The notes under the pieces: generated by a model
What the model was told of the DNA's origin: nothing
Databases searched by the model: none
The model's input: only the letters and a program-made list of their open reading frames with translations
Part shown: one piece after another, positions 1 through 40,460 of the stretch
Layout: each line of letters begins with the position of its first letter
Position numbering within the stretch: position 1 is the stretch's first letter
Program-made: the position numbers and the translations under genes
DNA from: an uncultured Massilimicrobiota sp.
GTDB lineage: Bacteria > Bacillota_I > Bacilli_A > Erysipelotrichales > Coprobacillaceae
Direction of reading: 5' to 3'
Length of the DNA stretch: 40,460 bases
NCBI GenBank assembly: GCA_944325245.1
Contig: CALUZM010000014.1
Location: 1 to 40,460 of the forward strand

Positions 1-858
1 GTGATTTCATTGATTATTGGTATTATGAATGATCCTAATATAGTTCGTATTGTTTTTGATAGTATTCTTGCTTTAGTGCTTATTCCTTTTTATAGCTTTT
101 CTATTTATCAAAAACTTTCACATCAACAACATCGTCACTCAGTGATAGATGCAGAAATCAGTCAGGCAGTTTTATCCGGTTTAGGAACAATGAATGATCC
201 TTATTTATTAGATTTTCAAGCAGCACCAGCAATTCAAAAGTATATCATAGAAAAACATGAAAAAATCATTTATGCATTACACGGTGGGTCCAAAGAATAT
301 GGAACATCACGTTATGGATTTTTTGATGGTGTTCTTGTTGGAAAAAAACATACTGATCAAGTCCATGGAGGATTTTGGATGAATGAGGAAAATCAAAAGA
401 AAACGAAGAATGAGGAACCTATATGGGTAAATGGAGTTGTTTATTTACCATTTAAAGATGTCCAAAATATAGGTACTTTATTACAAGATCAACGTTATGC
501 ACAGAGACTTAAATCTATGCAAAAACAGTTAGCTTATGCCACTTATGATGAAAGTTATCGTATGTTGATGGATTTGCATATCGACGAAGTTCAAATTCAA
601 TCATTACTCAGGGCATTAGGAAAGAAACAGCGACTTTTTTCAAAGACTATACAAGAAGAATTGCTGAATAAAATCTTTATGGAAGAAACTTATCATGAAG
701 TTATGAATAATAAAGATGGTATGATTTATGGGTCTTATCAGCTTTTTATAGATCATTACTGGATTCAATATGCTGGGATGGATGCATGGGTATTATTTCC
801 AACACTTTATGAACCATCTTTCTATTATGGCAAGGGTACTTATCAGTCATATTCTTAA
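1..858 (+). CDS. Hypothetical protein with N-terminal membrane segment, possibly 5' truncated
   Basis: The frame is open from the first base of the window and begins with GTG, so the true start may lie upstream. The 285 visible residues carry one hydrophobic stretch at about residues 15-37, followed by a soluble mixed helical part with no motif I recognise. The middle has aromatic and glycine-rich stretches (around residues 95-130) and the C-terminus is rich in Tyr. The next gene on the strand starts about 100 bases later behind its own promoter-like sequence, so this gene probably ends a separate transcript. No clear hairpin terminator follows. I cannot assign a function; it may be a membrane-anchored cytoplasmic or surface protein. 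Confidence 0.6.
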   Translation: MISLIIGIMNDPNIVRIVFDSILALVLIPFYSFSIYQKLSHQQHRHSVIDAEISQAVLSGLGTMNDPYLLDFQAAPAIQKYIIEKHEKIIYALHGGSKEYGTSRYGFFDGVLVGKKHTDQVHGGFWMNEENQKKTKNEEPIWVNGVVYLPFKDVQNIGTLLQDQRYAQRLKSMQKQLAYATYDESYRMLMDLHIDEVQIQSLLRALGKKQRLFSKTIQEELLNKIFMEETYHEVMNNKDGMIYGSYQLFIDHYWIQYAGMDAWVLFPTLYEPSFYYGKGTYQSYS

Positions 859-889
859 AAAAGTCTTTTAACTCCGTTTTTTTGGTGTT

Positions 890-933
890 AAAATAGGTAT
901 AAAGTCATCTCTAGAATCATAAAATAGGTATAA
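890..933 (+). promoter_or_regulatory. Two 13-bp direct repeats overlapping a -10 element
   Basis: The sequence AAAATAGGTATAA occurs at 890-902 and again at 921-933, a 31-bp (about three helical turns) period. The second copy contains the -10 hexamer TATAAT at 929-934. No good -35 is visible 17 bases upstream, as is common for regulated promoters. The gene two positions downstream is a WYL-type regulator, so an autoregulatory operator is a reasonable inference. Confidence 0.5.
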
Positions 934-954
934 TAAAAATACAAGGAGATGACA

Positions 955-1560
955 ATGATGAAAAGAGCATATCAAAATCAAAAATCAATAACATTGAGTC
1001 AAAAGAAAAAGTATTTAATGGATATTATCAAGAATAATCATTTACAAGAAGAAGTTGCTTGTTGTTTTTGTGAAAAAGAATTGAATGGAATTATGCAAAA
1101 ACAGGATATCAGCCATCAAATATTTATTGCTGCTTTAAGACATCTTTATCAGGTAAAGAATTTTAAAGAAATGGAAAATGATTTAGTAATCATGAACAGT
1201 TTATTTTCACATCAGGAATATTATCAGTTAAAAGAAGATATTTTTTCTAAAATAACGAAAAAGACGATCACTTTACAGGAATATTGTGTGATACGTTACC
1301 TAATTCCTTTTGAAAGTCTTTCTTTTTCACAAATAATGAAAATTCTTTATCAAAAGTATCATGTTGAAGCAATAGAATGTGCAAAAATTTGTTTGATTGA
1401 GGATCATCCACATATGGCTTATGAGTATTTACTGACATTGGATGATTGTTCAGATGAAGCTCTTTTGAATTTATTACGTAGTTACAGTATGAAAGATTAT
1501 CTTTCATTGCTACACCATTATACGAAAAAGAAGACTTATCAATTGGCAATCAGTCATTAG
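955..1560 (+). CDS. Hypothetical helical protein paired with a WYL regulator
   Basis: This encodes about 201 residues, predicted almost wholly alpha-helical, with many Lys, Gln, Leu and His. An earlier in-frame ATG at 949 abuts the SD AAGGAG (943-948), which leaves no spacing, so ATG 955 (six-base spacing) or 958 is the likelier start. The stop codon overlaps the SD of the WYL regulator, which begins 12 bases later, so the two are almost certainly cotranscribed. No catalytic motif, signal peptide or membrane segment is visible. It could be a helical-repeat partner of the regulator, but that is inference from position only. Confidence 0.6.
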   Translation: MMKRAYQNQKSITLSQKKKYLMDIIKNNHLQEEVACCFCEKELNGIMQKQDISHQIFIAALRHLYQVKNFKEMENDLVIMNSLFSHQEYYQLKEDIFSKITKKTITLQEYCVIRYLIPFESLSFSQIMKILYQKYHVEAIECAKICLIEDHPHMAYEYLLTLDDCSDEALLNLLRSYSMKDYLSLLHHYTKKKTYQLAISH

Positions 1561-1572
1561 GAGATAGAATTT

Positions 1573-2568
1573 ATGGGAAAAAGGATGTATGACATTTTTA
1601 TGATTATTCTTCAATCTCAAAAGGAAGCCATAACAGCTCAGGAGATTTTAGAACAATTACAGTCTAAAGGAATACAAATGAATATTAAAACCATATATTC
1701 ATGTATCCAGCAGATTAATGATTTTTTCAAAGGTTGGATTCAAAGGGATTTTATTGTTTCCTATCATCGATTAGGCTTTAAAATCAATGAAGATTTGTTG
1801 AATGATGGAGAAATGCAATTCTTATTAGATCAGATTGCTTTCCATCAGGATTTGAATAATGAAGATCAACAGATATTAAGACAGAAGCTTTTAAGATTTT
1901 CATCATTTCACCAACAAAATCGTTTGCTTGTTTTCCAACCGAGTCAACGTCAACATTCTTTTTCTCTTTTTGTGAATTTATCTGTCATTATGAAAGCAAT
2001 AGAACAACAAAAAGCAATATCTTTTCAATATATTGATTATGAAATTCAAGATCATGAACTCATAGAAGTTCCTTCAAAAAGAGGAAATAAAGATGATCAG
2101 TACATAGTCTCTCCCTATTCTTTAACATCACAAAATAATCATTATTATATGATTGCCTATAATGATAAACATCCAGGACAGTTAACCAATTATCGTATTG
2201 ATCGTATGCGTATGATTCAAACATTAAATAAAGGATATATCAATATTCAGGAACAGTTTGATATGCAAAAGGAAATTGAGAAAATGATGAATATGTTTAT
2301 TTCTCATCATCATGATACATTGCAGATTGAATGTCATCAAAGACAGTTAAGAGAAATGGTTTCACGTTTTGGACAGGATATGAAAGTACAAAAGCTTTAT
2401 CAGGATCATCTTTTATTGACGATTGAGGATGTCTCTATTTCAGAAGGATTAATTGGTTGGATTATGATGATGCAAACGCAAATCAAAGTGATTTCACCTC
2501 AATATCTTTGTGATGAAATTAAAGACAGAATAAAAGCAATGCACAAGCTTTATCAAGATATGTTATAA
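1573..2568 (+). CDS. WYL-domain helix-turn-helix transcriptional regulator
   Basis: This is a 331-residue protein of the YafY-like WYL family. Residues 1-60 resemble a winged helix-turn-helix. Residues about 135-220 form a WYL domain, with the typical serine-proline-tyrosine, YYMIAY and NYRIDRM stretches. A C-terminal extension (about 225-330) matches the WCX region found after WYL in this family. WYL domains are thought to sense ligands, often nucleotides or nucleic acid, and many such regulators control stress or defence genes. The SD AGGAG (1559-1563) lies within the end of the preceding gene. The direct repeats at 890-933 are a candidate binding site. The ligand is unknown. Confidence 0.85.
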   Translation: MGKRMYDIFMIILQSQKEAITAQEILEQLQSKGIQMNIKTIYSCIQQINDFFKGWIQRDFIVSYHRLGFKINEDLLNDGEMQFLLDQIAFHQDLNNEDQQILRQKLLRFSSFHQQNRLLVFQPSQRQHSFSLFVNLSVIMKAIEQQKAISFQYIDYEIQDHELIEVPSKRGNKDDQYIVSPYSLTSQNNHYYMIAYNDKHPGQLTNYRIDRMRMIQTLNKGYINIQEQFDMQKEIEKMMNMFISHHHDTLQIECHQRQLREMVSRFGQDMKVQKLYQDHLLLTIEDVSISEGLIGWIMMMQTQIKVISPQYLCDEIKDRIKAMHKLYQDML

Positions 2569-2588
2569 TAGGGCATAGGTGATGAGTT

Positions 2589-3266
2589 ATGCAAAAAATT
2601 ATGATTGTAGAAGATGATGAAATTATTGCTTCAACGATCCAAAAACATTTAGAAACATGGAATTATGAAGTGAATGTTATAGATGATTTTGAACATGTTT
2701 TAGATATTTATTTAAAACAACGTCCTGAATTAATATTATTAGATATTTCTTTACCTTTTTATAATGGTTATCATTGGTGTCAGCAGATTCGTAAAATCTC
2801 TTCAGTACCGATTATTTTTATTTCTTCTGCAAATGAAAATATGAATATTGTGATGGCTATTTCTATGGGAGCAGATGATTTTATTACAAAACCTTTTGAT
2901 TTAAGTGTTTTAACAGCAAAAGTACAAGCTTTATTGCGTAGAACATATTCATTTTCTAAATCAACGCAAGTGTTAACATATAAAGATCTGATTTTAAATT
3001 TATTGGATGCAACGATTTCGTATCATGATCAGACCATAGAACTCACAAAAAATGAATTAAAGATTTTGCAGATTTTGTTTGAAAAATCAGAAACTTTTGT
3101 GTCTAGAGATGAATTGATGATGGCATTATGGCAGAGTAATGAATTTATAGATGATAATACATTAAGTGTCAATATGAATAGACTAAGAAAGAAATTAGAT
3201 GATTTTCATATTGAACAATTGATACATACAAAAAAAGGAGTGGGGTATAAATTATATTATGAATAA
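2589..3266 (+). CDS. OmpR-family response regulator (BceR-like)
   Basis: This 225-residue response regulator has a receiver domain at 1-118 with the acidic pair D9/D10, phosphoacceptor D52 in LILLD, and conserved K101 in TKPF. A winged-helix trans_reg_C domain (about 128-223) ends in the typical KKGVGYKL. The gene overlaps the downstream kinase by eight bases, so the two are translationally coupled. The kinase, ABC ATPase and FtsX permease that follow give the BceRS-BceAB layout, which in Bacillota senses and removes cell-wall-active peptide antibiotics. The paired TTGTAAG sites at 4254-4281 are its probable DNA target. Confidence 0.92.
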   Translation: MQKIMIVEDDEIIASTIQKHLETWNYEVNVIDDFEHVLDIYLKQRPELILLDISLPFYNGYHWCQQIRKISSVPIIFISSANENMNIVMAISMGADDFITKPFDLSVLTAKVQALLRRTYSFSKSTQVLTYKDLILNLLDATISYHDQTIELTKNELKILQILFEKSETFVSRDELMMALWQSNEFIDDNTLSVNMNRLRKKLDDFHIEQLIHTKKGVGYKLYYE

Positions 3267-4242
3267 ACTGCTTCATTATTTTCATGATCGTAAAGCTATC
3301 TATATATTATCTCTTACTTTTATACTGATTTTTTATTTGATACTTTATTTATATAATGCTCTTATTGAAGCTATTGTCTATGCAACGATTTTATGTATTG
3401 TTTTATTGTTTGTATTTTTTTGTATAGATTTTTATTTCTATGTTAAAAAAACACGTAATCTTTCAGCACTTTTACAGTTAGAAGAAGTTTTTTTGTCTGA
3501 ATTACCTGTATCTTCATCATTTTTAGAAGAACAATATCAACAGTTATTACACAAGATTGATGATTTGTTTAAAAGTGTGAAAGAACAGCAGGAGATAAAT
3601 TATCATGAAATGCTGGATTATTTTACTTTATGGGTTCATCAAATCAAGACACCTATCTTTGCTTTAAGATTGCTGGTCTCATCACAGGAGACTTCAACCA
3701 ATGATATGCTGTTGCAGATTTTAAAGATTGAACAATATGTGGATATGGCTTTGCATTATATGAAATTAGGACAGATTTCATCAGATTTGCGTTTAAAATA
3801 TTATGATTTAAATACAATTATTCAAGATGTTGTGAAAAAACAGGCAACATTCTTTATTCAAAAGAAACTGACTTTACGTTTAGATGATATTGATTTAAAA
3901 GTGTTAACAGATGAAAAATGGATATCTTTTGTATTGGAACAGATTTTATCTAATGCCTTAAAATATACCAAAAATGGTTATATTCATATTTATGTGAAAG
4001 ATGAAGTCTTATATATAGAAGATAGTGGTATTGGCATTAAAGAAGAAGATTTGCCAAGGATATTTGAAAAAGGTTTTACGGGATATAATGGGAGAGTGGA
4101 TAAGAAAGCCAGTGGATTAGGACTTTATCTATGTGCACGTATTTTGAAATATTTAGGACATCCTATTTCAATTTCATCTCAGCGTGGTCAAGGCACAATC
4201 GTTATGATTGATTTCCATGTGCAGGATTTGCAGGTTGAATAA
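3259..4242 (+). CDS. Intramembrane-sensing histidine kinase (BceS-like)
   Basis: This 327-residue kinase has two N-terminal membrane helices (about 15-33 and 37-60) with almost no extracellular loop, the hallmark of intramembrane-sensing kinases. The dimerisation/phosphoacceptor helix contains H127 in WVHQIKTP. The ATPase domain shows the N box (NALKYTKNG), the G1 box DSGIGI, an F box (IFEKGF) and the G2 box GLGLYL. In Bce systems such kinases sense flux through the partner permease rather than the drug itself. The gene is followed at 4345 by that transporter, separated by a 100-base region carrying a regulatory dyad. The drug specificity cannot be read from sequence. Confidence 0.92.
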   Translation: MNKLLHYFHDRKAIYILSLTFILIFYLILYLYNALIEAIVYATILCIVLLFVFFCIDFYFYVKKTRNLSALLQLEEVFLSELPVSSSFLEEQYQQLLHKIDDLFKSVKEQQEINYHEMLDYFTLWVHQIKTPIFALRLLVSSQETSTNDMLLQILKIEQYVDMALHYMKLGQISSDLRLKYYDLNTIIQDVVKKQATFFIQKKLTLRLDDIDLKVLTDEKWISFVLEQILSNALKYTKNGYIHIYVKDEVLYIEDSGIGIKEEDLPRIFEKGFTGYNGRVDKKASGLGLYLCARILKYLGHPISISSQRGQGTIVMIDFHVQDLQVE

Positions 4243-4244
4243 AA

Positions 4245-4281
4245 CTTACAACATTGTAAGATATAGAAGAGAAATTGTAAG
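4245..4281 (+). promoter_or_regulatory. Putative response-regulator operator upstream of the ABC genes
   Basis: A near-perfect dyad CTTACAACATTGTAAG (4245-4260) is followed by a third half-site, so TTGTAAG occurs at 4254-4260 and 4275-4281. The 21-bp direct spacing equals two helical turns, as expected for tandem OmpR-family dimers. A weak TATAAA (4312-4317) lies downstream in a suitable place for the transporter promoter. I infer control by the adjacent regulator. Confidence 0.6.
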
Positions 4282-4344
4282 GAAAATCGATGGTACATAT
4301 TTCTCTTTTTTTATAAACTATAAGTGTACAAAGGAGGTATGACA

Positions 4345-5103
4345 ATGTCATTACTAGAAGTTAAAAATTTAAAGAAAATTTACACAACACGATTTTCAAA
4401 TCAACAAGTTCAAGCTTTATCCAATGTCACTTTTAGTGTAGAAAAAGGTGAATATGTAGCCATTATGGGTGAGTCAGGAAGTGGAAAAACAACATTATTA
4501 AATATTCTTGCGTCCTTAGATAAGCCTACAAGTGGACAGGTTTTATTGAATGGAGAAGATATCACCCATCTCAAAGAAAAAGAGATTTCACAGTTCAGAA
4601 GAAAAAATCTAGGATTTGTTTTCCAAGAATTTAACTTACTAGATACTTTTTCAGTAAAAGATAATATCTTTTTGCCACTTGTTTTATCGAAAGAACCTTA
4701 TCCTGTTATGAATCAAAAAATTAAGTCATTAGCACCTCGATTAGGAATTGAACATTTATTAGATAAGTATCCTTATGAAATCTCAGGAGGACAAAAACAA
4801 AGAGTCGCTGTGGCGAGAGCTTTAATTACACATCCTCAACTGATTTTAGCAGATGAACCAACGGGAGCCCTTGATTCAAAGTCTACTGATCAACTGCTGG
4901 AAATCTTTGATCAAGTTAATCAAGAAGGACAAACCATTTTAATGGTCACACATAGTACCAAAGCAGCTAGTTATGCTTCAAGAGTTTTATTTATTAGAGA
5001 TGGTGAAGTATTCCATCAGATCTATAAAGGAAACCAGACAAATCAACAAATGTATCAAAGTATTTCTGATACATTGACATTACTGGCAACAGGAGGAGAA
5101 TAG
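4345..5103 (+). CDS. ABC transporter ATP-binding protein (BceA/MacB-type)
   Basis: This 252-residue ATPase shows the Walker A motif GESGSGKTT, Q-loop FQEFNLL, signature SGGQKQRVAVARAL, Walker B LILADEPTGALD and the H-loop HS. Earlier in-frame ATGs at 4324 and 4339 are poor starts, because AAGGAGG (4331-4337) is followed by ATG 4345 at seven bases. The gene stops one base before the permease start. The FtsX-type permease next to it marks this as a mechanotransmission-type or Bce-type exporter ATPase, not an importer component. The likely role is ATP-driven removal of peptide antibiotics from lipid II-cycle targets, inferred from family and context. Confidence 0.93.
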   Translation: MSLLEVKNLKKIYTTRFSNQQVQALSNVTFSVEKGEYVAIMGESGSGKTTLLNILASLDKPTSGQVLLNGEDITHLKEKEISQFRRKNLGFVFQEFNLLDTFSVKDNIFLPLVLSKEPYPVMNQKIKSLAPRLGIEHLLDKYPYEISGGQKQRVAVARALITHPQLILADEPTGALDSKSTDQLLEIFDQVNQEGQTILMVTHSTKAASYASRVLFIRDGEVFHQIYKGNQTNQQMYQSISDTLTLLATGGE

Positions 5104-5104
5104 T

Positions 5105-7111
5105 ATGAAATCATTCTTTTATCCTCGTTTAGCATTAACTAATCTAAGAAAGAATGCCAAACTCTATTTTCCATATTTATTAACAAGTTCTTTTACAGTT
5201 ATGATGTTTTATTTAATTAATTATTTAGCATCACATGAAGGTTTAAAACAAATGCAATCTGGTACAACAACAATGAAAGTCATTCTAAATTTAGGAATTA
5301 TTGTAATGGTCATCTTTTCTGTGATTTTCTTGTTTTATATGAATAGTTTTTTAATGAAACGTCGTAAAAAAGAAATTGCTTTATATAATATTTTAGGTTT
5401 AGAGAAGAAACATATTATGATTATGATGTTATATGAAACAATCATAACATCTTTCATTTCCTTATTGATGGGATTTGTTTTTGGAGTTATTTTTAGTCAA
5501 TTGGTTTCATTATTGTTGATTCATTTAATGGGATTAGCTACAACATTGACATTTCATGTTTCATGGTCATCTTTTTTGGTAACAGTGATTGTTTTCTTGC
5601 CTATTTATTTGGTTTCTTACTTGATTTATGTGATTCAGATTCAATTATCCAATCCTATTGAATTATTAAGAGGCTCACAAAGTGGAGAAAGAGAACCTAA
5701 GACGAAATGGTTAATGACCATTATTGGTTTTATCACATTAGGATTAGGATATTATATCGCAGTGACTATTGATGATCCCACAACAGCAATCGCTTTGTTC
5801 TTTGTAGCAGTTATTTTGGTTATTATTGGAACATATTGCTTATTTACAGCAGGTTCGATTACGATTTTAAAGCTTTTAAAGAAAAATAAGCATTTCTATT
5901 ACCAGACAAAACATTTTACTTCTGTTTCTCAGCTTATTTATCGTATGAAACAAAATGCTGTTGGATTAGCCAGTATCTGTATTTTATGTACATGTATATT
6001 GGTCATGTTATCAAGTACTGTTTCGCTCTATTTTGGTATTGAAGATACAGTGACAGCCTATCAACAGGATAGCTATAATCTAAAAGTTTATGGTTATGAT
6101 GATGGGGCTTTACCAAGTGATCAGGAATTTACAAAGTTTTATTCTCAAATACAAACTGAGTTAGAACAAAATGGTATAGGTGTTGATAGTTTCATCCATA
6201 CCAAAAGATATTCTGTCAGTGTTCGTTTTGCGAATAATCGTATTTTGACAGATAAGGAAACAGGAAATTTTGTCGTGGGTTATTTGGTTGGGATGACACA
6301 GGATGAATATAATCGTGCTTATCATCAAAATGTTCATTTAAGTGATCAGAATATTTTAGTCAGCAGTAATTTCTTTGAATTTAAAGACACTTTAGATATA
6401 GAACAGCAACAATATCCTATTCAGGAAGTTGTCCATCAACCTTATTTATTGCCTAATGAAAATCCAACTGCTGAAAGAAATCTGATTGTTATTATGAAAG
6501 ATGAAGAAGCTATTCAAGAAATGATGTCACATTTCTTTGGTGATTCTATCAAACCCACAGAAAATCTTTCTATTGTTTATCACAATCAATCGAAAGCTAA
6601 AGAAGCTGAGGATATATTAACAAAATGTTTAGATAACTTTGTTTTAGAAACACAGAATGAACATGGGGGAATTTCTTTCTATCATTCTTCAATTTATGAA
6701 GTCAGATTAATGTTAATGGAATTGTATGGAAGTTTATTCTTCTTAGGTATTTTCTTAGGAATCTTATTCTTAATGGCCACAATCTTAATCATGTATTATA
6801 AACAGTTATCAGAAGGTTATGAAGATCAAAAACGCTTTGAAATTATGCAGAAAGTCGGTATGAATGCAAAAGAAGTCAAACAGACTATTCGTTCTCAAGT
6901 TTTAATATTTTTCTTTTTGCCACTACTTGCTGCAGTCATTCATATGGCTTTTGCTTTCCATTTAATTACTATGATGTTTGGTTATATTGTAATCAGTGGT
7001 ACACAGGTCTTTATTACATGTACGCTTATTTCCGTTATTATCGTGGCTATAGTTTATGCAATCGTATACTTATTTACATCAAGAACATATTATCGTATTG
7101 TTAAAAATTAA
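5105..7111 (+). CDS. FtsX-family ABC transporter permease (BceB-like)
   Basis: This 668-residue permease has about ten predicted membrane helices: one near 18-40, a cluster between about 55 and 310, and three to four at 545-665. A large extracellular domain at about 320-540 has no membrane segments. That arrangement, with two FtsX domains and one big loop between helices 7 and 8, is diagnostic of BceB-type permeases, whose loop contacts the antibiotic or the kinase. It follows the ATPase by one base behind SD AGGAGG. The hairpin at 7114-7145 ends the unit. Substrate is unknown; bacitracin-like peptides or lantibiotics are usual for the family. Confidence 0.92.
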   Translation: MKSFFYPRLALTNLRKNAKLYFPYLLTSSFTVMMFYLINYLASHEGLKQMQSGTTTMKVILNLGIIVMVIFSVIFLFYMNSFLMKRRKKEIALYNILGLEKKHIMIMMLYETIITSFISLLMGFVFGVIFSQLVSLLLIHLMGLATTLTFHVSWSSFLVTVIVFLPIYLVSYLIYVIQIQLSNPIELLRGSQSGEREPKTKWLMTIIGFITLGLGYYIAVTIDDPTTAIALFFVAVILVIIGTYCLFTAGSITILKLLKKNKHFYYQTKHFTSVSQLIYRMKQNAVGLASICILCTCILVMLSSTVSLYFGIEDTVTAYQQDSYNLKVYGYDDGALPSDQEFTKFYSQIQTELEQNGIGVDSFIHTKRYSVSVRFANNRILTDKETGNFVVGYLVGMTQDEYNRAYHQNVHLSDQNILVSSNFFEFKDTLDIEQQQYPIQEVVHQPYLLPNENPTAERNLIVIMKDEEAIQEMMSHFFGDSIKPTENLSIVYHNQSKAKEAEDILTKCLDNFVLETQNEHGGISFYHSSIYEVRLMLMELYGSLFFLGIFLGILFLMATILIMYYKQLSEGYEDQKRFEIMQKVGMNAKEVKQTIRSQVLIFFFLPLLAAVIHMAFAFHLITMMFGYIVISGTQVFITCTLISVIIVAIVYAIVYLFTSRTYYRIVKN

Positions 7112-7113
7112 GG

Positions 7114-7145
7114 GAAGATGAATGGAAGTTCATCATCTTCTTTTG
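7114..7145 (+). terminator. Rho-independent terminator after the Bce-type operon
   Basis: GAAGATGA (7114-7121) pairs with TCATCTTC (7133-7140), followed by a short T run. It lies three bases after the permease stop. Confidence 0.8.
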
Positions 7146-7150
7146 AATTA

Positions 7151-7188
7151 AAAATAACGAAGTGAATTTTATTTCACTTCGTTATTTT
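7151..7188. terminator. Bidirectional terminator between convergent genes
   Basis: A perfect 16-bp inverted repeat (7151-7166 and 7173-7188, six-base loop) has A runs on one side and T runs on the other, so it can act on both strands. Its right arm contains the stop codon of the reverse-strand DUF2200 gene. Confidence 0.85.
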
Positions 7189-7529
7189 CTTAATACTTTA
7201 TCTAAGCTTTTTCCTTGAGCCAGTTCATCTATCATTTTGTCAAGATAGCGAATATTTTTCATTATTGGATCTTCAATGGTTTCTAATTTGACACCACAGA
7301 TGCTACCTTTGATTAAAAATCTTTTTTCATTTAAGCACGGTGCCTGAAGAAAGAAGTGTTCATAATCAATAGGTGATTCTAACATTTCATGAATTTGATC
7401 CTGATGATAACCTGTTAACCATTGAATCACAGTGTTAACTTCTTCTTGGGTACGTCCTTTTTTCAATGCTTTTTGAAGCAGTAAAGAGTAGATTTGAGAA
7501 AAGGGCATTTGGAAGACTTTATGACTCAT
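7182..7529 (-). CDS. DUF2200 family protein
   Basis: This 115-residue protein matches what I know of DUF2200: an N-terminal VFxMPFSxIYxLxxxKA segment, KGRTQEEV and WLTGY, then CGVKLExIEDPxMxxIRYLDKxIDEL near the end. The length is normal for the family. The biochemical role is not established; the fold is small and cytoplasmic with no signal peptide. Its ATG overlaps the asd stop by one base (TAATG), so it is the last gene of the hom-ask-asd transcript and translationally coupled to asd. That placement does not by itself show a role in amino acid synthesis. Confidence 0.85.
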   Translation of the reverse strand: MSHKVFQMPFSQIYSLLLQKALKKGRTQEEVNTVIQWLTGYHQDQIHEMLESPIDYEHFFLQAPCLNEKRFLIKGSICGVKLETIEDPIMKNIRYLDKMIDELAQGKSLDKVLRK

Positions 7530-8563
7530 TATAATAATCCCATTTCAATCATCTTTAAACCGATATCAACAGAGTTATAAGCTGCGCCTTTCATTAACTG
7601 GTCAGCGACAATCCATAAGCTTAAAGCATGATCATTATCTAAATCTTTACGAACACGTCCCACATGGACAAGTTCATCACCAACAAAAAGATTGGCCATT
7701 GGATAAATCTGGTTTTCAATATCGTCATAGAGTTCTACACCATGAGAATGAGATAATAATTCAAAGACTTTATCAATGTCAATAGGTTTCTTTGTTTCAA
7801 TATAAACAGATTCACTATGCCCTCTGAGTACGGGAACACGTACACAAGTGGCATTGACTTTAATATCTTTATTAAAGATTTTCTTTGTTTCATTAACCAT
7901 TTTCATTTCTTCTTTTGTAAAATGATTATCTAAATCAAATTTATCAACTTGAGGAATACAGTTAAAAGCAATTGGGTAATGTTTTTTATCAGAAGCACAA
8001 GGCAATGTTTTAGCTACTGGTTCTTTACCATCTAAAACTTCTTGAGACTGACGATATAATTCTTCCATTCCGGCAACACCAGCACCTGAAACAGCCTGAT
8101 AAGTTGAAACAATGATTCTTTCAATATCAAAATATTCATTTAAACGATTTAAAGCACTGACCATTTGAATAGTTGTACAATTTGGATTGGCAATAATACC
8201 TTTATGGTCTTTTAAAGCATAGGCATTGACTTCTGGCACAACTAATGGCACATCAGGATCCATTCTAAAGTGAGATGTATTATCAATATTGATACATCCG
8301 GCTTTAACAGCATAAGGCATATATTTTTCAGAAATGCTTCCACCAGCACTCCAGAAAGCCACTTCAATATCTTCAAATGAATTTTCAGTTAATTCTTCAA
8401 CGACAAATTCATGACCTTCATACTCAATAACTTTTCCTGCACTTCTTGCAGAAGCTAATAATTTTAAACTTTCAAAAGGGAAGTGAAACTGAAAGATACA
8501 TCTTAACATTTCTCTTCCAACAGCACCTGTAGCACCGACAATTGCAACTTTATATTTTTTCAT
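7529..8563 (-). CDS. asd: Aspartate-semialdehyde dehydrogenase
   Basis: This enzyme reduces aspartyl phosphate to aspartate semialdehyde with NADPH, the branch point to lysine/diaminopimelate and to homoserine, threonine and methionine. The 344 residues begin with the Rossmann motif VGATGAVG (9-16). The catalytic cysteine is C129 in NPNCTT and the catalytic histidine is H249 in RGHSES. It lies 15 bases after aspartate kinase, so both enzymes of the shared upper pathway are made from one mRNA. The expected SD lies just upstream of ATG 8563. Length and motifs are normal and I see nothing broken. Confidence 0.97.
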   Translation of the reverse strand: MKKYKVAIVGATGAVGREMLRCIFQFHFPFESLKLLASARSAGKVIEYEGHEFVVEELTENSFEDIEVAFWSAGGSISEKYMPYAVKAGCINIDNTSHFRMDPDVPLVVPEVNAYALKDHKGIIANPNCTTIQMVSALNRLNEYFDIERIIVSTYQAVSGAGVAGMEELYRQSQEVLDGKEPVAKTLPCASDKKHYPIAFNCIPQVDKFDLDNHFTKEEMKMVNETKKIFNKDIKVNATCVRVPVLRGHSESVYIETKKPIDIDKVFELLSHSHGVELYDDIENQIYPMANLFVGDELVHVGRVRKDLDNDHALSLWIVADQLMKGAAYNSVDIGLKMIEMGLL

Positions 8564-8578
8564 TTTATATTTTCCTCC

Positions 8579-9808
8579 CTATCCTAAGAATGCTTCATGT
8601 AATAAAACTTGAGCTCTTTTGACATCATCTCGATCAATATAACAAGAAATATTAATTTCACTACAAGAAGTCATTTCCACATTGATATCATGACTCATGA
8701 GTGTATTATAAACTTTTTGGAACATTCCTTTATTATTTTTGATACCAACACCAATAACTGCAACTTTTCCAATATTGCCTCTCACAATGGTTTTTTGAGC
8801 CTGTAAAGTTTCTTTTAAATCATTAATCACTTCGACAACTGCGGGAACATCTTTATCATTGATAATTAAAGAAATATCCATTCTACCACCACCAACTAAT
8901 GCCTGACTAAAGACATTGACATTGACATTAGCATCCGCAATCTTTTCAAAAAGTTGACCAGCACCATTCACCTTGGCATCAACACCAACAAGAGTGATAC
9001 GTGCTTCATTTTGTGAACCCGTGATGCCTGATATAATAAATTGATTCAAATGATCTTTCATAATTTTTTCATCTCCTAACACATATGTTCCTTTGCTTTC
9101 ATCAAAAGAACTTCTGGCATGAATGACAATATCATGCTTAGCAGCTAATTGAACACAACGATGATTTAAGACTTTCGCACCATTTTTGGAAAGTTCCAGC
9201 ATTTCTGAATAACTGATATAATCTAATTTCTTTGCATCAGGAACAATGCGAGGATCAGCCGTATAAATACCGTTAACATCACTATATATTTCCACTTCGT
9301 TGGCATCAATTGCCACACCAATAGCGACGGCAGACAAGTCACTACCTCCACGTCCTAGAGTCGTAATCTTACCATTTTGAGAATATCCCTGAAAACCAGG
9401 ACAAATGACAATGTCTGCATTTTTTAATTTATCAAGAATATGACGGCCTTCAACTGTCGTAATCGTTGCATTCTGATGATGAGAATCTGTGAGAATACCT
9501 AATTCAGCATTCGTGACAGTTTCGACTTTATAGCCTTTATCAGCCAGTTCGCTTTTGACAACAAGAGTTGAAATGGTTTCTCCAATACTTGTCAAACGAT
9601 CAATTTCTTCATCAGTTAATTGGTTTGTATGAACAATCGATAAAAGGGTATCCGTTGCATAAGGATCATCGTATCGACCCATGGCACTGACAACGGCTAC
9701 GACTTTGTTTCCTAGATTGTGTTCACGAATGATGTTTTTATACATGTGTTCACGTGTCTCGATACTACGTGTTGAGGTTCCTCCAAATTTTTGAACAATG
9801 ATTTTCAT
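8579..9808 (-). CDS. Aspartate kinase with C-terminal ACT domains
   Basis: This phosphorylates aspartate, the committed step of the aspartate family. The 409 residues start with the kinase motif KFGGTS (7-12), with the substrate-binding glycine-rich segment GRGGSD at about 153-158. Two ACT domains follow (about 265-335 and 345-405), which in LysC-type enzymes bind lysine and/or threonine for feedback inhibition. It is monofunctional, not fused to homoserine dehydrogenase, and sits six bases after hom. The effector cannot be predicted safely, but co-transcription with hom under a Thr/Ile-rich leader suggests a threonine-directed isozyme. Symbols lysC, ask or thrA-like would all be used by different annotators. 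Confidence 0.95.
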   Translation of the reverse strand: MKIIVQKFGGTSTRSIETREHMYKNIIREHNLGNKVVAVVSAMGRYDDPYATDTLLSIVHTNQLTDEEIDRLTSIGETISTLVVKSELADKGYKVETVTNAELGILTDSHHQNATITTVEGRHILDKLKNADIVICPGFQGYSQNGKITTLGRGGSDLSAVAIGVAIDANEVEIYSDVNGIYTADPRIVPDAKKLDYISYSEMLELSKNGAKVLNHRCVQLAAKHDIVIHARSSFDESKGTYVLGDEKIMKDHLNQFIISGITGSQNEARITLVGVDAKVNGAGQLFEKIADANVNVNVFSQALVGGGRMDISLIINDKDVPAVVEVINDLKETLQAQKTIVRGNIGKVAVIGVGIKNNKGMFQKVYNTLMSHDINVEMTSCSEINISCYIDRDDVKRAQVLLHEAFLG

Positions 9809-9814
9809 GTTGTC

Positions 9815-10969
9815 TTAACCCCTTACTTTTAATAAACTATAGGTTTCTCCACTAAGCTGTTGTTGAAGTTGTGACAGCTCAAGTGGATTTGTAATATAGA
9901 TATGATCATGATCTTGTGAAAAATACATTTCATAATCAATATCCAATGGATGATCACATCTAATATAATATTGAGAATATGTAATTGGATAAATGTTTTC
10001 AACATACTGATATTGATGTTTCCACATCGTTGGCTGATGTGTTTTCATAATATCACTGACAACAGCACTGGCTGTCACATAACGACCAGCACCTTTACCA
10101 TAGAAAATAACATTCTCCAAATAGTTACAAGTTAATTCTACTACATTATATGCTTGATTGACATTTCCAACAATGTCTTTTATACCAACTAATGTTGGTG
10201 AAACATCAATACCATAACCCTGATCTATTTTTTTCGCTTGTGCAATCAATTTAATACGATATCCTAATTTCTTTGCATAATCGATATCTTTTTTTGTCAC
10301 CTGACGAATTCCTGTGCATTGAATTTTATCAAAGTCAAAGAAGATTTCAAAAGCATTCATAGCAAGAATATAGATTTTATGTGCCGCATCAATACCATCT
10401 AAATCCAGACTGGCATCAGCTTCTACATACCCTAATCCATCCGCAATTGTTAAAGCTTCCTGGAAATCTAAATTATCTGTTTCCATCAGCGATAAGATAA
10501 AGTTTGTTGTTCCATTTAAGATACCTTCAATTTTTTCTATTTCATTAGCAATTAAATCTTCTTTTGCAGGGACAACAACAGGAATACCTCCACCAACAGC
10601 AGCTTCATAATAGATTTTCGCATGATTGTCTTCAGCAACCTGAAAAATCTCCTGGGCATGATGGGCAATCAAAGCTTTATTGGCTGTGACAACATGTTTT
10701 CCTTTTTTGAGTGCTTCGATAATAATCTTTTTAGCAATAGTCGTTCCACCAATCAGTTCAACCACGACATCGACTTCTTCATCATTTAAAACATCCTGAA
10801 AATCTTGTGTGAAGATAACACCATCAGGTAAAGTGACTTCATCTAATGCACAACCATATTTGACAGTGACTTCTTCTTGAATTGCTTTTTCTAATCGCTC
10901 TTTTTGTTGTGTTAAGATTTCAACAACACCAAAACCAACAGTTCCTAAACCGATGACACCAATTTTCAT
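9815..10969 (-). CDS. hom: Homoserine dehydrogenase
   Basis: This enzyme reduces aspartate semialdehyde to homoserine. The 384 residues show the Rossmann GLGTVGFGV (7-15), the TANKALIAHH segment, and the catalytic/substrate region GILNGTTNFIL with GYVEADASLDLDG. The enzyme is shorter than the usual 400-430 residues. After about residue 325 the expected ACT domain is replaced by a short divergent tail ending SLLKVRG, so allosteric threonine inhibition may be reduced or absent. The SD GAGGGGG lies six bases before the ATG, and the start overlaps the leader ORF stop by four bases (ATGA). First structural gene of the hom-ask-asd-DUF2200 operon. Confidence 0.96.
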   Translation of the reverse strand: MKIGVIGLGTVGFGVVEILTQQKERLEKAIQEEVTVKYGCALDEVTLPDGVIFTQDFQDVLNDEEVDVVVELIGGTTIAKKIIIEALKKGKHVVTANKALIAHHAQEIFQVAEDNHAKIYYEAAVGGGIPVVVPAKEDLIANEIEKIEGILNGTTNFILSLMETDNLDFQEALTIADGLGYVEADASLDLDGIDAAHKIYILAMNAFEIFFDFDKIQCTGIRQVTKKDIDYAKKLGYRIKLIAQAKKIDQGYGIDVSPTLVGIKDIVGNVNQAYNVVELTCNYLENVIFYGKGAGRYVTASAVVSDIMKTHQPTMWKHQYQYVENIYPITYSQYYIRCDHPLDIDYEMYFSQDHDHIYITNPLELSQLQQQLSGETYSLLKVRG

Positions 10970-11097
10970 ATGATACCCCCTCTAAATAAAAAAATCTCAT
11001 TTGACATGAGACATTTGTTTTCATTGACAAAATCAAGACAGTCTCTTTCCCCAACACTCAAAAAACATTGAATTCTTGTCATAGTAGTGGTTATCAT
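10966..11097 (-). CDS. Thr/Ile-rich leader ORF upstream of hom
   Basis: This 43-codon ORF starts MITTTMTRI: six of the first nine codons are Thr or Ile, the end products of this pathway. A strong SD AAAGGAGG (11109-11116) sits 11 bases upstream, and a near-consensus promoter places the transcript start just before it, so the leader is the first thing translated. It resembles enterobacterial thrL, though I know of no such leader in this group. Unlike thrL, the frame does not close before the terminator: it runs through the hairpin and stops overlapping the hom ATG (ATGA). It may therefore act by translational coupling as well as, or instead of, attenuation. A longer start near 11187 would lie upstream of the promoter and is unlikely. 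Confidence 0.6.
   Translation of the reverse strand: MITTTMTRIQCFLSVGERDCLDFVNENKCLMSNEIFLFRGGII
10988..11011 (-). terminator. Candidate attenuator hairpin in the hom leader
   Basis: On the reverse strand TCTCAT and ATGAGA form a six-bp stem with a five-base loop followed by seven T. An upstream GAGAC (complement of 11041-11045) could pair with GTCTC (complement of 11008-11012) in the left arm and act as an antiterminator. The stem is short, so its strength is uncertain. Confidence 0.55.
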
Positions 11098-11128
11098 TAT
11101 TGAGACGTCCTCCTTTGTTATTGCATTG

Positions 11129-11157
11129 ATAATATCATTTTTGTATGCGTTTGTCAA
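11129..11157 (-). promoter_or_regulatory. Sigma-A promoter of the hom operon
   Basis: Reverse strand: TTGACA (11152-11157), 17-base spacer, TATTAT (11129-11134). Transcription would start near 11122, just upstream of the leader SD. Confidence 0.85.
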
Positions 11158-11220
11158 TTTATGAAAATATAATTTTGAAATAGTCAAAATTTATCGCTTT
11201 ATATTTATTAAAATTAAAAA

Positions 11221-11970
11221 TTATTTCAAAATATTTTCAATACACTCATAGAGTTGAGAGACTATTTTTTCAGCCTTTTTTTGGACCTCTATAGGTGCAT
11301 AATCAAAAGAATAGCTATGTTGAATGGCTTCAAACATAGGTAAATCATTATAATTATCACCGATACCATAAATTTCATCATCAGATAGATGAAAATAATC
11401 CTGAATTATTTTGATACCTTTACCTTTTGAACATCCTTTCATTGTTAAATCAATATGTTGATTATTTTGAAATGCTTCAATATCATGCCCATATTTTTTA
11501 AGAATCTGGGCAGTCATATGCTGAGCTAAAGATATTTCTGATTCCTGATAATGAAAAGAAAAAGCCTGAACATAGGATTGAGGAATCTCATCTAAAGAAT
11601 GAATGAGATGACCAAAAACTTTTTCTTGAGGGTGATGTGTTAAAAAATACGTGACATCATCTACCACAACTGTTATATCCTGCTGATTTGTAAATGCATA
11701 AATCTCTTTTATAAGATCTAAAGGAATCTGACTTTTTAATAAGACTTCAAAATCCTTATTGAGAATAAGACCACCACTTAAAAGAATATAAAAGTCAAAA
11801 TGTAAATCATATAACTTGGAATATTTTAAGACACCACTTAAACTTCTTCCAGAACAGATACCAAATAAATAACCTTGCTTTTGAAAATGGTGAATAGCTT
11901 TCACATCTTTATCTTTCATATGATCTTCAAACCATAGTGTCTGATCAAAATCGCTTGCCAGTAATTTCAT
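11221..11970 (-). CDS. HAD-superfamily (Cof-type) hydrolase
   Basis: This is a 249-residue phosphatase of the haloacid dehalogenase superfamily. Motif I is DFDQT (near residue 6), where the first Asp is the nucleophile. Lys in the SKGKGI segment and motif IV GIGDNYNDLPMF complete the active site. A cap domain between about 80 and 190 places it in the Cof/YbiV class IIB, typically acting on sugar phosphates or phosphorylated cofactors. An in-frame upstream start at 12006 exists, but the SD AAGGAGG points to ATG 11970. It is transcribed divergently from the MerR gene, with its own -10. The substrate is unknown. Confidence 0.88.
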   Translation of the reverse strand: MKLLASDFDQTLWFEDHMKDKDVKAIHHFQKQGYLFGICSGRSLSGVLKYSKLYDLHFDFYILLSGGLILNKDFEVLLKSQIPLDLIKEIYAFTNQQDITVVVDDVTYFLTHHPQEKVFGHLIHSLDEIPQSYVQAFSFHYQESEISLAQHMTAQILKKYGHDIEAFQNNQHIDLTMKGCSKGKGIKIIQDYFHLSDDEIYGIGDNYNDLPMFEAIQHSYSFDYAPIEVQKKAEKIVSQLYECIENILK

Positions 11971-11988
11971 AGTGAACCTCCTTGCCTT

Positions 11989-12017
11989 ATTATAGAAAAA
12001 AATCAAAGAAATACAAA
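11989..12017 (-). promoter_or_regulatory. Promoter of the HAD hydrolase gene
   Basis: Reverse strand: weak -35 TTTGTA (12012-12017), 17-base spacer and perfect -10 TATAAT (11989-11994), just upstream of the SD. Confidence 0.6.
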
Positions 12018-12046
12018 GATAATATATGAAATTTTTATAAAAGTTC

Positions 12047-12077
12047 TTGTTTGTGACGTAACGTCATGAATTATAAT
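12047..12077 (+). promoter_or_regulatory. MerR-type promoter with 19-bp spacer and internal dyad
   Basis: TTGTTT (12047-12052) and TATAAT (12072-12077) are separated by 19 bases, the over-long spacing typical of promoters that MerR proteins untwist. The spacer holds the 13-bp palindrome TGACGTAACGTCA (12054-12066). The gene downstream is a MerR-family regulator, so this is very probably its autoregulated operator. Confidence 0.85.
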
Positions 12078-12096
12078 GGATTCAGGAGGGATGAGA

Positions 12097-12879
12097 ATGA
12101 AAGATCAGAAATATATGACAGTAGGGGAACTGGCAAAGAAAATGGGAACAACTGTTCGAACATTACAGTTTTATGATCAAAGGGGATTATTACATCCAAG
12201 TGCTGAGAGTGAGGGAGGTCGTCGTCTCTATACTTATCAGGATATGATTCTACTTCATCAGATTCAATCATTAAAATCATTAGGTTTTTCTTTAGATGAT
12301 ATTCAAAACAAAATAGAAGTTTTAGATACACCTCAAAAAGTAGAGAAGGCTTTAAGTCAGCAAGAAGTCATGATTGAAGACAAAATCAAAAAGCTTCAAA
12401 ATACACTATCAGCTATTCAAGCTTTAAAGGTTGAAGTCAGTCAAATGCAAACAGTAGATTTTAAAAAATATGCTGATATCATTGTGAACCTACAAATGAA
12501 TAATGAATATTATTGGCTTATTAAACATTTTGATAATGAAACATGGGAACATGTCCGACAACGTTTTGATAAAGATAGTGGTCAGGAATTTATTCAACGT
12601 TTTCATCAAATCAATGAAGATATCTTAACACTCAAAGCTAAACATCTTCCTCCAGAAGATGAACAGGTCCAGCAGATGACTGAAAAGTTTTGGAATTTGA
12701 TTATGGAATTTACACAGGGAGATATGAGTTTATTACCACAATTAATGAAATTTGATCATTTATCTGATGCTCAAAATCAGGATTGGATTCAAAAACAAAA
12801 TGAAGTCAATGATTATTTGAAGCCGGCATTGGATCTTTATTTTCAAAAATTGGGATATGACCCATTTAAGGAGGAATGA
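12097..12879 (+). CDS. MerR-family transcriptional regulator of an ABC exporter
   Basis: This 260-residue regulator opens with the MerR helix-turn-helix (YMTVGELAKKMGTTVRTLQF, about 5-24) and wing GGRRLYT, followed by a dimerisation coiled coil at about 75-115. The large C-terminal half (120-260), rich in Trp and Gln, resembles a TipAS-like multidrug-binding domain. In-frame ATGs at 12076 and 12091 are rejected, because SD AGGAGGG (12084-12090) favours ATG 12097 at six bases. It overlaps or abuts the ABC ATPase gene and lies under a 19-bp-spacer promoter with a dyad. The likely role is ligand-induced activation of the exporter; the ligand is unknown. Confidence 0.9.
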   Translation: MKDQKYMTVGELAKKMGTTVRTLQFYDQRGLLHPSAESEGGRRLYTYQDMILLHQIQSLKSLGFSLDDIQNKIEVLDTPQKVEKALSQQEVMIEDKIKKLQNTLSAIQALKVEVSQMQTVDFKKYADIIVNLQMNNEYYWLIKHFDNETWEHVRQRFDKDSGQEFIQRFHQINEDILTLKAKHLPPEDEQVQQMTEKFWNLIMEFTQGDMSLLPQLMKFDHLSDAQNQDWIQKQNEVNDYLKPALDLYFQKLGYDPFKEE

Positions 12880-12881
12880 AG

Positions 12882-13697
12882 ATGGATACGATTATGCATA
12901 TTTCACATTTGAAAAAGAAATATTCAAAACACGAGGTTTTAAAGGATATCAGTTTTGATGTGAAAAAAGGAGAAATCTTTGGCATATTAGGAATGAATGG
13001 TGCTGGGAAAACCACAATCTTAGAATGTTTGGAAGGATTCTTGAAATATGATGAAGGACAGATTGCTATTTATGGTCAAATAGGTATTCAGCTTCAATCT
13101 TCAGCATTACCTGCTTATATGAAAGTTAAAGAAGCTATAGCGTTGTTTGCGAAATGGAAACATACCCAGTTAGATGAAGATAACCTTCAGACATTAGGAA
13201 TTGATGATATAGCGAATCAAATCTATAAGAGTCTATCAACAGGGCAACAACGTCGTCTGCATTTGGCATTGGCTTTAATGGGACATCCTGATTTGCTTTT
13301 TCTAGATGAACCGACTGCTGGAGTTGATGTGGCAGGACGTCGCGCTTTGCATGAAATGATTATGCAATGTCAAAAACAAGGAATGACGATTGTTTTAACG
13401 AGTCATGATATGAATGAAGTCGAAAGCTTATGTGATCGCATAGCGATTTTAAGACAGGGAGAAATGGCTTTTATAGGCACAGTAGAAGAATTAACACAGC
13501 AGTTTGGGAGATATTATTATATTAAGGTTCATAGTGAAAAAGGAGAAAAAGTTTATACGACACAACATATTGAACAGACATTGATGCAAATCTGCCAGGA
13601 TTATCAAAAGCAGAATCTAAAGATTTTCAATATGAGTGTGAATCGTGGAACTTTGGAACAACACTTTTTAGCTGTCGCAAGGAGAAATGAAATATGA
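12882..13697 (+). CDS. ABC-2 type exporter ATP-binding protein
   Basis: This 271-residue ATPase has Walker A GMNGAGKTT, signature LSTGQQRRLHLALAL (LSxGQ form), Walker B LLFLDEPTAGVD and H-loop TSHD. The C-terminal 60 residues match the regulatory tail of drug-exporter ATPases. The Q-loop is compact (IGIQLQSSALP). ATG 12876 overlaps the MerR stop, but AAGGAGG (12868-12874) fits ATG 12882 with seven-base spacing. It overlaps the permease start by four bases (ATGA). With the MerR sensor this makes a three-gene inducible efflux module, probably for drugs or toxic peptides. Confidence 0.93.
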   Translation: MDTIMHISHLKKKYSKHEVLKDISFDVKKGEIFGILGMNGAGKTTILECLEGFLKYDEGQIAIYGQIGIQLQSSALPAYMKVKEAIALFAKWKHTQLDEDNLQTLGIDDIANQIYKSLSTGQQRRLHLALALMGHPDLLFLDEPTAGVDVAGRRALHEMIMQCQKQGMTIVLTSHDMNEVESLCDRIAILRQGEMAFIGTVEELTQQFGRYYYIKVHSEKGEKVYTTQHIEQTLMQICQDYQKQNLKIFNMSVNRGTLEQHFLAVARRNEI

Positions 13698-14425
13698 AAG
13701 CCTTAGGTTATGGTGTTTATTTACAATTTTTAATGGATATACGTTCGCGTTCCTTATTGATTACATGTTATTTGGTTCCATTATTGTTCTTTTTAATGAT
13801 GGGAAGTGTTTTTACCTCTATTATGCCTAAGTCTCAAGAAACATTGATGGCATCTATGACTGTCATGGGCGTTTCAATGGGAGCTTACATTGGGTTACCA
13901 CCTTCCATCGCTGAAATTTATGGAACAGATATTAAGAAAATGTATATGGCTAATCATATTCCTGCATATTTTGCTGTTTTATCTTTATTTCTATCAGCGT
14001 TTATTCATTTAATGATTATGAGTACTCTGATTTATATTTTATCTCCTCTTCTTTTTAATGCGATATGTCCTATTCACCCTGTTTTCTACTTCATGATGTT
14101 AATCTTATTTGTTCTGGTATCATTAAGCATAGCCTGTATTTTAGGATTAGTCGTTTCTAATCAGGCAAAGCTTACTATGGTTAGTCAAATTATCTTTTTA
14201 CCATCCATTATTTTATCAGGCATTATGTTTCCAACTTCTTTATTACCATCTTTTTTACAGACTATTGGTCAGTGCTTTCCAGCAACATGGGGCTATTTAT
14301 TGTTGATTGAAAAGCCACTACATTTATCTAATATTTTGATTTTATTGATATTCTTGATTGTTGCTTTAGGGATTTGTTATGTATTATTAAGATCAATCCG
14401 TTCTTCCTTTTGTCATTTCAAATGA
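13694..14425 (+). CDS. ABC-2 type permease
   Basis: This 243-residue integral membrane protein has six predicted helices (about 20-40, 52-72, 90-120, 132-155, 165-190 and 212-235). A conserved stretch near residues 170-185, with SGIMFP after helix 5, is typical of the ABC2_membrane family. The start overlaps the ATPase stop by four bases, so the two subunits are coupled. One ATPase and one six-helix permease imply a homodimeric pump. A promoter-like extended -10 overlaps its stop, so the following acetyltransferase may be transcribed separately. Confidence 0.9.
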   Translation: MKALGYGVYLQFLMDIRSRSLLITCYLVPLLFFLMMGSVFTSIMPKSQETLMASMTVMGVSMGAYIGLPPSIAEIYGTDIKKMYMANHIPAYFAVLSLFLSAFIHLMIMSTLIYILSPLLFNAICPIHPVFYFMMLILFVLVSLSIACILGLVVSNQAKLTMVSQIIFLPSIILSGIMFPTSLLPSFLQTIGQCFPATWGYLLLIEKPLHLSNILILLIFLIVALGICYVLLRSIRSSFCHFK

Positions 14426-14431
14426 TATAAT
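14423..14431 (+). promoter_or_regulatory. Extended -10 promoter of the acetyltransferase gene
   Basis: TGATATAAT (extended TGn plus TATAAT, 14423-14431) overlaps the permease stop codon. No convincing -35 is present, as usual for extended -10 promoters. Confidence 0.5.
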
Positions 14432-14448
14432 CAATGAAGGAGGATGAA

Positions 14449-15141
14449 ATGATGATATTAGATTCAATTGAGGATATTGATTTGATAGAACCTTATCGTT
14501 TACAGACAGTTGATATATTATATGAAGAAGAGGATGGCTTGATTATGATTGAAAGGAGGAGTCAGGCAGTCATGATTTCTATGAATGATATAGAAAAATT
14601 CAAACGTTTATATCAACAGTTTCATTTGGATTCATATGATTTGTATAATGTCAAACAAAAGGAAATTGTTGAGATACTAAAAAATCAATATCATAAAAAA
14701 GATGATTTTGCATGTATTCAGGCCGTTTATCAACCTTTAGAACCTCTTGAGTTGCATATGCCTCAAGATGTTTGTATCAAATTATTAACAAGTGACTATA
14801 TTGATGAGGTTTATCAGATCTATCATCATATGAGTGACTATGAATATATTGCTGATCGTATCAATCGGAAAGCCTTATGGGTACTTTTTCAAAACGATAA
14901 ACTGGCAGGTTTTATTGGTATGCATAAAGAAGGCAGCATGGGTATGCTGGAAGTAAAAGAAAGTTATCGTAGACAGGGATATGGCTATTTGCTTGAAGGT
15001 TATTTGATTAATGAATTATTGAAACAAAAGAAAGTGCCTTTTTGTCAGGTCATCAAAGGCAATCAGGCATCATTAGCCTTACAGAAACGTTTAAATATGA
15101 CGTTATCATCTCGTTATTCTTATTGGGTGTTTAGTGATTAA
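14449..15141 (+). CDS. GNAT-family N-acetyltransferase
   Basis: This is a protein of about 230 residues. The acetyl-CoA binding motif A lies near residues 165-175 (YRRQGYGYLLEGYL), preceded by the strand LEVKE, and fits a Gcn5-related acetyltransferase. The first 100 residues are a separate alpha/beta part that precedes the GNAT fold. SD AAGGAGG (14437-14443) allows ATG 14449 (five bases) or ATG 14452 (eight bases). The upstream ATG at 14434 would put the SD inside the gene and is rejected. The acceptor is unknown. It lies downstream of the drug exporter but probably has its own promoter. Confidence 0.82.
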   Translation: MMILDSIEDIDLIEPYRLQTVDILYEEEDGLIMIERRSQAVMISMNDIEKFKRLYQQFHLDSYDLYNVKQKEIVEILKNQYHKKDDFACIQAVYQPLEPLELHMPQDVCIKLLTSDYIDEVYQIYHHMSDYEYIADRINRKALWVLFQNDKLAGFIGMHKEGSMGMLEVKESYRRQGYGYLLEGYLINELLKQKKVPFCQVIKGNQASLALQKRLNMTLSSRYSYWVFSD

Positions 15142-15173
15142 AAAAGCTGTTCAACAAAGTGAACAGCCTTTTT
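15141..15173. terminator. Bidirectional terminator
   Basis: GCTGTTCA (15146-15153) pairs with TGAACAGC (15160-15167), flanked by A and T runs. It separates the convergent acetyltransferase and queL-like genes; the stop of the latter lies in the T run. Confidence 0.88.
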
Positions 15174-15861
15174 AATCACCAACACCGAAATCAGTAGGAT
15201 CACATAAAAAATCATAACGTGGATCATCTTGTAGATAAGCATAATTTTGCATGAACCACTGAATTAATTGATCGTCTCTTTGAATAGGTGTTGAATTGTT
15301 ACGATAAATATTAATTGTGCCATATTGGAAATGTTTGGTAAGAATTTCCATATCCTTTTGAATCATTTCCTTGGTTTGGCCTTTGATACCTACCATTAAA
15401 CATGGTGAATCAAAATAACTCTTTAATTCTTCAATACTTGAAAAAGTGACATTTTTATTTAAAACACGATTTCTGAAATCATCATCAAAAGTTTCAACGC
15501 CAGTTTTGATAATCATGTTGATACCAAAATAATCTCTCATCTGTTGAATTTTGGAATGATAAATCCAATGACTTTCAACAAACAGCGTGTGAATATTTTT
15601 ATCATGAATGATTTGTTTGATCAGTTCTAATGTCTGTTGTGGTAACTCAAAAATACTAGCAGAATCAATAACTTCTAATACACCATATTCTCCAGTTACA
15701 TGACTTAAAACATCAGCATTGATTTTGAGCATTTCATCGATACATGTTGAATTATCTTCGATATAATCACAAAATGTGCATTTTGACCATGCACATGGTC
15801 TTGCTTTTAAAAGAACGATTTCTCTTTTGCATTTGTTTTCAATGCGGCTGTATCTTTCCAT
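15172..15861 (-). CDS. queL: Radical SAM protein, queuine lyase (QueL)-like
   Basis: This 229-residue radical SAM protein has its cluster cysteines near the N-terminus as C23-x4-C28-x2-C31 (PCAWSKCTFCDY), one residue longer than the canonical CxxxCxxC. QueL is described as converting queuine to the queuosine precursor preQ1 in bacteria that salvage queuine. The assignment rests on this compact domain plus its place directly after an ECF S component controlled by a preQ1 riboswitch. The gene overlaps the transporter by about 55 bases. ATG 15861 follows a weak G-rich SD; ATG 15873 is an alternative. Its usual partners QueK (hydrolase) and QueH are not in this window. Confidence 0.72.
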   Translation of the reverse strand: MERYSRIENKCKREIVLLKARPCAWSKCTFCDYIEDNSTCIDEMLKINADVLSHVTGEYGVLEVIDSASIFELPQQTLELIKQIIHDKNIHTLFVESHWIYHSKIQQMRDYFGINMIIKTGVETFDDDFRNRVLNKNVTFSSIEELKSYFDSPCLMVGIKGQTKEMIQKDMEILTKHFQYGTINIYRNNSTPIQRDDQLIQWFMQNYAYLQDDPRYDFLCDPTDFGVGD

Positions 15862-16406
15862 GCTATCCCCCATTTCTCATAAAGATGACCTCGTTCAATA
15901 ATTACTTTTGTTAAACAAACGGCAAAGAGTTTGTCTAAATAATCAGTAAAAACTTGAACAAGCAAAATGCTTAAGACTAAAGGCATACCAAAGTGATTCA
16001 AAACAACCACGATTGTTGAACTGGCTCCTGAAGTGATACCGTTAAATAAACCAGCAGTAATACAGGCACTGAGAAGTGATGTTGGAATACCTACTAATAA
16101 TGAACCAATAGGTGTACGCCATCCTGTTAACCATTTGCCATGATAAAGGATACCTGCAAAGAATCCTGTGAGTAACTGTACAGGTGCATAATATAAGGAA
16201 TACATATCAAATGTGATACCACTTGTTAAACTTCCTAATACGCCTGTCAGCATGGCATATTTTGGACCAAGAAGACCTGCAACCATAATCGTTCCAATAG
16301 AATCCATATAAAATGGAATCGAGAATGTCATTGCAATGAATGCTCCCAAAACATTGAAAACAATTCCCATCACAATAACCATTTGCATCTTTGTTTTCTT
16401 TTTCAT
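15807..16406 (-). CDS. ECF transporter S component, probably for queuosine precursor (QrtT/QueT-like)
   Basis: This 199-residue membrane protein has about six helices between residues 10 and 170. Small-residue-rich helices and a cytoplasmic Lys-rich start fit a vitamin-type ECF substrate-binding component, which uses a shared energising module encoded elsewhere. It sits under a preQ1-I riboswitch and terminator, so its substrate should be in the queuosine family (preQ1, queuine or queuosine). ATG 16406 is favoured; a TTG two codons upstream with closer SD spacing is possible. The C-terminal tail overlaps the queL-like start, coupling uptake to salvage. Confidence 0.75.
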   Translation of the reverse strand: MKKKTKMQMVIVMGIVFNVLGAFIAMTFSIPFYMDSIGTIMVAGLLGPKYAMLTGVLGSLTSGITFDMYSLYYAPVQLLTGFFAGILYHGKWLTGWRTPIGSLLVGIPTSLLSACITAGLFNGITSGASSTIVVVLNHFGMPLVLSILLVQVFTDYLDKLFAVCLTKVIIERGHLYEKWGIAWKDTAALKTNAKEKSFF

Positions 16407-16447
16407 ATTCAATTTTTCCTTTCTCCTAAAAAACAGTTAGAAGCCAG

Positions 16448-16473
16448 AAAAGAGATGGTGAGCCATCTCTTTT
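16448..16473 (-). terminator. Riboswitch expression-platform terminator
   Basis: AAAAGAGATGG and CCATCTCTTTT form an 11-bp stem with a four-base loop, directly after the preQ1 aptamer on the reverse strand. The T run is only four bases before a C, so termination may be leaky. Confidence 0.75.
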
Positions 16474-16511
16474 CCTTAGTTTTTTATACTGGGTTTGGCT
16501 CTCGAACCAGT
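16474..16511 (-). promoter_or_regulatory. preQ1-I riboswitch aptamer
   Basis: The reverse-strand sequence has the preQ1-I layout: P1 stem CTGG/CCAG, a C-rich loop (GAGAGCCAAACC), then the A-rich tail TATAAAAAACTAAGG that folds back into a pseudoknot. Its 3' end touches the terminator. preQ1 binding should stop transcription of the transporter and the queL-like gene. Confidence 0.9.
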
Positions 16512-16525
16512 GTTATAACATTAAC

Positions 16526-16554
16526 AGTATATAAAAGTTTATTCGCTGTGTCAA
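16526..16554 (-). promoter_or_regulatory. Sigma-A promoter of the queuosine salvage operon
   Basis: Reverse strand: TTGACA (16549-16554), 17-base spacer, TATACT (16526-16531), ending 14 bases before the aptamer. Confidence 0.88.
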
Positions 16555-16578
16555 TATATCAAAATTGATGAAGAGCAA

Positions 16579-16608
16579 TAAAAAAGAGAAGGATCATCAT
16601 TCCTTCTC
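16579..16608 (-). terminator. Terminator of pstS
   Basis: Reverse strand GAGAAGGA / TCCTTCTC stem (seven-base loop) followed by six T. Confidence 0.88.
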
Positions 16609-16620
16609 AGATATATAAAA

Positions 16621-17436
16621 CTATAAAACGGGAACCAGCCCCATTGCACGAATAATTTTTCGTCCGTCTTCACTGGCGATATATTGGAAAAGATTTTGAA
16701 TATTTTCATTTTGTTGTTCTATTGATCCTTTTGTCGCCATGACAAATGGTCTTTGTAAAGAATACTGTCCATTTTGAATTGTTTCTTCACTGGCTTGAAT
16801 GCCATCAATAGAAAGTGGTTTAACAGTTTCATCTATAACATCTAAAGATACATAACCAATCGCACCAGGAATTGATTGAACTTTCGCAATAATTGGTCCG
16901 GTTTCATTGACTTCATTTGCATATTGGCATTGTTCTTCGATGCCTAATATTTCTTCAAAAGCACTACGTGTTCCAGAACCAGATTCACGTCCAATGACAA
17001 CAATAGGCAAATCTTCTCCGCCAACTTCTTTCCAGTTACGAATCTTTCCTTGATATATATCTATTAATTGTTGCTTTGTGAGATCATTTACTTTATTTTG
17101 TGTGTCTGTGACAATCACAATTGCATCAATAGCAACAATATTTTCACTTAATCCTTTTTCTTTTTCTTCGTCTTTTAAATAACGCGAAGAATTTCCTATA
17201 TCAGTTGTTCCATTCAAAACAGCTTCAATACCGGCACTTGATCCAGTAAACTGTGGTTCCATCTGAAGTTCAGGATATTGATCTTCTAAACCTTCTTTTA
17301 ATGCATTGACCATTTTTTCCATAGACGTTGATCCATTTAAACTTATTTTTTGTGTTTCTATATCAGCATTGGCTGATAAACTGACTCCTGCAATACAAAG
17401 TAAACATATTACGATAAGTATTCCAAACTTTTTCAT
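16621..17436 (-). CDS. pstS: Phosphate-binding protein PstS (solitary)
   Basis: This 271-residue secreted or surface binding protein captures phosphate for the Pst ABC importer. The signal peptide is at about 1-24 (Lys-rich start, hydrophobic core, SANA cleavage site). No lipobox is present, because the residues before the core Cys are Leu-Leu. Phosphate ligands can be seen in LNGSTSM (Ser/Thr), and in the RESGSGTRSAF loop typical of PstS. No pstCAB genes are adjacent; the gene is monocistronic, with a terminator after it and a four-repeat Pho box before it. It could feed a Pst permease elsewhere, or act as a phosphate sensor. Confidence 0.9.
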   Translation of the reverse strand: MKKFGILIVICLLCIAGVSLSANADIETQKISLNGSTSMEKMVNALKEGLEDQYPELQMEPQFTGSSAGIEAVLNGTTDIGNSSRYLKDEEKEKGLSENIVAIDAIVIVTDTQNKVNDLTKQQLIDIYQGKIRNWKEVGGEDLPIVVIGRESGSGTRSAFEEILGIEEQCQYANEVNETGPIIAKVQSIPGAIGYVSLDVIDETVKPLSIDGIQASEETIQNGQYSLQRPFVMATKGSIEQQNENIQNLFQYIASEDGRKIIRAMGLVPVL

Positions 17437-17489
17437 TTTTATTCCATCCTTTATGATTATTCATCCATACTTTAACAAATTTTTTCTTA

Positions 17490-17533
17490 ATTATCGTTAA
17501 TATCATGTATATATTATGTTAAGTTTATGTAAA
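17490..17533 (-). promoter_or_regulatory. Pho box, four 11-bp repeats
   Basis: Read on the reverse strand, four consecutive 11-mers begin TTTACA, TTAACA, TATACA and TTAACG. This matches the TTAACA-like direct repeats with 11-bp period bound by PhoP in Bacillota. It lies 54-97 bases before the pstS start. Confidence 0.82.
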
Positions 17534-17579
17534 GATTTAACGCAAAATTAAAACAATATTTACATAAGAGACAAAAATA

Positions 17580-17599
17580 CATCTTTTTGTGAAAAGATG
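17580..17599 (+). promoter_or_regulatory. Perfect dyad upstream of the FNT promoter
   Basis: CATCTTTT and AAAAGATG (eight-bp arms, four-base centre) lie nine bases upstream of the -35. This is a possible operator; no regulator is identified. Confidence 0.45.
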
Positions 17600-17608
17600 G
17601 AAAAAGTT

Positions 17609-17637
17609 TTGCCTTTTTTGGTCGTATCTTATATAAT
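17609..17637 (+). promoter_or_regulatory. Promoter of the FNT channel gene
   Basis: TTGCCT (17609-17614), 17-base spacer, TATAAT (17632-17637), then SD AAAGGAGAGG before ATG 17663. Confidence 0.75.
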
Positions 17638-17662
17638 AACGTTGATTTAAAGGAGAGGGACT

Positions 17663-18430
17663 ATGATTGGTGATATTGAAACACTTTGTAAATTAGCTGG
17701 GATTAAGTATAATTTAATGAAAAATGATCCCAAACGTTTTTTTGTCAGAGCTTTTATGGCAGGTGCGTATTTAGGACTGGCTGCTATTTTATCTTATACA
17801 CTAGGAGCTATGTTAAGTGAGCATAGTGTTGTAGGAAAGATTGCTGTCGCAGGATCATTTGGAATTGGTCTGGTGGCCATTGTTTATTTAGGAGCAGAAT
17901 TGTTTACGGGAAATTGCTTTGTGACAATTATGCCTGTCTTAAGAGGAGACATGAAGCTAAGAGAAATTATTCCTATGTGGGTTGTTTGTTATGTCGGAAA
18001 TATGATTGGTATTGCTTTGATTTGTTTCCTGTTTATCAAAAGTGGAGCTCAGGAAGCAATTATGACACCTTATTTACAGGGAGTTATGGAATCTAAATTA
18101 AATTTTGATATTTGGGATTTATTGATTAAAGGTATCTTATGTAATTTTATTGTATGTGTAGCAGCTTATTCTGGTGTTAAAATCAAAGATGAAACAGCTC
18201 GATTAATTGTCATCATGATTTTGGTTATGACATTTGTCTTACCAGGATTTGAACACTGTATCGCAAATGGTGGTATTTTTGCAATGGGAATCACACAACT
18301 AGGAAGTGCAATTGACTGGTCAATGTTACCATTACATATGTTGATATCAACATTGGGAAATATAATTGGTGGAAGTGTTCTTCTGGCAGTACCTATTTAT
18401 ATTATGTTTAGAACACCTAAGGCAAAATAA
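17663..18430 (+). CDS. Formate/nitrite transporter (FNT) family channel
   Basis: This 255-residue membrane protein has six helices (about 28-50, 60-82, 108-130, 158-178, 185-205 and 225-250), and the family signature GAELFTGNCF in the half-helix after helix 2. FNT pentamers move formate, nitrite, hydrosulfide or lactate. In a fermentative gut organism formate is the likeliest cargo, but nothing here fixes it. The conserved pore His region is GFEHCIANG (about residues 193-201). It is monocistronic, between a consensus promoter and a strong terminator, and divergent from pstS. Confidence 0.9.
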   Translation: MIGDIETLCKLAGIKYNLMKNDPKRFFVRAFMAGAYLGLAAILSYTLGAMLSEHSVVGKIAVAGSFGIGLVAIVYLGAELFTGNCFVTIMPVLRGDMKLREIIPMWVVCYVGNMIGIALICFLFIKSGAQEAIMTPYLQGVMESKLNFDIWDLLIKGILCNFIVCVAAYSGVKIKDETARLIVIMILVMTFVLPGFEHCIANGGIFAMGITQLGSAIDWSMLPLHMLISTLGNIIGGSVLLAVPIYIMFRTPKAK

Positions 18431-18452
18431 AAAATATGAATATATTGATATG

Positions 18453-18491
18453 GACTATAGACAATGCAAGTTGTTTATAGTCTTTTTTTTT
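18453..18491 (+). terminator. Terminator of the FNT gene
   Basis: GACTATAGACAA (18453-18464) pairs with TTGTTTATAGTC (18471-18482, one G-U), then nine T. The T run leads directly into the first copy of the TGGGA-N18-CTTAAT module. Confidence 0.92.
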
Positions 18492-18532
18492 GGGAATTTT
18501 TTGATGTTGATTTCTTAATAGGTGAGGGGAGG
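18491..18532 (+). repeat. TGGGA-N18-CTTAAT module, copy 1
   Basis: TGGGA (18491-18495), 18 bases, CTTAAT (18514-18519), then SD GAGGGGAGG. The first ATG after it (18541) opens only a five-codon ORF (MNKIT). The TPR gene starts 76 bases after the module. Confidence 0.7.
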
Positions 18533-18608
18533 TCAATCGTATGAACAAAATAACTTGATTATCTTTTTGTCAAATATATTTTCATAGAAAGGGTATAAGG
18601 TGATGATA

Positions 18609-19289
18609 ATGAATTTAGAGAATGAAATCAAAAAAACAGAGAACTTATATAATCAAGGTGAATATGAGAAAGCCTATGCTTGCATTAATAAAGCCTATGA
18701 TTATTCAAAAAGAACTTTAGGAAGACACCACGTATTATCAAAGAAATGTTATGAATTATGGATACATATGAAACAGATATTAAAAGATAGAGAGGAGGTG
18801 AATAAAGCTTTAGAACAAGGACATCAGCTTCTATTGAAAGGCAATTTTCAACAATCAGTAAAAGCGTTTCAAAAATGTTATACATCCATGTGTCAGATTT
18901 ATAATTATCAGCATCCAGAATTTATCAAAATACTTGATTGGTTAGTGATCAATTATATTCAATTGGAAGATTGGCAAAAGGCTTTAAAATACAATCAGGA
19001 ATGTTATCAAATCAGTGTTAAATATTATGGTCAATGCCATCCTCATACCATACAAAATCTAAAGAAAAGAGCTAAAATTTATAGAGAAATCAATGAATAT
19101 GAAAAAGCATTAGATTGTAGTTTTGAAAGTTTGGATCTTGATCAACAAAACAATGCTCATCCAACGACTCTTTTAAATGATTTCAAAGCTATTATATTTG
19201 ATTTATATGCTCTTAATCGAAGAGAAGAGAGCATGATCTATTTGAAAAGATATTATCGTTTAGAAAGAGAATATAGAAAATCTCAATAG
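18609..19289 (+). CDS. TPR protein (226 aa), first gene of the CHAT island
   Basis: This cytoplasmic helical protein has about five degenerate tetratricopeptide repeats of the long 42-residue kind seen in kinesin light chains. Typical repeat texts are YEKAY...YDYSKRTLG, FQQSVKAFQKCY and WQKALKYNQECYQ with YG..HP.T between helices. The same repeat style occurs in the CHAT protease at 23244, so this may be a related scaffold or a partner that stacks on it; that is inference. GTG 18600 is in frame, but the SD AAGGTG (18597-18602) fits ATG 18609. No enzyme motif, signal peptide or membrane segment is visible. Confidence 0.8.
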   Translation: MNLENEIKKTENLYNQGEYEKAYACINKAYDYSKRTLGRHHVLSKKCYELWIHMKQILKDREEVNKALEQGHQLLLKGNFQQSVKAFQKCYTSMCQIYNYQHPEFIKILDWLVINYIQLEDWQKALKYNQECYQISVKYYGQCHPHTIQNLKKRAKIYREINEYEKALDCSFESLDLDQQNNAHPTTLLNDFKAIIFDLYALNRREESMIYLKRYYRLEREYRKSQ

Positions 19290-19301
19290 AAATCATAAAA
19301 A

Positions 19302-19342
19302 TGGGAATTTTTGATTGCTTTTGTCTTAATGGGTGAGGAGGG
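19302..19342 (+). repeat. TGGGA-N18-CTTAAT module, copy 2
   Basis: TGGGA (19302-19306), 18 bases, CTTAAT (19325-19330), SD GAGGAGGG. ATGs next to the SD open only short frames of two to ten codons, so the gene once served here may have decayed. Upstream A5 and downstream T5 flank the TGGGAA. Confidence 0.7.
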
Positions 19343-19435
19343 ATGGAAGATGAGATGATTATGAAGATGACATGATACCACCAGTATTTTTTCAATGGAT
19401 AGAATTTACAGTATTTTAAAATTGGAGAAATGAAA

Positions 19436-19516
19436 ATGAATGTTATAAAAAATATAATCATGATTGCTTTGATTATTTTTACAGCAATAGAAATCTATCG
19501 AAAATTAATGAAATAA
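19436..19516 (+). CDS. Small single-pass membrane peptide (26 aa)
   Basis: The ORF encodes a 26-residue peptide with a hydrophobic core (IIMIALIIFTAIEIY) and Lys/Arg at both ends. SD GGAG (19424-19427) lies eight bases before ATG 19436. Size and shape resemble small membrane peptides, including type I toxins, but no antisense RNA promoter is evident. It lies about 90 bases downstream of module copy 2. It could be chance, since AT-rich DNA often encodes hydrophobic peptides. Confidence 0.4.
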   Translation: MNVIKNIIMIALIIFTAIEIYRKLMK

Positions 19517-19604
19517 ATAGACAATGATGTTGATTTTTCATAAGGAAAAGATGAGGAGGTGAACGATTTTTATCAACATCAGTTATATGGAAGGAGCAGA
19601 ATTT

Positions 19605-19642
19605 ATGAAATATAAATTAGATCGGTAATCCCATGATTACCG
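19605..19642 (+). other. Seven-codon ORF running into a hairpin
   Basis: SD GGAAGGAG is followed by ATG 19605 and the peptide MKYKLDR, whose stop lies in a perfect eight-bp hairpin (CGGTAATC 19623-19630, GATTACCG 19635-19642, loop CCAT). The peptide start resembles the one at 21377 (MKRFILDE). No T run follows, so this is not a standard terminator. It lies about 60 bases upstream of the first Cys-rich gene and could be a leader or a gene remnant. Confidence 0.4.
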
Positions 19643-19703
19643 AAGGTTTGATAAAGAAATCAAATCAATGACAGTATTAAAAAAAAGAGAGGAAGTGAAA
19701 AAA

Positions 19704-19859
19704 ATGTGTAAAGTGAAATGTCAAGATTGTGCATTATGGGCAAGTGATAAAGTTTGCCAATATTGTGATCATTATGATTACTTTAGAGATGCTTATCGTT
19801 GTCGCATTGATGACAAAAGAGTGAGTCCGTATAATTATTGTTCACATTTTAAAGGTTAA
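19704..19859 (+). CDS. Six-cysteine small protein, copy 1
   Basis: This 51-residue protein has cysteines at 6, 9, 18, 21, 33 and 46 (plus C2): two CxxC knuckles, then single Cys in YRC and YC. The spacing suggests one or two bound zinc ions. The ending V.P..YC..F resembles small zinc-binding proteins common in phages and mobile elements. Six related copies occur in this window, all in the CHAT island. An upstream in-frame start at 19668 is possible, but SD GAGGAAG at eight bases selects ATG 19704. No module copy lies directly upstream here. Function is unknown; nucleic-acid or protein binding is a guess from the fold type. Confidence 0.75.
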   Translation: MCKVKCQDCALWASDKVCQYCDHYDYFRDAYRCRIDDKRVSPYNYCSHFKG

Positions 19860-19894
19860 AGATCATAAAATTTATATGAAAGGAAAAGATAATC

Positions 19895-20050
19895 ATGAAG
19901 AAAATAAAATGTCAGGATTGTGTATTATGGACAGATAAAATGTGTAAATATTGCCAAAATTATAAATATAAAGACTATCATCATATTTGTATAAAAGATA
20001 GTACAATTATAAATCCGGATGATTATTGTTCATCATATAAGAAAATATAA
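19895..20050 (+). CDS. Six-cysteine small protein, copy 2 (divergent)
   Basis: This 51-residue member of the Cys-rich family keeps all six cysteines (6, 9, 17, 20, 32, 45). One residue is lost between the knuckles and the sequence is only about half identical to copy 1 by eye. It lies 35 bases after copy 1, behind SD AAAGGAAAAG, so the two form a tandem pair on one mRNA. The 330 bases downstream hold no gene. The divergence with all Cys kept argues for selection on the metal site rather than decay. Confidence 0.72.
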   Translation: MKKIKCQDCVLWTDKMCKYCQNYKYKDYHHICIKDSTIINPDDYCSSYKKI

Positions 20051-20380
20051 TTGATAATCATTCGTTGATGCTATTGTTAGTGTAGTATTTATCCTTATCT
20101 CTTTGTGGGTATAGCTTTTATAAGTTGTACCCTCTTTTGAATGTAGCAGATATGTGGTAAAAGATGACTAAACAATTCTTAGCATCGTATCTGTCATGAG
20201 ATATATCATGCATATAATAAGAATGAGTATGTAAGAAAGCCAAAATATATTTGAATCCCATGTGCAAAATAACTTACCTGGTGTAATATGCGAGGTCGAC
20301 AATAAATGATGGATTTTGTTTTTTCTATACGATTATAGAGTTATATATGATATTCTTAGATAGAGAGGGAGATAAAGATT
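20051..20380 (+). other. Gene-free 330-base stretch with one strong hairpin
   Basis: I find no credible ORF on either strand. GGGTATAGCTT (20107-20117) and AAGTTGTACCC (20122-20132) form an 11-bp stem with two wobble pairs and a TTAT loop, followed by TCTTTT, a possible weak terminator for the Cys-rich pair. The stretch at 20250-20310 (with TTACCTGGTGTAA and GCGAGGTCGAC) is less AT-rich than its surroundings and unexplained. A small RNA or a decayed gene is possible. Confidence 0.45.
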
Positions 20381-21262
20381 ATGGATACTGAAAAAGAGAA
20401 AATAGATTGTTTAAAAAGAATTTGTTTAGAGATTGATAATGGCTTTTTAGGAAAATGGTATAAGTTTATAGTTCTTATATTAAGAAAAATGAATCATTAT
20501 GAAATGACACAACTTTATTATCAAAAACAAAAAGATGGTCCTTATTATCTAGCTACGTTAGATGATTTTGATTATATAGAAACAGGTTGGACTGAAGATG
20601 ATTTTTATGATGGCCCATTTGATACGTATCAATTGCGACAGGGACATTGGAATCAGTTTTATGTAGAAATCAAAAATAATCAGACATTTGAATATAAGTA
20701 TGATTATATTTTGGAATTGGAAGATGAAACATTTAATGAATATCTTATGAAATTTGAAAGACAACATTTTGGTAAACTTGCGAATTATATGAGAATTTAA
20801 TATGATGAAGATAATATTTATTTATCTATACCTCAAATGACCGCTTTACCAGGGACCCAAGAGCATTATGAACAATGGATGCAGTTTTATAATTTGGAAG
20901 AAAGAAATCAATCTATACAAGAAACAATACAGAGCATTGCCAATACATTCAATCATATGTTAGATGATTGGCATAAAATTGTATTGGGAATTTTCTATGA
21001 GGCAGAGGATTATCAGATAAAAGTTTTTTATCAGACATCATCGTTAGATCAGTACCAAGAATTTACGGATAAAAAAAGTCTCGCTAGACAACTTACTGAA
21101 GATGTTGAACATCTTTATTTAAACTATGTATTAGTAAAACAACCATTTACAAGTATGACATATATGTTAGAAGATACTGGTTATCTGGATATTCAGTTGA
21201 AAAATGAGCCCATAAAAGATATATCTCAATATATAAAAAATTGGCAAAACAAGTATATATAA
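20381..21262 (+). pseudogene. YezG-like (DUF600) immunity-type protein split by an in-frame stop
   Basis: Two open stretches (20381-20800 and 20801-21262) share one reading frame, separated only by TAA at 20798-20800. The second has no SD at its first ATG (20837), and the 12 codons before it read sensibly. Joined, they give about 292 residues. The C-terminal part has a late PFTSMTYMLEDTGYLDI segment resembling the W/F-T-x-M-T...L...G signature of YezG/DUF600, the antitoxin of LXG toxin YeeF. The N-terminal part has a similar start (GKWYKFIVLIL), so the original may be a tandem two-domain form. No LXG toxin gene is nearby. It is either a nonsense-inactivated gene, or the first half is still used as a shorter protein. 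Confidence 0.6.
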
Positions 21263-21270
21263 AAATATAT

Positions 21271-21297
21271 AAGCTTATCAAAGAGATAGGCTTTTTT
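21271..21297 (+). terminator. Terminator after the YezG-like gene
   Basis: AAGCTTATC pairs with GATAGGCTT (one wobble, five-base loop), followed by a T run. Confidence 0.82.
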
Positions 21298-21326
21298 AAT
21301 GTCATGGAAAATAGAAAAATTAAAAA

Positions 21327-21368
21327 TGGGAACTTTTTTATGTGTTCTCCTTAATAAGTGAAAGGAGG
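21327..21368 (+). repeat. TGGGA-N18-CTTAAT module, copy 3
   Basis: TGGGA (21327-21331), 18 bases, CTTAAT (21350-21355), SD AAAGGAGG (21361-21368), then ATG 21377 eight bases on. Five A precede and six T follow the TGGGAAC. Confidence 0.75.
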
Positions 21369-21376
21369 AGTTAAGC

Positions 21377-21539
21377 ATGAAAAGATTTATATTAGATGAA
21401 AGTCGTTTATTAAACATTGATGAAAAAGATTTCAAAGAAAAAAGAAAAGATTATGTCTGTCATTAATAAACGCATTATGATGTACATTTCTAATGCTTTA
21501 AGTAAAGAAAAAATAGTAAATGTTGAAGGGAGAAAATGA
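21377..21539 (+). pseudogene. Small gene in two frames (29 and 28 codons), likely one frameshifted ORF
   Basis: ATG 21377, with an excellent SD, encodes 29 residues (MKRFILDESRLLN...) ending at 21466. A second frame, one base ahead, opens at ATG 21453 with a poor SD, runs 28 residues to 21539 and overlaps the metalloprotease start by four bases (ATGA). Removing one A from the A6 run at 21438-21443 would join them into a smooth charged helix of about 53 residues. This is therefore either a frameshifted gene, a sequencing error, or a transcription-slippage site. Intact or not, it is the first cistron of the module-3 transcript, upstream of the metalloprotease and a TPR gene. Confidence 0.5.
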
Positions 21540-22270
21540 AAGATATGAATGAAGTCAGCTATGCAAAAGAATTATTAGATCAGATCATCTGCATATTAAC
21601 CACTATATGTCATAAAGATACAATCAAAAGATTTCAATATTTAAAAGAAAATGTTTTGTTTTATCAAATTGATGAAAATTCTCATCAGACTTATACAACA
21701 GAGAGTGTTTTCACTCATCAAATAAGAGAAATAGAAGTATTATTAAGAACACATTATTGTCATTTTCCTCCAGAAAAAATAAACGAAACATATGAAGAAC
21801 TGAAATCTATCATTTTCTTATCAAAGATGGATACAAGTCAAAAATCACATGTGATCATTCATGAACTGGTTCATTTATTGTCCTGCAGTTACTATCAAGT
21901 ATATGGTGATTTATTAATCAGAAAAGTAGGTATCAATTCGTATATCTATTTGAATGACCAAAATCAATATGAAAAATATCATGTGATTTATGATATAACA
22001 AATGAATTATTAACAGATTATATTGCTAATATCTTAAATTTCAAAATAGCTGGTAAACAAATATTACCAGAACAAAGATGTTTTTCTAGATTATCTTTTG
22101 ATGATTATATGAATAAACAACTTCAAGAAAGTCATGTAAGTCAAAGAGATTTCATAAAAGCTTATTTTGAAAATGATATTTCATTGATAGAGGATATTCT
22201 AGGTGAAAATATGAGTTGCTTTGAAGACAAATGTTTGACATCATTTCGTCAACATCAGCAGCTTATATAA
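21536..22270 (+). CDS. HExxH zinc metalloprotease-like protein
   Basis: This 244-residue cytoplasmic protein has a zinc-peptidase motif H109-E110-L-V-H113 in a helix preceded by SHVII. About 45 residues later comes NELLTDYIAN, where E157 is a good third zinc ligand. That pattern (HExxH plus a later Glu helix) is of the gluzincin type. No signal peptide is visible. The start overlaps the preceding small ORF by four bases, and the stop overlaps an ATG of the next TPR gene (TAATG), so it is the middle of a tight operon driven by module copy 3. A metalloprotease and a CHAT protease in one island suggest a proteolytic cascade, but no substrate can be named. Confidence 0.75.
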   Translation: MKDMNEVSYAKELLDQIICILTTICHKDTIKRFQYLKENVLFYQIDENSHQTYTTESVFTHQIREIEVLLRTHYCHFPPEKINETYEELKSIIFLSKMDTSQKSHVIIHELVHLLSCSYYQVYGDLLIRKVGINSYIYLNDQNQYEKYHVIYDITNELLTDYIANILNFKIAGKQILPEQRCFSRLSFDDYMNKQLQESHVSQRDFIKAYFENDISLIEDILGENMSCFEDKCLTSFRQHQQLI

Positions 22271-22281
22271 TGAGGAAAATA

Positions 22282-22758
22282 ATGAAAAAGAAACAAGAAA
22301 ATACATTATTAGTTAAACGTAGAAGAATCTATCATGATATAAAAAAACTATATTATCATTTAAGAGAAATCATATGCTTTAGAGATCTCTTTCTTGAAGA
22401 AAAGTCAAACACTTATTATTCAAAAGGAAGAAAATATTTGATAGAAGATAAGTATAGATATTCACTGATATATTTCTATATCAGTTATTGTATACGAAGA
22501 CATGTTTATGGTGATAGTCATCATCAAACAATAGAATCTCTAGGTTGGTTAGTTGTCAGTGAAATAGAAATGAAAAAATATAAAAAGGCTTTAAAAGTGA
22601 ATCAAAAAATATATGAAATCAAGAAAGAAAAGATCATTCAAAAAGATATGACTTATTATTGGGTTTTAGATAATTTTAGAGAAATTTATGAAAGAATGGG
22701 TGATGCTCAAAAAGCCGCTGAATATTTCTGGAAATGTTATGATATGCTTCATCAATGA
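22282..22758 (+). CDS. TPR protein (158 aa), coupled to the metalloprotease
   Basis: This is a basic, helical protein with about two to three TPR-like repeats. GDSHHQTIESLGWL and KKYKKALKVNQKIYEIKK follow the same pattern as the 226-residue TPR protein at 18609 (HPEFIKILDWL... WQKALKYNQECYQI), and I judge the two to be paralogues. The first 45 residues are very Lys/Arg-rich. ATG 22270 overlaps the upstream stop, but SD GAGG fits ATG 22282 better. It probably acts with the metalloprotease made from the same mRNA, as adaptor or regulator (inference). Confidence 0.72.
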   Translation: MKKKQENTLLVKRRRIYHDIKKLYYHLREIICFRDLFLEEKSNTYYSKGRKYLIEDKYRYSLIYFYISYCIRRHVYGDSHHQTIESLGWLVVSEIEMKKYKKALKVNQKIYEIKKEKIIQKDMTYYWVLDNFREIYERMGDAQKAAEYFWKCYDMLHQ

Positions 22759-22761
22759 AAA

Positions 22762-22803
22762 TGGGATTGATTTGATGAGGATTTCTTAAAATGTGAAAAG
22801 AGG
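22762..22803 (+). repeat. TGGGA-N18-CTTAAA module, copy 4
   Basis: TGGGA (22762-22766), 18 bases, CTTAAA (22785-22790), SD AAAAGAGGA. It begins four bases after the TPR stop. This is the most divergent copy, yet the spacing is identical. Confidence 0.65.
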
Positions 22804-22811
22804 AAAAAGTT

Positions 22812-22967
22812 ATGAGTAAGGTTAAATGTCAGGACTGTTCGTTATGGGCAAGTGATAAGGCATGTCAATATTGTAGTCATTATATATATTTTAATGATGC
22901 TTATCGTTGTGATATTGATAATCAAAGAGTAAGCCCAAATGGTTATTGTTATCCTTTTAAAAGTTAA
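22812..22967 (+). CDS. Six-cysteine small protein, copy 3
   Basis: This 51-residue protein is close to copy 1 (KVKCQDCSLWASDKACQYC), with cysteines at 6, 9, 18, 21, 33 and 46. It starts MSK rather than MCK, so the extra Cys2 of copy 1 is not part of the core. ATG 22812 lies eight bases after the module-4 SD. A 15-bp inverted repeat begins 47 bases downstream. It is the only gene between module 4 and that hairpin, so it is probably a monocistronic small mRNA. Confidence 0.75.
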   Translation: MSKVKCQDCSLWASDKACQYCSHYIYFNDAYRCDIDNQRVSPNGYCYPFKS

Positions 22968-23014
22968 AGGAAAGACAAGTATAAAGTGATATCAAAATAT
23001 CATTAATAAAGGTT

Positions 23015-23060
23015 GAATCAAAAGATAACGAAGATATTTTATGGAGTTATCTTTTGATTC
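23015..23060 (+). repeat. Perfect 15-bp inverted repeat after Cys-rich copy 3
   Basis: GAATCAAAAGATAAC (23015-23029) and GTTATCTTTTGATTC (23046-23060) flank a 16-base loop. No T run follows, so it may end transcription poorly or act as a 3' stabilising hairpin. The rest of the 276 bases up to the CHAT gene is AT-rich and without ORFs; it must hold the CHAT promoter, but I cannot pick one with confidence. Confidence 0.7.
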
Positions 23061-23243
23061 CTATGTTAAAAAATAAAAGAGGATGGATGTTCTTGTTTAT
23101 TATTTTCTGATCAATCATTATAATAAATATATATAGTGAAATATTAGTTTTAATAAAATAGTTAAGCAATATTGATAATAATATAGCTGTACAAGAATTC
23201 TTCTGTAATAAAAAATTATAGAAGATAAGGGCAGGGTGACAAA

Positions 23244-26200
23244 ATGAATTTCTTTAATAAAAGCAAAATGAAATTAAGAAAACAGTTTTATGAGGATAAG
23301 ATTGTTGCATATGATCAACAAGCTAATCTTTATAAACAAGAAATGAAATATTCTCAGGCATTACAATTGCATAAAAAATGCTATGAAATGGCATATGAGC
23401 TTTATGGGAAACATGCCATAGAAACTTTTATTTGTCTGAATAATTTAGGACGAACTTACGCAGATGTAGGAGATTATTCTCATGCATTGGATGCAGCTTT
23501 AGAAGTTTATAATCATTTAAAAGATATTTTAGATCATAGTCGTCCAGAATTTATTATTATTTGTTATAATCTTGGTTTATCATATCAGGATGTTTCTGAT
23601 TATCAAAAATCATTAGAGATGTTTAAGCAATGTTATGAATTGTCTAAAACATATTATGGAATGAAAAATAGAGATACGTTACTGTATTTGTATAGTCTTG
23701 GGCTTGCCTACAATGATATTGGAGATTATCGAAAAGCATTTGATATCATTCAAGATACTTATCATATGCAAAAAAGTACTTTAGGTGAAACAGATATAGA
23801 TACATTAAAAAGTTTTCATGAATTAGGTGTTATTGGTCATCAATTAGGATATAATCAGGAAGCTTTGCATATTTTAGAAGAATGTTATCGTATACTAAAA
23901 AGAGATTATGGAGATCAAAATAGTGAAACTTTATCTACTTACTCTGATTTAGGTAAACTTTATTTGGATATGAAAGAATATTCAAAAGCAAAAGAAGTTT
24001 TTTTTAAAGTCTATCAAATAAGAAAAGAGACTTTAGGAGAAACACATGTTCATACACTAATCACTTTAAGTGACTTATGTATCTTATACTATCGAATGGG
24101 TGAATATAAAAAAGGATTAGAGATAGCTGAAAAGGCTTATAGACAAATGAAAGAAGCCTACGGTGAAACATGTGTTCAGTGTTTAGATTTACTACAAAAC
24201 TATATACGTTTTATGATTAAGAATCATGATATAGAAAAAGCAATTTATTATCAGGAAAAGTTATATCATCTTAAAGAAAAGAAATATGGGTATAAGGATT
24301 CAAAAACATTAGAAACACTTCATGATTTAAGTTATTTATATGATTTAAATAACCAATATTTAAAATCTATAGAATTAGAAGAAAAATGCTATGTTTTTAA
24401 AAAAAAGGTATTGGGTGAATCTCATATTGATACATTAAAAAGTTTAAATCAGCTCGCACAATTCAATAATGATGCAGGACATTATGAAAAAGCATTGCCA
24501 TATTGTTTAAAAGCTTATGAATTAGAAAAAAAGATATTTGGTGAAAAAGATGAAACATTTATTCATACTTTAAGTATGTTAGCACAACTTTATCTTCAGT
24601 TAGCTAACTATGAAGAAGCATTAAATAAGTATGAAAAATGTTATACTTTACAAAAAGAAGTTTTTGGTGAGAACAGTGATGATGCTTTAGAATCTTTGAT
24701 AAATATGTATGTGATCAATATTATGATTGCTAAAACAAAAGGGATAAAAGAAAATGAAAATCAAGCTTTTCAGCTTTATAATCAGATAGAAGAACATTTA
24801 AAAAATAAGGATTCTAGCCAGTTCTCTCAAATTATACAAATGATTTTGCCATTTATGTCTTCTATGTCACAAAATCAAAAACAATCTTCTCAAACGATTC
24901 ATTTGTTAGAACAGTACTACGAGCAATTAAAACAGACAAAAGGATCACTTTATCCTGAAACGATAGATGTTTTACATATGAATGCTCAAGCTTATGATTC
25001 TTGTGATCCAATGAAAGCAAATCAGCTATATAATGAGGCCTATCAATCATATTGTCAGGTTTTAGGTTCTGAACATATTCATACACTTCTTTGTTTAGCA
25101 CAATTAGCTTTGTCATATCATAAAATCAATGATTATAGTCATTTTGAAGTGTATGCCAAACGTTTTTTTAAAGATATGAAAAAACAAATCTATCAACATT
25201 GTTTATTAGATGAAAGTTCTTATAAAGAGTTTTTACAGTCTTTGATAATTTTAGTGCAGTTTTATCAATCATATTATTTTAATCAGGGAGGAAGTTTAGA
25301 AGATTATAGCTATATTGCTGTCTATAAGAATATTGTTCAAGATATTGAAATGTATAAATTTCAATTACAAAATATGCCTGCATATTACCAAAATGTAAAT
25401 CAGTTGCGTGAATTGGAAAATCAGATAAAAAATGCAACTGAAGAAGATTTTGTGGATATAGAAAAGAAAAGAGGTTATGTACTTGAACATCTTGAATTTA
25501 TAACTCAAAAATATCAACATCAATTATTTTTAGATATTGATTCTTCTATGATTCAACAAAAACTTAAAGGAAATGAAATTATTTTAGATTATTTTTTACT
25601 TCTTAATCAACAGTATGGATTAATTATGATTGGTAAAAATGTTTTTCAAAGTTTTATTGTTGAAAAAGAAAATCATTATGGATTAGATAAAGTTAAAAAT
25701 CATTTAGATCATATCCAGCATATCTATATATGTCCGGATGGAGATTTATATCATGTTTCTTTTGAAAGATTCATTGATAAAGACATCAGTTATCTTTCTT
25801 CACCAAAAGGATTGTTTTATGAAGGAAATAGTCATACAAATCATGATATCATATCATTTGTATCACCAGATTTTAATGATTCATTAGATGATGATGGTTT
25901 TAATCAGTCAAGAGGTGAAGGAAAGAAATCATCACTTCCTGGTAGTCTCGTAGAAGGACATTATATTCAAAATATATTTCCAGATGCTAAAATTTATAGT
26001 GGGAAGAAAGCCAACGCAACTGCATTTTTAAATGTTAAGAGTCCATCTGTTTTGCATGTGTCTACACATGGAGAGTATCTGGAAAATGAACAGAATATCA
26101 TGGAAAGAGGAAGATTATGTCTGGCAGGTTATAATCAGACAAATCATAAAGAAGAATATAAAAATGGTTATGTATCAGCGAATGATATTCAAAAAGATAT

Positions 26201-26654
26201 GAATTTAAAGGATACAAACTTACTAGTATTATCAGCATGTTTAACTGCGAAAGGAGATGTATTGCCAGGAGAGGGTATCTATGGCTTAAGAAGAGCGTTT
26301 GAACTTGCCGGTGTGAAAACAATGTTGATTACAGTAGAAAAAATTAATGATCATAATGCTGCTATTTTTATGAAAATATTTTATCAAAAGTATCATGAAA
26401 ATAATAATGTCTATCAGTCATTTCTGGAAACAAAGGAATACTTAAGAGATGATAGTCATGCTTTAAAAGAATTACAAATCTACGTCAATGAATTTCCAGA
26501 ATATGTGTCAAATGTCTATCCAAAATCATATAGATTTATAAAACGACATTTGGAAAGCTATTTGCATTTATGTTTAGAAAAAGGATATCTTTTAAGAAAT
26601 GAAAAAGATAAAGAAGACTGGAATGGTTTTATCATTCAAGGAAAAATAGAATAA
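23244..26654 (+). CDS. TPR-CHAT caspase-like protease (1136 aa)
   Basis: This large cytoplasmic protein has residues about 20-500 formed by roughly eleven 42-residue TPRs (for example DYQKSLEMFKQCYELSKTYYG), then a helical linker (500-770) and a C-terminal CHAT domain (about 770-1085). The CHAT catalytic pair is visible: H942 in HVSTHGE and C999 in LVLSACLTAKG, with the following GEGIYGLRRAF helix typical of the family. CHAT is a clan CD (caspase/separase-like) protease; TPR-CHAT proteins include Csx29 of type III-E CRISPR systems and proteases that activate bacterial gasdermins. No gasdermin or CRISPR gene is seen here. It is followed after 13 bases by spoVG. It probably cleaves a specific partner when its TPR scaffold is triggered. 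Confidence 0.92.
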   Translation: MNFFNKSKMKLRKQFYEDKIVAYDQQANLYKQEMKYSQALQLHKKCYEMAYELYGKHAIETFICLNNLGRTYADVGDYSHALDAALEVYNHLKDILDHSRPEFIIICYNLGLSYQDVSDYQKSLEMFKQCYELSKTYYGMKNRDTLLYLYSLGLAYNDIGDYRKAFDIIQDTYHMQKSTLGETDIDTLKSFHELGVIGHQLGYNQEALHILEECYRILKRDYGDQNSETLSTYSDLGKLYLDMKEYSKAKEVFFKVYQIRKETLGETHVHTLITLSDLCILYYRMGEYKKGLEIAEKAYRQMKEAYGETCVQCLDLLQNYIRFMIKNHDIEKAIYYQEKLYHLKEKKYGYKDSKTLETLHDLSYLYDLNNQYLKSIELEEKCYVFKKKVLGESHIDTLKSLNQLAQFNNDAGHYEKALPYCLKAYELEKKIFGEKDETFIHTLSMLAQLYLQLANYEEALNKYEKCYTLQKEVFGENSDDALESLINMYVINIMIAKTKGIKENENQAFQLYNQIEEHLKNKDSSQFSQIIQMILPFMSSMSQNQKQSSQTIHLLEQYYEQLKQTKGSLYPETIDVLHMNAQAYDSCDPMKANQLYNEAYQSYCQVLGSEHIHTLLCLAQLALSYHKINDYSHFEVYAKRFFKDMKKQIYQHCLLDESSYKEFLQSLIILVQFYQSYYFNQGGSLEDYSYIAVYKNIVQDIEMYKFQLQNMPAYYQNVNQLRELENQIKNATEEDFVDIEKKRGYVLEHLEFITQKYQHQLFLDIDSSMIQQKLKGNEIILDYFLLLNQQYGLIMIGKNVFQSFIVEKENHYGLDKVKNHLDHIQHIYICPDGDLYHVSFERFIDKDISYLSSPKGLFYEGNSHTNHDIISFVSPDFNDSLDDDGFNQSRGEGKKSSLPGSLVEGHYIQNIFPDAKIYSGKKANATAFLNVKSPSVLHVSTHGEYLENEQNIMERGRLCLAGYNQTNHKEEYKNGYVSANDIQKDMNLKDTNLLVLSACLTAKGDVLPGEGIYGLRRAFELAGVKTMLITVEKINDHNAAIFMKIFYQKYHENNNVYQSFLETKEYLRDDSHALKELQIYVNEFPEYVSNVYPKSYRFIKRHLESYLHLCLEKGYLLRNEKDKEDWNGFIIQGKIE

Positions 26655-26667
26655 GGAGTGAAATCAA

Positions 26668-27018
26668 ATGATTACAAATATACGTATTAAAAAGATGAAC
26701 AATGAAACAAGATTGAAAGCTTTAGCTAGTATTGTGTTTGATCATGTTTTTGTGATACATGATATAAAAGTTATTGAAGGAGACGATAAAACATTTATAG
26801 CTATGCCATCATTTCAGAAGAAAAATGGAGAATGGGTAGACGTCTGTCATCCTATCAATCAGGAATTTAGAACAGTATTGGAACAAATTCTATTAGCTTG
26901 TACAAAAAAAGTATATGAATCAGAAAATGATGTCATTAATTTTGTATCGCAATATGAAAATGTTCCATTATTAGAACAGGTACCAGATGATTTTGAAATT
27001 GAAAATGAAGTGAAATAA
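26668..27018 (+). CDS. spoVG: SpoVG family regulator
   Basis: This 116-residue homologue of SpoVG, a small dimeric nucleic-acid-binding protein, has the family features ITNIRIKKMN at the start, LKALASIVFDHVFVIHDIKVI, the FIAMPS strand and the HPIN segment. It carries an acidic tail of about 30 residues beyond the core. SpoVG normally sits alone or near purR/yabJ and controls division, capsule or virulence genes. Here it lies 13 bases after the CHAT gene behind SD AAGGAG, so it is cotranscribed with a caspase-like protease. It is a candidate regulator of the island. It may be an extra copy; the rest of the genome is needed to tell. Confidence 0.92.
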   Translation: MITNIRIKKMNNETRLKALASIVFDHVFVIHDIKVIEGDDKTFIAMPSFQKKNGEWVDVCHPINQEFRTVLEQILLACTKKVYESENDVINFVSQYENVPLLEQVPDDFEIENEVK

Positions 27019-27020
27019 GG

Positions 27021-27045
27021 AATCCCAATAAAAATGGGATTTTTT
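27021..27045 (+). terminator. Terminator of the CHAT-spoVG unit, overlapping module copy 5
   Basis: AATCCCA (27021-27027) pairs with TGGGATT (27035-27041), then T. The right arm is also the TGGGA of module copy 5. Confidence 0.65.
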
Positions 27046-27077
27046 ATTTGTTTTTATCTTAATAAGTGAAAGGAGGG
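27035..27077 (+). repeat. TGGGA-N18-CTTAAT module, copy 5
   Basis: TGGGA (27035-27039), 18 bases, CTTAAT (27058-27063), SD AAAGGAGGG, then the ATG of Cys-rich copy 4 eight bases on. The part from CTTAAT to the SD is identical to copy 3. Confidence 0.75.
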
Positions 27078-27085
27078 AAAAAGTT

Positions 27086-27241
27086 ATGTGTAAAGTGAAA
27101 TGTCAGGACTGTTCATTATGGTCAAGTGATAAAGTTTGTCAATATTGTGATCACTATTCATACTTTAGAGATGTATATCGTTGTGATATTGATGATAAAA
27201 TTGTGACTCCAAATGGTTATTGTTATCGTTTTAAAGGTTAA
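27086..27241 (+). CDS. Six-cysteine small protein, copy 4
   Basis: This 51-residue protein is nearly the same as copy 1 in the knuckle region (MCKVKCQDCSLWSSDKVCQY), with all six core cysteines and C2. Later residues differ (DVYRCDIDDKIVTPNGYC), so it is not a recent exact duplication. It is driven by module copy 5 and followed after 12 bases by a more divergent member, giving a tandem pair like copies 1 and 2. No function is assigned; a zinc-binding role is inferred from the Cys pattern. Confidence 0.77.
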   Translation: MCKVKCQDCSLWSSDKVCQYCDHYSYFRDVYRCDIDDKIVTPNGYCYRFKG

Positions 27242-27253
27242 AGGAGAGATGAA

Positions 27254-27415
27254 ATGAAGAAAGTGAAATGTAGTGATTGTTTATTTTGGTCTGAGCATGG
27301 AAGATGTAAAGATTGTATAAATTCTTATTGTAAAGGAGGAAATTATTATTGCAGAATTGATGGTAAAAAAGTATCACCTTATGCGTATTGTAATGAACCA
27401 TTTCCTTTTGTATAG
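27254..27415 (+). CDS. Six-cysteine small protein, copy 5 (divergent, extra Cys)
   Basis: This 53-residue member starts MKKVKCSDCLFW and keeps the two CxxC pairs (C6/C9, C18/C21), with later cysteines at 26, 33 and 46. C26 is extra. An inserted SYCKGGNYY segment lies between the knuckles and the YC end. SD AAGGAG (27241-27246) overlaps the end of copy 4, and ATG 27254 is chosen over 27249 because of spacing. The tandem of one canonical and one divergent copy recurs at 19704/19895, suggesting the two types form a functional pair such as a heterodimer (inference). Confidence 0.75.
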   Translation: MKKVKCSDCLFWSEHGRCKDCINSYCKGGNYYCRIDGKKVSPYAYCNEPFPFV

Positions 27416-27431
27416 AAAATGATAAGAAAAA

Positions 27432-27473
27432 TGGGAATTTTTATATGTATTTATCTTAATAAGTGAAGGGAGG
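27432..27473 (+). repeat. TGGGA-N18-CTTAAT module, copy 6
   Basis: TGGGA (27432-27436), 18 bases, CTTAAT (27455-27460), SD AAGGGAGG, ATG nine bases on. AAAAA and TTTTT flank the TGGGAA. Confidence 0.75.
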
Positions 27474-27482
27474 AAGAAAGTT

Positions 27483-27644
27483 ATGTGTAAAGTGAAATAT
27501 CAAGATTGTTTATTATCAGATAGTGATAAAGTCTGTCAGTATTGTACACGTTATGCATATTTTAGAGATGCTTATCGCTGTATTATTGATGATAAAAGAG
27601 TCGGTCCAAATCATTATTGTTCTCATTTTATGCCCAATGATTAA
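27483..27644 (+). CDS. Six-cysteine small protein, copy 6 with lost cysteine
   Basis: This 53-residue member begins MCKVKYQDCLLSDSDKVC, so the first Cys of the first CxxC has become Tyr and the conserved Trp12 is Ser. The remaining core cysteines (9, 18, 21, 33, 46) are kept, as is C2, which might substitute. A four-residue tail (MPND) replaces the KG end. The reading frame, SD and module 6 are intact. Damage to one metal site suggests early decay or a changed role. A large palindrome at 27684-27717 follows. Confidence 0.72.
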   Translation: MCKVKYQDCLLSDSDKVCQYCTRYAYFRDAYRCIIDDKRVGPNHYCSHFMPND

Positions 27645-27683
27645 CATGAAAAGTCATACATGATTATTTCATGAATGACAAAA

Positions 27684-27717
27684 ATTCCTAAGTCTTTTTA
27701 TAAAAAGGCTTAGGAAT
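27684..27717 (+). repeat. 34-bp near-perfect palindrome after Cys-rich copy 6
   Basis: Two 16-bp arms (27684-27699, 27702-27717) with one G-T pair form a long hairpin. It is likely the terminator or 3' hairpin of the Cys-rich transcript; no T run follows. A second inverted repeat, CATGAAA/TTTCATG, lies at about 27647-27673. Confidence 0.7.
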
Positions 27718-27758
27718 ATCTCTCAAAATACACTTTTAAACAAATGGAGGTTGATAAA

Positions 27759-27992
27759 ATGGATTTATATGACGAAATGAAACAAGCTCGAAAATATTAT
27801 GCTGAAAAAAATTATGAAAATGCTTTAGAAATACTTCAACAATGTTTCGATTTTGTAAAACAGGAATATGAAAAAGGAGATAAAAGTGGATTAGATTTTC
27901 TTTTAAATGGAGATTCTTATGAGAAAAAAATGGATTATGAGAAAGCTTTAAGAATCAATAGAGAGGCCTATTCTTTATGTGGAATGATATGA
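27759..27992 (+). CDS. Mini TPR protein (77 aa)
   Basis: This is a single tetratricopeptide pair: ARKYYAEKNYENALEILQQC then a second helix pair ending DYEKALRINREAYSLC, in the same style as the other TPR proteins of the island. SD TGGAGG precedes ATG 27759; an in-frame ATG at 27744 overlaps the SD and is rejected. The gene overlaps the following coiled-coil ORF, and opens a four-gene run of very small proteins that ends at a terminator near 28526. It may be a degenerate remnant of a longer TPR gene or a small adaptor. Confidence 0.65.
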   Translation: MDLYDEMKQARKYYAEKNYENALEILQQCFDFVKQEYEKGDKSGLDFLLNGDSYEKKMDYEKALRINREAYSLCGMI

Positions 27993-28102
27993 GAGATTTA
28001 GAGTATTGTTACGATACGTATTTCAAAAAAAAGATAGAAGAGCAAGAAAAAGCTGAACAAGAATTAAAATTCTTGCTTAAACGCAGATGCGAGGAGGATT
28101 AA
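27977..28102 (+). CDS. Small coiled-coil protein (41 aa)
   Basis: This ORF overlaps the end of the mini TPR gene (ATG 27977 in another frame; an internal ATG 27989 overlaps the TPR stop as ATGA). The peptide is highly charged and helical (KKKIEEQEKAEQELKFLLKR), with no membrane segment. AGAGAGG lies ten bases upstream. Tight overlap on both sides, and the SD of the next gene placed in its last codons, support real translation, but there is no known family. Confidence 0.5.
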   Translation: MWNDMRDLEYCYDTYFKKKIEEQEKAEQELKFLLKRRCEED

Positions 28103-28106
28103 CTTA

Positions 28107-28250
28107 ATGGAACAAGTGATAATAAATGAGCAAGAACTTATTCAAGAATTAGTTGATGAATTAGCGAAGGAACAATCTATTTATTTAAGATATGTTGTTT
28201 TTAATACAGTCTTCTTAATGCTCATTTGTGTATATGCCATTTTTTATTAA
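28107..28250 (+). CDS. Small membrane protein A (47 aa)
   Basis: An acidic N-terminal helix (residues 1-24) is followed by one membrane helix (about 28-46, YVVFNTVFLMLICVYAIFY) at the C-terminus. This is a tail-anchored layout. SD GAGGAGG is ten bases upstream, inside the preceding ORF. It is paired with a second protein of the same plan only 15 bases downstream. The two may form a membrane heteromer; without homologues, function is open. Confidence 0.6.
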   Translation: MEQVIINEQELIQELVDELAKEQSIYLRYVVFNTVFLMLICVYAIFY

Positions 28251-28264
28251 AGGAGATCTTGAAG

Positions 28265-28453
28265 ATGAATGAAGAAAGATATGAAGAAATCAAACGTATG
28301 GTTATAAAAAATGAAGAACTAGAACAAAATGCATTGATTCAATATTTATTAGAGAGTATTGATAATATGGCAAATCGACAGTTAACACAGGTGGCTTTTC
28401 TCGTTATAGAGATTATTGGATTGTTATTAGTTATCATTTGGAAGTTATTATAA
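28265..28453 (+). CDS. Small membrane protein B (62 aa)
   Basis: It has the same plan as its neighbour: a charged, Glu-rich amphipathic helix at residues 1-40 and a C-terminal membrane helix (about 43-61, FLVIEIIGLLLVIIWKLL). SD AAGGAG (28250-28255) overlaps the stop of gene A, and ATG 28265 is chosen over the in-frame 28226 on this basis. It is the last gene before the terminator at 28477. In conflict systems such tail-anchored pairs can be membrane effectors or anchors; here that is speculation. Confidence 0.65.
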   Translation: MNEERYEEIKRMVIKNEELEQNALIQYLLESIDNMANRQLTQVAFLVIEIIGLLLVIIWKLL

Positions 28454-28476
28454 AATATTTTGAGATTTCATAAGAT

Positions 28477-28526
28477 AAAGTGGCATAATTTCTTCTCAAA
28501 ATGATTAACAAGTTATGTCACTTTTT
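28477..28526 (+). terminator. Terminator after the small membrane genes
   Basis: AAAGTGGCATAA (28477-28488) pairs with TTATGTCACTTT (28513-28524, one wobble), then T. A competing stem TTTTGAGA / TCTCAAAA involves bases just before it and in its loop. Confidence 0.75.
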
Positions 28527-28546
28527 CTGATTATATCGTATTTTAT

Positions 28547-28574
28547 TTGATGATATGCTAAAATATTTTATAGT
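28547..28574 (+). promoter_or_regulatory. Promoter of the 751-aa gene unit
   Basis: TTGATG (28547-28552), 16-base spacer, TATAGT (28569-28574). The SD-like AAGGAGG starts five bases later, so the transcript would begin at or beside it. Confidence 0.6.
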
Positions 28575-28578
28575 ATAT

Positions 28579-28627
28579 AAGGAGGTGAAAGGGCATTTAT
28601 AGTATGTATAAATGTCATAAATCATGA
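28579..28627 (+). promoter_or_regulatory. 5' leader: SD, hairpin and seven-codon ORF
   Basis: AAGGAGG (28579-28585) lies 38 bases before the ATG at 28624, far too distant to serve it directly. A ten-bp hairpin (28592-28601 with 28607-28616) lies between. ATG 28604 in its loop opens MYKCHKS, whose stop overlaps ATG 28624 (ATGA). Translation of the large gene may depend on this leader or on hairpin folding. Confidence 0.5.
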
Positions 28628-30879
28628 AGCAAAAAGACAACAAGAGAATTCAAAAAAAACAAGAGGAACCCATTGGTTTATTTTATATAAAACCTTTATT
28701 GAATTCAGATTATGATATTGATGAAATCGTTATTAATCCTAAGCAGATCGAAGAAGATATTCAAAAGACTATAGAATATATAGAGTGGGCTTTAGAAAAT
28801 CAGAATGCAAGTTATTTTGATGACCCAGTGCATATCAAAGAGTTCTTTGAAAACTTTATTCGTTTATTTTACTTAAGAAATGAATTGTCTCCTTATCTTG
28901 TTTGCATTAATCAAAAAGAATATGTCAATATTTTTCAAAAAGGAGGGTGTTTTTGTATAACACCTGAAGCCTTTGTCAAATTTCCAAAAGAACATAAGTT
29001 TAATCGTTTATTAGACGATCAATGTCAAATCTTTATACCAAAACAGGTAGAATTAAATGTTAATCCCAATCCCCCTGTTGATGAGGAAAATAAAGAAGAA
29101 ACTAAAAAAAATCCAAAACTTCCTTTTCATTTATTAAGAAAAATGGTCTTTGCAGATTTTCCTCGTGATATCAAAATAGATAAAACAATGACATTTGAAG
29201 AATATATTCATAAAATTGGTTTGATTTCTATCGCTCAGTTAGAAGAAGACTTTGATCAAATGATAACCTACCAATCTGATTTAAAATTGAAGTATTATTC
29301 GTTAGTGAAAATTAGAGATACGCCAGGATCAAAAAATCATATTTATAAAAACGATACAGCCTTTTTAAATGCAGTGACCCCTTATATTACAAACTGTCCT
29401 TTATATACTTCTAAACGTGCAACAGATCGTTCAAAAAAATATCTTGTTTTTCAATCTTATGGACATCTGAGTGCAAAACAGGTTTATGAATATTTTTATC
29501 AGCTGTACTTGTATATCTTCCGTGTATTTTACATAAAAATCATATATCAATGTCGATTGAATAGATCATTTCAATCAAAACTTGATTATTTACCTGAAAA
29601 CCTTATTCAAGAAATGTCATTGGGTTATGGGTATGATTTGTATCTTGATTATGATTCAAGACATTGGAAAGGTGAGAAGAAAAAAGCTGCATCGAAATTC
29701 AATCAATCATTAACTGCTTTTGTGAATACATCATTTTATTATTGTATACGTAATAAAAAATTAAAAATCGAACATGATGAAGAAAAAAATAATACAATGG
29801 TATCAGATGAAGATCATGATGAAGGTGATGTCAAGTATAGTGATTTTCAAGGTGGAGATTTAGAATATAGTGAATCTTCTGCTGGCAATTTACAAAATAT
29901 TGAAAATCAATTCAGTGACAATAAAAATATTACAGTTAATGATGTAGGAAATTTTGAACAGATAACAGGTTCAAAGAAATCTAAAAATCAATGGGATGAT
30001 AACTTGAAAGACTTTTTTGCAAGCAAAGGTATCAAATCAAAATATGTTATGCAGTTATATAAAGAATATGCTGGTTTTGTAAAGAAACATTTACATCTCA
30101 TCAAACAAAGTGAGGAAGATCATTTACAAAATATTCCTTTTTCATTTGAAAATCATTATTTAAAAACATTGAGTTTTATGAATAAATCTATTATCGAAAA
30201 AATGGAAGGAAAAGATATTGAGAGTTTAGATGCCATGAATAGTTATTATATGTTGACATTCATACATGATTTTTATGAAGAGTTGACTTCTCAAAAATAT
30301 TGTCAATTAAAAAGTGAATATGAAACGATAAAAGATAAAAGTCAGAAAAAAGAAAAAAAGATGGAAATCATACGTGTTTTAAAAGGTCAGTTATGGCATT
30401 TGAATTATCTGATTTATTGTATAAAACTTGTGAATATAGGAAATCATGATGACGAAAGAAAACTCACACAAAAAGCTTTTAAAGAACTTATTCAAGAGAA
30501 ATTAAAACAGGCACCAAGCAAAGAAGAATATATACGTCAATTATATAGCTATACTTTTCATTATTTAAAGTATAATTATGTGCCAATGCTTGATGAAAGT
30601 CCGTATTTTAAAGATGTATGGGATGAAAAGATAAAATCAAATATTGAAGATTATCTAGATATATTACAGCAAGATATTCAATCATTTTATAATGACAAAG
30701 ATCTATATAAATTAGCTTTTGGTAATTCAGATACACCACATAATATCAGTCGTTTTATTTTTCATGTTTATCAAATAAAAAATATTTATATGGATATATT
30801 GGTAAGTAATCATTGGTTAAAAGTTATTGAAAATATTAATATGGAGGTGGAGAAAAATGAAGCAGACATTAACGCTTGA
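28624..30879 (+). CDS. Large unknown helical protein (751 aa)
   Basis: I do not recognise a family. The protein is Lys/Tyr-rich and mostly helical, with two blocks joined by an acidic, Asn/Ser-rich low-complexity linker at about residues 390-455 (contains GGDLEYSES and NDVGNFEQITG). The first block has a short proline-rich spot (NPNPPVDEE, about 145-153). No signal peptide, P-loop, protease or nuclease motif is evident. Its start overlaps a seven-codon leader ORF, and there is no good SD of its own. The 3' end overlaps the next gene by 23 bases, so the two form a fixed pair. Possible roles (scaffold, effector, large sensor) are not distinguishable by eye. Confidence 0.7.
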   Translation: MKQKDNKRIQKKQEEPIGLFYIKPLLNSDYDIDEIVINPKQIEEDIQKTIEYIEWALENQNASYFDDPVHIKEFFENFIRLFYLRNELSPYLVCINQKEYVNIFQKGGCFCITPEAFVKFPKEHKFNRLLDDQCQIFIPKQVELNVNPNPPVDEENKEETKKNPKLPFHLLRKMVFADFPRDIKIDKTMTFEEYIHKIGLISIAQLEEDFDQMITYQSDLKLKYYSLVKIRDTPGSKNHIYKNDTAFLNAVTPYITNCPLYTSKRATDRSKKYLVFQSYGHLSAKQVYEYFYQLYLYIFRVFYIKIIYQCRLNRSFQSKLDYLPENLIQEMSLGYGYDLYLDYDSRHWKGEKKKAASKFNQSLTAFVNTSFYYCIRNKKLKIEHDEEKNNTMVSDEDHDEGDVKYSDFQGGDLEYSESSAGNLQNIENQFSDNKNITVNDVGNFEQITGSKKSKNQWDDNLKDFFASKGIKSKYVMQLYKEYAGFVKKHLHLIKQSEEDHLQNIPFSFENHYLKTLSFMNKSIIEKMEGKDIESLDAMNSYYMLTFIHDFYEELTSQKYCQLKSEYETIKDKSQKKEKKMEIIRVLKGQLWHLNYLIYCIKLVNIGNHDDERKLTQKAFKELIQEKLKQAPSKEEYIRQLYSYTFHYLKYNYVPMLDESPYFKDVWDEKIKSNIEDYLDILQQDIQSFYNDKDLYKLAFGNSDTPHNISRFIFHVYQIKNIYMDILVSNHWLKVIENINMEVEKNEADINA

Positions 30880-31390
30880 AGATATTGATGATTATGTCAA
30901 AGCTTTGACGGCTTTTTTACCAACCCCTGATCAAAGACAAATGATTGAAGAATATGCTTCAATTATTGAAAAAAATCCTCAATATCAAATCGTTGTACAA
31001 AGAGAATTGAATCTTATAGGAGTTCCTGACGCTTTCTTAAAACCACAGACTATTTGTATAAGTGATATTATTGAAAATAAATTAGAGAAATTAAAAATAA
31101 TGGTTCAGGATCAGATAGAAAAGACGTTTTATGTTTCAACCTATAGAATGTCATTTGCTAGAGGAGAAGATGTTGATCTCAATCAAATTGGGATAGGTTA
31201 TCAGGATCATGAATTAGATTTATATGTCCATCCTTCACTTCTTGATTCTTATTCGTTTATGCTTGTTAAGGATAATCAGAAGGTTTTACCAGATGAAATC
31301 ATTGAAGAAGGTGGAGAAGGATATATTATATTTAATAATATTGATGAAGATGATGAATTTGAGCTGATTATAGTGAAGAAAGGAATTTGA
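30857..31390 (+). CDS. Unknown 177-aa partner of the 751-aa protein
   Basis: This is a cytoplasmic protein with a helical N-terminal half (residues 1-75) and an acidic C-terminal half (110-177) that looks strand-rich and ends EFELIIVKKGI. SD GGAGGTGGAG lies within the preceding gene, and ATG 30857 is chosen over 30827 for this reason. It overlaps the 751-aa gene by 23 bases and precedes the NTF2-like gene by one base. No motif recognised. The tight overlap suggests a binary complex with equal expression. Confidence 0.68.
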   Translation: MKQTLTLEDIDDYVKALTAFLPTPDQRQMIEEYASIIEKNPQYQIVVQRELNLIGVPDAFLKPQTICISDIIENKLEKLKIMVQDQIEKTFYVSTYRMSFARGEDVDLNQIGIGYQDHELDLYVHPSLLDSYSFMLVKDNQKVLPDEIIEEGGEGYIIFNNIDEDDEFELIIVKKGI

Positions 31391-31391
31391 T

Positions 31392-31775
31392 ATGGAAGAG
31401 ATATTACAAGTTGTGGAACGTTATAAGGAAGTTATCCATACACAAAAGAAAGAAGACTTTTATGCATTATGGGCAAAGCGTGATGATTGCACCATGATTT
31501 CAGTGGCTCAGGTCTTTTGTGGTGTTGAAAGTATTTATCAGGATTTTTTAATAGATAGAATTCAAAAGAAGTATCTGGATATTGAACTTTTGACTCAAAA
31601 TATAACAGTTCATCACATTCATGAAACGATGGCCATTGTGATTTTTGAATATCAGACAAAGTGTCTACTCAGAGAAACACAGGAAGCTTATGGCATTCAA
31701 GGCATAGAAACACAAGTCATGATCAAAGAAAATCAACAATGGAAATTATTACATGTTCATTATTCTAAAGCTTAA
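31392..31775 (+). CDS. NTF2-like / SnoaL-family protein
   Basis: This 127-residue single-domain protein of the cone-like NTF2 superfamily has an N-terminal helix pair (VVERYKEVIHTQKKEDFYALW), the G-V-E-S-I-Y helix, then four strands ending GIETQVMIKENQQWKLLHVHYS, which fits SnoaL_3 / DUF4440 members. Such domains bind small hydrophobic ligands or act as isomerases, and some are toxin-immunity proteins. It starts one base after the 177-aa gene, with SD AAAGGA inside that gene, so it belongs to the same operon, the last before the terminator at 31857. Confidence 0.75.
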   Translation: MEEILQVVERYKEVIHTQKKEDFYALWAKRDDCTMISVAQVFCGVESIYQDFLIDRIQKKYLDIELLTQNITVHHIHETMAIVIFEYQTKCLLRETQEAYGIQGIETQVMIKENQQWKLLHVHYSKA

Positions 31776-31856
31776 AAAAGGATATATTTTTATGAAATAT
31801 GTGATAATGATATAGAATTGAAAAATTTATAGGATAGTCATAGAAATGGAAACAAT

Positions 31857-31901
31857 ACATGTGCGATGCTCATATTTATGAACAACACACATGTTTTTTT
31901 T
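31857..31901 (+). terminator. Terminator of the 751-aa gene operon
   Basis: ACATGTG (31857-31863) pairs with CACATGT (31888-31894), with a smaller CAT/ATG stem in the loop, followed by eight T. Confidence 0.82.
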
Positions 31902-32134
31902 ATGAAATAGAATATAGTGACTTTTTAATTCGAAAATGAAAAATCATTTATTCTTATTTTGAGTAGATAGTGACTTTCTTTATATGATGAAATTCTAATG
32001 TTTAATGTAAAAAATACTGTTTATAAGCGACTAAAATATGTTGAATGATTGAAATTGAAAAGGCTTTTTTTATAAAGAAAAAAAATAATAAAAATAAGAC
32101 AAATTTTATTATTTTTCACAAAGTATAGTTTTGC
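31902..32134 (+). other. AT-rich gap between the island and the V-ATPase operon
   Basis: There is no gene on either strand. It holds an 11-bp direct repeat ATAGTGACTTT (31914-31924, 31967-31977) and a long A/T inverted repeat (32081-32095 with 32103-32116). Neither resembles a known element. Confidence 0.6.
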
Positions 32135-32163
32135 TTGAAATGTTAAAAAAATAGGAGTAAACT
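32135..32163 (+). promoter_or_regulatory. Promoter of the V-ATPase operon
   Basis: TTGAAA (32135-32140), 17-base spacer, TAAACT (32158-32163), about 40 bases before the first gene. Confidence 0.65.
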
Positions 32164-32201
32164 ATGTGAGAATAAAATGATTAAAGTGAGGAGGGATTAT
32201 T

Positions 32202-32513
32202 TTGGACAAAATTATTGATGATATTGTTTCAATAGATTTAGAGTGTTCAAAAAGGGTTGAAGAAGCTAAAAAGAAAAAGCAAGATGTTCAAGCCAATATG
32301 AATGCGAAAAAGAAAGAAATCTATGATTCTTTTGTGAAGGAATATCAAGTCAAAGTTGATGCACATAAGAAAGAATTAGAAGCAAAGATTCAAGAAACAA
32401 AAGTCAAAAATGAACAAGAGTACAAAGAATCACTGAATCAGCTCTCTAGTCTTTACGAAAAGAATAAAGATGAGTGGGTTTCTACCATTGTTAATCGTTG
32501 TAAAGAAATATAG
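32202..32513 (+). CDS. V-type ATPase G/H-like stalk subunit
   Basis: This 103-residue, almost fully coiled-coil protein (Lys/Glu-rich heptads through residues 12-90) matches the small peripheral stalk subunit (AhaH/NtpF type) that pairs with subunit E. It starts with TTG 32202, selected by SD GAGGAGGG six bases upstream; no ATG fits. First gene of the V-ATPase operon, 15 bases before subunit C. Identification rests on coiled-coil form, size and position more than on sequence motifs. Confidence 0.75.
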   Translation: MDKIIDDIVSIDLECSKRVEEAKKKKQDVQANMNAKKKEIYDSFVKEYQVKVDAHKKELEAKIQETKVKNEQEYKESLNQLSSLYEKNKDEWVSTIVNRCKEI

Positions 32514-32528
32514 AGAAGAGGTGAGCGT

Positions 32529-33566
32529 ATGAGTTCTTTTTCATCAAATGCGATTCTTGCGAAAGCACGTTCTATGTATTCACGTAGACTGACTCAGCAA
32601 AATTATGATGAGCTTTTGAAAAGAAGAAGCATTAATGATTTAGTTGCTTATTTGAAAAGTGAGACAGCTTATAGTGGTATATTAGCTGATTTAAAAGAAG
32701 TGAATGTTCATCGTGGTCAGTTAGAAACTTTATTAAATAAAGAAATTTTCTTAAGACTGGATCGTTTGATGAGATTTTCTTCAAAAAAGGAATTAGAATT
32801 TTATCGCTTAGGTGTTATGGAATTAGAAATTCAATTGATTTTAACAAAAGCAAGATTGATTGTTTCTGATTATTACACAGGTTATGAGATTGAAATTCCT
32901 GATTATTTGAATAAATATGCGAGCTTTGATTTATATGGTTTACTAGCTCTTAATGATTATGATAGTTTGTTGTTGCTGTTAAAAGGAACAAAGTATTATC
33001 AACCATTATTGAAATATAAACCTAAAGAAGATGAAAGATTTGATTCCAATATGTTAGAGTTGGAATTAAAGCATATTTATTATGCGGAGTATGTTGATGT
33101 CGTTAATAAGCTGTATAAAGGAAAAAAACGTAAAGATTTATTAACAATGATCAATACATCTATAGAGTTACAGAATATTACAAAGATATATCGTCTAAAG
33201 AAATACTTTAATGCAACACCAGATCAAATTAGAGAAACACTATTTATGGAATATAGCCGTATTCCAAAAAGTGTAATGTTTGAACTCATTGAAACAAAGG
33301 ATGCCAGCGAATTTTTGAAAAAATTAGCTGAGTCACCTTATAAGCTTTATATTGATGATCATGAATTTGTATATATTGAATATTATACAGAAAAGATCAG
33401 ATACAATTTAGCAAGACGTTTTATGAGATTTTCAACAGATAGTGCATTGGTTTACATGACATATAAAATTGTATTTCAAATAGAAATTGATAATCTTAAA
33501 CATATTATTGAAGGTTTAAGATATGGAGAAGCACCAAGTCAGATTGAGACGATGCTGATCTATTAG
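32529..33566 (+). CDS. ntpC: V-type ATPase subunit C
   Basis: This 345-residue helical protein of the AC39 / archaeal subunit C family connects the rotor ring to the central stalk. The start SSNAILAKARSMYSRRLT and the repeated three-domain helical pattern are typical, as is the late FQIEIDNLKHIIEGLRYG near 315-332. SD AGAGGTGAG precedes the ATG. Length is normal. Eleven bases separate it from the first subunit I gene. Confidence 0.93.
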   Translation: MSSFSSNAILAKARSMYSRRLTQQNYDELLKRRSINDLVAYLKSETAYSGILADLKEVNVHRGQLETLLNKEIFLRLDRLMRFSSKKELEFYRLGVMELEIQLILTKARLIVSDYYTGYEIEIPDYLNKYASFDLYGLLALNDYDSLLLLLKGTKYYQPLLKYKPKEDERFDSNMLELELKHIYYAEYVDVVNKLYKGKKRKDLLTMINTSIELQNITKIYRLKKYFNATPDQIRETLFMEYSRIPKSVMFELIETKDASEFLKKLAESPYKLYIDDHEFVYIEYYTEKIRYNLARRFMRFSTDSALVYMTYKIVFQIEIDNLKHIIEGLRYGEAPSQIETMLIY

Positions 33567-33577
33567 GGGGACAAGAT

Positions 33578-35104
33578 ATGGCTATAGAAGAAATGATATT
33601 GTTAAATATGACATTTGATCGTACTGAACTCGATCAAGTCTTATTTACATTAAAAGATTCCAAGTACTTTTATCCTCAGCCTGCTTCAAAGATTGTCAAT
33701 AATGTCAAAGGGGTACATGCATTAGCAGAAGATAATGCTTATACAAAATTATTGGATCGTTTGATTCAGGTTGCATCTGATATGAAGTTGGATTTGAGTA
33801 ATGATTTAGCTTATGATAGAACACTTCAGTTTGATCGTACAAATGCTTACTTAAGTGATTTAGAAGCTGAAATCAAGAAAATCAAAGATGTTCAAGATCA
33901 GTTGATTGAAGAAAAAGATGAGAACGAAAAAACACTGGAAATTTTAAAGAGACTAACATTAAGTAATGTTAATCTTGATCAGTTATTGGATTGCCAATAT
34001 GTCAAAGTGAGATTTGGACGTTTTCATAGACAAAATCTTGATAGAATTCAATATTATGAAGGACGACCATTTATCTTTAATAAATTAGGTGAAGATCGTC
34101 ATTATGTATATTGTTGTTATATAGTAACAAACAATTTGTTGTTAGAAATCGACAATATTTTTAAAGCGTTAGGATTTGAAGAAATAGTACTTCCTTCATT
34201 TGTACATGGAAAGATTGATGATGCAAAGAAGGAATTAGAAGACGAAGTTCATGCTATGGAAGAATACATTCTACGCATGGATCAGAAAATGACAATTTTA
34301 AGAGAAACACATAAAGTTGATTTGTTGAAATTATATTCAACAGCATTATTCTTACAAAGAATAGAATCATTTAAAGTCTTTGTTGTGGATTATCAAAGCA
34401 AATGTGCCATTTATGGATTTATTCCTAAGCGTATGGTCACAGAATTTAAAGATATGTTAAAGTCTTTAAAAACTGTTGAATATCAGGAATTACCTGCTGA
34501 TATTTTAGATCATCAGGAAATTATCGCGCCAACTGTTGTGCATAATGCAAAAATTGTCAAACCGTTTGAAGTGCTTAGTAAAGTGAAACAATCAGATATG
34601 ATTGATACCACAATTGCTATTGCAGCACTTTATTATGTTGTCTTTATTATCTTTTTGGGGGACTTAGGAGTTGGAGCAGTCTTAGCATTGCTTGGACTTC
34701 TTATGAGAAAGAAAAAAATGGGTCAATTATTTCTTTCGCTTGGTATAGCAGCACTGCTAGGTGGGTTCATATATGGAGATGTTTTCTATACATTTCATCT
34801 TTACCCAGCAATAGCATTACCACTATCAACAGTTTATAAATTAATTGATGGTATACTTCTTTTGATTGCTGGAACATTTACAATTGGTGCATTTAAGAAA
34901 ATGTATCTTCAAAGTTCAGCAGTTGAAAAAGTCCTTTCCATGAAAGGTATTTGTGGTCTGATTATTGTTTATGCGATTTTGGTTTATTTTGGTTGTGTTT
35001 ATGAAGCACATCTCAATGTACCAATCATGCCATTTGCTATTGTGATTGTTGCTTGCCTTGTGTTTGTTTTGGCAAAATCAATTTTAAAAAAGAAAGCAGG
35101 ATAA
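33578..35104 (+). CDS. Short V-type ATPase subunit I paralogue
   Basis: This 508-residue protein is homologous to the next gene in its first ~330 cytoplasmic residues (for example VRFGRFHRQNLDRIQYY, against IRFGRLPTVNLDKLKYY). The membrane part is short: about six helices between 347 and 500, without the FLRVGG segment that carries the essential arginine of subunit I. It therefore cannot by itself form the ion half-channel. It may occupy or lengthen the stalk, regulate assembly, or be a decaying duplicate, though the frame is intact and the SD good. Full-length subunit I follows after 15 bases. Confidence 0.85.
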   Translation: MAIEEMILLNMTFDRTELDQVLFTLKDSKYFYPQPASKIVNNVKGVHALAEDNAYTKLLDRLIQVASDMKLDLSNDLAYDRTLQFDRTNAYLSDLEAEIKKIKDVQDQLIEEKDENEKTLEILKRLTLSNVNLDQLLDCQYVKVRFGRFHRQNLDRIQYYEGRPFIFNKLGEDRHYVYCCYIVTNNLLLEIDNIFKALGFEEIVLPSFVHGKIDDAKKELEDEVHAMEEYILRMDQKMTILRETHKVDLLKLYSTALFLQRIESFKVFVVDYQSKCAIYGFIPKRMVTEFKDMLKSLKTVEYQELPADILDHQEIIAPTVVHNAKIVKPFEVLSKVKQSDMIDTTIAIAALYYVVFIIFLGDLGVGAVLALLGLLMRKKKMGQLFLSLGIAALLGGFIYGDVFYTFHLYPAIALPLSTVYKLIDGILLLIAGTFTIGAFKKMYLQSSAVEKVLSMKGICGLIIVYAILVYFGCVYEAHLNVPIMPFAIVIVACLVFVLAKSILKKKAG

Positions 35105-35119
35105 GGAAGGGAGAAATAT

Positions 35120-37045
35120 ATGGCAATAGCAAAATTAAAGCTTCTGGAAATTGAATTTCCAGCACAGCAATATGATGCTGTTTTATTAAAGCTGATTAAC
35201 CTTGATAATTTTCATCCCGAACCAGCTTCGAAATTTGCCGATTCAGTCCAAGGGTTATCAGTTTTAAATCGTGAAAATCCTTATGCTGATTTAATCGCAA
35301 GAATGGAAGAAGCAGGGGAGAAATATCATCTTCAATTAAAATGTGATGATGTGGATAATGTACGTATGAATATTATCCAGGCAGATACATTCTTCTGTAA
35401 TGTATTAGAAAAAGCATCACAAATTGAAAAAGTTAAAGAAGATTTATTAAACATGATTCAAGAGAATGAGGCAACAATTGCTCAATTAGAGCATATGATT
35501 GATGCCAATATTGATTTTGATAGATTATTCTCTTGTAAATATTTACAGATTCGTTTTGGACGTTTACCAACTGTGAATTTAGATAAGTTGAAATATTATG
35601 GAGAACAGAAATTCTTATTTAAAGTTTTACATAAAGGAACAAAAGAAACTTATTGTAGTTATATTTCAACAGCTGATCATGCGCCTGAAATTGATAACAT
35701 CTTCTCTTCATTATATTTTGAACGTATTCATATTCCAGAATTCGTTCATGGAAAACCTAATGAAGCCTTAGAGGTCTTAAAAGAAGAAGATGAAACAGCA
35801 AAACAATATATTCAAGTTCTTGATCAAAGAATTGAGAATTTATTCAATGAAAATATTGATGAAATGAATCATATTTATTCGATTTCAAAAAAATTGAATG
35901 AAACATATGATGCTCAAAAATACGTTGTCGTTTTTGGTAAAAATGCTGCAGTTTATGGATTCGCTGAAGAAAAAGATGCAAAACAGATTAAAGCAGATTT
36001 TGAAAAATTAGATGACGTTGAAGTGGATATTGGTCCAGCAATGGGCGATTCACGTTTGACACCACCTACAAAACTTAAGAACAACTGGTTCTCTAGACCA
36101 TTTAGAATGTTCGTAGAAATGTATGGTGTGCCATCTTATACAGATTTTGATCCAACAAATTTAGTTGCCATTACTTACACATTCCTATTTGGTATGATGT
36201 TTGGTGATGTTGGACAAGGGATTGTTTTATCATTAGTTGGATACTTCTTCTACAAATGGAAAGGTATGCAATTAGGTGCAGTCGGAATGCGTTTAGGTAT
36301 TTCAAGTACAATCTTTGGATTTGTCTTTGGTTCTATCTTTGGTAGTGAAGCATTGTTTGAACACTTTATGGAACCAATGTTCTTACCAATGGAATCAGAA
36401 AATACAATGACATTATTAATGGCTGCCATCGCGACAGGGGTTGTCTTAATCATTATTTCTATCGCATTCAATATTTTCTTAAATCTTAAGAAGAAACATT
36501 GGGGAGAAATGTTATTCTCACAAAATGGTGTTGCTGGACTTGTGTTCTATGTTTCAGTTTTATTATTAGTTGCGAATATGCTTGTTGGATTACATTTACC
36601 GTTAGGTGGTCCACTTTACATCGCATTATTAATTGCAATGCCAGTCGTGATGATCCTCTTAAAAGAACCATTATGTCATAAACTTGAAGGAGAAAAGATG
36701 TTCCCACATGGTTTTGGAGCATTCTTTACAGAAGCCTTCTTTGAATTATTTGAAGTTATGTTAACATTTATTGCCAATACAATGTCATTCTTACGTGTTG
36801 GTGGATTCGTTTTATCACATGCCGGAATGATGATGGTTGTTTATACATTGGCTGAAATGGTTGCCGGAGGACCTGGAATTATTAATTTTGGATATATTTT
36901 AGTTGCCATCATTGGAAATATCTTTGTTATGTGTCTAGAAGGTATGATTGTTGGTATCCAGGTTTTACGTTTAGAGTTCTATGAAATGTTCTCACGTTAC
37001 TATGAAGGAAAAGGAACACCTTTTCAATCAATTAAAGAAAAATAA
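35120..37045 (+). CDS. ntpI: V-type ATPase subunit I (full length)
   Basis: This 641-residue stator subunit a/I has a long cytoplasmic N-terminal half with coiled coils (1-330), then about eight membrane helices (about 350-620). The essential arginine is R559 in MSFLRVGGFVLSHAG, which faces the rotor glutamate. The end shows the typical LRLEFYEMFSRYYEGKG. The SD AAGGAAGGGAG precedes the ATG. Together with subunit K it forms the membrane ion path. It lies downstream of its truncated paralogue. Confidence 0.95.
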   Translation: MAIAKLKLLEIEFPAQQYDAVLLKLINLDNFHPEPASKFADSVQGLSVLNRENPYADLIARMEEAGEKYHLQLKCDDVDNVRMNIIQADTFFCNVLEKASQIEKVKEDLLNMIQENEATIAQLEHMIDANIDFDRLFSCKYLQIRFGRLPTVNLDKLKYYGEQKFLFKVLHKGTKETYCSYISTADHAPEIDNIFSSLYFERIHIPEFVHGKPNEALEVLKEEDETAKQYIQVLDQRIENLFNENIDEMNHIYSISKKLNETYDAQKYVVVFGKNAAVYGFAEEKDAKQIKADFEKLDDVEVDIGPAMGDSRLTPPTKLKNNWFSRPFRMFVEMYGVPSYTDFDPTNLVAITYTFLFGMMFGDVGQGIVLSLVGYFFYKWKGMQLGAVGMRLGISSTIFGFVFGSIFGSEALFEHFMEPMFLPMESENTMTLLMAAIATGVVLIIISIAFNIFLNLKKKHWGEMLFSQNGVAGLVFYVSVLLLVANMLVGLHLPLGGPLYIALLIAMPVVMILLKEPLCHKLEGEKMFPHGFGAFFTEAFFELFEVMLTFIANTMSFLRVGGFVLSHAGMMMVVYTLAEMVAGGPGIINFGYILVAIIGNIFVMCLEGMIVGIQVLRLEFYEMFSRYYEGKGTPFQSIKEK

Positions 37046-37072
37046 AAAAGAAATATTTGGAGGAAAAGAATT

Positions 37073-37498
37073 ATGAATTTAGTTATGTTTATTTTACCTG
37101 CTATTGCTGTTGTTTTATTATCTTTACCATTAGTGAAAATGTTTACTTCTAAAGTCAGCAAAGAAAGCGCAAAATGGCGTTTAATGACTCATGTTGGAGG
37201 ATTCTTTGGAGCTGTTGCTTTAACTTTATGTTTATCAATGGGATCTGCATTTGCCGCTGATGCTGCTTCTATCACTGGAACTTTAGCTCAAGGTTTAGGA
37301 TTCATCGCTGCTGCTTTAGCTACTGGATGTTCTGCATTAGGTGCAGGTATTGCCGTTGCTGCTGCTGCTCCTGCAGCTATTGGAGCTTTCTCTGAAAATG
37401 ATAACAACTTCGGTAAAGCATTGATTTTCGTTGCCTTAGGTGAAGGGGTTGCTATTTACGGATTATTAATTTCAATCTTAATTATCAACGCTTTATAA
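37073..37498 (+). CDS. ntpK: V-type ATPase rotor subunit K (proteolipid)
   Basis: This 141-residue proteolipid has four hydrophobic segments (1-22, 42-60, 67-103, 115-140). The ion-binding carboxylate is E124 in ALGEGVAIYG in the last helix; Q73 lies in the Gly/Ala-rich helix before it. The first hairpin has no carboxylate. Glu is followed by Gly, not by Ser/Thr as in several sodium-binding rings, which weakly favours protons. Gly/Ala codon use is T-ending and strongly biased, as for a highly expressed gene. Confidence 0.93.
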   Translation: MNLVMFILPAIAVVLLSLPLVKMFTSKVSKESAKWRLMTHVGGFFGAVALTLCLSMGSAFAADAASITGTLAQGLGFIAAALATGCSALGAGIAVAAAAPAAIGAFSENDNNFGKALIFVALGEGVAIYGLLISILIINAL

Positions 37499-37523
37499 TT
37501 TTTTATAAGAAAGGTCTGATTAT

Positions 37524-37832
37524 ATGAAATTTTTCTTAATCAGCGATAATATTGATACATTAATGGGACTAAGACTTGTAGGCATTGAAGGGGTCGTTGT
37601 GCATACGAGAAAAGATTTTCTTGAAGTCTTACAATCAAAAATGAAAGACTCATCTATTGCGATTATCCTTGTGACTACAAAATTAGTTGATATGTGTCCA
37701 GATATTATATCTGAGATTAAATTAAAACAACAAAAACCACTCATTACAGAAATACCTGACCGTCATGGAAATTCAAAAATTGGTGAAACAATTGACGGTT
37801 ATGTATCTGAAGCTATTGGAGTGAAATTATAG
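37524..37832 (+). CDS. ntpG: V-type ATPase subunit F
   Basis: This 102-residue central-stalk subunit F has the CheY-like fold: FLISDNIDTLMGLRLVGIEG at the start, a central IAIILVTTKL strand and the ITEIPD(R)HG segment before the flexible C-terminal helix. Normal length and position (after K, before E). Binds subunit D in the rotor. Confidence 0.92.
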   Translation: MKFFLISDNIDTLMGLRLVGIEGVVVHTRKDFLEVLQSKMKDSSIAIILVTTKLVDMCPDIISEIKLKQQKPLITEIPDRHGNSKIGETIDGYVSEAIGVKL

Positions 37833-37844
37833 GAGAGATAGATT

Positions 37845-38441
37845 ATGCAAAATATTGATCAAGTATTTCTCTATATGAAAGATGAAATTGAAAGACAGGC
37901 AAAAAGCGAAGAACAGGCAATTTTAAATGAAGTCAAAGCTCTTGAAGATGAAGCTTATGAATCTATGAAAGCTGAAGCTAAAAAAGATGCTGATTTAAAA
38001 TTGAAACAGGAAGAAGAAGAAATGAGTTCTAACGCTTCTGCTGAAATTTCTGAAAGTCATATTGAAAGAACAAAGAAATTAATTGAAAAAAGAGATGAAT
38101 ATGTCAAAAATATCTTTGATAAAGCACGTGAAGAATTAAAAGCTTTTGTGAAAAGTGATGATTATTTACCTTTTATGGAAGCAAAAATCAAGAAAGTTGC
38201 TGATGATTTTAAAGATCAGCAATCTACAATGTATGTTTCACAAGATGATTTGGCTATCAAAGCTGATTTAATCAAAGCTTTTGGATCAGATATTGATGTT
38301 CAAGCAAGTGATGACATTACAATTGGTGGATTTATTCTTGAAAATAAAGCATCATCTTTAGTTGTTGATGAAACATTAGATTTTGCTTTAAATAATCAAA
38401 AAGAATGGTTTAATAAAAATTCTGGATTAATTATTAGATAG
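37845..38441 (+). CDS. ntpE: V-type ATPase subunit E
   Basis: This is a 198-residue peripheral stalk subunit. The long charged N-terminal helix (1-105) pairs with the G/H-like protein, and a small globular C-terminal domain (110-198), with the DDITIGGFIL turn near 160, contacts subunit B. It is preceded by SD AGGAGA and sits 12 bases after subunit F. Confidence 0.92.
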   Translation: MQNIDQVFLYMKDEIERQAKSEEQAILNEVKALEDEAYESMKAEAKKDADLKLKQEEEEMSSNASAEISESHIERTKKLIEKRDEYVKNIFDKAREELKAFVKSDDYLPFMEAKIKKVADDFKDQQSTMYVSQDDLAIKADLIKAFGSDIDVQASDDITIGGFILENKASSLVVDETLDFALNNQKEWFNKNSGLIIR

Positions 38442-38452
38442 AAACGGGAGGT

Positions 38453-40210
38453 ATGAGTGTGAATGAAAATGTAATTTATTCAATCAATGGTCCCGTTGTT
38501 ACAGTGAAAGATACAGATGCCTTTTCTATGTTGGAAATGGTATATGTTGGTAATGCGAGATTGATTGGAGAAGTTATTTCCATCAAGAAAGAATTAACAA
38601 CAATTCAGGTTTATGAAACAACAACAGGATTAAAACCAGGAGAACCAGTTTATGGAACAGGACAACCTATTTCTGTAACTTTAGGCCCTGGTATCTTAAG
38701 AAATATTTTTGATGGTATCGAAAGACCACTAGAAGAAATTGCCAAAGAATCTGGTGCGTTTATTCCAACAGGAAGCCATGTTGACCCATTAGATAAAAAT
38801 AAATTATGGGATGTCACAATGGTAGCAAAAGTTGGTGATCAGGTTAAAGGGGGAGACATTTATGCCACTATCCCTGAAACTGATCTGATTACTCATAAAT
38901 GTATGGTTTCTCCATATACAAGTGGAAAAGTCATTGAAGTTGCTCCATCTGGTCAATATAAAATTGATGATGTTGTGATGAAAATTGAAACTGATGAAGG
39001 TCAAGTTGTGGAATGTACATTAACACAAAAATGGCCAATCAAACAGGCGAGACCAGTTTCAAAACGTTTACCAATTTCTATGCCACTTGTGACTGGGCAA
39101 CGTGTTATTGATACATTGTTCCCAATTGCTAAGGGTGGAACAGCTGCGATTCCTGGAGGATTCGGTACTGGAAAAACAATGACTCAGCACCAGTTAGCAA
39201 AATGGTGCGATGCTGATATTATCGTTTATGTTGGTTGTGGAGAACGTGGTAACGAAATGACTCAGGTTCTTGAAGAATTTAGAGAATTGATTGACCCTAA
39301 ATCTAACAAACCATTAACTGATAGAACTGTATTGATTGCCAATACATCTAACATGCCAGTAGCAGCTCGTGAAGCTTCTATTTATACAGGAGTCACACTT
39401 GCTGAATATTATCGTGATATGGGATATCATGTTGCTATCATGGCAGATTCAACTTCTCGTTGGGCAGAAGCGTTACGTGAAATTTCTGGACGTTTGGAAG
39501 AAATGCCTGCTGAAGAAGGATTCCCAGCATACTTACCATCACGTTTATCACAATTCTATGAACGTGCTGGATATATGAATAACTTAAATGGAACAAAAGG
39601 TTCAGTCACAATTATCGGTGCCGTATCACCACAAGGTTCTGACTTCTCTGAACCAGTAACTCAAAATACAAAACGTTTCGTGCGTACATTCTGGGCATTG
39701 GATAAAGCCTTGGCTTATGCCCGTCACTATTTTGCGATTAACTGGAATCAAAGCTATAGTGAATACATCCCTGATCTTGAAAGATGGTTCAATAAAAATG
39801 TTGATCCAAAATTCTTAAGAGATCGTCAGGAATTACAAAGTATTTTAGCTGAAGAAACAAAATTAAATGAAATTGTCAAATTGATGGGTTCTGATGTTTT
39901 ACCAGATGATCAGAAATTAGTCATTGAAGTTGCAAAATTAGTACGTGTTGGTTACTTACAACAAAATGCATTCCATCCAGATGATACTTATGTACCACTT
40001 GAAAAACAGTTAAAGATGATGGAAGTTATCTTATACTTATATAAACGTGGAAGAGAAGTTGTTAATGCTGGAAAACCAATTCGTTTAATTTTGGAAACTG
40101 GTATTTTTGATAGAGTTGTCAAAATGAAATATGATGTTCCTAACAATAATTTGGCTTTATTTGATGATTATTATAAAGAAATTGATGAAGCAGTTGCATC
40201 TATTGACTAA
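38453..40210 (+). CDS. ntpA: V-type ATPase catalytic subunit A
   Basis: This 585-residue catalytic subunit hydrolyses ATP at the A-B interface. The P-loop is GGFGTGKT around residues 235-242, followed by CGERGNEM and the SRWAEALREIS segment; the non-homologous region (about 110-185) typical of V-type A subunits is present. SD GGGAGG (38446-38451) almost touches ATG 38453, so GTG 38459 (seven-base spacing) may be the real start. Length is normal, and subunit B follows after 14 bases. Confidence 0.97.
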   Translation: MSVNENVIYSINGPVVTVKDTDAFSMLEMVYVGNARLIGEVISIKKELTTIQVYETTTGLKPGEPVYGTGQPISVTLGPGILRNIFDGIERPLEEIAKESGAFIPTGSHVDPLDKNKLWDVTMVAKVGDQVKGGDIYATIPETDLITHKCMVSPYTSGKVIEVAPSGQYKIDDVVMKIETDEGQVVECTLTQKWPIKQARPVSKRLPISMPLVTGQRVIDTLFPIAKGGTAAIPGGFGTGKTMTQHQLAKWCDADIIVYVGCGERGNEMTQVLEEFRELIDPKSNKPLTDRTVLIANTSNMPVAAREASIYTGVTLAEYYRDMGYHVAIMADSTSRWAEALREISGRLEEMPAEEGFPAYLPSRLSQFYERAGYMNNLNGTKGSVTIIGAVSPQGSDFSEPVTQNTKRFVRTFWALDKALAYARHYFAINWNQSYSEYIPDLERWFNKNVDPKFLRDRQELQSILAEETKLNEIVKLMGSDVLPDDQKLVIEVAKLVRVGYLQQNAFHPDDTYVPLEKQLKMMEVILYLYKRGREVVNAGKPIRLILETGIFDRVVKMKYDVPNNNLALFDDYYKEIDEAVASID

Positions 40211-40224
40211 AGGAGGAAAAGGTT

Positions 40225-40460
40225 ATGAGTCTACAATATGTAGGGTTGAGCGAAATTAATGGTTCATTAGTCGTATTAGATCATGTTAAGGATGCTTCAT
40301 ATGACGAAATGGTCGAATTGCAATTAAAAGATGGTTCAACTCGTTTAGGACGTATCGTTCAAATTGAAGGAGAAAGAGTTGTTGTACAGGTTTTTGAAGG
40401 GACAAACTCTTTATCTCTTGCCAATACAAAAACAAGATTATTAGGTCATCCAATGGAACT
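40225..40460 (+). CDS. ntpB: V-type ATPase subunit B (cut by window end)
   Basis: The first 78 residues are visible, with the beta-barrel domain start (YVGLSEINGSLVVLD, then GRIVQIEGERVVVQVFEG) and LLGHPMEL, which in B subunits leads into the nucleotide-like domain. SD AAAGGAGG precedes ATG 40225. The gene continues past the window; subunit D would be expected next. Confidence 0.95.
   Translation, partial: MSLQYVGLSEINGSLVVLDHVKDASYDEMVELQLKDGSTRLGRIVQIEGERVVVQVFEGTNSLSLANTKTRLLGHPME

Follow-up and report, generated by a model that had tools for sequence, protein, structure and literature searches.

The stretch of DNA analysed here (the window) spans 40,460 nucleotides and comes from genome G000, which, judged by its hom gene, is closest to Massilimicrobiota (87–90% identical), a genus of Bacillota placed in the Erysipelotrichaceae by NCBI and in the Coprobacillaceae by GTDB. 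Pfam assignments on the minus strand identify hom (homoserine dehydrogenase, 9815–10969), ask (aspartate kinase, with AA_kinase and ACT domains, 8579–9808) and asd (aspartate-semialdehyde dehydrogenase, 7529–8563). A DUF2200 gene (7182–7529, minus strand) lies directly 3′ of asd and apparently belongs to the same operon.

The region from 11157 down to 10966 on the minus strand carries, in this order, a promoter, a strong Shine-Dalgarno sequence (SD), a leader reading frame beginning MITTTMTRI, and a hairpin followed by seven T residues, after which hom-ask-asd begins; an earlier note on this DNA had listed these same elements, and all are present. The sigma-A promoter (TTGACA-17-TATTAT, 11129–11157) has 11 of 12 consensus matches, with TTGACA at 11157–11152 and TATTAT at 11134–11129. 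The leader SD, AAAGGAGGA (11108–11116), overlaps a strand that we call segment 1 (AGGACGTCTC, 11102–11111), whose predicted partner is segment 2 (GAGACTGTCTT, 11035–11045) in an anti-antiterminator stem. Segment 2 has an alternative partner in segment 3 (GTCTC, 11008–11012), the 5′ arm of the terminator, to which its GAGAC (11045–11041) is complementary. Segment 3 may also pair with segment 4 in the intrinsic terminator GTCTCATGTCAAATGAGAT plus T run (10988–11012, with the hairpin at 11012–10994). The hom gene has a strong SD of its own, AGAGGGGG (10976–10983).

The leader frame (MITTTMTRIQCFLSVG...GGII, 10966–11097) starts with an ATG at 11097, holds its putative control codons at positions 2–9 and continues for 43 codons (full translation MITTTMTRIQCFLSVGERDCLDFVNENKCLMSNEIFLFRGGII) to a TGA at 10968–10966. 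It thus runs through the hairpin and shares four bases, ATGA, with the hom start codon (10969–10967). This geometry, described in the earlier note as departing from the classical model, was found as stated.

Searches of the leader against all families of Rfam (release 15) gave only chance matches, none reaching a gathering threshold, and the T-box covariance model (RF00230) did not match the hom region of the window or of any relative tested. The same model has 19 matches elsewhere in G000, 18 of them above the family cut-off. A PreQ1 riboswitch aptamer scoring 48.2 bits, above the Rfam threshold, is located at 16470–16516 (minus strand) of the window.

The spacer of the hom promoter in relatives carries (A/T)TGTATACAA, a palindrome that is also found at the thrC promoter, which suggests that a common repressor of threonine genes may act there. 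The form TTGTATACAA covers the thrC-thrB promoter of G000 (L065, 2869–2879) and recurs, identical or differing at a single position, in the hom promoter spacers of L018, L022, L037, L040, L044 and others; at the hom promoter of the window it is degenerate (ACGCATACAA). The hom genes of L070–L076, from another family of the order, have no leader, and most of them have ACAAGTGTTTTT beside the promoter and a divergent neighbouring gene.

Leader peptides and competing pairings in relatives

Upstream regions of hom were taken from 40 genomes of the family with a match. A leader and a terminator-like hairpin were recognized in 32 of them, which entered the pairing analyses; in the remaining eight, distributed over seven genera (for example, Kandleria L038 and Eggerthia L062), hom is preceded by nothing more than a promoter or by another type of short hairpin. 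In L033 and L034 (g18), where there is no Thr leader, a different short hairpin, GAGAAGC...GCTTCTTTTT, precedes hom.

Leaders with a good SD precede hom in ten genera. Examples, each ending at a stop codon, are MITINISKTIMCFSNC (Ca. Stoquefichus), MIKTINSSKTIMCLIYC (Longibaculum), MMTIITIIDAFNK (g12), MLSMGISLTITITSNSIITPIK (g4), MYKMMTMCISN (Beduini) and MLTMIYVLR (g13). A short predicted reading frame with an SD upstream of a biosynthetic gene, as expected of an attenuator, is therefore present, and its codons are those of the pathway: Thr, Ile and Met, which are products downstream of homoserine, together make up 0.454 of the residues after the start, compared with 0.264 in dinucleotide shuffles (averaged by genus; 0/1000 shuffles reached the observed value). 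Taken singly, Met (0/1000), Ile (1/1000) and Thr (40/1000) differ in strength, and Ser is likewise enriched (0/1000). Four of the first seven codons of the window leader encode Thr, and 27 of 1663 stop-free shuffles attain the Thr+Ile content of its first 16 residues.

The pairing of segments 1 and 2 (1:2) has predicted duplex energies of −13 to −32 kcal/mol across relatives; in L020 and L021, which have short loops, the duplex was not measurable with the cut used. The stem is stronger than in shuffled sequences at p ≤ 0.03 in 23 of the 32 sequences; the duplex of the window itself (p = 0.07) is below the strength seen in the relatives. RNAalifold predicted this stem unprompted in both alignments, that of the clade of the window and that of g4. 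Its cells are paired in 96% and 94% of cases, respectively, compared to 35–59% once the partner strand is slid. Changes on both sides of the stem are in moderate excess in g4 (pairs, 26/500 shuffles; covariation score, 1/500), whereas the clade of the window shows no excess of covariation over shuffles. In the free state, pairing of the leader SD region amounts to 45–100% in all sequences measured, L063 (0.10) being the exception.

Support for an attenuator is weakest for the antiterminator pairing (2:3). Its cells are paired in 93% of cases in g4 and 75% in the clade of the window, with no two-sided covariation in either. Little variation would be expected of a strand constrained by two partners, which is an argument rather than evidence. 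In the window, the GAGAC:GTCTC duplex has 5 bp and is not beyond chance when considered alone (p = 0.56), and the total minimum free energy of the leader is uninformative, since it is not unusual (z = 0.13). The predicted 1:2, 2:3 and 3:4 pairings are mutually exclusive, as in an attenuator, although 2:3 is weak in the window.

Ribosome masking and a proposed mechanism

Folding at equilibrium with ribosome masks was dropped in favour of a truncated, co-transcriptional version. Most sequences, the window among them, favour the finished terminator under equilibrium conditions; therefore, the antiterminator would have to act kinetically, which is usual for attenuators. In the adopted version, folding covered the transcript as far as the terminator loop; a ribosome footprint of 29 nt was set on each codon in turn, and the share of the terminator 5′ arm captured upstream was read out. 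The positive control, E. coli thrL, responded with +0.35 over the Thr/Ile run, turning to −0.3 at its end. In L060, capture is 0.97–0.99 with the ribosome on MITIKTII and 0.01–0.11 at DAFKK and the stop. In the window, capture rises by 0.12 to 0.24 when codons 3–9 (TTTMTRI) occupy the A site and hardly changes for almost every other codon. Placing codon 4 or 5 in the A site yields a best fold of the window that contains GAGAC:GTCTC, the very antiterminator that had been proposed from inspection of the DNA. The predicted switch in the window is nonetheless shallow, because capture in the free state is already 0.54.

Compared with shuffles of the segment 2 region, the difference between masked and free states is significant in the window (p = 0.02) and was reached by 0/200 shuffles in L030, L039, L044, L046, L055 and L060; L024, L026, L028 and L056 showed no effect in this test. 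Across genera, Thr, Ile and Met codons coincide with the positions at which masking frees segment 2 (p = 0.0035), as the control codons of an attenuator should, with no single amino acid significant alone. Enrichment, pairings and masking in the relatives hence give good support to the proposal in the earlier note of a thrL-like Thr/Ile leader and attenuator before hom.

We consider it probable that a ribosome-mediated transcription attenuator sets expression of hom-ask-asd according to how far tRNA-Thr is charged; across the family as a whole, Ile and Met would be sensed too. The parts, the enriched codons, the predicted 1:2 stem and the mutually exclusive predicted folds can be read from the DNA; stalling, antitermination and the response to amino acids are what we infer. 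When amino acids are plentiful, the leader ribosome would clear the first codons, allowing segment 1, with the leader SD region, to pair with segment 2 and the 3:4 terminator to form. When Thr or Ile is short, the ribosome would stall within the first ∼9 codons and cover segment 1, segment 2 would capture the 5′ arm of the terminator, and RNA polymerase would read into hom. The short Thr/Ile-rich peptide would thus most probably serve as a sensor by which a good supply of these amino acids halts transcription.

As the decision would be made by a ribosome near the leader start, the leader stop seems dispensable. A stop before segment 2 belongs to the classical geometry and is not essential to the attenuation mechanism. 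Such a stop is found in most relatives and is missing in the window, whose leader we therefore class as a variant attenuator. A more tentative extension, which we would rate below an even chance, is that the attenuator is gated at the start: since the leader SD belongs to segment 1, what is sensed may be the presence of a ribosome at the leader start, with neither pace matching between transcription and translation nor a leader stop needed. A ribosome stalled just after initiation would not have to stay together with the polymerase. In B. subtilis, according to Johnson et al. 2020 as covered in a review (PMC7858274), polymerase outruns the ribosome; by analogy, such independence would fit these Bacillota if transcription runs ahead in them as well. 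Start-gating, if true, would be a form of attenuation suited to bacteria of this kind and would account for the recurrent loss of the stop (window, L018, L027, L039 and L064).

Loss of leader parts and alternative readings

The five leaders just listed run through segment 2, whereas most leaders in relatives are short and stop far upstream of hom. The window leader aligns with that of L023, with ...TGT TTT TTG AAT TGT TAA in L023 and ...TGT TTT TTG AGT GTT GGG in the window, so that the end of the peptide changes from ...CFLNC and a stop in relatives to ...CFLSVG.... Because the window leader is homologous to these short, stop-bearing leaders, its overlap with hom is best explained as a derived loss of the ancestral stop. 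The suggestion in the earlier note of a different design consequently holds in one respect, the inclusion of the leader SD in the anti-antiterminator stem, which is common to the relatives, and not in the other, the overlap with hom.

Conservation of the Thr codons, proposed earlier as a check, fails within the genus of the window and holds in sister genera. Four species of the genus (L018–L021) have no Thr run; L019–L021 have no leader frame with a good SD, and L018 keeps a different one. These losses point to the main rival explanation, that the ancestral attenuator worked and is now a decaying relic in this genus, with the stop lost in the window and Thr codons or the ATG lost in its sisters, such that the window leader is unresponsive and only control at the promoter and a weak constitutive terminator are left. 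The shallow switch and the 5-bp antiterminator of the window are consistent with decay. However, the window retains an intact SD and promoter, its switch exceeds that of shuffles, and its responsive codons match the run containing four Thr codons. Moreover, the hom tree groups the other four members of the genus, all without the Thr leader, as sister to the window and places the loss of that leader after the lineage of the window split off. We regard decay in the window as unlikely, albeit deserving of more weight than the other rivals.

The hairpin, conservation of which was another check proposed at the outset, is kept even in L018–L021. Hairpin and terminator persist without a Thr leader in eight species (L018–L021, L025, L026, L029 and L031), as might be expected if the SD hairpin and terminator were conserved as such and sensed by a protein or ligand, the leader peptide being an occasional by-product. 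Against this stand the strong enrichment of Thr, Ile and Met codons, matched to position, the sequence of the stem outside the SD, which differs between clades in a manner unlike a binding site, and the lack of any Rfam match, and we find this explanation improbable. In g8 (L025, L026 and L029) and g15 (L031), the leader start codon is missing and the SD GGAGGA and SD hairpin are retained. An AUU codon is located 7 nt 3′ of the SD in g8; AUU was considered as the leader start in these leaderless groups and was not adopted, as nothing beyond the SD spacing speaks for it.

Least credible is control of hom translation by coupling, with the leader frame translated into hom through ATGA: the four-base overlap is exact, but it is conserved in no relative, most leaders end far upstream, a separate strong SD (AGAGGGGG) precedes hom and the frame is open to hom in about 7% of shuffles, which is not beyond chance. 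The notion of coupling by design, raised in the earlier note, was thus not borne out, the leaders of relatives being short with a stop and the long frame not conserved. In L018, the long frame has a different phase and its end lies in the terminator. Given such differences in frame between species, the idea that the long leader is conserved as a peptide or for coupling was rejected.

Transcription attenuation by a leader ribosome accordingly remains our preferred reading. The comparison of 40 relatives identifies a widespread putative ribosome-mediated attenuator at hom that is absent from Rfam, spread over a family of gut Bacillota, with leader codons covering three products of the pathway of hom itself. 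The leader SD inside the switch, together with the natural losses of stops and leaders, provides a ready series for testing what an attenuator requires.

Comparison with known attenuators

The best-known cases of leader-peptide attenuation at amino-acid operons come from proteobacteria, and T-boxes dominate in Bacillota, where, to our knowledge, few leader-peptide attenuators of amino-acid operons have been demonstrated. A literature search found no hom/thr leader peptide in Bacillota, which is not proof of absence. Like the hom leaders, E. coli thrL (thrABC) is a Thr/Ile-rich leader before a homoserine dehydrogenase gene with mutually exclusive pairings, and it has the same response profile in the masking simulation. 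It differs in that its SD is unpaired (0.09), whereas the leader SD here lies within segment 1 and is 0.45–1.0 paired except in L063. Furthermore, thrL stops soon after its control codons, whereas the stop is not fixed in the hom leaders of Coprobacillaceae, which have control codons from codon 2–3 onwards and added Met codons. T-boxes (RF00230) similarly sense tRNA charging and control a terminator, but none matches at hom. A survey of Actinobacteria detected no RNA structure at the threonine operons of that group and attributed threonine attenuators to other species (PMC1262725).

In Gram-positive bacteria, bmrB-bmrCD of B. subtilis (PMC4191407) is a ribosome-mediated attenuator in which leader translation likewise controls transcription attenuation, with antibiotics rather than amino-acid starvation as the signal. 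The closest precedent in Bacillota is ilv-leu of S. aureus, in which a Leu-rich leader mediates ribosome-dependent attenuation of an amino-acid operon (PMC5794164). As may hold at hom, a leader-peptide attenuator is combined there with a repressor acting at the promoter (CodY); its Leu/Ile codons, branched-chain amino-acid operon, taxon and RNA are different. Given this precedent, the hom leader would represent a variant of a form of attenuation already known in Bacillota.

Follow-up and report, generated by a model that had tools for sequence, protein, structure and literature searches.

Some gut-type bacteria keep, beside the normal stator gene of their V-ATPase, a conserved second copy in which the arm is retained and the ion channel is lost. 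The example described here is from an uncultured Massilimicrobiota; the whole stretch of DNA analysed, 40,460 nt in length, is termed the window. The domain of the short protein is already known. What is new is that bacterial V-ATPase operons encode a second stator arm that is conserved and has no channel, and that such arms evolved repeatedly. A literature search, with most subscription papers outside its reach, found no earlier description of such an arm.

The window carries a V-ATPase operon on the forward strand in the order 103-aa ORF, C, short I, full I, K, F, E, A and the start of B. The short subunit I paralogue (508 aa, ATG start) is at 33578..35104 and the full subunit I (641 aa, ATG start) at 35120..37045. 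The gaps that flank the short gene, ~11 nt before it and ~15 nt after it, contain purine-rich stretches that by eye resemble ribosome-binding sites. Immediately upstream is subunit C of the bacterial V-ATPase, a rotor subunit called d in other naming (32529..33566; PF01992, E 5.8e-48). Downstream of the pair are subunit K, the proteolipid of the rotor ring (37073..37498; PF00137, E 6.5e-15), subunit F (37524..37832; PF01990), the peripheral stalk subunit E (37845..38441; PF01991), the catalytic subunit A (38453..40210; PF00006 and others) and the start of subunit B (40225..40458), an open frame cut by the window end and named from the position of B after A in relatives. In subunit K about 70 residues, including a hydrophobic N-terminal segment, precede the Pfam proteolipid domain (residues 78-137). 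The ORF at the head of the operon (32202..32513) is by its position and coiled-coil-like sequence a candidate G/H-like partner in the EG stalk. It is kept in most loci and is barely matched by the G/H stalk models (TIGR01147, a very weak E 0.076), and it may be a G-type stalk subunit missed by these models. In the V-ATPase operons inspected, no additional E or stalk genes were found. A SnoaL-like ORF (31392-31775; PF13474, E 2.5e-8) lies upstream of the operon, where relative L035 has different genes. Three relatives with 88% identity are all Massilimicrobiota, the only genus returned by the contig scan.

The V-ATPase is not the sole rotary ATPase of these bacteria. An F-type a subunit is present in 43/43 genomes of the window's family, thus the V-ATPase is a second rotary enzyme, and perhaps a dedicated pump.

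The first-pass annotation had reported two tandem subunit I genes, and both are found. The short copy (copy 1) and the full copy (copy 2) display 29% identity (BLASTP, E 9e-65), with the alignment reaching residue 469 of copy 1 and residue 482 of copy 2. The similarity is far above chance and the two are paralogues. Domain models recognize them unequally. The full copy matches PF01496 at 98.4 bits, the short copy matches no Pfam family at E 0.1, and none of eight further short copies tested matches PF01496. The NCBIfam subunit I models detect the short copy at E 7e-19 (67.7 bits) and the full copy at 224.6 bits; their cut-off of 777 bits excludes the true subunit as well.

It had also been noted that copy 1 ends before the FLRVGG motif, which holds R559 of copy 2. 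This holds, as nothing of copy 1 aligns there, and R617 is missing too. These two residues are taken as the counterparts of the paired arginines R563/R622 of Thermus subunit I (PMC7367684, available text) and R573/R629 of Enterococcus hirae subunit I (PMC10382590, available text). Both arginines are found in all 47 intact full copies checked; the short copies stop upstream of both, and nothing in the 25 short copies examined aligns with TM7-8. The description of copy 1 as sharing the cytoplasmic half needs to be widened. The arm (residues ~1-325) is indeed shared, but the sharing extends into the membrane domain, where six helices are predicted (345-507), and only TM7-8 are lacking. The AlphaFold model of the window short copy (41-row alignment, mean pLDDT 85.6) displays a two-lobed arm with a coiled coil, and its membrane half holds six helices, compared with the eight, TM7-8 included, of a functional channel subunit; the pTM of 0.59 makes the relative placing of the domains unsure. 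Predicted models of the short proteins share the two-lobed cytosolic arm with a coiled coil, and their best matches are to Thermus subunit I (for the window copy, Foldseek E 9.2e-18; VIA Z 18.4, rmsd 6.9, 484 aligned).

The short copy is not a strain-specific truncation, the outcome that had been named as refuting the observation. A subunit I match was obtained in 43/43 genomes of the family, and by reading of the listing the short gene is also present in 38 of them, covering 15 of 20 genera. Two stator I genes had been called unusual; they are uncommon across the class but the rule in this family. The short gene is missing from four genomes of four genera (G006, G008, G028, G029), and G007, whose contig starts inside the full gene (L098), stands outside the presence call. 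Trees of the arm domain place losses at two or more separate points in the family, so the extra arm is dispensable. The short proteins fall into length classes of 495-517, 452-454 and 435-436 aa, with 4-5, 2-4 and 2-3 strong membrane segments, respectively, by hydropathy, a measure that undercounts (full copies score 5-8).

The short copy is under purifying selection. NG86 dN/dS was computed for ten pairs from the five operons closest to the window. It is 0.11-0.19 for the short copy and 0.05-0.15 for the full copy; the same comparison gives 0.15-0.36 for subunit E, with the exception of one pair without amino-acid differences. Thus the relaxed selection of a pseudogene is not seen in these pairs, although the short copy diverges faster than the full copy. 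Broken frames are likewise few, in 2/38 carriers (G001 and G020), with the G014 copy truncated at the end of its contig. The G001 break falls at a run of A (L065, about position 6600); the F-type a gene of that assembly is likewise broken, and the break is therefore read as an assembly error. A frame break at a run of A is also present in the full copy of G021 (L086, about position 7848), and both of these breaks are probably sequencing errors.

In three genomes of two genera (G010, G030 and G031; g7 and g18; loci L073, L075 and L087) the short gene is found outside the V-ATPase operon. The unlinked copies of L075 and L087 have a dN/dS of 0.077. In L073 and L087, the two loci read closely, the surroundings are the same, near RNA-methyltransferase-like and shikimate-pathway genes (named by eye); the gene therefore probably moved once and was then kept.

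The survey was extended to related Bacilli with a profile search of 395 genomes of the class, plus fetched loci; all genomes listed in the phylum search belong to this one class. A third form was found, a stand-alone arm of about 320-341 aa that has no membrane segment and is encoded upstream of full I in the V-ATPase operons of families f22 and f11. Among the 34 f22 genomes searched, it is present in 9 of 24 with a match, including all matched members of three genera. Among the 88 f11 genomes searched it is present in 4 of 39 with a match; in three of these four, all of genus g115 (L144-L146), it precedes C rather than following it. A stand-alone arm of 315 aa is also found in G017, a genome placed in the window's own family (L081). 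The complete listing for the neighbouring family f2 has a short frame in none of 29 genomes with a match, and every frame is at least 596 aa. In some f2 genomes there is also a second V-ATPase operon of a distant type (subunit I at L100 5137-7062 and L101 5003-6931). Its subunit I is only 22-24% identical to the full copy of the window, and its A and B show about 51% identity. The stand-alone forms share a boundary: in 12/12, from three origins, the protein ends at a position equivalent to full-copy residue 320-330, just before the membrane domain.

Phylogenetic trees of the arm domain show that the channel-less copies arose at least four times, and perhaps six, in Bacilli. Each group of short copies falls with the full copies of its own lineage. 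In a tree of 72 rows (25 short, 47 full), from which L065, L086, L095, L098, L137 and L141 (broken, or truncated at a contig end) and L100 and L101 (the distant V-ATPase type) were left out, the short/full label needs five changes, the starred branches force four, and a single origin appears in 0/200 bootstrap trees. A single clade of all short copies is rejected in a 68-row test (AU p 3.5e-45), as is one clade of the five f22 short copies (p 2.6e-5); this test additionally omits four long-branch rows (S_L127, S_L081, F_L093, F_L099). An 82-row tree with 28 short copies, made without these four rows, the near-duplicates S_L096, F_L096, S_L087 and F_L088, and L147, retains four groups: f1 (100/100), f11-g115 (100/100), f22a (98/96) and f22b. 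The f22b short copies are not resolved as one clade there and are placed among their own full copies. A fifth and a sixth origin would be those of L081 and L127, both on long branches. Short copies of family f1 branch beside the full copies of the family (96/89, 72-row tree); alternatively, the f1 short copy may derive from a slightly older duplication and then have been lost in f2. Gene conversion between tandem copies could imitate part of the pattern of several origins, and many losses would also be needed.

Conservation of the arm was compared at positions that are at least 80% conserved in full copies. The f1 short copies keep 22/48 of these in the lobes and 4/6 in the coil, and the other short copies 37/48 and 5/6. 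The linker to the membrane domain is less well kept, with 2/11 conserved positions in f1 short copies and 3/11 in the others. A first cut had the distal lobe better preserved than the proximal one. With lobe limits set by the secondary structure of the model, most of this excess is gone when equally diverged pairs of full copies are used for comparison, and against such pairs no distal- or proximal-lobe specialisation of the short copies was found. The only outliers in lobe retention are L066, L081 and L126 and, for one half-lobe, L071 and L125.

These features fit an accessory or regulatory stator subunit, which is the part of the earlier three-way proposal (stator variant, regulatory subunit or early decay) that stands. 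In Thermus, the two lobes of the subunit I arm bind two EG stalks (PMC7367684, available text), and a channel-less arm encoded with the enzyme would most simply add EG docking sites. The reading we tentatively prefer, at somewhat less than even chances, is that the short copy is an accessory stator arm that binds EG tips without transporting ions, and most likely serves an extra stalk in the manner of eukaryotic subunit C. After a duplication of subunit I, one copy would have lost the channel while retaining the cytosolic arm that binds the stalk. By analogy with the subunit I arm, its two lobes would bind the tips of EG peripheral stalks, and the enzyme would thereby gain docking sites in addition to the two that the normal subunit offers; the arm would most likely hold a third or reinforced stalk. 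In the window's family the arm would be tethered to the membrane by an anchor of up to six helices, and in other lineages it would be soluble; ion transport would stay with the full copy. Against this reading count the losses of the short gene within the family, the failure to find additional E or stalk genes in the operons, the unspecialised lobes and a VIA score for subunit C no better than that of unrelated coiled coils.

The main rival is nearly as good, and has perhaps one chance in three by our estimate. Here the arm would act in trans, outside the running enzyme, as an assembly factor or a brake that binds EG tips or presses on rotor subunit C, and holds unassembled or resting complexes inactive. 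Such a brake would look much alike. When Thermus Vo is isolated, its arm touches rotor subunit d and stops rotation (PMC7367684, available text), and in eukaryotes the arm is described as a regulatory hub (PMC10313074, available text). Soluble versions of the arm exist, the short gene adjoins the rotor gene C, and recurrent gain and loss is in line with an accessory regulator. However an equimolar placing in the stator operon better suits a structural subunit, and the retention of both lobes and the coil exceeds what contact with the rotor alone would need.

It is improbable that the short copy has parted from the V-ATPase and taken up another task, such as that of a membrane adaptor for some other protein. 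The unlinked genes of G010, G030 and G031 and the faster divergence from the full copy are in keeping with such a move, but the great majority of carriers have the gene inside the V-ATPase operon, and this operon also houses the short genes of independent origin. Very unlikely is an alternative channel stator that replaces full subunit I in some complexes and yields a variant pump: in its favour are the paralogy of the two copies, their common operon and the retention of TM1-6 in the model, but the channel arginines and TM7-8 are missing, the full copy always remains in the operon, and in other lineages there is no membrane part whatever. Early decay, with the short copy as a truncated duplicate heading for loss, has just as little probability and, like artefact, is refuted for the family as a whole by the spread, the low dN/dS, the intact frames of nearly all carriers, the signs of assembly error in G001, the retention outside the operon and the repeated appearance of the same architecture, in spite of the faster evolution, the broken frames in G001 and G020 and the four genomes that lack the gene.

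Solved prokaryotic V/A-ATPases have two peripheral stalks and eukaryotic ones have three, plus the extra subunits C and H (PMC10382590 and PMC6131620, available text). A conserved extra bacterial arm with several origins and the same cut boundary would show a simple path from two stalks to three, and with it the origin of a subunit C-like protein would become testable in cultured gut commensals. A further possibility, which we consider doubtful, is that several bacterial lineages have independently built a subunit C-like collar for a third stalk from a duplicated subunit I arm, so that three-stalk bacterial V-ATPases exist in membrane-anchored and soluble grades. If true, a collar of this origin would repeat the kind of event that may have given eukaryotic V-ATPases their subunit C. 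On a practical level, annotating both genes as subunit I merges two different proteins.

Among known systems, the closest is V/A-ATPase subunit I (NtpI, subunit a) of Thermus thermophilus and E. hirae. The short copy shares its two alpha/beta lobes and coiled coil, and in the window copy also TM1-6-like helices; it differs in having neither TM7-8 nor the paired arginines and in being present alongside a full subunit I. For the stand-alone arm, the Foldseek hits displayed are first to subunit a/I and then to a class that includes eukaryotic subunit C (1u7l, E 3.9e-8); other chains of this second class, such as 7tmm_O and 6wm2_O, we take to be subunit C also. The window short copy matches subunit C at Foldseek E 2.2e-5. 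The VIA alignment with subunit C (Z 9.2, rmsd 8.3, 238 aligned) is level with unrelated coiled coils, so the resemblance is suggestive only and is kept as a likeness rather than a homology. Subunit C (Vma5) has a common shape with the short copy, two globular ends joined by a coiled coil. Its head holds the third stalk, and the review that describes this states, in its available text, that A- and F-type ATPases lack homologues of subunit C (PMC6131620). A role at an extra EG stalk and EG binding itself are proposed for the short copy, which differs from subunit C in having no recognised sequence relation to it and, in the window, a membrane anchor. Eukaryotic subunit a isoforms (Vph1/Stv1, human a1-a4) likewise provide more than one subunit a gene per organism (PMC10313074, available text). 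Those isoforms are full channel subunits used in different places, whereas here one paralogue is channel-less and both are encoded in the same operon.
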